Positions 1-64,000 of a DNA stretch of 64,000 nt are shown here, piece by piece; position 1 is the first letter of the stretch; each line of letters starts with the position of its first letter. Position numbers and translations under genes: made by a program. The notes beneath the pieces are model-generated. The model did no database searches, was not told the origin of the DNA, and saw only the letters and a program-made list of their open reading frames with translations. Source of the stretch: Sphaerolaimus hirsutus (taxonomy: Eukaryota; Nematoda; Chromadorea; Monhysterida; Sphaerolaimidae); NCBI GenBank assembly GCA_964036195.1, contig OZ038460.1:6513504-6577503 (forward strand), read 5' to 3'.

Positions 1-1381
1 CAAGACCACGCCTATCTCGGCCAGGACGGAGCAACTGTCGCTGGGCAAGTCCAAGCACAACACCATGCGACAGAGTCTCAGGTGGGTAAGGGGGTTTTGT
101 TGTGTAAAAATATAAAAGTTGGAGAACCCAGTTGTGGCAACTTGTGGAGAATTGAATACATTTATTTACATACGAAAATTCAAATAAAATGTATATTCGT
201 TTATTATTTGTGTGGAATTTCGTACTAAAATTTTTAGTAAAGTGTGACGACGAACTACTGTAAAAATACACATTTTTTTTGGATTTTATACAGCAACCAC
301 GTGGCCCCAAACTCTATTTCAACAACTCCTCCAGATACTACACGGGCTGGTCGCTCGTATCCGGCAACGCTAGCAGTTCTGCAGCCTCCAGTACGGCGCC
401 CAGTCAACCGCCGCCGCAGCAGCAATCGTCGGTCAGCAGCAAGTCCACGTCGGCCGTGGGGCCCGTGTCCGACATGGACGCTAAAGAACGGAAAAGGTGG
501 GCCGAGTTGGCAGAGGGCCAAGCGCATGACGATGCCTTGTTGGTGCTGCAGAACAAGACTCCGTTTTGGAATGAGCAGAGCCAGGTGAGTTGAGGGTTGT
601 TGATAATTGAGGCGTCCAAGTCTGGAAAACCCGTAAGTGTAAAAGTGAAGAAATTGAGCCGCCTCAATTGGCTGATCGTTTGGCTGTAGTGCCCTTATAA
701 CGTGTAAAGTTACATTAAAAGTAACCATAACGTTACAAGTAACAAAAGCGTCGGCGCTTTTTATTGTCTTCTCTTGTAACTTTCCCATTACATTCAATTT
801 TTGCCACTCAAACGTTTCTTCTCATGTGGCAAAGTATTGAAACAATTTTGATCCATTCATAAGTTTCAACCAATTTTGTGTGTGCAGGTGTATCAGCTGG
901 ACTTTGGCGGTCGCGTCACACAGGAGAGCGCAAAGAATTTTCAAATCGAACACAGCGGACAGCAGGTGAGTGTTGGGCTGCGGGTTGGACTTTTCAGCAT
1001 TGATATTTGGTGTGATTTCAACAATTTTGATGCCGATTAGCAATGTATTTATAGAAATTGCTCGATAACAGATAACAATGTGCCGATTTGCAATATATGT
1101 TTGATTTCTTTAAATTATCGAATTTTATGCTCAATATTAAAACGTTTTCGAGAAAGACGCTATAGCATTAATGCTATTTTTTGTTATAACTGATCATTTG
1201 TTTGGTAGACATCATCCACAACAATTTCCCCCCTACATTTCGTCACACGATTTCCGCCTCTCAGGTGATGCAATTTGGCCGTATCGAAAATGGCGCTTAC
1301 ACCCTCGATTTTCAGGCGCCATTTAGCGCCGTGCAAGCTTTTGCCGTTGCACTGGCATCCATCACTCAGAGGCTCAAGTAA
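1..1381 (+). CDS. TULP4: Tubby-like protein 4, C-terminal four exons (partial gene)
   Basis: Four exons fit GT..AG rules, all phase 0: 1-81, 294-584, 888-965 and 1265-1381, the last ending in TAA. They encode 188 residues. The last two exons read VYQLDFGGRVTQESAKNFQI, then VMQFGRIENGAYTLDFQ and FSAVQAFAVALASITQRLK, which is the conserved end of the tubby beta-barrel as I know it from TULP4. The second exon carries RGPKLYFNNSSRYYTGWSLV and then a Ser/Pro/Gln-rich linker of about 45 residues. The gene enters from outside the window, so its N-terminal part (WD40 repeats and SOCS box in known TULP4 proteins) is not seen. TULP4 proteins are thought to act as ubiquitin-ligase adaptors; that is family knowledge and is not visible here. 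The introns are short (212-303 bp). The reading frame is open and shows no damage. Confidence 0.93.
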
Positions 1382-2555
1382 CACTATTTAAAAAAATATG
1401 CCGCGCATTTTGTTGTTTCTGGCTGGGGTACAAGAGGGTGGCCTCTATGTAGGGTTCGCTTCTATAAGGGGCACTCTAAGACCCTGTAAAATGTAAAATG
1501 TCATGCAAAGTGTCAAAAGTCATGTAAAATCACCTGTTAATTGGGATCGGAAGTTACATGGATTTTGACACATTGCATCACATTTGACATTTTACAGGGT
1601 CACCTGATTTGAATCCTTGGGGTGAATCGAAAATGTAATTATAAATAATTCACTGCGGCGTAGAAATTCAGTATTTTTCAATTGTCTCAAAAACACTAAT
1701 TGTGATCAAGTGCCGTCCATACATTTACTTGTGTTATTTATCTGCAGCATTGGAATATCGTATTATTAGTTGTATTATACTTATTTTTTTGTCCTGCCGC
1801 TTTATTTGGGCATTTTGTTGGCTCGTTCAGATGTCGATTTTGGTTCACGTAGGTTTGGGTTATTTACCATCACATGATTTGGTCATGCGTTTGTTTTTCG
1901 TCTGTTTTTTTGTTCTTGCGGCGCCTTTTTGTGCCCCTTTATTGAGCCCGATTTTCATCACTATTCATTAGTCAGATAAACGAATCAAATCAAGCGGGGC
2001 ACTCAAGGTAAACATTGCAAAAATCTATAGTGTTTTCGTTATTTTACCAATCTCGTGGATCAAACATATAACTTATCCAAATTGCCACTTGAGAATCTCG
2101 CTTGATGGAAAAAAAACCTTCTGAGCTTGAAGGTCACTGCAATCATGGTCATTTCGAAGCCATCGCAATGCTGTTTTTTATTTTTTTCTGGTATAAAATG
2201 GGTTATTGCGCGTTTGTTGCGAAATATTCAGTTATCTTAATGATGTGTGACGGAAAATGACAGTCACTCAAGTCAAATCGATAAGTTGCAGGGGTAGTGG
2301 GGTGTTTTAAAAGTTATTTCTCACAAAAATGTCATTTTCTCGTATAGTTTGTGACGAAAATTTCGCAAAAATCCTTTATTAATTTTGTGTCGCTGTATCT
2401 GAGTTGTAAACGGGAAACCTCGACTCGGATACAGTGATAAGTGCTGTATATACGCTGTTTAAATTCCGAAAATTACTTTAGTACTTTTGATGCAAAGGGG
2501 GGTGGGCCCCTGTTAGCTATTATTGCTTTTGCGTCTTCTAAGTACGTATTTAGTA
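1382..2555. other. Intergenic stretch after TULP4
   Basis: I see no gene here. An inverted-repeat fragment of family B lies at about 1466-1603 and is listed separately. The rest is AT-rich and probably includes the TULP4 3' UTR. Short open frames around 1702-1971 and 2441-2716 have no recognisable content; the second runs into the next transposon. Confidence 0.5.
1466..1603. repeat. Family B inverted-repeat element, fragment
   Basis: It starts GGGGCACTCTAAGACCCTGT and ends in ACAGGGTCACC. The inside is made of words such as TGTAAAATGTCATGCAAAGTG read one way and TTTGACATTTTACAGGG read back, so it folds on itself. It is the same family as the insert at 6574-6753. One end is truncated. Confidence 0.7.
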
Positions 2556-3368
2556 CAGAGTTGAGAAAGCGTATTTACGCTTACCCGAAATACCCGGGTA
2601 AATGGGTATTTATACTTACGCTTACGCTTACGCTTTCATTAAATACCCGTACGCTTTATTACGCTTTCCCGGCCGAAATACCCGGGTACCGAAAGCGTAA
2701 AAAATATTTCACATAGCCAATTTTAATACTTTAGAAAAAGCATAAAACTACAAAACAGAAAGTTAAGTAGAACGTGTAGCAATAAAAAGTAACTGCGTGT
2801 GTGTAGAAACGCTCTAAAATAGCGTCACATGTACAAATCCTGTGAAAATATGAACACAATGTACCTACTGGCTAAATAGGTATTCGAGTGTCTAGAAATT
2901 TTGTGGCTTCTGAATTCGGAAATGTGTTGCCATAGTTGATTCCGACGACGATGTTGTCACTATTGATAGCACTAAGTCTCAGTTAGAATATAACGCAGAC
3001 TAGAGTGCCGCTGCCTATGAAATGCCATAACATCCTACAGCAGACTACCAAGTGGGTGTCCTACTAGACCCCGGTTTTGAACAATGTTTTTTTGTTACGT
3101 TGATCGTGATCGTTGATTGTGTTGATAAAAAATGTGAAAATGAATGGAAACAACGTATGAACTTATCTAAAAGTGAATGCAAGGGTGTTTTCTGATCCCC
3201 AACAGCAAGATCACTTTCTAAGAAAAAATTTACGCTTACACTTTATTTTACGCTTTCCTAGGTATTTTAAAAATACCTTACGCTTTTAGTATCCATACTC
3301 AAAATTTGGAAAGTGTATTTACGCTTACGCTTACGCTTTCCAAAAATACCAGTATTTTAACAACTCTG
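2556..3368. mobile_element. hAT-like non-autonomous element, family A (GCGTAA word)
   Basis: The termini are CAGAGTTG and CAACTCTG. The flanks carry a perfect 8-bp duplication, ATTTAGTA, at 2548-2555 and 3369-3376. CAGAG-type ends with an 8-bp duplication fit the hAT superfamily. Arrays of GCGTAA words sit inside both ends, together with GGTATTTT and CCCGGGTATTTCGG blocks. There is no transposase ORF. Confidence 0.9.
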
Positions 3369-3373
3369 ATTTA

Positions 3374-3590
3374 GTATACTCCAGCGACTCACACCTTGCA
3401 CGCGTTGTTCACCTTGGAAGCGTGCCAGTGATATCTAACGCATGCTTTTCAATGATTTTTTTTGCTGTTATAACGTTAATCGCAACAATAATTTTTCCTC
3501 TTAAAGCGCACGTTTTTATTATCATTGGCAGGCTTCCAACGTGAGACATAAATAACTGTGCGTGCAGAGTGTCATGTCAGTGGAGTATAC
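3374..3590. mobile_element. MITE family J
   Basis: It has inverted ends GTATACTCCAGCGACTCACA and TGTCAGTGGAGTATAC, about 217 bp apart. A related element lies at 25372-25613, and the right half of a third copy is in the duplicated block at 42902. The superfamily is uncertain. Confidence 0.65.
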
Positions 3591-4345
3591 CTACCAAAGC
3601 AAAATCGGCGGCTAAACCGACGCCTGGGAATACATTTAATAATGCCGTGTGTCTTTGGGAGCAGCACTGCATGATGTATGGTCCATAAAGTTCATTGGTC
3701 TACGAGCACCTGTGGACATCCAAGAACACCCCTGGACATCGCAGTTGCGCAGTTGGCGTAATACACCCCTGAACACGTTTGTCCGAATTCCTGTGTTGTG
3801 GAACGATGTGGTTCTGCCCCAAAGAACATGTCGGCATACTTAAATTTCGTACCTGCGTCAACTCAATTGCACTTTTTGCATCAATAGTCATTGTGCACAA
3901 CGCTTTTGTAGCCGCAGCAGATTCATTACTTATCTTTGTCTGTGATGCCGTTTCAAAAAGTAAATTTGAATAATGGAATGTAGGCTGAAACTGAAATGCA
4001 TCGTGTTTAGGCTCAGTGCTGACACGTACTTAAGAGTGCTGTGCTAGTGGCCTCAGATTTTCATATGAAATTAGTGCAGAAATGCGAAATCTGTTTGGAC
4101 AATTGCCAATTTTACTTCATGACGTACGAGAAACACAAATCAGCCATGAAAATTTGAGGCTACTTTTCGATTAAATTTCGCATACGCCACCCGGTAAACT
4201 GAGTTGAGTGTTGCATTGGATTGTCTAATCGACCCACTTGCTTCTGTTCATCAAGTTTCATTTTTTACTTTACTGTTCGATACTTCGCAACCGTCCCAAC
4301 ACTTATCCCAATGAACCATCGTGAAATAATCACTGTGTCATGTGT
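3480..4345. repeat. Duplicated block upstream of gene copy 1
   Basis: By eye this stretch is almost identical to 42902-43768 upstream of gene copy 3, with only scattered single-base differences. Homology stops abruptly at about 4345 and 43768. It contains no credible gene; the short ORFs at 3649-3973 have no recognisable motif. It marks the block that was copied together with the cysteine-rich gene. Confidence 0.85.
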
Positions 4346-5032
4346 GTTTTTGATTTTTCTTCCTGTAAAGTCCACAGCCTACAGGTAACAACACGTCAAA
4401 AAACGAAATGAAAACCTTCCCGTTTTACTTCCAATTGTAAGTACACTATGTACAATTGATTTCGTCACTTTTCTCCACCTCAATTGATGGCGCCTATTAT
4501 TAGAGGTATGCACACTGTTGTTTATTTTGCCATATTTCGCAAACGATTTCGGTGTTGTCCAAACACCTTGAAATATCAAATTAGGCGAAATTTGCAGTAA
4601 AGATATTTTTCTAACATGGGAGATTTTCTCAGAGTTAATTCTATTTTCGTAATGACATTTGAGATAAAATTATAGTTTATTTTTAGAGTGACTATCCGAG
4701 ATTATATTTAAATATATTTTCTCAAAATCAGACATTTTTTTGTAATGATGCAGCGCATTATTCAGTCCGTTTTGACTGCGGCCTATATTTACGTTTCCAA
4801 TTGTTGTAGTTGATTGGACTTTCTATCAGCTAAAATATTACACAATGATTCTGGCCGTTTTGACTGCAGCCAATATGTTTGTAATGATCCAGACTATTTT
4901 GACTGCAGTCGATATGTTGTTAAAACCACTAGGCTGTTATAAGTAAATCTTAGCGGTTTTGGAAGCATTAATCTTAATATTGAAGGGATTTTTCACATTG
5001 GTAAATACCATACCCCCCAGCAAGTTTGAAGT
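4346..5032. other. Upstream region of gene copy 1
   Basis: AT-rich sequence with no gene. A loosely repeated phrase TTTTGACTGCAG-C occurs three times at about 4768-4910, spaced by about 60-90 bp. I see no clear TATA box near the start at 5033, in contrast to copy 3. Confidence 0.4.
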
Positions 5033-7188
5033 ATGAACTACCTACTGGTCTTGGTTGCTTTTGCTTCTTGTACAGGCTATGCCGTTAAAGGTAACGTATC
5101 ATTACAATACCGTAAATGCTCTAATAATACGACAGGTCTCCAATAATACGACATCTCCAATAGTGCGACAGGTTTGGGCACGTTGTGTGAAAATAATCCG
5201 ACACTCTCCAATAATGCGACACTCTTCAATAATGCGACACCTGAGAAATAAAAAGAAAAAGCGCCGTAACGATGTGGCAATTTGCGGAAGTCGCGGATTC
5301 GGCGCTTTTGGACAAAGCGGCGGCTGGCGGCAGTTCACAAGAGTCGCTCGGCAGTTCGCAAGGGCGCCAGCCGCCTCACAACCGCCACTATTCACTGGCT
5401 GAGAAGTTGTTGATTCGACGTAAACAATAATGCGACACTCTCTAATAATGCGACATCTCCAATAGTACGACACCTAAAAATGTGCTGAAAAAAATAGTAC
5501 GACTGTCGTATTATTAGAGCATTTACGGTATTAGAGTTCCCACTAGGGATGGAAAAACCGGGTTTTTTCAACACTGGTGATCTCTAGTCTGCACATCGTC
5601 TTAATTATCATTTTTTAACACAGCTGTATCAAAAAACTTCACTGATGTGCGACACCCAAAATACCCGGACCGCTATTTGAACCACTGCTATGGGAATTCG
5701 GTAGAACCATGCTACAAGCCAGTTGCTGACTGGTTTTGCCAGAATAATGGCTATCAGTTTGCAGAAAGTTTGTTGGTTTGTCCAGATTCCAGTATTCGGC
5801 GGCACAGGGTTATTTCTACAGGCTTTAAGAAAGACTGCTTGCGATCGAAACTTGCGTCGTGGGACGGGGGCACGCTGGATTGCGGTGGCAATTACTGCGG
5901 TACCCTTTGCTGGGTCAAGTGCTCCAATGGGACCGGTACCGATACCGGTGCTGGGCCAGAAACTGGTATGTTCCTCATCCTAACTAGGTACCTACTTCCG
6001 GTTTGGCAGAATGATGTAGCAGAACATGGGAATAGAAATTTGTCAAACATTGTTGCTAACTGTTTTGGAATAGACTTCTCGACAAATTCGTGTCGTAAAC
6101 TCAATAGTGTGCATTATACCTAACATACATACGAAAAGAGAATATATTTACCTGTGATGTTTTAAAATGCGGACAAAATTTGTCTAAATCCTTTTGAAGA
6201 ATATTAACGTCGATAACAGTAGCCCCACTACACACATTACCCATATACCTAGTCGATAACCACAATTTCCAAAAGTGATGAATCTGTTTAAAACACATTT
6301 CAATTTACTGGTATGAGGAGTGTGTCAACTACTGTTGAAAATCAGGAAACTCTGATAAATCGAGATGTGGTAGATTCGAATGTGTTTGAAACAGACTTTG
6401 TGTTTATCAAGATCTGAAATTTTGCCCATAAACTAAATATTCTAAAACTGTTTATGTCAAAATTGAACTCAACTCGCATTGTGTCATTTTTTCACCTCAA
6501 TTCACCTTAAAATACAACAGGCATCTTCACTGACGTGCGTCACCCGGACAGCCCTGACAGGCATCTGGGCCAGGTGCCAATCCCAGACCCTGTAAAAAGC
6601 CCTGTAAAATTTCAAATGTCATGCAAAGTGTCAAAAAGCATGGAAAATGCCCTGCAAAATAGCAACTCGGTTACCATATTTCGAGGTATTTTCCATGCCT
6701 TTTGACACTTTGCATGACATTTGACATTTTACAGGGTCTGGGAGTGCCCCCAGTCCTACGCTCTAGATACGCAGCCGTCGGGCCAGCTCATAGCTGACTG
6801 GTTTTGCCAGAAGAATGGCTTCAACTATGCCATTGGTTAGTGCGCAAGTAGTGATGTAAAAGCGCCATTGTTATGCGCTTTTGGCGCTTGGCGTGCCCTG
6901 GCGCTGTTGGCGCTTGACGCCGGACGTCGAAAAACCGCAGTGGCGTTTGTCCCGCTTTGCGCCAATGTCTTGGCGCTTTTTACACCACTATGCATAAGTT
7001 AAATTCATGAATGATTTTTACATCTTTTGGAAACCTCTCAACGCAACCTCCCTTCAGCCTTCAAGGCGCCATGCTATTCGACAAAACTTCGCTCTATGAA
7101 TGGCAAAGTGACCGATTGCCCCCCTGACAAGTGTGACGTTTTCTGCGCCATCACCTGCGGCAGGTGCGGCGCTGCGGCCAGAAAATAA
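5033..7188 (+). CDS. Secreted cysteine-rich two-repeat protein, copy 1 (transposon inside exon 4)
   Basis: Exons: 5033-5090, 5624-5965 (or 5624-5791 plus 5822-5965), 6521-6573, 6754-6835 and 7058-7188. Exon 1 encodes a signal peptide starting MNYLLVLVAFASCTG. Repeat 1 has FTDVRHP..PDRYLNHCYGNS, then PVADWFCQNNGY and a Cys-rich tail CGGNYCGTLCWVKCSNG. Repeat 2 has IFTDVRHPDSPDR, then ADWFCQKNGF and DCPPDKCDVFCAITCGRCG, and ends AAARK. The pattern P-x-AD-x-FC-x2-xGY resembles small Cys-rich domains I remember from plants and bacteria; this is unverified and the function is unknown. The frame is intact only if 6574-6753, a 180-bp family B element, is removed as an intron. The intron between exons 2 and 3 has shrunk to 30 in-frame bases and may be read as ten residues, giving 221 aa instead of 211. 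AATAAA overlaps the stop codon. Confidence 0.7.
5108..5530. mobile_element. MITE with TACCGTA ends, word AATAATGCGACA
   Basis: It lies in intron 1 of gene copy 1. The ends are TACCGTAAATGCTCTAAT and ATTAGAGCATTTACGGTA. Both flanks are filled with the word AATAATGCGACA or near variants, about ten times in all. The middle (about 5280-5400) is GC-richer. A TA target site is likely. Confidence 0.8.
6574..6753 (+). mobile_element. Family B element inserted in a coding exon and forming a predicted intron (introner)
   Basis: The insert starts GTGCCAATCCCAGACCCTGT and ends ACAGGGTCTGGGAGTGCCCC followed by CAG, so the ends are inverted repeats. It splits exon 4 of gene copy 1 after CTGGGCCAG and before TCCTACGC. 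Copies 2 and 3 read CTGGACCAGTCCTACGC with no insert. It gives a donor CAG|GTGCCA and an acceptor CCCCCAG|TCC, phase 0, and removal restores the frame exactly. CAG on both sides may be the target duplication. A competing acceptor, TTTTACAG at 6727-6734, would add 19 bases and shift the frame. Confidence 0.85.
6849..6990. mobile_element. hAT-like element, family D, in intron 4 of gene copy 1
   Basis: Ends are TAGTGATGTAAAAGCGCC and GGCGCTTTTTACACCACTA. The flanks are TGCGCAAG and TGCATAAG, an 8-bp duplication with one difference. The inside is made of GGCGCTT words. The same insertion is present in copies 2 and 3 (41109-42348 and 46075-46894). Confidence 0.85.
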
Positions 7189-7449
7189 ATGGCAAAAAAA
7201 TTCTAGATCTACTTGTCATCATACTTGTTTTAGCTCTCATCTGGACATCAATTATTTATACGAATATCACGCCAACCGATTTAGTGCCTCAGCGGAACGA
7301 AATTTGAGTTGATGATTAGATTTTTTACCTGGTTGATGTTTTTTTTCAAATGGTGTGCTGCTAGATTTTGTATGATGCTATTGTTACTCGAGTCGAGTGC
7401 AAAAATGCGCTAATATTTGGAGATCAGTTTATACTGACCTACTGATTAC
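7189..7449. other. 3' flank of gene copy 1
   Basis: No gene. The part at about 7300-7385 resembles about 48425-48510 downstream of gene copy 3 (shared TTACCTGGTTGATG-like and GCTAGATTTTGTA phrases). The duplicated unit therefore reached past the gene. Confidence 0.5.
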
Positions 7450-8292
7450 CAGAGTTGTACAAATACTGGTATTTTTGGAAAACGTAAACGTAAATACCTT
7501 TTCAAATTTTAGAGTATAAATACTAAAACGTAAGGTATTTTTAAAATACCTGGGAATACGTAAAATAAAACGTAAACGTAAAAATTAATATTAAGTGCTA
7601 CCACTATCACAGAATATCAAAACAACATTTTGACAACATTATGTATGTTCCTATGATCTTCATTGACATCATCTGTTTACCTACATACCTGTATTTTACC
7701 TACCTATATTTTATATAGAATTATGTGATCGGGATATTGAATTGAGATCGGATCGGAACTGGTTGAGATTTGGCGTTGTTGTCAACTAGTGGGTGTAGGG
7801 TCATATATGGTGCCAATTCCTTAAGTGGAGAATAGCAAGTTGAATGGCATATCAAAAGTAAAATAACAGTCAATTTATAAGTGGCAAGTGAAATGGCAGT
7901 TAAAGGACACACGGCAGGTGACGTGACGACACTAAAAACGTTTTTGACTTTTGACTTCATTCCACTTATCACTCATAAATTTACATTCCTCTCAAGTTTT
8001 TACTTCTCACTAATAATTTATAAGTTGTTTCAGTTCTCCACTTGCGGAATCGGCACCACATGTTTCATTGGTATCATTTAAGCATCATGAACTCATCATA
8101 ATACACTACATATGTCAAAAAATACAGTTCCGTTAACTTATTTTTTATGTTTTCTCTGGTACCCGGGTAATTGTGCCACGAAAACCTAACAAAACATAAC
8201 GGTATTTTTGGAAAGCGTAAACGTCAACGTAAGTATAAATACCCAAATAACCGTGTATTTTGGGTAAACGTAAATACGTTTTTGCAACTCTG
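7450..8292. mobile_element. hAT-like element, family A (ACGTAA word)
   Basis: Ends are CAGAGTTGTACAAATACTGG and GTTTTTGCAACTCTG. A perfect 8-bp duplication, CTGATTAC, flanks it. The terminal arrays use AACGTAA where other copies use AGCGTAA. The middle is about 500 bp of unrelated sequence without a transposase. Confidence 0.9.
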
Positions 8293-8454
8293 CTGATTAC
8301 ACAGTAAATAAAACTTTCCGCTTAGTAATTTGTTGTCGATTTTGAGTAATTTGTTGTCGATTTTTGTGAATTTTGTATTTTTTTCCCAATATACTTCGAT
8401 TATTAAATACAGAAATACATCGTAACATAAATATTTATTTATCTGAAAAAAATA

Positions 8455-8580
8455 ATACCGTATTACCTCGAATTATCCCCCCCCCATGAATTACCCCCCC
8501 CCCCCCTCGAATTAACCCCCCTCCAAAGGGGCTGGGGAAATAATAAACCCCCCCTCGAAATACCCCCCTCTGAAATGATG
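8455..8580. mobile_element. TACCGTATT-type MITE, one end only
   Basis: It begins TACCGTATTACCTCGAATTA, followed by C-rich words of the CCCCCCTCGAA type. No matching right end is seen nearby; a hAT element at 8607 interrupts the region. Confidence 0.55.
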
Positions 8581-8606
8581 TACATCATGTATGCAATGTA
8601 CATGAT

Positions 8607-9635
8607 CAGGGTTGGCAAAATCTCAGAAAAAATAAAAATAAAATAAAAATAAAATGGAAGAATAAAATTGTATAAAAATTCAAATTTTTGTAAAATATTT
8701 GTAAAATTGTATAAAAATTCATATTTTTGTAAAATTGTATAAAAATTCATATTTTTTGTAAAATTTTACTTCATTGCTCAAGTTTCTACCTTTTTATTCA
8801 TCAATCTGGGGGCAGTCTCAAGCTTTGTAAAATGTGAAATGTCATGTAAAATGTCATGCAAAATGTCAATTGTCATGACAAATGTAAAGTAAAGTGTAAA
8901 TTGTCATGACATATAATAAAGTATCAATTGTCAAGTAGATTGTCCAAATCTTATGTTTTATTTCTAAATCTTATGTTTTGTATCCAAATTATGTTGTTGT
9001 TGAACCCAAATCTTATGTACACATTTGGATACAAAAGCATAAGATGTGGATACAAAACATACTATGGATACAAAAACACAAGATTTGGAAACACAATTTA
9101 CACTTTGCATGACTAAGTCATGACAATTGCCACTTTGCTTGTAATTTGACATGACACTTGACACTTTGCATGACAATTTACACTTCACATTACATTTGCC
9201 ATGACAATTGACACTTTACTTTACATTTGTCATGACAATTGACACTTTGCATGACATTTTACAATTGTGCCCAGCACACTCCAGTAGTCCTTATAGTGAA
9301 AATGCAAACCATTCTTATCCATAATTGTAACATTACACTTGCACCCAGCTGACAATACCTACTGCATGCAACTTTTGAAAAGTAATGGCAAAAATTGTCA
9401 CAGGTTTTTCATGTATAGGTCTAATTATAACATTTTTCTGGCCTTGCATGCATTCTGATTTTTTGTAAAAATTTTGTACAATTTTTGTAAAATGGTGTCA
9501 TTTTATTTTATTAACGACTTTTGGGAATAAAAAAAATAACATAAACTGAAACAAGAATAAAATTAAAATAAAATAAAATTTTTATACAATTTTTATACAA
9601 TTTTACTAAAATGAATTTTTATAAAACCAACCATG
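8607..9635. mobile_element. hAT-like element, family K (CAGGGTTGGC ends)
   Basis: Starts CAGGGTTGGCAAAATCTC and ends TATAAAACCAACCATG, flanked by a perfect 8-bp duplication, TACATGAT. Subterminal sequence repeats TTTTGTAAAATT and AATAAAATT words. A family B-like inverted array (about 8812-9270) is nested in the middle. No transposase. Confidence 0.85.
8812..9270. repeat. Family B-type inverted array nested in the family K element
   Basis: Words TGTCATGACAAATGTAAAG and TTGACACTTTGCATGAC run towards each other around a centre at about 9030, where CCAAATCTTATG is repeated. It has the same vocabulary as the insert in gene copy 1 but is longer. Confidence 0.65.
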
Positions 9636-9754
9636 TACATGATGTATTTATTACTAATTTTAATCGCAGCTATACTTATACACTCATTTGTGTACAGATG
9701 TACATCTATAGCCCCAAAATAAAGTATTTTATCATGTTTATTACCGTTTTTGTG

Positions 9755-10036
9755 TAAGAAGTTTTAAGAATACGGTCAATTTTTTTTCATCTCTATCAGG
9801 GGTTTGTAATATAAAGGTCTTGAAATCATTCATCAAACACCATAAAAATCCAGCGACCGAATCGAAATTGCACTGATTGTCCGTCAAAAAGGCTAATCTG
9901 GCGTTTTGGTGCCAAACTTGAGAGTCATTAGAGCTCAAATCAGCGCCACGCTGTGCCACCGGGTGCCCACAGTGACGCAGTCCGTATCTAGGTCCGCTGA
10001 AATATTCAGCTGCTGCTGCCGGCCCATAAGGTCACG
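9755..10036. repeat. Ancient duplicated flank, partner of about 48545-48811
   Basis: Shared phrases such as GGTCTTGAAATCATT, CGAAATTGCACTG, TGGTGCCAAACTTG and CCCATAAGGTCACGG occur in the same order in both places, with many differences. Both lie 3' of a cysteine-rich gene copy, so this looks like a remnant of the original duplicated unit. No gene is seen. Confidence 0.7.
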
Positions 10037-10566
10037 GCCGGGGTTGGCAAAATCTCAGAAAAAAATAAAAACAAAATGGAAAAATTAAGAATAAAAAATA
10101 AAAAAATAAAATGCAAAATTAATATTAAAAAAATACAATTTTACTAAAATTCAAATTTTTGTAAAACTTTAGTAAAATTGTACAAACTTTCGAATTTTCG
10201 TACAATTTTTGTAAAATTTTACAATAAATCCAGTGTTTGTAAAATTCTATAAAAGGTTTTCTATGCTGTTGCTTAATATTTTAGCTGCCAATTTGCAGAA
10301 CTGGTGCAAATTGGAAATGGTTTCTTTAATCATTGTGATTGAAAAATATTTTTGCTCAAAATTGCAAATTTTCACATCCTTTAATATATTTTCACCTAAA
10401 AAATCACTATTTTTATGTGATTTTTTTCCCCATTTTCTTAGTTCCATACCTTGAAAAAACCTATCTATTGAACCCCACCAGCCCTCCCCAAAAATAACAA
10501 ACTTTCCCTAGGGAGGAGCAATTAGCTACATATCTATCCAGTCCCTATGAGGGTCAAAATTTAAGA

Positions 10567-10971
10567 TACCGTATTTCTTCGATCTTATTGACGTGTTCGA
10601 TTACATTGGCTTGCTCGATTACATTGGCGGGTCTGTGGGGCATCTGAAAAATACATTGCCGTGCTCGAATACATTGCCGTATGGAAAAAAAATTGACGTT
10701 GCATGATCCGATTTATGTCTTGATGTTCACCGCCATACATATGCACACCATCTGTTTTGCTTTCGCCATCTACTCATACGATATTGTGCAGCGTTCTGTC
10801 ACAAATTGACAATGATTTGCACTCATGTCGCTAAACGCACTTAAATGATGAATGCGATCTGAAAAATATATTGCCGTGCTTGTTTACATTGCCGTGCTCG
10901 TTTACATTGACCCCCCAAAACCGCTTATGAAACAATACATTGGCGGTCAATATGATCAAAGAAATACGGTA
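10567..10971. mobile_element. TACCGTATTT MITE, word TACATTGCCGTGCTCG
   Basis: Ends are TACCGTATTTCTTCGAT and ATCAAAGAAATACGGTA. The subterminal regions repeat ATTACATTGGC or ACATTGCCGTGCTCG about eight times. A TA target site is likely. No ORF. Confidence 0.8.
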
Positions 10972-11246
10972 CCTACGTCGCAACCCGCGTCACAAGACTA
11001 AAGTCAGCAGACGTATCGCCCTACAAACATTTGCGTCAGTCTCTCCAGTGGAGAGTGCATGTCGTCATTATTGTGACGCAATACTTTAATGATTGGAATG
11101 GATCGGGTCATGTATGAAAACTTGGCTCTTATCCCAGTTTCCAGTTGCGTATTATACAAATGCGAGTGAAAAGTCAAAGTTAGCTAAAAATCGTCAAAAG
11201 TTGCTCCACTTTGCCAATTTCCACCTTTATAATCGCTATTTTTGTT

Positions 11247-11703
11247 TACCGTATTTCCTCGAAATACCCCCCGGGGGGTGATTGTTTCATAGTGGTCCCG
11301 AGAGGGGGGGGGTTAAACGAGGGGGGGGGGTATTTCGAGGGGGGGGTTATTGTTTCACAAGAAAATTTTTGAAAACCAAGTACGAAATTGTCGTCTGAAA
11401 CGTACGCAGACGTCGAAAAATACAACAAAAACCGACATTTATAAGGTTCTGTAGACTAATATTAGTATGTAGATGGTATGTACACTGTTCTAACGTGACA
11501 CCGACATTGTTTTAGCGTGTGTTCTGCAGTACACTGAACACAAACTACAGTTATTGTCATGTACGTTCCCTTTACACTCAATTTGGGGGGGGGGGGTATT
11601 TCGAGGGGGGGGGTGATTGTTTCATAGTGGTCTCGAGAGGGGGGGGGGTCAAACGAGGGGGGGGGTATTTCAAGGGGGGGGGGTATTTCGAGGAAATACG
11701 GTA
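11247..11703. mobile_element. TACCGTATTT MITE, word GGGGGTATTTCGAGG
   Basis: Ends are TACCGTATTTCCTCGAAAT and its reverse complement. Subterminal G-rich words (GGGGGTATTTCGAGG, GTTAAACGAGGGG) surround a core containing TTTTAGCGTGTGTTCTGCAG. The same core recurs at about 26100, 27010, 38100 and 48290. Confidence 0.85.
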
Positions 11704-12328
11704 TATACATGGTTATATAGTTAATGTTGGCCTTTTTTTCACATTAATAGCGGATTTCGCAATTTTGGCTGGCTGCCAAGTTCTCATATGGGGACTCTTC
11801 CATTGGAACGGAGCCAACGAATGAAAAATTAACAAAAACGGTAAAAGGGTCATTTAAACAGTCAAATTTTTTTTGCTTCCAACGGACAACGTTGAAACGA
11901 AACGTTGAAACGGGCGGCGTGCACACACGGACACGGCGAAGCGTCCATTTCTCTTTTAATATTTTTTGTTTTCAATTCCGAGCGTCCAGGTAGGACCCAA
12001 GTTTTGTGTTCGCTTTATTCGCGAGCGAATTCTAACTCTCCGATTTTGTAGGGTGAAATGTCCGCCGACTTTACATAAAAATTTTTTTGTGTTCATCTGC
12101 ATGTTTCTAGCGTGCACATTGTTTTATAGCCTTGCATCCAAGATTCCGATTTTTTGTACAATTTTTGTTAAATATTTGTAAAATTTTTGTAAAATGGTTT
12201 AATTTTATTAATGACATTTCAGAATTAAAAAAAATAAAATGAAACATGAATAAAATTAAAATAAAATACAATTTTAATGAAAATAAAATACAATTTTAGT
12301 AAAAAGAATTTTACTAAAACCAACCATG

Positions 12329-12972
12329 CACACCATGTCTTTTCATCGGCGCCATCAGCGCATTGTTCGGTGCCATCACATCAATAAACCTATATATTTC
12401 TGAGTGAACTGCACACAAAGTATGCCGCATGTAAAGTATGCCCAATGCAAAAGATAGGAGGCGCAAAGTTCATAGGGTCATTGTACCCAATTTGTGAATG
12501 ATTTCACACAGAATGTGGACACTTTTAATTTGCACATGCATCCTGTGAATAAAGGTAGTTTCGTAACAGCTTCGAAAGTTACACGCTACAGGGCGCGCAG
12601 ATATTTTGCTTTGCATGCGGCGGTCAGCGTAAGCTCCGCCCACTTTCGTGTAAATGCCCACTAGCGCTCACCCCAAAAATCACGAACGTTGGGTCAGGCT
12701 CGCCTTTTTTTTGTGTGAGCTCAATAACGACAGTTAAATATCTACGATTCTTTACATTTGACAGAGAACGCACATAATTTTAGCCCTCTGTGCATACGCT
12801 TGACCCACAATTCCCATTTTCAAGCACGTGGTGGGCCTCGAAATGGTCGTAAAAATCACAAGTTTGTATAGGGAAAACGGGGCGCGCGCCTGGGCCAAAA
12901 AGCGCGTGCAGTTTTAAGATGTAGGCTGGCGCGAGTGCGCGGAGTAACAGTGGCACTTGGGTTGGTGCCAAT
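12329..12972. other. Gap without a supported gene
   Basis: About 12381-12470 resembles 22262-22330 (shared AAACCTATATATTT and AATGCAAAAGATAGG phrases), so part of it is a dispersed repeat. The rest has no recognisable content. Confidence 0.45.
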
Positions 12973-13838
12973 CAGAGTTGTTAAAATACTGGTATTTTTG
13001 GAAAGCGTAAGCGTAAGCGTAAATACACTTTCCAAATTTTGAGTATGGATACTCAAAGTGTAAGGTATTTTCAAAATACCTAGGAAAGCGTAAAAAAAGC
13101 GTAAGCGTAAAATTTTTAAACTAAGTTTTTGCTAAGTGAATTCTTTCAAAATCAAGCTCCCAGTGGAATTTTTTGACGTCCACAATGTAGTCAGCCCTTA
13201 GGCTCATTCAATTAATTGGAAATAAGCGGATCGCCGACGATATGTAAACTTGGCATTTTTCCAATAAAGTCTAAATTTGTATTTGGATACAAGCACATAT
13301 TGTACGAACGAGAGTAGAAGACACAAGGTTACCGTCCGAGTCACTGATAATGTCTGCGGAATGTGATATAGCCACCGGATATGGTCGCTGATGGCCGCCG
13401 ACACACTGGCAGACAGCGCCGGTTCCCCAATCCCCATCGTCAACGGCGGTATACAAACGGGATATATAAAAAGGGCTTTCGGACAGGTGCCAAGTTCACA
13501 TAATCTCGGGATTCGGTATTTACCAAACATTCAAATTGCAACACAATTTGTGAATGCGTGTGCCGCTATTTCCACTGCATTACTGCACACACGCAGTCAT
13601 TTTCTTTTAGTACGCAGTTTAGTTTCGATAACTCTAGTTTCTGTGATTTTACACTTTTTCAAAAGCGAAAACTGGACTGTGTGAAAAACGTTTTCACGCT
13701 TTTGGTACCCGGGTATTTCGGTTGGGAAAGCGTAATAAAGTGTACGGGTATTTTATGAAAGCGTAAGCGTAAGCGTAAATATAAATACCCATTTACCCGG
13801 GTATTTCGGGTAAGCATAAATACGCTTTCGCAACTCTG
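12973..13838. mobile_element. hAT-like element, family A (GCGTAA word)
   Basis: Ends are CAGAGTTGTTAAAATACTGG and GCTTTCGCAACTCTG, flanked by a perfect 8-bp duplication, GTGCCAAT. GCGTAA arrays lie at both ends. The middle holds short ORFs with no recognisable motif. Confidence 0.9.
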
Positions 13839-14015
13839 GTGCCAATACGCACAGGAATTTCTGCGCACACTGTACGTTACACGCTAAAGCCGTGACCTAC
13901 TAACTCACTCGCTTTCTACTGTCTGGATTTTGCTCGTGGATTTAGCAAAATTGATGCTCGCCATAGTCAAGGCATGCGATCTTCTTGGGTAATGTTTACC
14001 GAACCCCCCCCCCCC
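13839..14015. other. Short spacer ending in a poly-C tract
   Basis: No gene. The poly-C run at about 14004-14015 is the target of the next insertion. Confidence 0.4.
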
Positions 14016-14320
14016 TAGGGTTGGGAATTTCAAAGTTTTCGGTTCCGGTTCTCGGTTCTCGGTTCCAAAAGATTTCGGTTCGGGTATCGGTTGTCGGTTC
14101 CTGAAAATTTTCGGTTCCGGTTCTCGGTTCGGTTCTTAAACTCGGTTCCGGTTCAGTTCTCAAATGATCAAAATTTCAGTTCTGGGTAATAATCGGCTGA
14201 ACAAAAGAAAAACAATATACAAGAAAAACAATAAAGTTTACATGTGTAAGTACATTGGTTGGATATTTCATACTATAGGAGCATATAACAGCTTATTATT
14301 TCATGGTAGAATGCAGAAAT

Positions 14321-14520
14321 CAGAGTTGTTATAATAATACTGGTATTTAAAAAAGTGTAAAATAAAACATACGTTTTCTGTACTCGCGTACTTTTAAAAA
14401 GTACACGAGTAAATGAGTACTGGTATTTTTTTCTGGAGGAAAGGTAAATGTATTTATGTAGTACGCGAGTGAGTACGCGCATCATTTTGAGTACAAACAT
14501 AAATAACTTTTGCCAACTAC
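14321..14520. mobile_element. Short family A-prime hAT-like element (CGCGAGTA word), nested
   Basis: Starts CAGAGTTGTTATAATAATAC and ends about AACTTTTGCCAACTAC. It holds TACTCGCGTACTTT and AAAGTACACGAGTA as inverted words. No clear duplication was found, so the right end is uncertain. Confidence 0.6.
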
Positions 14521-14552
14521 GGTTGAAACTGCCACAAAACCAATGAAAACTA

Positions 14553-14768
14553 CTACCAGTGATAATGTGTATACTGCAGCGACATTACACCTTACAATGA
14601 AATCTACCATATCCCATCTGAATAAACAAACATACATAAAAAATTTCATCATCTTTATCAAAAACATTTGATAAATATGATGAAATTTTTTATGTTTGTT
14701 CCTTTATTCAGGTGGGATATGGTAGATTTCATTGTAAGGTGTAATGTCACTGGAGTATATGTGAAATT
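14553..14768. repeat. Near-perfect inverted repeat
   Basis: Arms of about 90-100 bp pair around 14660. The left arm contains ACCTTACAATGAAATCTACC and the right arm its reverse complement, GGTAGATTTCATTGTAAGGT. It would form a stable hairpin. It could be a fold-back element nested in family F. Confidence 0.8.
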
Positions 14769-15158
14769 ACACGATCCCGCGCAATCATTTTGCAAACAGA
14801 TGAATTTTGCAATTCTGAACACGCACCAAGATGTTCAGCTGCTGTTTAAAGGCTTAGATGTAGGTGTTTAAACTGCAAAACGCTGTTTAAAAACTTGAAG
14901 ATTCCTAGAAAATTTCTGTTCTTTTGGGTATTTACTTCGGATCCGGGTATAAGTGCCGGTTCTCAGTTCCTGTTCGGTTCTCAAGGTCCGTTCCGGTTCT
15001 CGGTTCCAAAATAGTGCTCGGTTCTCGGTTCGGTTCCCCAACCCTACCCCCCCCCTATTCGGACCCCTGAAAGGTGGGGTAGATATTTTGGCTCCAAAAA
15101 GCGGAAATGGGAAATGGAAAGTTGACACTAAATAATTCCATTATCGGCTGTCATTCCT

Positions 15159-15275
15159 GCACCCTGTAAAATGTCAAGTGTCATGCATAGTGTGAAAAGT
15201 CATCTAAAGTGCCCTGTAAAATGTCAAACATCTGATGAAAAATAAAAGTAAGGGCATTTTACAAGGTCCGGGAGT
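15159..15275. repeat. Family B fragment
   Basis: Contains CACCCTGTAAAATGTCAAGTG and, read back, GGGCATTTTACAAGGTCCGGG. It is shorter and more decayed than the other family B copies. Confidence 0.6.
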
Positions 15276-16470
15276 TTTAGCGTGTTCTGTCTACACACAC
15301 CACCCAACGAGGAATCGGGCACGTGGCACATTGTGGGGAAGAATGTGAGTGTGGTCATCATACAGGTGCTGAAGATTGAACATTGTGAAAATGTTGTCAA
15401 TTGAACATTATGCCAATTGAACATTATGCAAGTATTAAAACTGTTTCTTATTGGCCAATAGAAATCTTTATTAGTCTCAACTCGATAATCACAGACATCA
15501 ATATTCATGTGAACTGTGTATGCAGTCATGTGACATTCAAGTAGAAAGTTGATGGAATTTTTTGTTCTGTTGTCGAGCAGTCTAGTAAAGGGGGTTGAGG
15601 TTATTTCCTCCTTTGAACTCTCCAGCTATTTATGCTGGCAGGGGTCTACAATGGAGGGGTGTGGGTTCACTTCCCCACCCCAAAAAAGTGCCCAACTCTA
15701 TCCATCTATCAAGCAGTAGAGATGGAACAAATGTTGTTGTTTTTTCAATGACCCCAGTTTAAAAAACAGTTTGATGCTTGCGTTTTTTTAAACAACATTT
15801 TTTATTCAAAAATTGGTTTGATGCTTGCGTTTTTTTAAACAAGGTTTTTTTATTTAAAAAACGGTTTGATGCTTGCATTTATTTTAAACAACTTTTTTAT
15901 TTTTAAGAAACTGGAGTTGATTTTTTGGTACCATCCCCTTGACCCCCCCCCCCCGCCCAAAACAAAAATCTTTGATAAATTTTTGGAGGTATTTTTGAGA
16001 AATTTTGCCCCTATATCCAATTCAATTTCACTCACCTTCTAAACCTTGAAAAGCCGATCTATTGAAACCCTGTAACCCCAAAAAACGTTCTTAGTATTTA
16101 TGCTCTGGAGGAGCAATTTACTATCTATACGAACCTCTGTGGGGGTCCAAATCCACAAGACCCTGCTGCTGTCACTTGCCTATAAAATGGGGGTGCTGAT
16201 GTTTGTGTAGATGGGCATAGGGATGGAAAAAATGTTGTTTTTTCAATGACCCCATTTTTCAAACTTCAGACAAGTGGCAGTACTTTATAATGCTATGTAA
16301 ATAGCAATAGATTTACTGTAAAGCCATCAGTGATCCAATAAGCATAATAAGTATTGATTTCTACCAAATAATAAATTGTTATATCAACTTGTTACATATA
16401 TGTATATTGCCTCTCATCAATTGTTTATGACTTGAAGTGAAGTTGGGCATGTAATAGTGCTTACATAATG
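15276..16470. repeat. Repeats and spacer without a supported gene
   Basis: GGTTTGATGCTTGCGTTTTT is repeated three times at 15760-15885. A phrase with ATGTTGTT and TTTCAATGACCCCA occurs at about 15719 and again at 16212 in the same direction, so a repeat of about 490 bp is possible. No gene motif is seen. Confidence 0.5.
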
Positions 16471-16476
16471 TTACTA

Positions 16477-16960
16477 GCAGGATTCTCTCCGACCTTCGGT
16501 TGGGTTTATCATGTTTTACTATACTTCAACAAATACTAATGGATACTTGTTACCACATCAATTATGAATCCCTTTGAAAATAAAGCCCGCAGGGTCCACC
16601 ATCTAATTATTTGCCAGTTTTTCCCATTGCTTTCTATTTCGGCCTATGGTAATGTCCTGTCAAAACTGGTGCATTATCTACACCACATAATAAGACCCCA
16701 TTATTTGAAATATTGTAAGCACAAGGGGTTCTTTTTAAAATTTATGGTAATGTAGTGACACAATGCAGTGCAAATTACCATCAGCAATATCAGAAACCCC
16801 TGTAGTCACTGTATCAAAAAACCCACATGGATCATGTCATGATTTGTCATTTGGTATTGTTATTGTTTGTATTGTTGGTACATTACATATTGCTTTTCTA
16901 AAAACATGACTAGCATGCGGGAAAGCTGAACTATAAGATATGGAAGTCGAAAGTGGAGGT
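16477..16960. mobile_element. Family L MITE, truncated copy
   Basis: The left end, GCAGGATTCTCTCCGACCTT, follows TA. Internal phrases at 16860-16925 match the intact element at 24868-25259, including TTGTTGGTACATTACATA. The right end is missing. Confidence 0.6.
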
Positions 16961-17400
16961 ATAGAAGTCCAAAGTCAATAAAGCACTCAATTCTTTTCCA
17001 TCTAACCCATACAGAGCCCGTGGTTGGATATGCAGTGCTCTGCCGGGGTACTGCGCACCCCACTGCATGGCCACGCATGCCACGCAGGCCCCGCATGTGA
17101 CGAAAAGCCGCCAAAATACCTGAGATGATTTATTTAAATTTAATTTACAAAATACACAACAGTTTACGTTCCGTGAATTATTATTGCATTTGGTTGTCTA
17201 AAATTTTGTGGGGTAGTGTCTTTCCCATTGTAAAAACGCTCTTACAACCCACCAGCCATTGCGGTTTACCTCCTGGCTAAACTACTGAGGTGTGACCGGT
17301 GATTACTTTTACGATCGCATGCACAAATTTTTTTGCAAAATATAAAAGTTGTCCATCTTTTTGAAATTTTCAAAAGTGGCTGTTGCATGCAAAATGGCTT
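16961..17400. other. Spacer without a supported gene
   Basis: No recognisable coding, RNA or transposon feature. A GC-richer patch at about 17020-17110 has no motif that I know. Confidence 0.35.
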
Positions 17401-17417
17401 GTGTGTATTTTACGATT

Positions 17418-17711
17418 GAAAATCAAGTCCCAGAGCGTGGCTGGCAATTACAAAAATGCAATAATAAACTGAGAACGGTATGGGAGTTGGTCAACTGTCC
17501 TGCCTTTTGCGGTCGGGATTCTATCATGGAACTGCCAATTGGGTTTTTGAGGTATTTTTTAATGTTTCCAAATTATTTCGCTTTTTACTATTTACAAAAT
17601 CTCTTTTGTGCAGAAAAGTGCCAACTTTGGACGGTCAACTGGGGGCGGCAGTTACATTTGTCAACTCGGGGGGACAGAACTTGGCCATTCGGTGCCGCAG
17701 CGAACGTCTTG
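17418..17711 (+). CDS. Two possible exons of an unrecognised gene
   Basis: A first block ends ...NCPAFCGRDSIMELPIGFLR at a donor, TTTTTGAG|GTATTT (about 17552). A second block at about 17614-17711 begins after TTTTGTGCAG and ends CGTCTTG|GTAACT. The phases agree (phase 2), and the joined reading continues KVPTLDGQLGAAVTFVNSGG. The second block is GC-richer than its surroundings. I do not recognise the protein, the start is unknown, and other frame combinations are also open. It could be chance. Confidence 0.25.
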
Positions 17712-17834
17712 GTAACTACTTGGTGTGTGATTTTGAGATACTTAGTTAATTTTATTGTCTGTTTTACTGTTGTTTATAGTTTCCATTACGTTACCATTTG
17801 ACACAAAAAACTTTGAAAAATGACCTGGGTCTAC

Positions 17835-18215
17835 TCAAACCCCCTCGTTTGTGCCCTCCATTGGCACGTCTTCTTCTGCGGCGGCCTTGGGTTGCATGTC
17901 GTCCATGTTTGCCAGCGCTGCCGCTGGTACGGCGACCGCCAAGGGTTCGTCGGGCTCGATGTCGCCTTCGGGGGCTAGCAGCGCTTCTTCTTCTGCGGCG
18001 GGGAACGTGGCGCCATCCCCTTCGCTGTCGGACGTACTGGCGAGGTCCTCGACCTTGTCCGCGGGGTCGTACGGCAGCTGTTCGGCCGCGGGCTGGGGTT
18101 CGTGCTGCACGTCCACGGGCTTGTCCATGTTGACGTCCAGCTGGGCGAGCTCAGTGTGGGCGTGCTCGTCCTCGTCGACTTGGGGCGTGGGGAGGTGGGC
18201 GACTGGCCGCCAGTC
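17835..18215 (-). CDS. Acidic GC-rich ORF, possible terminal exon
   Basis: On the minus strand an open frame of about 120 codons ends in a stop at 17835. It is rich in Ala, Asp, Glu and Pro (EEEALLAPEGDIEPDEP, STSDSEGDGATF) and has G or C in most third positions, which fits real coding use. Its GC content is far above the neighbours. Possible acceptors are at about 18205-18215. It directly follows the broken LINE on the same strand, so it could be a host exon, a piece carried by the LINE, or part of the LINE. No family is recognised, and the opposite strand is also open. Confidence 0.4.
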   Translation of the reverse strand, partial: DWRPVAHLPTPQVDEDEHAHTELAQLDVNMDKPVDVQHEPQPAAEQLPYDPADKVEDLASTSDSEGDGATFPAAEEEALLAPEGDIEPDEPLAVAVPAAALANMDDMQPKAAAEEDVPMEGTNEGV

Positions 18216-19205
18216 TGTCAACCAGGTCCAAATCCTGGATCCCCGATTTTGTTTATGTTGAAGCTCACCTGTTTTTTTAATTTGCGATGTTCCTTAGCCA
18301 TACACTGATGGAGTTTTTGGATTTCTCTGTTAGGCCTATTACCTGGGCCTGTACTTATTTGTTTGCGCCCAGTTGTTGATTTTATTGCTGCTTCATGAAC
18401 ACTTTTTATCATATCCATGTAATTTGTCACATTCACATTTTCTGTGCATGTATGAAATATCTCCCATTCATTTTCATTCACATCCTGTTTGTTACCTGGT
18501 ATACCTAACTCATAACATCCAATGTGACCATTGAAATCCCCTATTAAGATTGTTATCTCATTGTTCTGTCTGGATCGCACAAGAAGGTGTCCCAGTATAT
18601 CTAATATATCACTGTTTAGTTTTTGTACTTCCATTGATTTTTTGCCTTGCTGTTATTTTCGAAATAACAAGTAAAAATGTTATAAGCTTGCCCATGGTTC
18701 ATTAATATGCGAACACCTGAGATATAATCAGAATGCAAGGTAGTGTTTACTGTGTATCGCAATGTATTTTTCAGATACATTGAAATACTGCCTGTTTTTT
18801 TGCCACTCTTAAATGTGTGTACAGCTGTGTAACCCTTCAGTGAGCCTGCATCAGTAGCACACATCAACTTTGTTTCAACAAAGCAAAGCAGGTCTGCAGC
18901 AGTGTTTGAAATAGCAGTCAAAACTTCACTCCACTTTCCTTTCAATGACCGTGTGTTTTGGTACAACATAGTAAGACCAGCTAAGACATCCAATGTGCCA
19001 TTTTCAGAGTCAATAGAATAAAGCAATTCTAAATGTGTAGCATTTACTAACTTGCACATGTATAAGAGTAAGCATATCCTAACAAAAAAGGAACCTTGAG
19101 AAAGGAAACCACACCGAGCAGTGCGTGACAATCTTCCAAAGTAAGACATAAGTAAGTTAAAACAATCAAATGATAAATCAACATTAAATGAGTAAAAATC
19201 GGTAA
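18216..19205 (-). pseudogene. Broken non-LTR retrotransposon (LINE) endonuclease region
   Basis: Two minus-strand frames together resemble the apurinic-type endonuclease of LINE ORF2. The first has MLYQNTRSLKGKW and ADLLCFVETKL, as in the N-terminal part of that domain. The second, in another frame, has ITILIGDFNGHIG, which holds the GDFN motif. A frameshift and stop at about 18620-18635 separate them. No reverse transcriptase motif is present, so the element is 3' truncated or internally deleted. Its 5' side is cut by a hAT-like element at 19210. The family (I- or RTE-like) is not decided. Confidence 0.75.
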
Positions 19206-19209
19206 TGTG

Positions 19210-19849
19210 TAGGGTTGGCCGATGTTTTTTTTTAAACGTTTTTTTTTTAACGTTTTTTTTATTAAAAAAACATGACGTCCGAAATGTTGTTTTTTTTAAA
19301 AAAACATTGGCCAAAATTTTTAGTACTAAGCACTAAGTATTTTGCAAAATTTTTGCGCACAAGCGCGCAATTTCACACACAAATTGACATTGGTGGTTGT
19401 TTTCATTGGTTTTGTGGCATTTTTAGTATCAAAATATCCATTTCTATGTGCTACCATGGGTTAATAAGCCGTCATATGTTGCTGTAGTATATAATATTGA
19501 GGTAATGTGCTTTGATGTACCTCCACAGTGTGTAACTTCACTCCCAAAGTAACAACCTCATTTTATCACCTTGTTTGATCACTATTCGGTGCCAAACTTT
19601 ACCTGAAGTCATGAACATTTGACTATAAGGTGATATACGAACGATATGTCAACAAAAAATGGATATTTTTGACACAAATCACCACTTATAATGCTATCCC
19701 ATGGCTCCACAGACATTATATGGTCATATATAACATCACAGAGTATTGCCACTGTCTGATATACCTATATATGTTGACACAAGGTCATATCTGGGAGCTT
19801 TTAAAAAAAACATCGAGTTAAAAAAAACACGTTTTTTTTTCCAACCCTA
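19210..19849. mobile_element. hAT-like element with TAGGGTTGG ends and poly-T words
   Basis: Ends are TAGGGTTGGCCGATG and TTTCCAACCCTA. Flanks GTAATGTG and GTAATGCG are an 8-bp duplication with one mismatch. Runs of AAAAAAAC and GTTTTTTTT words fill the ends. The middle has short open frames of no recognised kind. Confidence 0.8.
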
Positions 19850-19907
19850 GTAATGCGTGAAATACAAGTTTCACAAAAAGCATTCTAGCTTTCAAAAGGA
19901 TCCCGCC

Positions 19908-20400
19908 TTCCCACCATGTATGCATTTGCCATTTCCCACTGCATTTTACATGACTTTTGACACTTTGCAGGACATTTGACATTTTACAGGGCAGTTGACA
20001 GTATTTTCCAGTACACCGTGTATGTATTTGCCATTTCCCACTGCATTTTACATGACTTTTGAGACCTTGCAGGACATTTGACACTTTACAGGGCAGTTTA
20101 CAATGTTTTGCTGTTCCCCTTGTATGTGTATGCCATTTCACGCTGTATTTTACATGACTTTTGACACTTTGCAGGACAATTAACACTTTGCAGACCAGTT
20201 TACAAACTTCAGAAGCGCCCCTCATATTTGCTTGGCATTTCACATAACTTTTTACATGACTTTTGACACTTTGCATGACATTTGACACATTACACAACAG
20301 TTTACAACGTTTGGGAGCACCCCTTGTAAATGTTTGCCTTTTTCATGGCATTTTACATGACTTTTGACACTTTGCATGATATTTGACACTTCACAGGCTG
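19908..20400. repeat. Tandem array with family B vocabulary
   Basis: About five units of about 105 bp. Each contains GCATTTTACATGACTTTTGA, then CACTTTGCAGGACATTTGAC and a variable spacer. The minus-strand open frame across it is only the repeat translated. Single units resemble one arm of the element inserted in gene copy 1. Confidence 0.8.
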
Positions 20401-21113
20401 GCAGAATTGGTGTCTGTGTAGAAATTTACACTTAAAATTACCGAAATACACTTAAAATCCTTCAGTGTGAAATTTTGATCGTCATAGCCCCCAAGAGAAA
20501 ACGTTGCAACCAAAAAACTCACTGGAGGCCAGTTATCCATCACGATCTCGAAATGAGACATCCAACAAATAAAAGCGCCAACAAGACAACTGATGACATT
20601 GCGTGCACGCGTCGCAACCTTGCATTCACGCGTCGCAAACTTGAGTTCATCATATTTACCACTGATTTTCTTTTTTGCATTCTCCAGAAAAGATTTGGAT
20701 ACATGATAATATTCACTCGCATGGCATTGTGCCAAAGAGGTAAAACACGTTAGGGACGTTTGACCCAGAACTGCATTGATGCATGTGCTGACGATAAGCG
20801 AGGTTGAGCTCTTTGTGTGAGCGGGGCCACCCATTGGGGGTGTAAAAGGTTGCAGATATTTCATGTTGAACTGTTCTCGTAACAGTTCAGGACATCTGGA
20901 CAACCTTATGTCGATGACATATGCCACTCGTTGGCTAGTCGAATCGAGTTTTTGGCACGATGCCAAGCGAACAAAAAACGCCTCCGGAAGCGCTACGCGG
21001 CATCCTCGGGTCATTAATTGCTCATTGTTTGACCATTGCGGTCCGAGCAACAGCTCGAACACCAAACAACCCACCAAAAGCCCGTATAACGGTCGCCGCA
21101 GTCTGGAAACAGT
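20391..21113 (-). CDS. Unrecognised long ORF, possible C-terminal exon
   Basis: An open minus-strand frame of about 240 codons runs from a good acceptor (a T-rich tract then CTTCAAG, at 21113) to a stop at 20391. This is long for AT-rich DNA. Hydrophobic stretches include GLLVGCLVFELLLG near the start, LIVSTCINAVLGQTSLTCF in the middle and NVISCLVGAFICWMSHFEIV towards the end, so a membrane protein is possible. The segment ATRARNVISCLVGAFICW loosely recalls a helix of a seven-helix receptor, but I would not name it. The last part overlaps the family B array. An LDLa exon lies just upstream on the same strand. Confidence 0.4.
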   Translation of the reverse strand, partial: TVSRLRRPLYGLLVGCLVFELLLGPQWSNNEQLMTRGCRVALPEAFFVRLASCQKLDSTSQRVAYVIDIRLSRCPELLREQFNMKYLQPFTPPMGGPAHTKSSTSLIVSTCINAVLGQTSLTCFTSLAQCHASEYYHVSKSFLENAKKKISGKYDELKFATRECKVATRARNVISCLVGAFICWMSHFEIVMDNWPPVSFLVATFSLGGYDDQNFTLKDFKCISVILSVNFYTDTNSASL

Positions 21114-21144
21114 CTTGAAGCAAGAAAAAAAGTTTGGTCATTTT

Positions 21145-21369
21145 TTATTTTTCCAGTTCATCCAAGTCATCCTCACAGTCTCCGAAACCATCACACACTA
21201 ATCTGGATGGAATGCAGTCAAAGTCTACAAGACTAGTCTTGCACTGGAAGTTGCAGCTCCAGTTCTCAGGCAGGCACACTGCACCATTTGAAAACATAGT
21301 ATTGTGGCAGAAGATAGAGTGGGAACATGATAATGTGTGAAGACAAATTTGCTTGGATCTACATGCTTT
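21145..21369 (-). CDS. LDL-receptor class A module (partial exon)
   Basis: The minus strand encodes SCNFQCKTSLVDFDCIP followed by SRLVCDGFGDCEDDLDELE. This matches the LDLa pattern F-x-C..CIP..VCDG-x2-DC..D-x2-DE; in that family the acidic residues bind calcium. The sixth cysteine would lie in the next exon. The upstream part is also Cys-rich (CLHTLSCSHSIFC). The exon ends are not settled: a stop follows at 21145 with no clear donor beside it. It could join the long ORF at 20391-21113 as one extracellular plus membrane protein. LDLa proteins are secreted or cell-surface proteins. Confidence 0.55.
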   Translation of the reverse strand, partial: KACRSKQICLHTLSCSHSIFCHNTMFSNGAVCLPENWSCNFQCKTSLVDFDCIPSRLVCDGFGDCEDDLDELEK

Positions 21370-21380
21370 CATGCATGCTT

Positions 21381-21560
21381 CCGAAAGCTTCCTAATGTAT
21401 CATGGAAATTCAGGAAAAGCATCATCCACATGCTTCCGCATGATGATTTCAAATGTAGGTAGTGTCTTCCACATGCCTCCACATGCTTCATGGGATTTCA
21501 GATGACGTGTCTTCCACATGCTTCCACATGCTTCATGGGATTTTAGGTGCATTCTCTCCC
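21381..21560. repeat. Minisatellite CCACATGCTT
   Basis: Direct repeats of about 60 bp contain CTTCCACATGCTTC and CATGGGATTT. Copies are imperfect. Confidence 0.65.
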
Positions 21561-21670
21561 ATTTGCATCAATGAGATTGTCAAGTGAATTGTCTCCCACA
21601 ACTGCTTGAGAATTCAGTTTCCTAAATGCACTTTCTCTGTGGTTATATCTGCAAGCAATCATGTCAGGAG

Positions 21671-22085
21671 TACCGTAATTCTCCGTTTATAACACCTGGG
21701 GGTTATACAAGATCGGAGCAATTTTAAGCAAACTTTTTTAAAACTTGTATAACACCCGGGTGTAGGTCAATGGGGGTGCTATACATGGACAAATTTCAAA
21801 CAGCAAAAAACAGCAAAATAAGTGCATAGAAATTCCGTGTTTTTTCATTGTCTAAATACAAACATCTCTACATATTTTTTTGGTTCCCACGTGCAGCTAA
21901 TTCAATGGAAAAAAATGTGCGTGCGCGCCTGAATTACAATGAGTGGCGCCACACACAATATTTAAGCCATTCAATTCGAGAAGTTTTTTGAAACCTGTTA
22001 TAGCACCCCCAGGGTGCTATGTATAAAACTATATAACACCCCGGGTGTTATGCACAGGGGGTGCTATAAACGAAGAAATACGGTA
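21671..22085. mobile_element. TACCGTA MITE, word TATAACACC
   Basis: Ends are TACCGTAATTCTCCGTTTAT and ATAAACGAAGAAATACGGTA. Words TATAACACCTGGGGG and its inverse, GGTGCTATA, recur near both ends. A TA target site is likely. Confidence 0.8.
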
Positions 22086-22260
22086 GTGATGGAAAGCCAC
22101 TGGTGCCCTGGCGCTGGGCAGCGAAGGGCACCTGCACTGGTGCTGGTGCAGTGTGGTGCCCTTCTTTGAGGATGCCCTGCTGGTACCGGTGCCATTTGAA
22201 TAAAAATAGCACCGGTGCCGGTACTATGCAGTGCCATTTTTTTGTGGGTGCTGTTATGTC
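22084..22260. mobile_element. Family D-related end with GGTGCC words
   Basis: Begins TAGTGATGGAAAGCCACTGG, like the TAGTGATG hAT ends, but uses GGTGCC and CACCGGTGCC words instead of GGCGCC. It abuts the preceding MITE. No second end was found. Confidence 0.5.
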
Positions 22261-22490
22261 AACAGATATCTAAACCTATATATTTTCGAGAGAACTGCGT
22301 GCAAAGGATGCCTAATGCAAAAGATAGGGGCACAATCACAGCCTCATTTTTTGCCTGATTCGTGTGTGTTTTTGCACACAATGCAGTCACTATTTATTAG
22401 TACAAAATGCCCTTTACAAACACGTTACAATCTTGACAAACAGGGTTAGTAGATGGCAAAGTTGCTTCCCAAGAATGCAATTGCACATGT
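22261..22490. repeat. Dispersed repeat, partner of 12381-12470
   Basis: Shares AAACCTATATATTT and CTAATGCAAAAGATAGG-like phrases with 12381-12470. No gene is seen. Confidence 0.45.
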
Positions 22491-24170
22491 ATAGGGGGTG
22501 AACTTGAGTTTTTAGGGGCTGAGTTTACAAGTCAGGGTTGAGTTGATGGGTGTTTATAAATTAGGGTTGAGTTGACAGAAGTTTAAAAATAAGGGGCTGT
22601 TGACACAAGTTTACGAATTAGAGGCTGAGTTTATGGGAGTTGAGTTGATGGGTGTTTGCCAAATTTGGGGCTGAGTTTATGGGAGTTAACAATAACATTA
22701 CCATAATCCTTCAGTGAGGCCCCTGGGGCTAAAAAATATAAATTGTTATATGATGCATTTGTGGGTTACTGATTACAATGATTTGAAATATGCACTCCAT
22801 TCTGACAGTACATTACCATAACCCTGAAATTGAATCCCTGGGGCCAAAACTTTCAAATTGTGAAATGATGCATTGTGGGTTTCTAATTGCACTGATTTGA
22901 TATATAATGCACTCCATTTTGACACTACATAACCCTGAAAACTACATAACCATAACCCTGAAAATGAACCTCTGGAACCAAAAACTTTCAATTTGTGAAA
23001 TCATTCATTCTTGGGTTTCTGATTGCACTGATGAGTTGATGGGTGTTTGCCAAATTAGGGGCTGAGTTTATGGGAGTTAACAATAACATTACCATAATCC
23101 TTCAGTGAGGCCCCCGGGGCTAAAAAATATAAATTGTGATATGATGCATTTGTGGGTTACTGATTACAATGATTTGAAAGATGCACTCCATTCTGACAGT
23201 ACATTACCATAACCCTGAAATTGAATCCCTGGGGCCAACTTTCAAATTGTGAAATGATGCATTGTGGGTTTCTAATTGCACTGATTTGATATATAATGCA
23301 CTCCATTTTGACACTACATAACCCTGAAAACTACATGACCATAACCCTGAAAATGAACCTCTGGAACCAAAAACTTTCAATTTGTGAAATCATTCATTCT
23401 TGGGTTTCTGATTGCACTGATTTGATATATGCACTCCATTTTGACACTACATTACCATAACCCTAAAAATGAACCCCCTGGGCTGAAAACTTTCAAATCA
23501 TAAAATGATGCATTTGTGGGTTTCTGATTGTAGCAATTTTCAAATATACACTCCATTTTGACACTAAATTACTAAAACCCTGAAATTGAACCCCTAGACC
23601 CAAAAATTTCAAATTGTGAAATGATGCATTTTGCAGGTTTATAATTGCACTGATTCGAAATAACTCAATTTCAACTCTACATTACTGTAAGCCTTAAATT
23701 GAAAATTGAAAATAAATTAGAAATTGTGAAATGATGCATTTCTGGCTTTTTGATTGCCTTGATTTGAAATATGCACTTCATTTTGACACTACATTACCAT
23801 AACCCTGAAAATGAACCCCCAGGGCTAAAAATTTTCAAATCATAAAATGATGTGTTTGTGGGTTTCAGATTGTAGCGATTTCAAATATACACTCAATTTT
23901 TACACCACATTACTAAAACCCTGATAATGAACCCCTGGGCCCAAAAACTTTCAATTTGTGAAATGATGCATTTGTGGATTTTTTATTGCAGTGATTTGAG
24001 ATGTGCACTCCATTTCTACTCTACATAACCATAACCTCTAAGTCTAACCCCTGGGGCTAAAAAATTGAAGATTGTGAATTGATGCATTTGTGGATTGATG
24101 CTAGCGATTATTTCAAATATTCATTCTATTTTGACACTACATTACCATAAACCTGAAAATGAGTTTACAG
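22490..24170. repeat. Satellite of about 116-bp monomers with a 391-bp duplication
   Basis: Monomers carry TTTTGACACTACATTACCAT, AACCCTGAAA, a CCCCTGGGGC core and GTGAAATGATGCATTTGTGG. About a dozen diverged monomers are present. Two adjacent 391-bp blocks, 22641-23031 and 23032-23420, are nearly identical, so part of the array duplicated recently. Confidence 0.85.
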
Positions 24171-24290
24171 GAGTTTCCAAATTAGGGACTGAGTTTATGG
24201 GAGTTTCCAAATTAGGGGCTGAGTCTATGGGAGTTTCCAAATTAGGGGCTGAGTTTACAGGAGTTTCCAAACTAGGGGCTGTGTTTACAG
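24150..24290. repeat. Short tandem repeat GAGTTT..GGGAGTTTCCAAATTAGGGGCT
   Basis: About four units of about 30 bp with TTATGGGAGTTTCCAAATTA, bridging the satellite and the G-rich minisatellite. Confidence 0.75.
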
Positions 24291-24840
24291 GATTTAGAGG
24301 GGGTCCCCATGGGGTGCCATTTTTGGGGGGTCTCCAGGGGGTGCCATTTTTTGGAGGCACATATGGGGGTGCCATTTCAAGGGGGTCCCCATGGGATGCC
24401 ATTTTTTGGGTGGTCCCCAGCAGTGCCGTTTTTTGTTGGTCCTTAGGGGGGTGCTATATTTTTTTGTGGGGGGGGGGGTCCATAGGGGGTGCCATTTTTT
24501 TTTTTTGGGGGGGGGGTCCCCAGGGGGTGCCATTTTTGGAGAGTCCCCAGGGGGAGCCAACTTTGGGTGGGTCCCCAGGGGGTGCCATTTTTGTGGCGGT
24601 TCCTAGGGGGTGCCATGTTTGGGGGGTCCCCAGGGGGTGCCATTTTTGGGGGGTCCCTAGGGGGTGCTATTTTTGGGGGGTCCCTAAGGGGTGCTATTTT
24701 TTGGTGGTCCTCAGGGGGTGCCATATTTGTGGGGCCCTAGGGGGTCCCATTTTTGGGCGGTTCCCAGGGGGTGCCACTTTTGGGGGGTTCCCTGGGTGAT
24801 GCCATTTGGAGGGGGGTCCCCACTGGGGTGTCAGTTTTTG
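24290..24840. repeat. G-rich minisatellite
   Basis: About 17 units of about 30-35 bp with the core GGTCCCCAGGGGGTGCCATT followed by a G run. G runs of up to nine recur on the plus strand. The 234-codon ORF here is just this repeat translated. Confidence 0.9.
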
Positions 24841-24867
24841 CAAGCCTCTGAGTAGTGGGTACCTATA

Positions 24868-25259
24868 GCAGGATTCTCTCCAACCTTCAGTTGGGTTTTG
24901 TGGTTCTCTACAATTTATACCACAAGGATTTACAAACACAAAAAGAACAGCAAAGCACAAATGTAACCAATTTAAGATAACAACAAATTTTGACACCTTG
25001 CAAAAACCACACTTTCATATCACAAAACTTATACCACACAAAATGCACACTGCCCAACCATTTTACAGAAGTTTGCAAAAAATCCATTCCAAAACATTGC
25101 ATCTTTGGTATTGGTCTTGTTATTGTTGGTACATTACATACTGCATTTCAAAACACATGCCTAGCATGTGGGCAAACTTAACTAAACTATCATATTTCCT
25201 CCAATGGTATTAATTGTAGAGAACCACAAAACCCGACCGAAGGTCGGAGAGAATCCTGC
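24868..25259. mobile_element. Family L MITE, intact
   Basis: Inverted ends of about 45 bp start GCAGGATTCTCTCCAACCTT and close AGGTCGGAGAGAATCCTGC. TA flanks both ends, which fits a Tc1/mariner-like duplication. The middle has no transposase. A truncated relative is at 16477. Confidence 0.8.
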
Positions 25260-25371
25260 TAGTTTTGTGATGTATGTAAATGCACTTAGTAATTTTCCGT
25301 AAGTACAATGTTCGATAGTACAATTGTTCTTTGAAGTAATTGTATTTATGCTCCATCACGGGTATACTCCA

Positions 25372-25613
25372 GTCACTTTACACCCTGCACGTGTGGTTAT
25401 CGCTGGAAGCGTGCCAACGATTTTTTTACTCATGAGATTTTCATAAAAAGATGAAAAAGTTATCACTGTTATAACGCTATATGTTAACTTATTCACAGCA
25501 ATGATTTTTTTCATTTTTTATACAAAAGTCGTATGTTTTATAATCATTTGGCACGCTTCCAACGTGAAACATAAATGAGTGCGAGGGCAGAGTATCATGT
25601 CCGCTGAGTATAC
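25372..25613. mobile_element. MITE family J
   Basis: Ends are GTATACTCCAGTCACTTTAC and CATGTCCGCTGAGTATAC. Inside, GGAAGCGTGCCAACG and GGCACGCTTCCAACGTG point at each other. It is related to 3374-3590. Confidence 0.75.
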
Positions 25614-25817
25614 AATCAGGAGCTTTCGAGGACTCCAATAAAGGCATAAAAATAGAAAATATCTTCAAACATATGCCAAAGGTGCTAGCACCAGGGCCAA
25701 AGTGATAGGCACTGGGAAAGGCACCGCCCAACTGTTCATATGGTGTAAAATTTGGTCCACAGCATGTGCTTATCTGAATAAAAAAGCAGCAATACATTTA
25801 ACCAACTGTTTTCCGTC
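25614..25817. other. Short spacer
   Basis: No gene, RNA or repeat recognised. Confidence 0.35.
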
Positions 25818-27193
25818 TACCGTATTACTTTGAAATACCCCCAAGGGGTTTATTATTTCACCAGCAAAATTTGAGGGGGGATAATTTAAGGGGGGTTTAT
25901 TCGAGGGGGGGAGTTATTATTTCGCCAGAAGTTTTTGGAAATTCCCCATACTTAGATGTAGAAAAATCAAACAATTATATAGATGTATAAATATGTGTTT
26001 ATAGGCATATATAACTGTATATACCGTATTACCTTGAATTATCCCCCCCCCCCCCTTGAATTAACCCCCCTCGAAATACCCCCCTAAAATTGAGTGTAAC
26101 GTGAACGTACATGACAAATACCGCAGTTTGTGATCTGTACAATGCAGAACACACGTTAAAACTGATGATTACGTGACGTTAGGGAAGGGTTTTTGTGTAA
26201 ACTCGGCAGACATTATGGAAGTCAATGGTCTAAGGAATTTTTGTACGAGTGCGGTATAAACCAACGATACGGTCACATGTGAATTTGGCCCACGTCCAAG
26301 TCGCTCGGCGTTTTAGACAAATGAAAGCGAAAACGTGTTCGTTTCGTGTTCTCGTCACTGATTATAGCTGCGGAATGCAATAAATCAACCTGAAATGATC
26401 ACAAGTACACTAGCTGACACATTTGCGATCATTTCCAGTCGCTTAATTGTATTCCACAGATGTAATGAGTAACGCAAACATAAATCCTGCGTCTTTCACC
26501 TCATTTGTAAAATACGTAACCCGACACGTGCCAAGTTAACATACCGGATATCTATCACATTCGTCTTTTTTAAGAATTCGTTAGCACGGTTTGAGCGAGA
26601 TATCTATCTTTCCGACTATGTATTTTAATATCCATGCTTTATCCATTTATTTTTCACATTTGAAAGTTCAATCGGTTTAAATAAACTGTGAATTGACCGG
26701 AATCCGAATTTGAGACATATCTTACTCATACATAAAACAAGGAAAGCTGACTCGTTTCATGTCTGTCGAGTTTTTATACAGTAATATATGCCTATAAACA
26801 CATATAAATCGATGTGATTGTTCGATTTTTCTACGTCTGCGTATGGGGAATTTCCGATAATTTCTGGCGAAATAATAGACCCCCCCTCGAATAAACCCCC
26901 CCTCGAATTATCCCCCCTCAAATTTTGCTGGCGAAATAATAAACCCCCTGGGGGTATTTCGAGGTAATACGGTACACATAAACCCTTCCCTAACATCACT
27001 CAATCATCGGTTTTAATGTGTGTTCTCCATTGTACAGATCACAAACTGCGGTATTTGTCATGTACATTCTCTTTACACTCAATTTTAGGGGGTACTTCGA
27101 GGGGAAGGCGGTTATTATTTCCTCAGCCATATTTTAGGGGGTATTTCAAGAGGGGTTAATTCAAGGGGGGGGTTAATTCGAGGTAATACGGTA
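25818..27193. mobile_element. Composite of two interlocked TACCGTATT MITEs
   Basis: Four end-like blocks occur in the order A (25818-26021), B (26022-26200), A-prime (about 26760-26974) and B-prime (about 26975-27193), where each primed block is the inverse of its partner. G/C-rich words like CCCCCTCGAATAAACC border each. B carries the conserved ATTTGTCATGTAC core. The central 26200-26760 is unique and shows no gene. Confidence 0.75.
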
Positions 27194-27604
27194 TTGTTTA
27201 AAAAATGTCCCATCAAATATATTTTTTGAATCCACCAAACCGTTCTGAAGATGGAACAAAACAATTGTGTTGTATTGTCTGTCATAAATATTGCAGTTAT
27301 TTCAACATTATGTTCAAAATTTGTCATCAGTTTATGACAAAATATACATTTTCTGTACAACATTCCACCCCAGTCAGTAGACAACAGTAATATTTATGTG
27401 CATTGGAGCGTATAAAATGTTTGAGTTTCATTTGTAATTATTCTAATTGCTTCATAACGGTATGCCCACATCATTCTGATCATTTGAAGTGCTCATCAAC
27501 CATCAAATTCAGTTGAAAATTCATGGAAATATGCACTTCCAAAGGCATGCCTCTAAGAAAATACCCAATAAATACCTCGGAACCTCCAGCCAGGTGCGGT
27601 GGCC
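27194..27604. other. Spacer without a supported gene
   Basis: No recognisable feature. It is AT-rich, apart from a short GC patch at about 27580-27604, the target of the next element. Confidence 0.35.
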
Positions 27605-28503
27605 CAGAGTTGGAAAAACGTATTTACGTTTACCCGAAATACCCGGTTATTCGGGTATTTATACTTACGTTTACATTTACGTTTTCCAAAAATACCATTA
27701 CGTTTTGTTACGTTTTCCTGACCAAAATACCCGGGTACTAGGGAAAACGTAAAAAACTTGTGATTGTTCACATGTGCACATGTTCAAATGGGGTGCACCA
27801 ACTGCAGCTGCATAAACGTAACATGTATACATAAAAAATGTAGTGTATGAAAAAAGTGACTGCACGGTTGCACTTATGTACACATGGAATACAGGGTACA
27901 TATTCATAAATGTGTTCAAAAGCTGAACACAAAAACCTTTTTGTTTGTTTCTGGAGCGTTGCGTTGATAAGTTTTTTGTGATGAATTCCAACAACGCCAC
28001 TAGCAACAACTGTGAGTAGTACATGTTCCGAAACTGGCAGGGTGAGTGCAAGCTCTGGTGCCAATCCCAGACTCTGTAGGATGCCCTGTAAAATGTAAAA
28101 TTTCATGCAAATGTCAAAACCCAGCAAAATGGCAAAGATTTGCCACCTTCCAGGGCACTTTGCAAGACTTTAGGCATTTTGCATGCCATTTGACATTTTA
28201 CAAGGCATTTTACAGGGTCTGGGACTCCCCCAGAATCACCAGCGTTAGTTGGATTTAGCCACACTTACTACAGAAAGTGGTGCAGATGGAATGATTGACC
28301 CACCTGATGGTGAAAATAATGGTATATTCCAAAGCACAATGGCAAATATGGTGTGTAAAAATTTTTACGTTTACGTTTTTTTTTTACGTATTCCTTGGTA
28401 TTTTAAAAATACCTTACTTTTTAGTATTTATACTTTTTATTTGGAAAAGGTATTTACGTTTACGTTTACGTTTTCCAAAAATACCAGTATTTTCACAACT
28501 CTG
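27605..28503. mobile_element. hAT-like element, family A (ACGTAA/ACGTTT word)
   Basis: Ends are CAGAGTTGGAAAAACGT and AGTATTTTCACAACTCTG, flanked by a perfect 8-bp duplication, CGGTGGCC. The word is TTTACGT at both ends. A family B element is nested at 28058-28233. Confidence 0.9.
28058..28233 (+). mobile_element. Family B element with GT..AG ends
   Basis: Starts GTGCCAATCCCAGACTCTGT and ends GGGTCTGGGACTCCCCCAG. Length is 176 bp, close to the 180 bp of the copy inside the gene exon. It lies in a transposon, not in a gene. Confidence 0.8.
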
Positions 28504-28620
28504 CGGTGGCCTTCGGTGCTAGCACCGGCGGCCGGACGGTGCCCCAGGGTACCGGTGCTATTTTTTTCAAAATGGCACTGGTGCCGGTGCGGTGCGGTCA
28601 TAGCTGAAATCGAGGGTAGG
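28504..28620. repeat. GGTGCC-word fragment
   Basis: Contains CACCGG and GGTGCCGG words like those at 22084-22260. It is probably the decayed end of a family D relative. Confidence 0.4.
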
Positions 28621-28876
28621 ATTTCGAGGGGGGGGGGTCGGCCTCCCGGCATGTGTTTATATCTCGGGAACCGCTTGGTGAAAATTGTTGATTTTTAAAT
28701 ATTATATGGTTTGAGGTCGGGGCTAATTACAAGTCCGAGGAAATTTCGCTACGATGCCCCAGACCGGAGATAGAGTGGGTCTATAAAAAGATGGTCATTT
28801 GCGAAATTTTTGGGTGACACCCAGAACATGCAACGTTTGAACATCAATATCTCGGCTCTTTGTGAACCGATTTTAG
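28621..28876. other. Short spacer
   Basis: No gene recognised. A G run lies at 28627-28639. Confidence 0.3.
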
Positions 28877-29621
28877 CAGAGTTGGTCAAATACTGGTATT
28901 TTTGGAAAACGTAAACGTAAAAGTAAATACCTTTTCCAAAATGAAAGTATAAATACTAAAACGTAAGGTATTTTTCAAATACCTGGGAAAACGTAAAATA
29001 AAACGTAAACGTAAAAAAATTATTACCATATTTCATCTAATAGAAGGGCGCTTTTCTTTTTTCATAAACTTTCTAATATGGAGACACCGTCTGTTGGAAG
29101 CTGCCCTTCTATTTTTTCACCAGCTTTCAGTCCATTTTTCACGTTCTGTCAACGTTTTCCCAGGTGTTATGTCACAAAAAATTGATATTATGACGATTCT
29201 TTGCGTTCTTTCAACATTTGATCTTCAAATAGCACAAAATCAATCGACAAAAGCCACTAAATAACAGCGTCCGCTGATTTTTTTATAAGCATTTGGCTCT
29301 GCACTGCAGGTGGGGTCGAACTATAGATTAATTTGAAAATTGAATACACCTATATTGAAAATATGGCTTCTGTGGAGGAAAAGTGCGCGCTTGCACGCAA
29401 AAATTTTTAAGTTGTCGGAAATTTATGGCGGAAGTTGCATTTTGCTGAAAATTTTTTGGTCTCACAACTTTTTTTACGTTTTCTCTGGTACCCGGGTATT
29501 TCGGTCAGGAAAACGTAACAAAACATAATGGTATTTTATGAAAACGTAAACGTAAACGTAAGTATGAATACCCAAATAACCGGGTATTTTGGGTAAATGT
29601 AAATACTGTTTTGCAACTCTG
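28877..29621. mobile_element. hAT-like element, family A (ACGTAA word)
   Basis: Ends are CAGAGTTGGTCAAATACTGG and CTGTTTTGCAACTCTG, flanked by a perfect 8-bp duplication, GATTTTAG. AACGTAA arrays lie at both ends. A TACCATATTTCATC phrase at 29025 may be one end of a TACCGTATTT-type MITE. Confidence 0.9.
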
Positions 29622-29869
29622 GATTTTAGTCATTAAACTTTTGAAACAATCACAAATGTTTGGAGAGTTCATTTCTGAGGTCAAATCGGTGATATACAAG
29701 TGTGCATATACCGATTTGGCCCAATTTCAGCTTGCAAAATTTCGGGCAAAATTATTTTTTTGGACATCCTATCATATACACTTGATCGCGAGAAACACCA
29801 TACCAAAAGAATGAGATCGATATCACTCTCCGATCAAAAGTTATAGCGCTTTAAACTTCCGCCTACCAT

Positions 29870-30230
29870 TCCTACAAATGACCTCATGAAGAAAAATGCA
29901 TGGAACTTTAAAACGCCATTTCTCATCCATTTGTCAGCCGATTTTGATTAACAAACACTTAAAATGATCAGAATAACCTGGAGATTACATTTTCATTCTC
30001 GGATTATCTATATATTACTTCAGATTCCCCACACAACAAAATAATGCAAACTCTTGTATGAAATTGTCATGATGAAAATTCATATACAAAAATCTGATAA
30101 TGAAAATGTGATCTCCTGGTTATTCTGATCATTTTAAGTGTATGTTGGTCAAAATCGGTTGAAAAATGGCCGAGAAATGGCGTTTTAAAGTTCCATGCAT
30201 TTTTCTTCATGCAGTCATTTATAGCGGGTG
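29870..30230. repeat. Large inverted repeat (fold-back)
   Basis: The left arm, 29875-29995, contains GAAGAAAAATGCATGGAACT, and the right arm, about 30090-30225, its inverse, AGTTCCATGCATTTTTCTTC. The arms are similar over about 120 bp with scattered differences. Confidence 0.8.
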
Positions 30231-30674
30231 GATCCCATTTAACATACATCCCATATCACAGTATGTCTCATTACACATGCCGCAGTGCCCATTTCACAGT
30301 TTGTCTCTTTACACATGCCCGCGAGGGCAGTTCACATGTTGCATGTGCAATACACATACACCGCGCGGTGTTGTGGAAATGCATGAGCTGTTACGCAACA
30401 CATGAGCGCTGTAACATGCATACAGGTGATTAGAATTGATAACTACCCTGATTAACAAGGTGTAAATGCGCGGCTGGCAGCATGAACAATTTGAATGGGT
30501 GATATTGAGTAATTAAAGTAGGCAATCATGTCAAATTGTCAACCCACTTAATGAATACCTTTTCAGACACACGCTGAGCCAGGCTGCAGCTGGCCATTCA
30601 ATTCAATTCAAGGTTCAATGTGGGACATATTTATAAGGTGACTACACTGCAATGTACTCTATTTCCTCAAAATA
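30231..30674. other. Spacer without a supported gene
   Basis: A short direct repeat with CATGCC(C/G)C and TCACA(G/C)TTTGTCTC-like phrases lies at 30250-30320. Nothing else is recognised. Confidence 0.35.
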
Positions 30675-30957
30675 CCCCTATTGCAAGCAAAAGTCTGACG
30701 TGAAATGTCAAGTTGTTCCCTGACACTGTGACGTGAAATGATGATGACGTGAAATGATAAAAATTGAATTTTTCAATTCGCTCTAGTTGTGGCTGATAAC
30801 ACTCAGTATTGGACACGATTAAGGTATTGATTCATATATTATCCTTAGAAAATTGTAGACCCGTAGCATGATCCACACTCGTGTAATTAATTTCACGACG
30901 TCATTTAACGTCATCATTTCACGTCGAATCGACGCTGAGCTCTAATTCCGGCTTAAC
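30675..30957 (-). mobile_element. Family I element, one half
   Basis: Reverse complement of most of 42588-42893. It ends GAGCTCTAATTCCGGCTTA. GACGTGAAATGA words recur. A larger relative with both ends is at 59331-59833. Confidence 0.7.
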
Positions 30958-31259
30958 AAGTTTAGTGGTACAAAGTTGCCTAATAATGGCACTTTTTCAG
31001 TGTTGATGTTTTACTGATTAAGCAATGTTATACACACTGTTTAAATGCAAGAATGTACATGCAGCAAATATCAATGCAAAAGCCAGTCGAGTTTGTGTCC
31101 AGCTGGTGTAATTTCAATTGATATTGTTTTTTTTACAAAAGTATGATGAAACTGTAGAATACCATGAGTACTGTTCAAAGGTCAGAGATAGTGCTAGTTT
31201 ACACATTTGCCATTTTTTCTAAATTCAATGCCTAACTGTAAGTGTGCACTGTGCAGTTA
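30958..31259. other. Spacer without a supported gene
   Basis: No recognisable feature. Confidence 0.3.
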
Positions 31260-31599
31260 TTTTTTGTACATGAACCTGTTTTATGCTTTCTCAAAAGCAT
31301 AAAACAGTACAATCTGAAAGAAAAAAATACACTTTCTGTACCCGGGTATTTTGCCCAGGAAAGTGTAAAAAAGTGTATGGGTATTTTATGAAAGTGTAAG
31401 TGTAAATATAAATACCTTAATTCTTCGAATTACCCGTGGGGGGTTTATTTTTTCAGAGTCAACATTTTGAGAGAAAAACGTGCAAAAATGCAACAATACC
31501 ACCATTTTTAAGTTTTTACAGCCTTCTATAAGGATGTAGATAGTATTGTTGCACCCACGGGGCTCAGAGTAATGGCAGTCTGTACCCGGGGTGCTATTT

Positions 31600-31919
31600 G
31601 ACTTTGTGAGCCTCAGCAATGTGGAGCTGAGGTCACCTGGTGCCAACAAGAGTGAGGAGTGGAGGCGTTCGGAGTGTGCTTTTTAATTGTTATTTGGGCA
31701 CCGTCGCCGTGCGACACGTTCCTCAGGTTGTTAGATAAACTTCATTTACTGAAGTGCAAAAGAGAACAGGCAAAAGAACTGAACTGGTTAATACACACAA
31801 ACAGCCACTTATAAAGGATTGGCTGAAACATGAAGTTTAGGGGTTCAGAAGTGAACCCAGAACCTACTCAACTGCAAAGTAAATACATGTAAATAATACA
31901 ATGTAGTGGCACTACAACA
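31600..31919 (-). repeat. Probable 3' LTR of a retrotransposon
   Basis: On the minus strand a purine tract, GGGGGGGAC, is followed by TGTTGTAGTGCCACTACA at 31919, as at a polypurine tract and LTR start. The body has TTTATAAGTGG (TATA-like) and AATTAAAAAGC (possible poly-A signal). The far end is uncertain, and no second LTR was found upstream of gag. Confidence 0.5.
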
Positions 31920-32290
31920 GTCCCCCCCAAGTTCACCCTACAGGGGGGAACTGACAAGAAAAAACCCATCAAAATCCAGCAAAATTGAAAAAACAAAAAG
32001 TAGTAAACAGCAATTCAAAATACAAATTTTTCACCAAATATCACACCAAATGGAAGATGTCACAATCATGCCTTATCGTCCAGATTTGGAGTTTTTCTTG
32101 CGTTTCTTCTTGCAATTTCTTTGTCCATTGGACATCCTGGCTGGTGGATGGGCTTGAAATTGTCCATTGGTCAATATGTCTCCTGCATGCTGCAGTTGGT
32201 CAGAGTGACATGGTACTTGGTTGATCGATGTGCTGATTGTCGATGTTGGAGTGGCAGGGGGGGACTTTTCCAGTGCTGCCTCAATATGGG

Positions 32291-33949
32291 TTACTGCAAC
32301 TGGTGTCTGCATTGGGTCTGGACAGCCACTCCTCGCTTGGCATCACTCTTGGTTTTGCCTTGCCGTGCCAAGGACTGCTTGACTCTTTCAGCCCTGTCCA
32401 CCTGGTACTCAGGTGATTTGTTGTTGATGTAGCACTTTGTGGGGTCGTGGGGCATGGGAGCGCGATGCATGTAAAATGTGCACCATGGGCCTTTGTGGGA
32501 CTTTGGGTCAAATGTGGCTCTGATGCTTTCAGTTTCACCGCTTGCACTTTCCGCCTCTGGCTCAGCGTACCAATTTGTATTGTGGCGTGGTCGGCCCCGC
32601 CTATCCCGTTGTTCTTCTCGCCGCTGGGCGCGGGTCTGGTCTGCTTCCTTCCTGGCTGCATCCATATTGGCAATTGCCATGTTCAATGTGCAGCCGCCTT
32701 CTTGCCATCTTGTGCGCCACATATACCAGCAGCTGACAGGTGCCAATTTTGGGGCTTCTGCGAAGAACTTGTCCCCGATCATGCGTTGCCGGTCATAGTC
32801 TGACATTGTCTCACTGACATGGTGGAAATTGGCACACAGGCGTGTGTGGAACTCAGATGCAGATTCTCCAGTTTCTGGTTTGAGGTTGTACCATTCTGAT
32901 ACTGCATGCACAGTGTGTTCAAATCGGTACGCCTCCACAAGGTTGTCCACCACATATAGGATGTCGTGGCGTTTGTTGACGCGGATCGCGCGGTACTTGT
33001 TCTGGGCATCTCCGGTGAGGCACTGTGCAAACACGTGGTTCCAAAACAACTGCTGTTGACATTCAGGGATACCCATGGCCTGCTGTATGACCATGTGGAG
33101 CCAGAACCTGAATGGGCCTGTGTTATTGCTTTTGTCGCCATCAAATTTGAGCTGTTTGCTGGCAGTGGTCGCCACATGGCCAACGCCGACCTTGTCTCGT
33201 GGGGGGTGGATAGTGGACAGGGGCTGCAGTCCATCTTCTGGCGCAATAACAAACTTTTCCATATACTCAATCATCTGGTTGAGCAATGGTCCCTGTGTCA
33301 GCATTGCCAGGCGGTCCTCTGATGTCCATTTCCATGGATCTTCATTGCGTCTCTGCTGGCCTGGGGTTTGTGATGGGGTTGTTGTTGTGACATTTGCAAC
33401 CATTCGGGTCAGTTGCTCCATGCGCCTGTCTTGTTGCTCCATGCGCCTGTCCTGTTGCTCTGCCCGCCTCTGCTGCTGCTCAAACTGCTGCTGGAATAGA
33501 GATGCCATGGCGGCAAGGTCTGATGTCTGGGCCTTCATTTCGGCGAATGGGGTGGGGGATATTGAGTCACGTGGGTCTCTTGTGGGGCGTATTACTGGCT
33601 GGTTGTTTGTTTTGTCACCATCCTCACTGTCCTCGCTGAGTTCGCTATCTGTGCGGTCGGGGTCATCCATGACGATCTGGTCCACTGAGACTGATTTGAA
33701 GTATTTGTCAGCAAGGCGCAGGAGGCGGCGGGCAAGCGTTGCATTGCTGTCTTTAGCAGCTACTGTGCCTTTCGGCCAGTCCGTTCCTCGATACTTGTTG
33801 ATCGATTCAATTGCATTGATGAGGGACTTCCTTTGTCGCCTGTCACCCCATTGTGTGACCATCTCGCTGAATTCACGCTCTGTGTATGTCACTTGGTGGC
33901 GCGTGGTCGCCTCCACCATTCCCGCTGCTGGGGTTTTATCTGCTGACAT
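32291..33949 (-). CDS. LTR-retrotransposon gag-like protein, 552 aa
   Basis: An undamaged minus-strand ORF starts MSADKTPAAGMVEATT. Residues about 60-130 hold an acidic linker (DSELSEDSEDGD), and about 150-190 a Gln/Arg coiled stretch with repeated QQDRRMEQQDRRMEQ. A capsid-like region follows (WNHVFAQCLTGDAQNKYRA, then EWYNLKPETGESASEFHTRL), as in Ty3/gypsy-type gag. Near the C-terminus, CTFYMHRAPMPHDPTKC is a Cys-His zinc-binding-like motif (C-x4-H-x5-H-x4-C). No protease, reverse transcriptase or integrase follows; a purine tract and LTR-like sequence come next. It is therefore a non-autonomous or deleted element. Gag assembles particles around element RNA. The open frames on the plus strand are shadows. 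Confidence 0.8.
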   Translation of the reverse strand: MSADKTPAAGMVEATTRHQVTYTEREFSEMVTQWGDRRQRKSLINAIESINKYRGTDWPKGTVAAKDSNATLARRLLRLADKYFKSVSVDQIVMDDPDRTDSELSEDSEDGDKTNNQPVIRPTRDPRDSISPTPFAEMKAQTSDLAAMASLFQQQFEQQQRRAEQQDRRMEQQDRRMEQLTRMVANVTTTTPSQTPGQQRRNEDPWKWTSEDRLAMLTQGPLLNQMIEYMEKFVIAPEDGLQPLSTIHPPRDKVGVGHVATTASKQLKFDGDKSNNTGPFRFWLHMVIQQAMGIPECQQQLFWNHVFAQCLTGDAQNKYRAIRVNKRHDILYVVDNLVEAYRFEHTVHAVSEWYNLKPETGESASEFHTRLCANFHHVSETMSDYDRQRMIGDKFFAEAPKLAPVSCWYMWRTRWQEGGCTLNMAIANMDAARKEADQTRAQRREEQRDRRGRPRHNTNWYAEPEAESASGETESIRATFDPKSHKGPWCTFYMHRAPMPHDPTKCYINNKSPEYQVDRAERVKQSLARQGKTKSDAKRGVAVQTQCRHQLQ

Positions 33950-34180
33950 CTTGTGTCACTTCTGTCGCTCGTGTGGCGCACTTTGCACGTCGCTGGTTCT
34001 GGACGGCAGGGCGGGGGCCGCTACTCTGCTAACGGTGCTGCCGCCAACTGGGGTGGGTGCCACCGATGTCGCCGGGGGACAGTCGGGGGCGGGTGTTCTA
34101 TGATGTTCTAACATAACACAGTAAGTGTTTTGAACGTCTGTTATGTATTTCCCGGACCACAAATTCATAGTGCCCATTTT
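33950..34180 (-). other. GC-rich leader upstream of gag
   Basis: GC-rich sequence between the gag start and the MITE end. It should be the 5' untranslated leader of the retroelement; its 5' LTR is absent. Confidence 0.4.
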
Positions 34181-34279
34181 GAGAGGGGGTATTCTGAGGG
34201 GGGGGGGGTATTTTGAGGAAATACAGTACCCATTTACCTGGGTATTTCGGGTAAGTGTAAATTCACTTTCACAACTCTG

Positions 34280-35329
34280 GTAACAAGGTGCTTCACATTT
34301 ACCCAGAAAGCTTCCACGACTTTCAAGAGTACATTTTTTTGTCGCAGTCACAAATTCTAAGTGGATTTTGAGCACAAACTTATGGTGTCCGATAAAACGC
34401 ATCATGCGTGATGAATTTTGCTTTTGCTAGGTATTTACATGTACCAAATTTGAATTTAAAAAACCTCTATCTAAACTTGTGTAACACTTTAATGTAGATC
34501 AATGCATCTGAGAAACTTGCAACACCAAGCGAGCCCATGAGCATCACAAGCAGCAGCTTCATGTTTCCAATGTGGCCACACAAGCTGGTTTTCAATGTTC
34601 CTTTTTGAAAACTCTTCTGGGCAACACGTTGCTGTACGGTTTTCAAAAGTGTGCAATTTGCACTTGTATTTTTCAATAAGTGAAAGCATATGTGAATATT
34701 GGTTTCAGCAAGTCACAATTGCCATTCAAAGTTCACATTTGGAGAACATTTTTGAAAACCGTACAGCGACGCGTCACCTCTGTAGCGGCGACGCGTCGTC
34801 AACATAATACTCTGAAGACAATTTTGAAAACTTAAAATTGAATAATGTAGTTTTCAAAAATGTACATTCCAGTTTTCAAATATGTAAAACATTTTTGAAA
34901 ACTGAACATGTAGGGTGATGTACAGCGACGTATGTCGACATCGCTGTATGTCGATGTACATCCCAGTTTTCAATATGTGTGCAAATATGTGAAAATGCGT
35001 CGCCGTACATACCAAAAGTAGCAAAATCGTCACCAGGCATCACCAGTTTACAAAATTTTGCCAACTTACTCCAAAATCCTTGAAAACCACTGGATGAATG
35101 GGTTCATGTAAAACTGACACTGTAGATGCAGTATTTTATGCTGTATCTAATGATAGGGTTGTAGAAAACTTGGGATTTTTATAAAATAAAATAATTTTTT
35201 TTTAAATTATGTCGCTGTGGCTACTTATTCAGGTGACAACAACATATGTCACCTGTTTCCACAACTTATTACCAATTTTGAAAAGTATTTATAAAATGAA
35301 AGAATTCATGCATTTATCAACAACTCAGA
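34280..35329. other. Region with TTTTCAAA repeats, no supported gene
   Basis: Phrases with GTTTTCAAAA and CAGCGACG recur at 34590-34990 in both directions. GAAAACCAGCTTGTGTGG-like sequence (34572-34595, inverted) recurs at about 36465. This suggests the two ends of a larger element that includes the Harbinger remains. Confidence 0.45.
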
Positions 35330-35690
35330 ATCTGGGACGTGGTACTACTGTTACAAAGGGTTTAAAGGCACAAATACCGGTTAAATTTCTGTTTGTGAAA
35401 TTTGTGTGGACCAAGCAATGACTATGAATGCAGCTTCTCCCATGCACGCCGCTGTGTAGAATGTGTTTTTGGGATTTTGGCTGCTCAGTGGCGCATCCTG
35501 CTAATGACAATTTCAATGGAACCACACAGGGTCAGCAAACTGTTTATGGCTGTGTGTTATTTGCACAATTTTATCAAAGAATTGCGTGGCACAAATGTAT
35601 CGGATCACTTTGACGAGGTAGGAAATGAAAAGCTACCTGTGCACGCTGTCAAAGAACAAAGTCTATGTGACCACACAGTTAGAAATTAAT
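35330..35690 (+). pseudogene. PIF/Harbinger transposase C-terminal remnant (HARBI1-like)
   Basis: The frame from about 35402 reads NDYECSFSHARRCVECVFGI, then LAAQWRILLMTI and, further on, KLFMAVCYLHNFIKELRG. This matches the end of DDE_Tnp_4 transposases (RARRVVENAFGILAxRWR, then VVLHNFL). Only the last part is present, with no start and no first catalytic aspartates, so it is a decayed fragment. It may once have mobilised Harbinger-type MITEs such as 41552-41967. Confidence 0.75.
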
Positions 35691-36589
35691 TTTTTCCTTG
35701 ATTTTATTAATTTATATTGATTTTTGAAACTGCTGAACATTTCATAAATGCAGTTAGATTGGTGCCAGGCGTACACTGGCTTAGAGTATGGATTAGAGTC
35801 CTAAATCACATTGATGAACCGCAAGATGCCCAGCAAATGAGAGAGAAACTGAAATACTGGTTGAAATCTACTCATGGCAGGGTTCCATGGATAGATCCAA
35901 ATAACTTTTGAGTTTTCAAAAATGTTCACATTTATGTTTAATTTTGTGACACATTTTAGTATGAAATGAAAACATGTTTGAAAACAATTAAAATGGTTTT
36001 TATTTTTTGTGCTTGTGTATTGAATGTGAAATTGTCGCAGTGAGTGTTCACTTGTTGTTAATTTTTTGCCTTTCATTTACATACAAAATCAGCTGTCTGA
36101 ATTGCACTTGTGATTTTAAAAAAATGATAAAGTTGATTGTTTAAAAATATCATTATTTGTTTTGCGGAAATGTTATTGAATCCAGTTTTTTTTGTTCGAT
36201 GTGAAAAAATAAGGGCTTTTTACCATGACAATGCCATAATACAGATACACAGATGTAATTTAAAAAAATTATTTAATGTTTAGAGCATCACCACAATTTC
36301 TCCATTATCATTGAACTTCTATTGCGAACCATGGTATCAAATGAAAAAGAAAAAAAAACTGGACATATATATGAGATGGATATAATCTACAATTTTAAAC
36401 AGAATTTTCCAGAAACAGAATGGAATAAAACATTTGGCGACATAATGGGTTTTCACAGAGGGAACATTGAAAACCAGCTTGTGTGGTGCCATTGGTCACT
36501 CGAATCTGGATGCTTTTCCAAAGGTTGGACAAATTCTGATGGATATTGTAATTAGACTGTTAGGGCCCAGTTTTGTACCAGTGCCATAG
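35691..36589. other. Tail of the transposase region, no supported gene
   Basis: Short frames at 35717-35911 (FETAEHFINAVRLVPG) and 36322-36555 (EMDIIYNFKQNFPETEWNK) are open but unrecognised; they could be further pieces of the same element. The rest is AT-rich. Confidence 0.35.
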
Positions 36590-37187
36590 ACATGTTGTGA
36601 AGTGCAATCGAAGCTTTTTCTTGGCATTATGTACATATTTTGCTTGTTTTTCTGCTTCTGTTGTTTTACGATCCCTTTGATCTCTGATCTGTTGCGGTAC
36701 CAAACAATTTGCAAAAAATACCAGCTTTCAGACAGCGACGCAGGATTATCATAGACAGACAGACATTGTTTTATAGACATGCTGTCAACTGCCATCGAAG
36801 CTTTTTTCCTGATATCATGTACATTTTTTGCTTCTTTTCTAGCCGTGTTGATGAACCTTTGATGTATTATCCATTGCGGCTAGCATTCAAAAAAATGTTG
36901 CATATTCTTTCAGAACATTGTATGCCATCATGTCTGCCGAGTTTACCATCAAAACAAGTAAAAACATTTATGATGACAAGAAAAAGCTTTGATGGCACTT
37001 TACAACATGTCTATAGTGTGTCTATTGCTGGACACGCGCCGCTGTCCGAAATATGGATTTTTTTTACAAAATGTTCGGTTCGGTACCGCAACGGATTATA
37101 GATCAAAGGGATCGTAAAAAAAACAGAATCAGACATGCACTCAAAAAAAATGTGATGTCAAGAAAAAGCTTTGATGGCACTTTACAA
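36590..37187. repeat. Fold-back repeat
   Basis: GAAGCTTTTTCTTGGCAT and ACGATCCCTTTGATC on the left are answered by AGAAAAAGCTTTGATGGC and GATCAAAGGGATCGT on the right. A third, direct, partial copy lies at about 36960-37020. Confidence 0.65.
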
Positions 37188-37704
37188 CGGAGTTGTTAAA
37201 TGTACTGAACTTTTTCAAAAGTAAATGTAAACGTAAAGTATTTTTTTTACTCACAGGAGTACAGAAAATGTAAAGTATTTTATTTTTACTTATACACAGT
37301 AAAATACTTTTTCCAGCGAAATCGTAAAAACGAGTATTTTTTCCAGGGAAAACGTAAAAATGGGTATTTTTCTCACAGAAAACGTAAAAGTGAGTATTTT
37401 TCTCTCAAACATAACGTAAAAATTGGTGTTTTTTTAATTTTTACTCTGAAATACATCAAAAATGTGTTTTATCACTCCTGATAAGTACTTATCAGGATAA
37501 TGTCCTATGTTTGTCACTTTCTGTTGCAAAATGACATTTTCTGTCACCTTTACGTCAAAATACGTTTTCTGTACTCGCCTACTTTTTGAAAGTACGCGAG
37601 TATGTGACTGCCAGTGTTTTTTCTGGAGGAAATGTAAACGTATTTACGCAGTACGCGAGTATCCGTATTTATTGAGTAAACGTAAATACGTTCTAACAAC
37701 TACG
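37188..37704. mobile_element. hAT-like element, family A-prime (CGCGAGTA word)
   Basis: Ends are CGGAGTTGTTAAATGTACTG and GTTCTAACAACTACG, flanked by a perfect 8-bp duplication, CTTTACAA. TACGCGAGTA words and GTAAAAATGAGTATTTTTC phrases fill it. Confidence 0.85.
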
Positions 37705-37733
37705 CTTTACAACACGTCTGTAGCAGAGTTGTT

Positions 37734-38899
37734 AAAATACCGGTATTTTTGGAAAGCGTAAGCGTAAGCGTAAATACACTTTCCAAATTTTGAGTGTGGA
37801 TACTAAAAGCGTAAGGTATTTTTTAAATACCTAGGGAAGCGTAAAACTTTTCCAGGGAGTTTTTGCCCAGTGAATTCGTTCAAAATCAAGCTTTCAGCGA
37901 CATTTTTCGGATGTCCACGTGGTAGTCTGCCCCTATATTTTGATGGCAATTAATCGACAGCGACACGACCATTAATTTATCTTCATTTCCCAACTCGGAC
38001 TTTGTGCTGTCGATTTTTGCGATGCATTAATACCTACCGTTTTTCCTCGAAATACCCCCCCCCCCCAAATTTAGTGTATAGAGAACGTAAATGACAAAAG
38101 CTGCGGTTTGTCATCTGGGTAATGCAAAACACACGTTAAAAACGATGACTCTGTTATGTGAGAACAGTGATTATATGTCTACACAAGTCTTTAGAGTCTT
38201 ATAAATGGCGATTTTTGTTGCATTTTCGACGTATGCGTACGTTTCAGACGACAATTTAGTACTTGGTTTTCAAAAAATTTCTCACGAAATATTAACCCCC
38301 CCCCTCGAAATACCCCCCCCCCCTCGAAATACCCCCCCCCCCCTCGTTTAACCCCCCTCAAAATTCGCACTCTGAAAAAATAAACCCCCCGGGGGTATTT
38401 CGAGGAAATACGGTAATTCTCATAAATACTTACCGCATTTCTTCTAATAGCGTAAACTTAAGACATACTAAATACTTATGTCATCTTCATTTTCGAACTC
38501 GGACATCGTACAAAAATACTCGGACAAAATTTCTATTCTAAAGCCATTGCCATCTAAAGCCATCTAAATATTTTGCCCTAGGAAACAGTATAAAAGTGAA
38601 ATGCATATTGCGACACAATTTGCACATGTGCCGCTATTTCCAGTGCATTACTGCACACATGCAGTCATTTTTTGGTATGCAGTTTAGTTCACTTTCTTTT
38701 TGTAGTTTTACACTTTTTACAAAAGCATTAAACCGGACCATGTGAAAAACTTTTTTACGCTTTTAGTACCCGGGTATTTTGGCTGGGAAAGCGTAATAAA
38801 GCGTACGGGTATTTTATGAAAGCGTAAGCGTAAGCGTAAGTATAAATACCCATTTACCCAGGTATTTCGGGTAAGCGTAAATACGCTTTCGCAACTCTG
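37734..38899. mobile_element. hAT-like element, family A (GCGTAA word)
   Basis: Ends are CAGAGTTGTTAAAATACCGG and GCTTTCGCAACTCTG, flanked by a perfect 8-bp duplication, GTCTGTAG. GCGTAA arrays lie at both ends. It carries a nested MITE at 38035-38415 and sits 29 bp after another hAT-like element. Confidence 0.9.
38035..38415. mobile_element. TACCGTTTTT/TACCGTATTT MITE nested in hAT
   Basis: Ends are TACCGTTTTTCCTCGAAAT and ATTTCGAGGAAATACGGTA. C-rich words CCCCCCTCGAAATACC and the ATTTAGTGTATAGAGAACG core are shared with the elements at 11247 and 47140. Confidence 0.85.
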
Positions 38900-39021
38900 G
38901 TCTGTAGCACTGGTATAAAACTGGGCCCCAACAGTCGAATTACATAATTCATCAGAACTTGTCGCAAACATTGGAAAAGCATCCAGATCCAAGTCTCCAG
39001 ATTCCGATCCAGATCGAAAAC

Positions 39022-42000
39022 ATGAAGCTGCTGCTTGTGCTGCTTGTTGGCTTGCTCGGTGTTGTATGTAAGTCAGGTGCCAGTTCCGCTACAGGCAAAG
39101 TACAGTTGCAAAAGTTATAAATAAAGTAAGATAATAAATGGCAAGTTAAGAGTTAGGTAAGTAAACTTAAAAGTTAAAAGTTAAGTTCTAGCGATCTGCC
39201 TCCATATTTATCAACAATAAGATATCTCATAAAAAATGGCTAACGCCAACAAAAAGTGGACACTGCACAAATGTATTGCAGTCAGGTGTGCTAGTGTGCG
39301 CAGAACCATTGCCTTAAAAAGCGTTTTTCAAACACAAGGCGCCTCAAAAAATTTCACCGATGTGCGGCACCCAAACGACCCGACTCGCTACGTGAACCAC
39401 TGCTTTGGGAATTCTAAACAGCCGTGCTACAAACCAGTTGCCGATTGGTTCTGCCAGAGTAATGGCTACGAGTTTGCAGAAAGTTTGTTGGTTTGCCCAA
39501 ATTTGTTTGGTTCGGCTTTCAGTGTTCTTTCTCAGCCCGGAAACGGGTGGTGTACTCTAGGATCGGTTCCACCTAGGGTGTCAAATTTCCGTTTTCTGCA
39601 GGCAAAGTTTTTCCGTTTTCCGCCTGCTGAAATTTTTTCCGTTCCGTTTTCCAGCCACTTCTTTTCCGTTTCTGTTTTTCTGGCTCATTTTCCGTTTTCC
39701 GGCTAAATTTTAGCTTTTCCGCCTTTTTTCCATTTTCCGCCTTAATTTTCCATTTTTCTACCTCATTTTACCTTTTCCTGGCTCAACTTTCGGTTTTCTG
39801 TTCCAGCGAAACCGGTGAACATTCATGCAGATTGTCAATGATGTAAATTTTTTCTGTTTCCAGCAAAATTTCTGCAAATTTTTTCCACTTCCAGCTAAAT
39901 TTATGCAAATTTTACCGTTTTTCCAGTAAAATTTCAGCAAATTTTTCCGTTTCCATGCATTGGATGTTTACTTTTTATTTGTAATTTGTCTAAAAAAAAT
40001 TGCGTTGTGGACGTATTTTGCTTTTTTTTCTTCCGAAGTTTGAACTGACCGCGTGAAGTGATCTGTCATGACTCTGATAAAGACCCACGCATTTTAGTTT
40101 TCACGCTGATGCATATGCATTTACGTCTGAGTAATGCCCGCACTTTCTCAAAAAAAATTTAAAATAGAAGAAGGTAGAAATAAAATTTCGCGTGCAAATG
40201 ATAACATGTTTGTTTTCTGAAACATTTTTTGAAACAATCCTATTTTATCAATGATGACGTCACGAAGGAGTGTTTCCTTCAGAAAAATGCATAGCATAGG
40301 AGTATTACTTGACAAGCTGCGGGAATTGCTCAAAGTGATTAGAATCAATACCTGGAAAATAGTACCTACCTATTTAGGTATTTTAAAAAGTATCAAATGC
40401 ACGTATTTCTACAGGCTTCGAAAAAAACTGTAAACGATCTAAAATTGCGTCATGGGACGGGGGCAAGCTGGATTGCGGTGGCAACTGCGGTACACTTTGC
40501 TGGGTCAAGTGCTCCAATGGGACCGGTGCCGGTGTCGCTGCTGGGCCAGAAACTGGTGGGCATCCTAAATAGTTCCAGTTTGGCAGATTAATGTGGCATA
40601 ACACGATGGCACATTGTCAAACATTTTTGTTAACTGTTTTGGCAGGAATTTCCTGACAAATTTCCGTCGTAAACTGAATAGTGGGCGGAGCCACATTATA
40701 AACACCTATTAAAATTAAAATACCTATAGGTACATTATTTATGTCTAAATTGTCAACTTCTACAAGGAGTGTGTCAACTAATGTCAATGAAGATCGCGAA
40801 ACTCTGGTAAATTCAAATGTGTTTGATACCGACTGACCAATTTCTGAAATTTCGCCCATAAACTACCCTAAAACTGTTTATTTCAAAATTAAACTCGTAT
40901 TAGACTCAAAACTCGTATGCTGTTGTAAATTTTGAACTAATTCACCTTTAAACACAACAGGCATCTTCACCGACGTGCGTCACCCGGACAGCCCTGACAG
41001 GAATCTGGACCAGTCCTACGCGCCTGGTACGCAACCCTCGGGCCAACTCGTAGCTGACTGGTTTTGCCAGAAGAACGGCTTCAACTATGCCATTTGTTAG
41101 TGCATAGGTAGTGGTGTATAAGCGCCATGGCGCTTCTGGCGCTTGGCGACATTCTGCCGTGGCGCTATTGGCGCTTGGCGCTAAGGCTTGGAACAACGCC
41201 ACGGCGTTTTCTGTGGTTGGCGCCATTTTTGCATGGCGCCGGGAACGGAACGCCTGCTCTGGCTATTGGCGCAAGTGCTAGCGCCAAAGCAAAAAGCGCC
41301 ATGGCGCTATTCGCGCTTGGCGCTATTTTTCTCTAGCGCCGTTGTTGTTAAAACGTTTTACGTTTACTCTATAACTACGTATACTCGTGTACTGCGTAAA
41401 TACGTTTACGCTTCCTCGAGAAAAAAATACCGGTACTCACTTACTCGCGTACTGTTTAAAAATACGCGAGTACATGAAACGTATTTTTAGGGGACAAAAA
41501 ATGTCAGTTTTCCAAACAGAAAAACAAGAAAAACATAGGACAATATCTTAAGGCCCTGTTTACACGGATTTTTTGTGACGACTCAACAACAATAAAATGT
41601 TCAATAAGTTGAGTAAAAAGGTTCCATATTCATTAGAAAAAGTGGTCAAGTATACCTTCTACCTAAGCGAATATGCAGGCCAAATTGCAGACTCGTGCAT
41701 GTAGCTCAAGATTTATAACGTTCGAAAAAAGTTTGCTATTGTCGCTGGCTGTCGGAGACAGTCCGACAACTGTCCGACAAATTCAAAAGTTTACAAATGC
41801 CTTTAAATTTTGAGCTACAAGCACGATTGTGCAATTTGACATGCATATTCGCCTAGGTAAGATGTATAATTGATCACTTTTTCTCATAAATATGGAACAC
41901 TTTTACTCAACTTATTGAACGTTTTATTTTTGTCGAGTCGTCACAAAAAATCCGTGTAAACGGGGTCTAAGAAATACTTATCAGGAGAGAAAAACACATC

Positions 42001-42542
42001 TTTGATGTATACCAGAGTAAAAATTAAAAAAAAACTGACTTTTTGTGTGAAAAATACACAATTTTAAGTTTTCTGTGAACAAAATACCCGTTTTTACATC
42101 TTCCACAGAAAAATATCACGTTTTTACGTTTTCTCTGAGAGAAAGTATTTCACTCACGTTTTACACAGTGTAAAAGTATTTAAAAAATACTTTACGTTTT
42201 CTGTACCCAGGGGTGAGTAAAAGGAAAATATTTTATGTTTACGTTTACTTTTAAAAATGTTCAGTACTTTTAATAACTCTGCTGGCGCTGGAGTTCAAAA
42301 ACGCGCCTGGCGCTTGGCGCCAAAGTCCTGGCGCTTTCTACATCACTATGCACCAGTCTAATTCAAGTGTCACATCTTTCGGAGATCTTACAATGCAACC
42401 TCCCTTTTCAGCCTTCAAGGCGCCATGCTACTCAACAAAAATTCGTTCTATGAACGGCAAAGTTCAGGATTGCCCCCCTGACAAGTGCGGCGTTTTCTGC
42501 GAAATCACCTGCGGCAGGTGCGGCGCCGCGGCTAGAAAATAA
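39022..42542 (+). CDS. Secreted cysteine-rich two-repeat protein, copy 2
   Basis: Exons: 39022-39067, 39339-39509, 40415-40555, 40961-41095 and 42412-42542, all joined in phase 1, giving 207 residues. Exon 1 encodes the signal peptide MKLLLVLLVGLLGVV, unlike the MNYLL.. exon of copies 1 and 3. Repeat 1 (exons 2 and 3) reads FTDVRHPNDPTRYVNHCFG, PVADWFCQSNGYEFAESLL and GGNCGTLCWVKCSNGTGAG. Repeat 2 (exons 4 and 5) reads IFTDVRHPDSPDRNLDQSY, VADWFCQKNGFNYA and DCPPDKCGVFCEITCGRCG, then AAARK and stop. Repeat 2 lacks two cysteines found in repeat 1. Introns hold four transposon insertions. The role is unknown; a secreted, disulfide-rich protein is the fair inference. Confidence 0.75.
39574..39958. 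mobile_element. hAT-like element in intron 2 of copy 2 (TTTTCCG word), right end lost
   Basis: Starts TAGGGTGTCAAATTTCCG after GTTCCACC, the same site as the intact insertion in copy 3. It is filled with TTTTCCGTTTTCCGGC words, longer than in copy 3, but stops without its right end. Confidence 0.7.
41340..42281. mobile_element. Family A-prime hAT-like element nested in family D
   Basis: The left end is CGTTGTTGTTAAAACG and the right end TTTTAATAACTCTG. Flanks CTAGCGCC and CTGGCGCT look like a decayed 8-bp duplication. TACTCGCGTACTG words are present. It is shared with copy 3 (46312-46817) but absent from copy 1. Confidence 0.75.
41552..41967. mobile_element. Harbinger-like fold-back MITE present only in copy 2
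   Basis: Ends are GGCCCTGTTTACACGG and CCGTGTAAACGGGGTC, with arms of about 100 bp. TAA flanks both sides. Copy 3 has the uninterrupted site, TTCTTAAGAAATAC, at about 46501. The 3-bp duplication and termini fit PIF/Harbinger. Confidence 0.85.
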
Positions 42543-42587
42543 GTGGCAAGAAAAACCGTGTTTTTCAAATATTTTTGTACTTGCTAT

Positions 42588-42893
42588 TAAGCCGGAATTA
42601 GAGCTCAGCGTCGATTCGACGTGAAATGACGACGTAAAATGACGTCGTGAAATTAATTACACGAGTGTGGATCATGCTACGGGTCTACAATTTTCTAAGG
42701 ATAATATATGAATCAATACCTTAATCGTGTCCAATACTGAGTGTTATCAGCCACAACTAGAGCGAATTGAAAAATTCAATTTTTATCATTTCACGTCATC
42801 ATTTTACGTCAGGGAACTAACTTTACATTTCACGTCAACGGTTGCTTGCAATCGTTGACGTGAAATGTAAAGTTAGTTCCCTGACTTTCGCTA
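42588..42893 (+). mobile_element. Family I element, one half with a palindrome
   Basis: Starts TAAGCCGGAATTAGAGCTC. GACGTGAAATGA words recur. At its end AACTTTACATTTCACGTCAA and the inverse form a hairpin at 42812-42884. It is the inverse of 30675-30957. Confidence 0.7.
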
Positions 42894-42901
42894 GTTCGCT
42901 C

Positions 42902-43768
42902 TAACATTATTCACAACAATAATTTTTCCTCTCAAAGCGCACGTTTTTATTATCATTGGCACGCTTCCAACGTGAGACATAAATAACTGGTCGTGCAGAG
43001 TGTCATGTCAGTGGAGTATACGTACCAAAGCAAAATCGACGGCTAAACCGACGCCTGGGACTACATTTAATAATGCCGTGTGTCTTTGGGAGCAGCACTG
43101 CATGATGTATGGTCCATAAAGTTCATTGGTCTACAAGCACCTGTGGACATCCAAGAACACCCCTGGACATCGCAGTTGCGCAGTTGGCGTAATACACCCC
43201 TGAACAAGTTTGTCCGAATTCCTGTGTTGTGGAACGATGTGGTTCTGCCCCAAAGAACATGTCGGCATACTTAAATTTCGTACCTGCGTCAACTCAATTG
43301 CACTTTTTGCATCAATAGTCATTGTGCACAACGCTTTTGTAGCCGCAGCAGATTCATTACTTATCTTTATCTGTGATGCCGTTTCAAAAAATAAATTTGA
43401 ATAATGGAATGTAGGCTGAAACTGAAAGTGCATCGTGTTTAGGCTCAGTGCTGACACGTACTTAAGAGTGCTGTGCTAGTGGCCTCAGATTTTCATATGA
43501 AATTAGTGCAGAAATGCGAAATCTGTTTGGACAATTGCCAATTTTACTTCATGACGTACGAGAAACACAAATCAGCCATGAAAATTTGAGGCTACTTTTC
43601 GATTAAATTTCGCATACGCCACCCGGTAAACTGAGTTGAGTGTTGCATTGGATTGTCTAATCGACCCACTTGCTTCTGTTCATCAAGTTTCATTTTTTAC
43701 TTTACTGTTCGATACTTCGCAACCGTCCCAACACTTATCCCAATGAACCATCGTGAAATAATCACTGC
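42902..43768. repeat. Duplicated block upstream of gene copy 3
   Basis: Near-identical partner of 3480-4345. It begins inside the right half of a family J MITE and stops abruptly at 43768. No gene. Confidence 0.85.
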
Positions 43769-44041
43769 GGTTTGGTCGTTTGAAAATTCGAAACGCCGGT
43801 CGTTGTAAATATTTATTATGTTAAAGAATTAGGCTAAACATGTGACAAGATAAAATCATGGAAATGTAAATTTTCACCATTGCTGTGTAACATGTATTAG
43901 TTTTGATCGCAATGGCTTAATGTAATGGCATTCTGTGGGCGGATCGACGACAAAATGATTTATTACTGCCATTCTTATTGTGATCACAAACGCACCGACA
44001 AATTTTTTTTACAATCTGTGATCGCAACCAATTTAGGTACA
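43769..44041. other. Upstream region of gene copy 3
   Basis: No gene. It is unlike the matching position upstream of copy 1. Confidence 0.4.
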
Positions 44042-44049
44042 TATAAATA
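44042..44049 (+). promoter_or_regulatory. TATA box of gene copy 3
   Basis: TATAAATA lies 90 bp before the start codon at 44132. A start of transcription about 30 bp downstream would leave a leader of about 55-60 bases. Confidence 0.5.
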
Positions 44050-44131
44050 AGCCTAGCGCTTTCCAAACAAAAATACTATACTATCAAAGAAATTTTCCAC
44101 ACTGAAATAAAACCCCCGCAAATTTTGAAGT

Positions 44132-47088
44132 ATGAACTACCTACTGTGCCTGGTTGCTTTGGCTTCCTGTACAGGCCATGCCCTTGCAGGTAACGCGTTA
44201 CAAAAATATAAGAGTTCACACATTGCGGCCGCGCACACCGGTACACCACCGAAATTTGGGCAACTCTTGAGTCTGTTTTGATCACATTTGAGTTGACCAG
44301 AATGAATGTTTTTGATCGTAGTTGATAGTACTAGTTAATAGTAGTTGACTGACTCCGTATTCTGGTAAACTAAAATATGTTCACAACCGATTTATGAGTT
44401 TACCTAATTGCACTGGTGTGCTAGTGTGCGCAGAACCATTGCCTTAAAAAGCGTTTTTCAAACACAAGGCGCTTCGAAAAATTTCACCGATGTGCGGCAC
44501 CCAAACGACCCGACTCGCTACGTGAACCACTGCTTTGGGAATTCTAAACAGCCGTGCTACAAACCAGTTGCCGATTGGTTCTGCCAGAGTAATGGCTACG
44601 AGTTCGCAGAAAGTTTGTTGGTTTGCCCAAATTTGTCTGGTTCGGCTGTCCCGCGGAGCGCTCTTCCTTAGCCCGGAAACTGACGGCGTACCGTACGATC
44701 GGTTCCACCTAGAGTGTCAAATTTCCGTTTTCCGCAGGCAAATGTTTTTCCGTTTTCCGGCTGCTGAAATTTTTTTTCCGTTCCGTTTTCCGGCTCATTT
44801 TCCGTTTTCCGGCTAAATTTTCAACTTGACGCCCTAGTTCCACCTTGGCACTAGCGCAAGTGCACATCTACACCAAAACTAAGAATTGAAAATAAATTCT
44901 GGAAACGGCTTTTCTTTGGATGTTTACTTTTTATTTGTAATTTGTCTAAAAAAAGTTTGCGTTGTGGACGTATTTTGCTTTTTTTTCTTCCGAAGTTTGA
45001 ACTGACCGCGTGAAGTGATCTGTCATGACTCTGATAAAGACTCACGCATTTTAGTTTTCGCGCTGATGCATATGTATTTACGTCTGGGTTATGCCCGCAC
45101 TTTCTCAAAAAAATTTAAAATAGAATTTAAAATAGAAATTTAAGAAGTTAGTAATAGAATTTCGCGTGCAAATGATGATGTCTGTTTTCTGAAAAAAAAT
45201 TTAAACAATCCTATTTTATCAATGATGACGTCATGATGGAGTGTTTCCTTCAGAAAAATGCATAGCATAGGAGTATTACTTGACAGGCTGCGGGAATTGC
45301 TCAAAGTGATTAGAATCAATACCTGGAAAATAGTAAATACCTATTTAGGTAGGTATTTTGAAAGGTATCAAATGCACGTATTTCTACAGGCTTCGAAAAA
45401 AACTGTAAACGATCTAAAATTGCGTCATGGGACGGGGGCAAGCTGGATTGCGGTGGCAACTGCGGTACACTTTGCTGGGTCAAGTGCTCCAATGGGACCG
45501 GTGCCGGTGTCGCTGCTGGGCCAGAAACTGGTGGGCATCCTAAATAGTTCCAGTGTGGCAGATTAATGTGGCATCACACGATGGCACATTGTCAAACATT
45601 TTTGCTAACTGTTTTGGCAGGAATTTCCTGACAAATTTCCGTCGTAAACTGAATAGTGGGCGGAGCCACATTATAAATACCTATTTTAAAAAAATATACA
45701 TTATTTATGTCTAAATTGTCAACTTCTACAAGGAGTGTGTCAACTTATGTCAATGAAGATCGCGAAACTCTGGTAAATTCAAATGTGTTTGATACCGACT
45801 GACCAATTTCTGAAATTTCGCCCATAAACTACCCTAAAACTGTTTATTTCAAAATTAGACTCGTATTAGACTGAAAACGCGTATGCTGTCGTAAATTTTC
45901 ACCTAATTCACCTTAAAACACAACAGGCATCTTCACCGACGTGCGTCACCCGGACAGCCCTGACAGGAATCTGGACCAGTCCTACGCGCCTGGTGTGCAA
46001 CCCTCGGGCCAACTCGTAGCTGACTGGTTTTGCCAGAAGAACGGCTTCAACTATGCCATTTGTTAGTGCAAAGGTAGTGGGAGTGGTGTAAAAGCGCCAT
46101 GGCGCTTCTGGCGCTTGGCGACATTCTGCCGTGGCGCTATTGGCGCTTGGCGCTGAGGTTTGGAACAACGCCACGGCGTTTTCTGTGGTTGGCGCCATTT
46201 TTGCATGGCGCCGGGAATGGAACGCCTGCTCTGGCTATTGGCGGAAGTGCTAGTGCCAAAGCAAAAAGCGCCATGGCGCTATTCGCGCTTGGCGCTATTT
46301 TCCTCTAGCGCCATTGTTGTTAAAACGTATTTACGTTTACTCTATAAATACGTATACTCGAGTACTGCGTAAATACGTTTAAATACCGGTACTCACTTAC
46401 TCGCGTACTGTTTGAAAATACGCGAGTACATGAAACGTATTTTTAAAGGACAAAAAATGTCATTTTTCAAAACAGAAAAATAAGAAAAACATAAGACAAT
46501 TTCTTAAGAAATACTTATCAGGAGAGAAAAACACATCTTTGATGTACACCAGAGTAAAAATTCAAAAAAACGGACTTTTTGTGGGAAAAATACACAATTT
46601 TAAGTTTTCTGTGAGACGAAATACCCGTTTTTACATTTTTTACAGAAAAATATCACGTTTTTACGTTTTCTCTGAGAAAAAGTATTACACTCACGTTTTA
46701 CACAGTGTAAAGTATTTAAAAAATACTTTACGTTTTCTGTACCCAGGGGTCAGTAAAAGAAAAATATTTTACGTTTACGTTTACTTTTAAAAATGATCAG
46801 TACTTTTAACAACTCTGCTGGCGCTGGGAGTTCGAAAACATGCCGTGGCGCTTTTGGCGCTTGGCGCCAAAGTCCTGGCCCTTTTACATCACTATGCACA
46901 AATCTAATTCAAGTGTCACATTTTTCGGGGATCTTACAATGCAACCTCCCTTTTCAGCCTTCAAGGCGCCATGCTACTCGACCAAAATTCGCTCTATGAA
47001 TGGCAAGGTGACCGATTGCCCCCCTGACAAGTGCGGCGTTTTCTGCGAAATCACCTGCGGCAGGTGCGGCGCCGCGGCTAGAAAATAA
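44132..47088 (+). CDS. Secreted cysteine-rich two-repeat protein, copy 3
   Basis: Exons: 44132-44189, 44469-44639, 45390-45530, 45927-46061 and 46958-47088, all joined in phase 1, giving 211 residues. The signal peptide is MNYLLCLVALASCTGHALA. Repeat 1 and repeat 2 are nearly the same as in copy 2; the last exon reads STKIRSMNGKVTDCPPDKCG and ends AAARK. About 16 cysteines are present, nine in repeat 1 and seven in repeat 2. The frame and splice sites are clean, and a TATA box precedes it, so this is the best candidate for an active copy. Introns 2 and 4 carry hAT-like insertions, at sites shared with the other copies. Function unknown; likely secreted. Confidence 0.8.
44710..44836. mobile_element. 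hAT-like element in intron 2 of copy 3 (TTTTCCG word)
   Basis: Ends are TAGAGTGTCAAATTTCCG and TTCAACTTGACGCCCTA. A perfect 8-bp duplication, GTTCCACC, flanks it. TTTTCCGTTTTCCGGC words lie inside. Confidence 0.85.
46075..46894. mobile_element. Family D hAT-like element in intron 4 of copy 3
   Basis: The left end is TAGTGGGAGTGGTGTAAAAG and the right end TTTTACATCACTA. GGCGCTT words fill it, with family A-prime nested at 46312-46817. Same site as in copies 1 and 2. Confidence 0.8.
46312..46817. mobile_element. Family A-prime hAT-like element nested in family D, copy 3
   Basis: Left end CATTGTTGTTAAAACG, right end TTTTAACAACTCTG. Orthologous to 41340-42281 but without the Harbinger-like MITE. 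Confidence 0.75.
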
Positions 47089-47139
47089 GTGGCAAGAAAA
47101 ACCGTGTTTTTCAAATATTTTTGTACTTGCTATAATAAC

Positions 47140-48390
47140 TACCTTATTTCCTCGAAATACCCCCGGGGGGTGATTGTTTCATAGTGGTCCCGAGAGGGGG
47201 GGGGGTTAAACGAGGGGGGGGGGTATTTCGAGGGGGGTTATTATTTCGCCAGAAATTTCTTCAAATCCTAGTACAAAATCGTCGTTTGTGATGTACACTG
47301 GGGTAAAAAAATGCATCAAAAACTGACATGTATAGACTCCTGTAGACTAATAGTAGATGGTATAAACTAGTGATGGAAAAGCGCCAGAAAAAATGGCGCC
47401 AGGCGCCAAGGGCGCCATGGCGCCATTCGGAAAGTGGGCGCCAAGCGCCAAGGGCGCCACAGAAAAATGGCGCCAGGCGCCAAGGGCGCCATGGCGCCAT
47501 TCAGAAAGTGGGCGCCAGGCGCCAGGGGCGCCACGGAAAGAGGGCGCCAAGCGCCAAGGGCGCCATGGCGCCATTTGGAAAATAGGGCGCCCGGCGCCAA
47601 GGGCGCCAGGATATAAAAGTGCCTACAACACCATGCGTGTGCTAAAAATGTTTCTACAGCACCATAGTATGCGCATTCACTTCTTAATTCGAGTTCTCCA
47701 TGATGTAATGAACAAAAACAAGGCTTGCAACAAAATTTTTTAGAATAAAATCCACATGACGAATTCAAACGCAATGGAAATTGTCATTTGGCAACAATCC
47801 ATTCATTACAAATAGACCTTCCAAACAATGTTTCCTAATTGCAACGATTTAAATCTGTTTGTTTATGATTTTGCAAGTTAGACGGTCCATCATTCTTGTC
47901 TTCTGACCCGTCAGACAGATCTGATGAACCGTTGGACGAAAGATTTCCACCCACTCACACCACTCCGTCCATTTTTCTGGCGAATTTAGACCATCCACGG
48001 ATGCGTTTTTCATTTTTTTCGTTTACACAGCACTCACCGTGAGACCATGCTGGCGCCTTTTTGGCGCCCTTCTAAAGCAGGGCGCCACGGAAAAAGGGCG
48101 CCAAGCGCCAAGGGCGCCATGGCGCCTTTCAGAATGTGGGCGCCAGGCGCCAAGGGCGCCACAGAAAAAGGGCGCCAAGCGCCAATGGCGCCATGGCGCG
48201 GCGCCCTTTGGCGCCCTCAAATGGCGCCAGCGCCATGGCGCCATTCCATCACTAGTATAAACACTGTTCTAACGTGATTACGACATTGTTTTAACGTGTG
48301 TTCTGCACTACGCAGAGCACAAACTGCAGTATTTGTCATGTACGTTCTCTTTACACTCAATGGGGGGGGGTATTTCGAGGAAATACGGTA
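47140..48390. mobile_element. TACCTTATTT/TACCGTATTT MITE, split by a family D insertion
   Basis: Left end TACCTTATTTCCTCGAAAT, right end ATTTCGAGGAAATACGGTA. G-rich words are the same as at 11247. The inserted family D element separates its halves. Confidence 0.85.
47368..48254. mobile_element. Family D hAT-like element (GGCGCC word)
   Basis: Ends are TAGTGATGGAAAAGCGCC and TGGCGCCATTCCATCACTA. A perfect 8-bp duplication, GTATAAAC, flanks it. Arrays of AAGGGCGCCATGGCGCC words lie at both ends; the middle, 47620-48050, is unrelated AT-rich DNA. ORFs of Ala/Pro/Trp/Arg here are only the words translated. Confidence 0.92.
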
Positions 48391-48860
48391 GGTAATTGAG
48401 ATGCCTGCGCGGACCAAAATTTTATTTGATGATTTGTTTTTACACCTGGTTATTTTTTTAGAAAATGGTTGATTGCTAGATTTTGTACCATGCTATCGTT
48501 TTTATCGTTTTCCACCAAATACTATCATTCTTAAATAAAGAAAAAATTCATCTCAATCAGAAATTCGTATTATAGAGGTCTTGAAATCATTGATCATACA
48601 CCCTAAAAATGCAGCGACTGAATTGAAATTGCACTGTTGTCCATCACCATCAAAAAGTCTTATTTAGCGTTTTTGGTGCCAAACTTGGGCAGTGATTAGT
48701 TCAAATCGGCACCACCCCGTGCCACCCTGTGCCTACAGGCCCACAGTGGCGCAGACCGTATCTGGCGCCGCTGAAATATTTAGCTGTTGCCGCAAGCCCA
48801 TAAGGTCACGGCATTCATGACCCAATACAAATGCAATATTAGATTGACCACGCACAACAT
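48391..48860. repeat. Old duplicated 3' flank of gene copy 3
   Basis: Matches parts of 7300-7385 and 9755-10036 in the same order, with many differences. No gene. Confidence 0.6.
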
Positions 48861-49195
48861 GCGCTGGAGCTGATGGACGCAGATGTGTCAAGCTGGGGGG
48901 GGGGGGGCGTGTTCAACTCACTGTTTTTTTTATTTGCCTACTCTGTTTTATGTGCCAAAAATATGGTTTTCAAACCCCAGAAATAGGTAGCTTTACCCAG
49001 ACCGTTTACATGCCAAATTGTTGAGTAAGTGTTCATTCCAGAGAATATTTACCACTTAACATGATACACTATACCCATTACATTTGCAAGCCTCAGGCAT
49101 TTTTTTACAAATAAAATAACAGGAATGTGACACTGTTCATACGAGACTGCACTTATGATAGCATTGCGGAATTCATGTTTGCTATTTCTTGTTAA
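48861..49195. other. Spacer without a supported gene
   Basis: A G run lies at 48896-48907. No other feature is recognised. Confidence 0.3.
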
Positions 49196-49315
49196 AAGGG
49201 TTGGTAATTTCAAAATTTCGGGTTGGTGTATCAGCTCCAAAAATGTTTATGTCAGGTATTGGTTCCAAAAAATTTGCGGGTATCCGGTTCGGTTCTGGTC
49301 GGGTTCCCAACCCTA
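49196..49315. mobile_element. Short family F-like hAT element
   Basis: Ends are AAGGGTTGGTAATTTC and GGTTCCCAACCCTA. Flanks CTTGTTAA and CCTGTTAA are an 8-bp duplication with one mismatch. CGGTTCGGTTC words lie near the right end. Confidence 0.75.
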
Positions 49316-49910
49316 CCTGTTAAATGTACGGTTATTTTTCAAAATTACATGTACCTAAATATTGTATGTAAACAGAAGCATTTGAAATTTACTCGTTGCT
49401 CGTGTATAACAAATATGAAGTAAAATATTTTTAGTTAAAAGAATGTAAAAGGTAGAATTTTTGCCAAAAAAAAAATTTTTGTAGCTTTTTTCCATGTGCA
49501 TGCAGTTTTCAGGTAGTATTCTCTCCCCCACACTCCCATACCATTCCAAAAACGCGTTTAAAACCCCCAAACCCACCAAACAACTCTGCCCACTTGATAT
49601 CAATTCAATTGTGATGGTGTATATCTCGTGAATGATGCAAAGATGGCCCGTGGATCTTTTGCTTGCGGATAACGAGATCGCCGCTGCGGCAGTGTGTGCA
49701 GTTAAAGAGCCCCTTCCTTATTACTTTGCACTGAGTTACTGCCGGTCGGCTATGGGTTGTTGTCGTGCGAGACACTGATCTAAAAAAAAGTTTAATAGAA
49801 ATTGAGGGCATTGTTTCTGTGGATGGGTTTCTACATCAGTTTGTGGATCAAGTTTTATGGTCACCTTCAAAAGTCTTGGGGCTCTAGTTTGTTGGACAAG
49901 TCTATAATAT
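49316..49910. other. Spacer without a supported gene
   Basis: AT-rich; short ORFs have no recognisable motif. Confidence 0.3.
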
Positions 49911-50106
49911 TACCGTATTTCGGCCGTAATAGAACGGCGCCGTTTTATTTTTCGTCAACTTTTTACCTGCCGTTCTATTGGAGGTGACGTTCTGTTGATG
50001 CCTGCCGTTCTATTCTTTTCGTGCATAAAAAAGTGTCAAAACCTGCCGTTCTATTAGAAGTGCCGTTCTATTGGAGGTATACCGTTCTATTAGAAGAAAT
50101 ACGGTA
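49911..50106. mobile_element. TACCGTATTT MITE, word CGTTCTATT
   Basis: Ends are TACCGTATTTCGGCCGTAAT and ATTAGAAGAAATACGGTA. GCCGTTCTATTGGAGG-like words recur about six times. It is short, with no core. Confidence 0.85.
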
Positions 50107-53100
50107 TACACACATAAGCGCTGAGCTGACTTTTCGTTTATTGTCGTCGTGGAGGGCGCGACCATGATTGATTGAAAGCGAAGAGGTGAAAAGTTGACAG
50201 ATAAATTCATGCATTATTTGCTTTTGCACTTTTTGCGTGGATCATTGCTGCTCTGTTGAAATGGAAAATTTGACAGTTTGCATGACATTGCACAGTTTTG
50301 CCCAATTTCTTCGAGTGTCCGTTCTGTGAGATGTGTTTTGCAATGTTCCGCTGGTGGATAAAAGACAATGACAATGAAAAATGTTGTCAACAAGTTGTGA
50401 GATCTTGACAAAAAATTCATATCTCAAGAATTGCTGCAGCTTTTAGAGATTTTTGCACACGATATAGTGCTTTGAACATGTCAATTGTTGAATTGTTATC
50501 TCTAAGCGTTCTTGTGTATTTGTAATTTGTCGAGACTGAATTTATTGTCGTTATGCTGTAAATCCACCTTAATTGGGGAAATCTATATAGTATTTGATGT
50601 TCTCTCTAACTTGGCCAGCACTGGGGAGTTCTTCAAGCGAATTTTTTTAAAGGTCGGTTTTTCGAAGCATTACGGTATCATAAAAAGTCAAACAACTCGG
50701 TACATCAAATGTGGGTGAAACTTCCTTCATTCAGCACATAAATATGCATGTGTTCATTGTTCCACCAACTCACTAATCTCGACACAAAATTTATCCACAT
50801 CTCAACACAAAATTTCTCCACATCTCAGCCACCATCTGAACCACTAAATTTAAAATATCCACACTCTTCCAGCGTGTGCAAATCCGCGAATGCAATGAAG
50901 CATTTCATAAGGATTCGAAATGCGCATATGGTCACTGCGGCGCTCATTCTCATGTATTTATGATTGAATTGAATGTGGGTGCTTGTGAACTGTCGCAACT
51001 ACCAAACTTGTCACTCAAGGAAAGGAAGGGAGTATTCATTCACTGTTCATTTCACTCTAATGAGCCGAGACTGGGGGCGGGGCTACGTTGAAGGATTTTG
51101 TACAGCTGTATGCAGCTACCTAACATTGAATTCTCTAATGTGCGTGCTCTAGAAATAGGCATGCATTTAAATTAGTAAATATTTACATAGCAATTTTCCT
51201 ATTGTGTGAGTTTACGGTTTTGGTCATATTCTTAAAAAAGATTCCATTGTGATTTGTTGTGAGGTCTTGTAAAAACTTGAATTGTAAATATTTTTGTGTG
51301 TTCACCTATGTTGAAATTTATCAACTATTGTTAATTTTATCTATCCCGTCACACGCATTTAACCAAACATTCGAGAGACACTTTCACCTCAACTCAATAC
51401 ACCCATTTTATTGGCTTGAAAGCCACCATCTTTGGGCTGATACTCAGATTTATGTCCATTTTAAGGGGATTTGATTTCTATGCAAACAACGCTATAGAGT
51501 CTGGTTCGAACAAACTATAAATTTCATGACATCCCGTCTGGCCGTGAAAAAGGTGCATTTTAGCTGATTGTGTAAGCTAGCAAATACACTCAGGTATCAC
51601 TATCATGTACATAGGTTAACATTAGCATCCATGTGATCCGATACAGCCCACATAAGTTATCCCGAATGTTTATACCCCGGCAAATCTCCAGTAAATAACG
51701 AACATTACAGTGTGGCCGGGCCCCGCCTTTCCCCCTATATATTTACACCACAAATCAAAAATACATAATACAGTCACCGCGGCAATATACCGCAATTTGA
51801 CCAGATTTATGGCAACTAGATAGCATCGGGAAACTGTGTGGCCACAGTGTTGGACATAAATCATGAAACAAATAAGTGCGCCACCATCGAAATACAAAAT
51901 TCTTGTCGTGTTTCCCGGTGGACAAAACAAGCATGATGTCTCTTCATACTGTCAACTAGAATTGCTGAACATGCTTTTCTGAGAGTACATAAATACGTAC
52001 AAATGTACCTATGTATCCATGTGGCCACCGCGAGCTTTTGTACAGCCGCAAGACTATCATTTGTGAATGAATGCTTAAATTAATCATACCTCAATGTAGT
52101 GTTTGAAATAGGCAATCGTAAATATTTGTACATTTGCTAAGCTGATAACATTAATATCCACGCTCGCCATTTGTCATCCAGAGAGTAGTAAGCTGATATT
52201 TACATGCATCACATGCATTTGAGTGTTTACACAAACGTCAATTCAATCCAGCTGTAATGAGGACCCAGGTGCCTCACTAATTAGTCATCCTTTGCTTCGC
52301 TAATTAGACATCAAAGCGAAGCGTTTCCTGGCCGCCTGGCTTACATACGATTACGATTTTACGGAATATCGCGGTGACACAATTTTGTGAACCTCTAACA
52401 GTTGATTTTTTCATGTGCACCCACGCGGATAAGCGAGTAGGTAATTATTTATGTCATGCTTATGTTTAGGTATTATATTTGAAAATAATAGACCGTTTTT
52501 AACAAAAGCTGTCGCAATTTTCCGCTAGTGAGTAAGCAAGAAATGCATTGTAATTTTCGGGAGAAACAAGTTTTATATCGCACCCTGTCAAGTGCCATGT
52601 CAAGTGACAAAGTGTTAGAATTTCAAAATCCATGTTGTACATTTGTTATAGCAATGCAAAAACACCACTTTGTTGTCACTTTTCTAACAGCCCATCTGAC
52701 GCAGTTTATTTTCACTTGGAATCTGAAGCTTTCTCTCGAATTGTCATTTGACAATGATATTTGACAGTGTGCGAGATTAGATGTCCATTAAATATCGTCG
52801 TGCTACTGCACCAATTTGTCCCCAACCCGACCATAAAATTTTATAGCTGTATTATTATGAATTCTTATGGCATTGTAACCATATATATAATCTGAATAGA
52901 TGCATTGATATATTTTTATTGCCTTGTGGTATCTTGCAAAACAAAAGTTTATGACCATCAAATTACTGCTTGGATGTAAGAAAATCCGAGTTATTGAATC
53001 ATGTTGCGGTCATTGCAAGTTTACCGTGTGATCTATGAATCCTGACTAGTATTTCTCTTTCCTGGCTACTTCTAATTTGAAAAGCTGTCGAATTTAAAAT

Positions 53101-54084
53101 CGGGTTCACGCTTGGAAATTCATTGTATCATAGCCTCGTATTTATGACATCATTCAAGACAATCTTCCTAGGTAACTTACTACCACCGGCAATTCAAAAC
53201 ATATTTTCACGCAAAAATGTTTTATTTTTACATGTTTACCGACACAAATGTTTGATTTTTACTTGTTTACCGACAAATCAAAACGTTTTATTTTTTCTTT
53301 TGTCAATCACATGACATTAGCCTATTGTCTTGAATACATAGGTAAAATAGTACCTACATAAAATAGGTATCAGTAGATTTGCTATACCAATCTGCCCGCA
53401 AACAACATAGGTACCTAATTGACATGAAGCATTACCATTGACTTTATACCGATAGTTTTCATGTCAGCGAATAAAACATACCTATTTTGCAGTATTTTAA
53501 ATAAAAGCAATTATCATGTTCTATTTATAAATTGGGTAAAATAAATGATTGATTGAAAATGACGTCAATTAATTGAAAATACCCTTCAGCGAATTAAGGA
53601 TTCTCAATTCGAAATATAACAATTCACAATTTTTATTGAAAAACATCCATTTCTAAAGGATTCTCAAATCCATCAACTTTAACTTCACAAACACAAAATC
53701 GTCGCGTCGCAGTCAATTACCTTAAGTACAGTTTAAGATTTTGCCGTGTCCAAGATAAGTACTACTCGGTTATTTCTTAACTTGGATAGGATCCCCTATA
53801 TGTAGAACAGTGAGGGGAGAAACTCAAACACAATCTAAATAGTCGCTCGCAAAGAAGCATAGCGTGCCTTCATGAATTCATAATTGATATCCACATGGCA
53901 CAGCAGGGGGGGGGGGGGGCAGAGTGATGGACTTTTGCATTTCAACTGATTTGGGTGGATGGAATTTTTGAGTACTGCGAGTTCGGTATATAGGTATATA
54001 TTTTTTAACTCAAATGTAGAATTATTATTTGGTGAAGACACGCACACACACCGTTTTTGTCTTCATAAATAAAGGCGGCAGCAT
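50107..54084. other. Unique region poor in transposons, no supported gene
   Basis: About 4 kb with none of the window's MITE families. Short ORFs (for example 50748-51091, 52528-52764) have no recognisable domain. I see no RNA gene. A G run of 13 lies at 53908-53920. It may hold regulatory sequence of a neighbouring gene, which is a guess. Confidence 0.45.
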
Positions 54085-54262
54085 GTGCGTCAACTGGTCT
54101 GTGTCTACTGTCAACTCAGATTTCGGCTTCACGTGTCGCAGCCGATTCTCCAATGCACTTGCCGTAATATATATATTTTTCAACATTGCCGCATGTGCAT
54201 TTGGAGATCGCTCTGCGACACGTGAAGCTGAAATCTGAGTTGACACAGACCAGTTGACACAC
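54085..54262. repeat. Inverted repeat, possible short MITE
   Basis: The arms TGCGTCAACTGGTCTGTGTC and GACACAGACCAGTTGACAC extend inward over about 75 bp, including TTCACGTGTCGCAG and its inverse. The loop is about 30-40 bp. Confidence 0.8.
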
Positions 54263-56246
54263 AAGTGTCAACTAGTGTGCAAGTCGCCATAGGTGCCGAG
54301 GATAAATTATTATCCGTGAATGACGAGTGAATGTTTGGTTCAGAAAGTCCCTGCAACTTAACGTGATATGTATACGTGTCCGTTTTGACACGTCGTTGGG
54401 GTTCAGACTTTACTGCAATTTATTTTTTTTGCAGTAAACACGTCCCAATTTATTTGGTGTACAAATATTTATGTGTAAGGTAATTGCAAAATTAAGCTAA
54501 GTGGTGTAATGGTTGATTCAGATTAGATAAAAATGGTTGCTGACATTTTTGAACATGTGGTTAGTCATATTTAAGCCTCACCACAGACATAAGAGATATT
54601 ACTTAAATCCTCTACATATTTACACAATGCCCATGCATAGGTATTTAAAAGTTAGCTTTGCATGTACCTATTTATCAAACTAAGAACACTTATGTTTTTT
54701 GTTGTATACTTTATGTATTAATCATTGCAATTGTGCACCTTTAAATGATTACAGATTACAATTTCTAAGCACAAAACATAAACATTCAGTAAATAACTTA
54801 GTTATTGTTCTGACAGGTGCTTTAGTGTTTAAATTACACCACACAATACTGAATTTGCACAGTTATCATCTTTCAGACAACCCAATGTCACATATCAAAC
54901 CTAAATTGAAATTTTGAATACCTATACATTTGTGTTCATACTTAGATAGGTGTTCAATGTTCATACATACATATTCATCAGTTCATATAATATGTAGAAT
55001 GTACATATTTATGTACAACAGTCTGATAAATGATGTGGCAAATTATAACGATTGCCAACCGTGTGGCAAGAAGATGAGAGGAAAATTTACTGCTGCAGCC
55101 TAATAAGTGGCTATTTATTGCATTTCCATGTATGCACGTTCTTCATGGATCTTGGAGTAGTAAATGGATAGTGCGAATGGTCAAATTCTGAATCAAAATT
55201 GATAAAGGAACACACACACACGCATGTAGAAGATTTATTTTGAAAAACACAATGGCAAGTGGGCCATTATGCACTTCTCTCATGGATGTGTATTTTGGTA
55301 TCTGCCAAATGCTTTTGATGTTGTTGAGTGCTTACCTAAAATGGAAGCAATTAGCAATTGCTCATTATGGAATGAATGCCATATGGCAAGGCTGAAATGA
55401 ACAATATTTTTGTGTAACATTTTTCCTTTTCTCATGTTGAGGTTAATTTGAAAATATTCTATACTCACAGCAGATGCTTATATTTAAAAAAACAACAGGA
55501 AATAAATTGATTTCATTTTTGTTTTCATTTTTCTCTTCAATTTTTTTTTGAATTAGGTAACCCATAAAATGTCACTTCTCAACATGCCACTGTAGAACGT
55601 GCACTAATGCTTTGGATGCTTGAAAACAAAGAGATGTTCCCTCTGCATTTACTAATGCCTGTTTATCTTCCTTTAAATAGCATTGTTTCAAGTGCACTTT
55701 CTCTATTATGTGCCTGGCGCTTCACCAGGATACAGATGCTGAAAAATGTCTCACGCACTCCGCGCATAAATATTTAAATGTGTAAATAAGCTGTGGAAAT
55801 TTCCTTTTTGAGGAGGTATATAAATACTTTGGCGCAATACAAAAAGACATTTTAAATACAACAGATACTATCAACAACATATTTCTGAAAGAATTTGACT
55901 TCCTGTCATAAAAATGAAATGAACATGTGCCAGAAAAAATGATATCAGCAGGCCACTGTGCAGATACACTAATTGCTAATATTGTATGCCTGTCTCTGTT
56001 CTGCTTGACCACAGGTTAGCCATCAGACTATTGATTGCGTAAACAGGTGCACTGATTATCGATAGTTGTTGTCGATAATTATGTGAAGTATATTGTATTT
56101 TAAGTGTATTATGTGAGGATGTATTTTACTTGGTCAATTCAGAATTCACCTGAAATACCAGTTTGGATTGAAATTCACAAACAATTCACGATTAGCTTAC
56201 CTAGCTGGTATAAAATTTTAGCAATTAGAAAATTAATATTTAAGTA
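54263..56246. other. Unique region, no supported gene
   Basis: AT-rich sequence with no recognised coding, RNA or transposon feature. Confidence 0.35.
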
Positions 56247-56439
56247 CTGGGGCACTCCCAAACATTGTAAAATACCCTGTAAAACATTTAATGTAACGCA
56301 AATTGTAAAATATCATGTAAAATGCCATGTAAAATGGCAGACAAAGTAAACGGAAACGAAGTCTACCATTTTCCGGGAGATGACATTTGCATGACATTTG
56401 ACATTTTACAGGGCACTTCACAAAGTCTGGGACTGGCAC
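56247..56439 (-). mobile_element. Family B element with GT..AG ends (minus strand)
   Basis: On the minus strand it begins GTGCCAGTCCCAGACTTTGT and ends TTTGGGAGTGCCCCAG. About 193 bp. It has the same end structure as the insert at 6574-6753. It lies upstream of the Ly6-type exons. Confidence 0.75.
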
Positions 56440-56462
56440 CTAACACCCAATTCTCCCCCAAC

Positions 56463-56987
56463 GGCGCTACGCACACTGAAGCCGAAATATTCGGCATACG
56501 CACGTGTTCATCTGCCGAATCCGAATTGAAAAATTGCCGTTCGGACGTTTTAAGTTCAGCATTTAAGGGGCTGCCATATTGAATTTTGAAAAAGTGCGCA
56601 CGATATTCGGACAAATTCGGACGAATTTGAGCGTTAATTTTTAGACGCTGAAGTATGTCGAAAGCAACATACTTCGGCATTTTCTATGATAAGGACAATA
56701 GCTGAATGTGTGTATTTACCGTATTGGCTTGCGTACCGTACCGTACTCACAATTTCGACTTCGCAGTTCAGCATTCAATATTTCATCTGATTTTGCCGAA
56801 TGGTTTCCGCATGTAAAAGTGTACGCATCTTTTGAATGCTGAAATACATGCTGAATTGACAAACAGCCTAATTTTCAAGAGTACGGACGATTTAAGTTCA
56901 GCAAGTTTTTTTCTATTCAGCATTTAATTCGGCATTTGTCAAAAACGTGCGTATGCCGAATATTTCGGCTTCAGTGTGCGCAGCGCC
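56463..56987. mobile_element. MITE with 43-bp inverted ends
   Basis: The left end, GGCGCTACGCACACTGAAGC, and its partner at the right differ at one base over 43 bp, including CCGAAATATTCGGCATACGC. AAC flanks both sides, a possible 3-bp duplication. Its right end lies 23 bp before a Ly6 exon. Confidence 0.85.
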
Positions 56988-57010
56988 AACAACCCCCCCC
57001 CCCCCCTCAG

Positions 57011-57805
57011 CGACGGGCATCCGCTGCCTTCAATGCGACGCCGTGCCGCAGGAGGAAGTGGGCGCGTGCAGAGCGGGCCGTCTGCGTGCGCAGCCGTGCC
57101 CCAAAATTGAGCACACCCACTGCATTACGCACCTGTCCAAGATGGTCTCCACTGGGGAAGTGAAGGTGGGTTCGGGGGTGGGGGGTTTGGGGTTGTGTGG
57201 TTGCTTTTTTGGGACACACACCAATTTTCTGCCGACCATTCCGAGAAATAAAAGTCTCATAAAACTCATAAATCAGATTTGAAAGCATTTCAGTTTACCG
57301 GAATAAGGTGTCCATCAACTACTGTTTGCAGAGATTAAAAATGATTAATTCCGGTAAACTCAAATGCGTTCAAAGCCAGAGTGGGGGGGCGGGGTCTTAC
57401 CTACATTGAGAGTGGCCCAAAAACGCGGCGTGTGAGTTTCTTAACAAACTACCGCAAAATGTTCGGTAAACGGTACGGTACACAACTTCCGGTTCAAAAA
57501 GGGGGCTGCCCCCTCATGATCTACCCCCCGAAGTGCCAAATCCTGCTGTTTATTATCTATGTCCCAACATTTTCCGTTTCCGTTTTCTGTAAAAAGTTAA
57601 AAAATCTTACCCCCCCCCCCCGCAGGTGATGTGGCGTCGGTGCGGCACCCAAGTGGACATTCAAAACTGCACCAAATGGCGCATACCCATGCAGTCGGAC
57701 AGGGGCATCGGCGCTCTCTTTGACCAGCGTAGTGACAGAGATTACGTGGCCAAAACTAGACGCAGACGATATTACAATGACAGGGTTGAAGTTGGGCGAA
57801 AACAG
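57011..57805 (+). CDS. Ly6/uPAR three-finger protein, two internal exons
   Basis: Exon 57011-57165 (acceptor phase 1, donor phase 0) encodes IRCLQCDAVPQEEVGAC, then QPCPKIEHTHCITHLSKMVS. Exon 57626-57805 (or to 57829) encodes VMWRRCGTQVDIQNCTKWRI and then a basic stretch, KTRRRRYYNDR. The spacing C-x2-C..C..CP..C..RxCG..NC is that of Ly6 domains, which in arthropods and other animals are often GPI-anchored or secreted (for example Quiver-like proteins). The signal-peptide exon upstream and the C-terminal exon with the final CN pair are not identified. Both acceptors follow long poly-C tracts. The choice between the two second donors is open. Confidence 0.75.
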
Positions 57806-57829
57806 GTAGAGAGGTATGAGGAGATCAAG

Positions 57830-58365
57830 GTTGTTTGGGGAGGGGGGTTGTGACTTTGTTTTTGTGGTTATTCTTTAGGGGTAGGTCACAAGATGATTAT
57901 AGGGTTGAAACGGTATACCGATCCCGAGACATGACATGAAGGTTCCAGCCCAATACTAATTCCGACAAAATCCCAAAAATTCAGTATCTATTAGGCGATC
58001 CCGAGCCAGACACACCAATTTAGCTACGGCTTTCCAAAAACCAGGCACCAGGAACAAATGGCGCCAATAGCACTAGCTGGCATTTCTAGCTGCACCTTGT
58101 GGGGAGCCAGCTGTCAAACGCCATATCTTATTGGCGCCATATTGCCACCTACAATAACTTCATATCGGCGCCTCGCAAATAGCGCCAGAGCATCGAAATT
58201 CCATGCCCAAATCAACTAAATCCCACTACCGTCACAGGTGTGCTCATTTGGCTGTGACAGGGATGCCTGCCTGATAGCAGCTGACCACTCAAAATCGCCT
58301 CCACTCATACCAGTACCATTATTTCTACACCTTTGCATATTTCTACTTTTGCTACATCGATAATA
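57830..58365. other. Downstream of the Ly6 exons, no supported feature
   Basis: Probably intron of the Ly6-type gene. GGCGCC words at 58058-58190 may be a decayed family D end. Confidence 0.35.
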
Positions 58366-58646
58366 TACCGTATTTGCTTGAATAATGCCCCTATTTCGTC
58401 GGACTTTTTTGAGGGGGAATTATTCAAGGGAGGTTATTATTTTGTCAAAATTTTCAAGCATGTTTCTATAAACTCATTTCACAACTCATTTCACAAACTT
58501 ATTAACATAAAAACGTGCCATTTTTGTTAAAATAGGGCAGAACAAATTCATCAAATCTCTTGAGGGAAATTATTATTTCCTCACTCGTCTTACAGGGGAA
58601 GTTAAAAGAGGGGGAATTATTCAAGGGGGGACTATTCGCAAATACC
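58366..58646. mobile_element. TACCGTATTT MITE, word GAATTATTC
   Basis: Begins TACCGTATTTGCTTGAATAA and ends GACTATTCGCAAATACCGTA (terminal bases changed). GGGGGAATTATTCAAGG words lie near both ends. Confidence 0.7.
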
Positions 58647-59330
58647 GTATTTCGCATTTGAAGAGTCGATTGGATATTTTTCTGTTTTGTTAAAAAAATA
58701 AAAGCCAGCTAAACGGACATTTTGTGATGTATCTTCCTATTTTATTCCAATGTGAATCGTTTCTCAGAGCTTTATTTATTATTGATCAATGGGTTCCAAA
58801 AATTTAGTCACGAGTCTCGATAATGGTATTTAATTATTTTGTACAGATCGCACTGAACACCGTGCAAAGAATGTTAAAATACCGTATATAAGAATACAAC
58901 TTTACAATTGATGGTAGACAGGGACGTATCCAGGACTTTTGAGCGGGGGGGGGCTGCTTGTTCACGGAACCCGGCGAACGGGGGGGGGGGCTGAGCCATA
59001 AGTAGGCGCCAGCGCCATGGAACGCTGTATATGTATTTAAATATACATACAAATACAATGTAAAACAGACCGTTGAGTGAATTGAAAAGGATTTGTGGCG
59101 AAAGGGAACAATCTACCTAGTGATATTCCTTACGTCTGGTAGAAAAATGCGCGCTTGCGCGCAAAATTTTTGAATTACACCTTGCAAAATGATACCGAAA
59201 GTTGTTTTTCAGGTCTCACCCCGGGAAGGGGGGGGGGCTGCAGCCCCCCCCTGGATACGGCCCTGATGGTAGATTTGATTGTAAAGTGTGCGGTCAGTTG
59301 AAAACATGAATGCACCCACACTTCCCTTAT
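58647..59330. other. Spacer without a supported gene
   Basis: GGGGGGGGCTG and CAGCCCCCCCC phrases at 58945-59000 and 59220-59260 point towards each other, perhaps another decayed fold-back. No gene. Confidence 0.35.
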
Positions 59331-59833
59331 GGAGCGATTACAGCTCGGACGTAAAATACCAGTGTAAAATTCCATTGCAAAATTGATTACATGAAAGTGG
59401 ATGATGATACCGGTCTGCAATTTTTCATGGACAATATGTTTATCAATACCTTCATTGTGACCAAGGGTCATATCGTCCACGGTCACTTCTATTTGATTCT
59501 GAAAATTCAAAAATTTTGATTTTACACTGCAATTTTACGCCAGCTGAAGAAAAATCTTTTCTACGCTATGTCATTGCATGCAATCACCTGGCGTAGCTGA
59601 TTTATCGATTGATTTTTCTTCAGCTGGCGTAAAATTGTGGTGTAAAATCGAAATTTTTGAATTTTCAGAATCAAATAGACGTGACTGTGGAAGATGACCC
59701 TTGGTCACAATGAAGGTATTGATAAACATATTGTCCATGAAAAATTGCAGACCTGAATCATCATCCACTTTAATGTAATCAATTTTGCGATGTAATTTTA
59801 CGCTGGATTTTACGTCCGAGCTGTAATCGCACC
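59331..59833. mobile_element. Family I-related fold-back MITE
   Basis: Ends are GGAGCGATTACAGCTCGG and CCGAGCTGTAATCGCACC. The arms run about 240 bp each; GGACAATATGTTTATCAATA on the left is answered by its inverse on the right. The centre is near 59580. Confidence 0.85.
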
Positions 59834-60021
59834 ATTATAGCTTTATTTATAATAATACGAATGGCTCATGAAAAGTTTTTTTTTATGTACCTATTTTTTT
59901 ACCTACCTTTACATGTTGTGTGGCGAATAACGCATAAATGCAATAATGATAAATAAACTGCCATTTTTGTCATTTTCTAAAATGTTTGCCGGCAAAAGCT
60001 AAATCGCATATACCTCCATAA

Positions 60022-60477
60022 TCGTATTAAAATACCTCCAATGGAATACATTCAATTGCTTTCGTCCGTTTTTACTGTACCACCAATTAGAGGATACTTT
60101 ATGTTAGAGGTTACTTTCCATTGTTTTCCCCAGATTTTGCAAACATTAAACCAACAGTGGACAAAACAACGCAATTCATTTTATCAAACTGGAATGTATC
60201 AAAACGGTGAACGAGGCACAATACAAGTTGACACGGAGTTGTCTTAGTGCCCAACGGCAACATTTTCATCGTTGTTTGCCATGTTTGGCCACTGTATTTA
60301 CGATTTTATGCGTTTTGGCACGCAGCCAGCTGTGCATTTATAGGAGGTACACCTTCAATTGGAGGTAGGCCTTGTTTATTTCGTCACGTTCAGAAAAGCC
60401 AAAAGTAATATACCTTCAATTAAAGGGTAGGTACTTTATATTGGAGGTCTACCGTCAATAGGAGGTAATACGGTAAT
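60022..60477. mobile_element. TACCGTATT MITE, word ACCTCCAAT
   Basis: Right end CAATAGGAGGTAATACGGTA; the left end is decayed (TAATCGTATTAAAATACCTCC). Words TACCTCCAATTG and CAATTGGAGGTA recur. Confidence 0.6.
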
Positions 60478-62675
60478 ATGTAGATACGTCGTATCATAAA
60501 ACATTACGCTCGTGTGGGGAACGACAATGAAACATTTAATATGCAAAAAGTAAATATTATGCATTTACTAATGCGACATAGCATGCATATGCTTAGCATA
60601 TTTAAGAAATGCATGGAAAAATTCCGTAGCATGGATCGAAACGTTAGACTTGAGAGATGACAAGAAACATCATTACCTATAGAAACTAGACAACCTCGGG
60701 CGGCAGCTTTAAACTTTATTTTTTATTATTATTTTTTTTGGAGTTGTGCCAAATCGGGAATGTTAAATCAGCGCGGTTTCGATTAAATCATGACTGATAA
60801 TTTCATCAAAACCTCACTACATTCTCAATATCTGATGCGCCACGTCTTTATACAGCGTTCAATCATTTTTACATACTGGATATGTATAAAATGGACTGCA
60901 GTCCCGGTAAAATTGGAATCGTGCCAAACTTTCGAAACTCCATAAAATACAAAAAGCGTGAATTTGGACGGTCGTCCGGTCTTCCCGGTTTTCGCTAAAT
61001 ATTTAGCTTTGGCGGTTTTTTCAACAACAACCAATACTTTTTACTCACTTTTTGCCCGGGTGCGCATACAGAAGCCCCGATAACAATAGGACAAGTTTCC
61101 ATTTAGATTTCGAATTTGAACTAATGTTTATTTGCGCGACTGATTAGTGCCAGCCAAAAATGGGAGGCCGGCCCGTTTCCGCGGCCATTTACATAAAATA
61201 CGTCTGTTTCTGTTTGCATTATACGCTGTTTATTTTTCCAAATGACCTTCATTTCATTTATTTGCCGCCTATAAGCGCCCAATGTTTGGCGTCATCGGAT
61301 GCGATCAAGTGGAAATTTGCAAAATTTGCGTGAAATTTGCACCCGCCCGCCGTCCATCTTTGCACGCTCTGAATATGCGGGTGGAAAAAAGTGCCGATCC
61401 GTTTTGTCTACCAGGGGCTCAATTTGATTAGCCCAACGCGTTTTTTTCGGCTGCCCGATTAATATGCCCAAAAAATATGGCGCCTTAATCAGGCTGACTC
61501 TGATTGCTCTGACAAGTTACTATGATTGTCTCCAAAAACATTTTTTGACAAGTCTCCAAAAAGTGTCGGGCCGAACAAATTACGGCCCTGGTTTTTTCGA
61601 ACAGCATCTGGGATCCGGCCGGGATTAACAGTTCGTTTTATGCATCCTTTAATCAAACATAAATCAAATCCCCCGATATTCGCGTGTCGAACAGTTTTCT
61701 GCAGTTGTTTTAAAAAATCCGATCTACGAAGAACTACCGGTCTTCCTCCCAATTTGAATATTCCAAAAAATATTTATATCCTGCCGTCCTAAAAAAACAT
61801 CTGACACGCGCAGCTTGAGGTTCCATGCAATACGGTTGCGTAATTAGCGCCACATGCGCCGCGGCGGCGACACGCGACGTGCAGTTGCGTCATTTGCGAT
61901 GAAAAATGGAGATAAGCGTCCGAGATTGGAGATTCCTGCGGTTTTATCCTTGGGGGATTCCTGTGGTTTGTCTTTTCGGCGGGTGCCATTTGTCGCTTGG
62001 CCCCGCCCACTTTGATTTCTTCACCGCCGGCATAAAAGCTTCGTGTGGGTTTTATGCCGTACGTTTTTTGGTAGCATTTCATTTTCGGACGATTTTTAGT
62101 CGTTTGCAAATTGCAATTCCCTTTTTCATCTGGTAGCGGAAACTGACTTGAAAACTGGCAAGAATCCAAAGATATTACAAAGTTGTAAGGAACATGTCAA
62201 AAAAGCGATACTTAACAAATCCTGGTTCTTGTCACTTGAAAAAATGCGGAATTAAGCTCCAGGTGTTCTATACTACTTTGCACTTTAACTGCGCGTGGCC
62301 CAGGTGCTAATTTCATTCGCGTAGGTATTTAGGCGTAAATATGTTAAGTCGCATTATTTTCAGTCATTATCACATGATAATGAACTACTTAGGCATTGCG
62401 CGCGCTTTCTATCAGCGGGCAGGTTCTCGTATAATAGCTGAATAAAAATATTGCCGTATTTGTTGTTTGAACACATTAATACGACGGTGTTATGGCTTCA
62501 TTAAATGTTGCAATTACAATTTTTAGCTTTTTCACCACCCCAAGTTTGTATTTTATGGCCGACTGCGGTCATAGCCCAAGTTTGAATTCGTGCCGTCTTA
62601 CCTGGCTCGCCCCGGCGGCGCTAATGGCACAAGTAGCGTTGGAAAACCGACTCGAAAGCCAGCTGAACTATGATG
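60478..62675. other. Unique region with a GC-richer part, no supported gene
   Basis: 61100-62150 is GC-richer and rich in CpG (for example CGCCGCGGCGGCGACACGCG at about 61857). Open frames at 61489-61752 and 61789-62169 (minus) have no domain I know. It could be promoter or regulatory sequence. No transposon family was recognised. Confidence 0.4.
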
Positions 62676-63519
62676 ACAAAACCCGAGAGTGGATTCGGGT
62701 TTTGCGGTTTGCTAGATTCGGGTCTCTCGAAATATTGATTCTGCGATTCCGGGTCTTATTGTACTCGATAAATAGGTATAATCTGCCATATATTTTTTGA
62801 GTAACTTCCCCACGAAGTATTGAGGGGAAATTGGCATATAATACTGGCTGGTGCAACTGCAAGTTGACAAATGCTTTAGTTTTGACTTATGATTTTGCTC
62901 TTGACTTTTAACTGGACTCTTGACTTTGTCACATGCCACATGTGACAAAGTCAAGAGTCAAGTTAAAAGTCAAGAGTAAAGCATACTTGTCAAATTGTGG
63001 GACTGGCCTCTGGAGTGACAGTGTGGCACAAATTTGCTAAAATAATGAAGTTTTAAAATAATGAACAAAGGTGAGTGGAAATTCACTTCACATCATTTAA
63101 CTGAAGTGTTGTCCATCCATATTCATTTGATGATTTCATCTGATGACAATGCAAAGTTCAATAAACTCAATTAGTCCAATTTGTAAAAAAAGATTTTGGA
63201 GTGTGTTGTAAAAATGTTTTTGGAACTAGTCATTATGCATCTGGAATGTGGACAAATAACAACTTTCGCACCTGCAATTTTGTCAATCTTTGATGTTATC
63301 AATTTTTTGTGCCAAATACATAAATATGCACCTGCACAAAAATGGCCATTTTTAAATATTGTGAATGACTGGTGTGGCTCATGTCAAATGGATCATGCAT
63401 TTTAGCGGAGAAGCGATTTACTTATTGTAAATTTCATAAATTTTTCAGCATATAATTGCCATCAAATCAAATCCGGGTTCTGCCTAACTTGTCGGGTCGG
63501 GTCGGGTTTCGAACCCTAG
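62676..63519. mobile_element. Possible hAT-like element with CGGGTT words
   Basis: The right end, CGGGTTTCGAACCCTA, resembles the TAGGGTT ends of family F. CGGGTCGGGTCGGG words lie by it, and TTCGGGTTTTGCGG near the left. No clear left end or duplication. Confidence 0.4.
62876..62992. repeat. Inverted repeat of about 55-bp arms
   Basis: GACTCTTGACTTTGTCACAT and ATGTGACAAAGTCAAGAGTC meet at 62941. The arms continue outward with few differences. Confidence 0.8.
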
Positions 63520-64000
63520 TTCGCGCAGAAATAGCACTGTTTCATTCGTTGCCAAGCCGAAAATGGGTGAACTTCCGCTCTGTGTCATCGTATCCATTTA
63601 ACGGCAGGTGCGCTTTTGCGTTGCTTCTCCACCAACAGGGAAAACTTTGTGTATTTATCACTGTTTGCTGGGCCTGGGCAATTTATCACGGCGCGTGTTT
63701 GCACTTTTCTGTCAATTTCGCCCCCTATCGCATTATTTTGGCTTCTAACTTCTAAGATAGATGTAAACTAGTTTTTATTCTATAACAGGTAGCTCAAAGT
63801 TTTTGTGCACTTTTTGGTTATCAAATATGAATGGTTCATGATTGAGTACGTCGTCTGTGCGCCATATGCTTGCGAAATGTGTTTGCTATGTTTTTTTATG
63901 AAATAAAACATTTTTCAGAAAAACAGCCGTTTTTATATCAGGTAAGGTGGCTAATGATGGAGGAAAAATAAATATATTTTTATCCACTGAAGTTCTAAAG
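63520..64000. other. End of window, no supported gene
   Basis: A frame at 63456-63755 is open but unrecognised. No other feature is seen. Confidence 0.3.

Follow-up and report, generated by a model that had tools for sequence, protein, structure and literature searches.

The window, a stretch of 64,000 nucleotides from the nematode Sphaerolaimus hirsutus, contains three copies of one gene, all on the forward strand. Copy 1 was examined from position 5600 on. Its upstream coding part (5632-5964) aligns with the other copies and specifies a cysteine-rich domain, and its last coding part (7057-7188) ends in the stop codon TAA. The initial annotation had described the exons of copy 1 outside exon 4 as open, and this is borne out for 5632-5964 and 7057-7185. 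Exon 4 itself is in two parts, 6521-6573 and 6754-6835, the second followed by the donor GTTAGT; both align with copies 2 and 3. Between them lie 180 extra bases (6574-6753), which on reading the sequence begin GTGCCA and end CCCCCAG. The corresponding exons of copy 2 (40957-41094) and copy 3 (45923-46060) are unbroken in the alignment, as had been claimed. By sequence reading, the introns adjoining exon 4 look like GT-AG introns. Elsewhere in copy 1, about 48 bp at 5776-5823 can be read through in frame, whereas in copies 2 and 3 about 0.8-0.9 kb separates the same coding parts (39491-40416). A protein search with one exon as query found no homologue of the host gene, and the two pieces searched against Pfam matched no family.

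The empty sites show how the insert is built. Both paralogous exons contain CTGGACCAGTCC, with one CCAG only, and the order across the junctions in copy 1 is CTGGGCCAG / GTGCC...GTGCCCC / CAG / TCC. Because of this order, the 180 bases resolve into a 177-bp miniature inverted-repeat element, or MITE (6574-6750, forward strand, tips GTGCCAAT and AGTGCCCC), and a 3-bp target duplication: the CAG at 6571-6573, which forms the final three bases of the upstream exon part, is repeated at 6751-6753. The element would thus be the body of a putative intron with its own donor GT, and the right-hand CAG would hold the 3' splice site. In the initial annotation the MITE carried both splice sites; the element does contribute the GT, but the AG belongs to the duplicated target. 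The insert had also been described as 180 bases with inverted-repeat ends. The insert is there, but the description was too modest about its symmetry, since the family consensus is palindromic throughout except for its tips and loop, and the element itself is 177 bp.

When 6574-6753 are deleted, the copy 1 exon aligns without gaps to copies 2 and 3, with 89% and 87% amino-acid identity over 46 residues, which upholds the claim that removing exactly GT..AG restores the frame and the conserved residues. For the window copy, therefore, copies 2 and 3 preserve the formerly continuous exon with its empty site. Left unspliced, the insert would place two stops in frame. These stops would also be expected if an ordinary MITE had simply broken copy 1, its GT and AG ends being an accident of the CAG target and the gene being dead. 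The restored frame is no argument against such an accident, because it follows automatically for any insertion with a target duplication once the element and one copy of the target are removed.

The element belongs to a large family, which we call family B. Its left end together with CAG occurs at 1,925 places in the genome (348 Mb, 762 contigs) at no more than one mismatch, a count that takes in CTG variants, CTG for CAG being the one mismatch; the reversed pattern occurs at none. The left-end matches are not due to chance. From loci L001-L078 we took 103 copies (96 without repeated loci), and the 80 that were 170-200 bp long with clear ends gave a consensus of 189 nt. This consensus is a near-perfect palindrome from end to end, apart from a 3-nt loop and roughly the outermost 8 bases; folded as RNA, it forms arms of about 90 nt around the loop at -163.8 kcal/mol. 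These 80 copies lie 1.6 to 14% from it; for the window copy the figure is 6.2%. The two arms are distinguished by their outer tips alone (GTGCCAAT versus GGGGCACT), and the tips therefore set the polarity of the family. Family B is short, has inverted repeats and is present in many copies, as a MITE should be, and its palindrome and CWG duplications are signs of DNA transposition. The window holds two further full-length copies, one at 28058-28231 on the forward strand (79% identical to the consensus) and an older one at 56249-56439 on the reverse strand (74%). It also holds a tandem array of roughly 102-bp units, each resembling one arm of the palindrome (19914-20408), and a tandem repeat of about 27-28 bp that is GGGGGTGCCATTTTTGGGG-like (24278-24848).

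The flanking triplets of the 103 copies were CAG/CAG in 37, CTG/CTG in 18, CTG/CAG in 15 and CAG/CTG in 2, with other triplets in 31; the CWG pattern seen on both sides of the window copy is thus found in 72. A C precedes 28 of the 37 CAG/CAG sites, and a G mostly follows the CTG/CTG sites (15 of 18). Because CCAG and CTGG are one site on two strands, the element seems to enter CCAG in either orientation.

The gene copies also allow the insertion to be placed in time. Copy 1 differs from copies 2 and 3 by a dS of 0.38-0.40, and the latter two, close sisters, differ from each other by 0.067. With a distance of 6.2% from the consensus of its family, the insertion appears to postdate the divergence of the copies, in line with the proposal that it arose after the gene duplicated. 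This comparison also bears on the opposite history, in which copy 1 kept an old intron that copies 2 and 3 lost. A single loss would be enough, given how close those two copies are. Nevertheless, an element this near its consensus does not suit a split with a dS of about 0.4, and the flanking CAG/CAG direct repeat fits a recent insertion; we regard the loss of an old intron as highly improbable. Over 546 aligned coding nucleotides, which draw on 5632-5964 and 7057-7188, dN/dS between copy 1 and copies 2 and 3 is 0.20 and 0.21. For the interrupted exon alone the values are 0.17 and 0.25, from few changes, and in one short piece (A2b, 69 nt) replacement changes outnumber silent ones. Copy 1 thus appears to be a constrained gene. 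Because much of the divergence must predate the insertion, these ratios speak of constraint rather than of present function, and continued function is not implied.

We looked for the same arrangement at other family B copies. The element and its right triplet were deleted, the flanks were joined, and a Pfam match was counted if it ran across the junction with E < 1e-4. Besides the window copy, 36 sense copies were tested, many of them picked by eye; a set chosen by rule comprised the 20 longest frames, and 6 of the eye-picked copies were also in it. In the antisense orientation, 16 of the 20 longest frames were tested and 4 were left out. A domain continued across the join in 11 of the 36 sense copies (a partly hand-picked sample), in 5 of the 20 chosen by rule and in 1 of the 16 antisense copies. 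The sense crossings, 11 copies at 10 loci with E from 8e-33 to 1.3e-5, interrupt Guanylate_cyc (L041), Sulfate_transp of the SLC26 type (L047), p450 twice within one locus (L048), Glyco_hydro_1 (L040), 7tm_1 at two loci (L067+1440 and L011, the latter an older copy), Amidase_2 (L063), Trypsin (L068), SNF of the SLC6 type (L045) and a WD40-type propeller that falls below the curated cut-offs (L008). The P450 join is gapless against human CYP2C8, and the SLC6 join against the taurine transporter; in the amidase, compared with AmpDh2, the junction is gapless with gaps elsewhere, and in the glycosidase, compared with the nearest solved chain, single-residue gaps lie on either side of the junction. 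The other 25 sense joins, and the window's own, gave no Pfam match across the junction with E below 1e-4. At five loci a Pfam match did not reach the junction (L050, L022, L017, L043 and L059), and weak crossings at L024 (E 0.016), L015 (E 0.0035) and L069 (E 0.034) were not counted.

Several of these loci have features of their own. The P450 locus (G000:C16:21011700-21014800) has a third family B copy near the two that split the p450 domain. L040 and L058, both on G000:C9, are near-identical stretches of glycosidase family 1, with two family B copies each. The L067 stretch recurs at L075, an unplaced second copy in which the insertion is present too. The genes of this genome include rhodopsin-type receptors, SLC6 transporters, an ASK kinase and a paired box gene, which point to an animal host.

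Open reading frames at the joins gave a second measure, one that does not depend on which domains are chosen. At least 40 codons were open on both sides of the exact join in 30 of 92 copies; when flanks were joined to mismatched partners, 200 shuffles gave a mean of 17.3 and a maximum of 28. Slipping the join by one or two bases left 18 and 15 such frames, and antisense joins gave 17. At 30 codons the count was 44, compared with 33.3 for mismatched partners, and at 20 codons the signal was weaker: 62 of the 92 copies qualified where mismatched partners averaged 54.8, and 3 of the 200 shuffles matched or exceeded that count of 62. The excess of 30 over 17.3 may point to enrichment in genes, but the sample is ranked by similarity. 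Amounting to about 13 copies, this excess suggests a location in long exons for at least one in seven of the copies sampled, a rough figure and not a genome-wide rate.

Because domains run across the joins and open frames are in excess at exactly those joins, we conclude, on evidence of homology, that family B is probably an introner family, that is, a family of transposons that makes introns. Its copies share sequence up to both borders at unrelated gene positions, whose status as introns rests on homology. The initial annotation had supposed both that family B makes introns in this genome and that copies which never coincide with introns elsewhere would speak against this. The 11 sense copies within Pfam domains favor the first supposition, and the second situation does not hold, since conserved domains are split at the ends of the element. 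The same observations weigh against an ordinary MITE that happened to break copy 1. Identical ends recur inside other conserved domains, twice within the single P450 locus; to explain why open frames are overrepresented at the exact join, many genes would have to have been killed recently; and the exons of copy 1 are open where checked, with a dN/dS of 0.20, though much of that divergence predates the insertion. We therefore consider a broken, dead copy 1 unlikely. Not all exonic copies of the family fit the pattern: the one antisense crossing (L018, G000:C13:6180299) splits the ASK_PH domain of an ASK kinase, and its outer ends are GG..AG.

In summary, the 180-base insert is very probably an introner, a MITE that landed in the CAG of exon 4 of copy 1 and would be removed from the RNA as an intron. 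What the DNA itself displays is a palindromic element of a large family, a duplicated CAG, empty sites in the paralogues, a restored frame and a like arrangement in other conserved genes.

The splice signals of the insert are modest. The window donor GTGCCA is weak, which would also suit a broken gene, and the tract preceding the AG is only 44% pyrimidine, with TTTTACAG 19 nt upstream. Scored with a weight matrix, the outer GT is the best donor near the exon border, and a GT in the loop at +112 scores higher. Two inner donors, both GTAAAA, lie at +18 and +30; as multiples of three, these offsets leave the window copy in frame and free of stops, and would add 6 and 10 residues. Splicing could therefore pair the inner donor 18 nt inside the element (CCT^GTAAAA) with the outer AG. 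The +18 site also keeps the frame in several other copies, and its use would account for the ASK_PH copy in antisense orientation, which has GG at its outer end. By this matrix, however, the outer donor scores better at CAG sites, and six extra residues within P450, SLC6 or receptor domains would probably be costly, so that we think use of the inner donor quite unlikely.

A further question concerns the right-hand border. About half of the targets are CTG, and about half of the copies would therefore end in TG. An AG end is present in the window copy and in 8 of the 11 sense copies within conserved domains (CAG/CAG in four, CTG/CAG in four), so that GT-AG does not describe the whole class; the remaining three, L063, L067+1440 and L068, are CTG/CTG. 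For L063 we found no frame-keeping GT..AG pair within the range tried. Use of the GT..AG pairs at L067+1440 would shorten the protein by two residues or lengthen it by three or nine. Six pairs at L068 keep the length in threes, and our script marked all six as containing a stop; they could still serve, because that stop is found at the far edge of the left-hand stretch, perhaps outside the exon. The TG ends may be spliced, splicing may use other sites, or the genes may be damaged or polymorphic. It is conceivable, though we hold it only tentatively, that a palindromic introner makes true GT-TG introns at CTG targets, the hairpin replacing recognition of the AG, and that selection later turns some TG ends into AG.

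The frequencies of the two triplets bear on this idea. Genome-wide, CAG is found at 1,277 of 2,161 right ends versus 1,038 of 1,950 left ends (chi-square p 0.00015). This excess is compatible with selection for AG, but some of the ends belong to other elements that have similar tips. On contig C1, most left ends among the matches listed had no exact right end nearby. Pairs with exact ends 100 to 210 bp apart among those matches, read by eye with right CAG ends covered to 29.0 Mb and left ones to 32.1 Mb, comprised 10 CAG/CAG, 11 CTG/CTG, 0 CTG/CAG and 1 CAG/CTG; two CTG/CAG pairs, also among the matches listed, were 250 and 307 bp apart. The preponderance of CTG/CAG over CAG/CTG in the 103 copies is a doubtful sign of selection for AG, because one search query itself had CTG and CAG flanks. 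Without repeated loci the numbers are 13 versus 2, made up of 4 versus 0 from that query, 5 versus 1 from the other search and 4 versus 1 from bystander copies. The mending of TG ends by a T-to-A change is only suggestive.

These observations lead us to propose the following mechanism. A transposase from an autonomous relative would cut the CWG site. The left tip of the element may then provide the 5' splice site GT, beside a duplicated CAG that makes a good exon end, and the second CAG would provide the AG of the 3' splice site. Once transcribed, the palindrome could form a hairpin, its arms about 90 nt long in the consensus, that brings the two ends together and may offset weak splice signals. 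Because the element is a near-perfect palindrome with polarity only in its outer 8 or so bases, exact GT..AG removal would work in one orientation. At a CTG target (CTG is the complement of CAG), insertion would leave TG as the 3' end; such a copy would then need a T-to-A change or an unusual TG acceptor, or else would damage the gene.

To our knowledge, reports of fresh intron gain in animals are few. The size of the family, the youth of some copies, the empty site in the paralogues and the conservation of the host genes together offer a way to see how a transposon becomes an intron. The CAG and CTG targets amount to a built-in experiment, offering AG or TG 3' ends in about equal numbers, which bears on what new introns need in order to be spliced and on whether bad acceptors are mended. 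Family B likewise bears on whether a hairpin can aid a weak intron.

Related systems are known. In the extracts we draw on, Gozashti et al. (2022; PMC9860276) report that similar introns spread mostly by DNA transposition, that many of the families have target duplications or inverted repeats, and that among the animals and land plants surveyed introners occurred in two groups only, both of them animals. The Chrysochromulina family described there resembles family B in bringing its own 5' splice site and taking the 3' site from the target duplication; as excerpted, it has 4-bp duplications and no inverted repeats, whereas family B has 3-bp CWG duplications, a full-length palindrome and an animal host. 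The introner elements of Amoebophrya (PMC7789003), in the passages available, likewise have border direct repeats and inverted repeats that could form a hairpin joining the exon borders, and many have non-canonical ends; their inverted repeats are 8-20 nt, with none found to be family-specific, in contrast to the one family with arms of about 90 nt seen here. The internally symmetrical (stw)introns of the Hypoxylaceae (PMC8469720) share the symmetry and the possible double-stranded RNA, but according to the excerpt they lack flanking duplications, hence its authors excluded DNA transposition; the CWG duplications of family B are clear. In the tunicate Fritillaria borealis (PMC13326754), an animal genome with many non GT/AG introns, the part of the text at hand gives fewer than 10% of introns as GT/AG and suggests that divergent splice sites may stem from introner transposons whose own splice signals are weak, whereas here the neighbors of exon 4 look like GT-AG introns and non-AG ends are a guess for the CTG copies. 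Human TG 3' splice sites are, in the extract of PMC2374985, alternative only and never the sole site of an intron; in family B the TG would be the sole site. A literature search for MITE-made introns with target duplications had as its match among the papers listed one on a small LTR retrotransposon of grasses. As far as the same extracts go, each part of our proposal has a precedent among described introners (PMC9860276): movement by DNA transposition, duplicated targets, inverted repeats, a 5' splice site supplied by the element and a 3' one supplied by the duplication. Overall, family B appears to be a new introner family; a near-perfect palindrome and TG ends would set it apart from these systems, and of the two it is the palindrome that we see in its copies.
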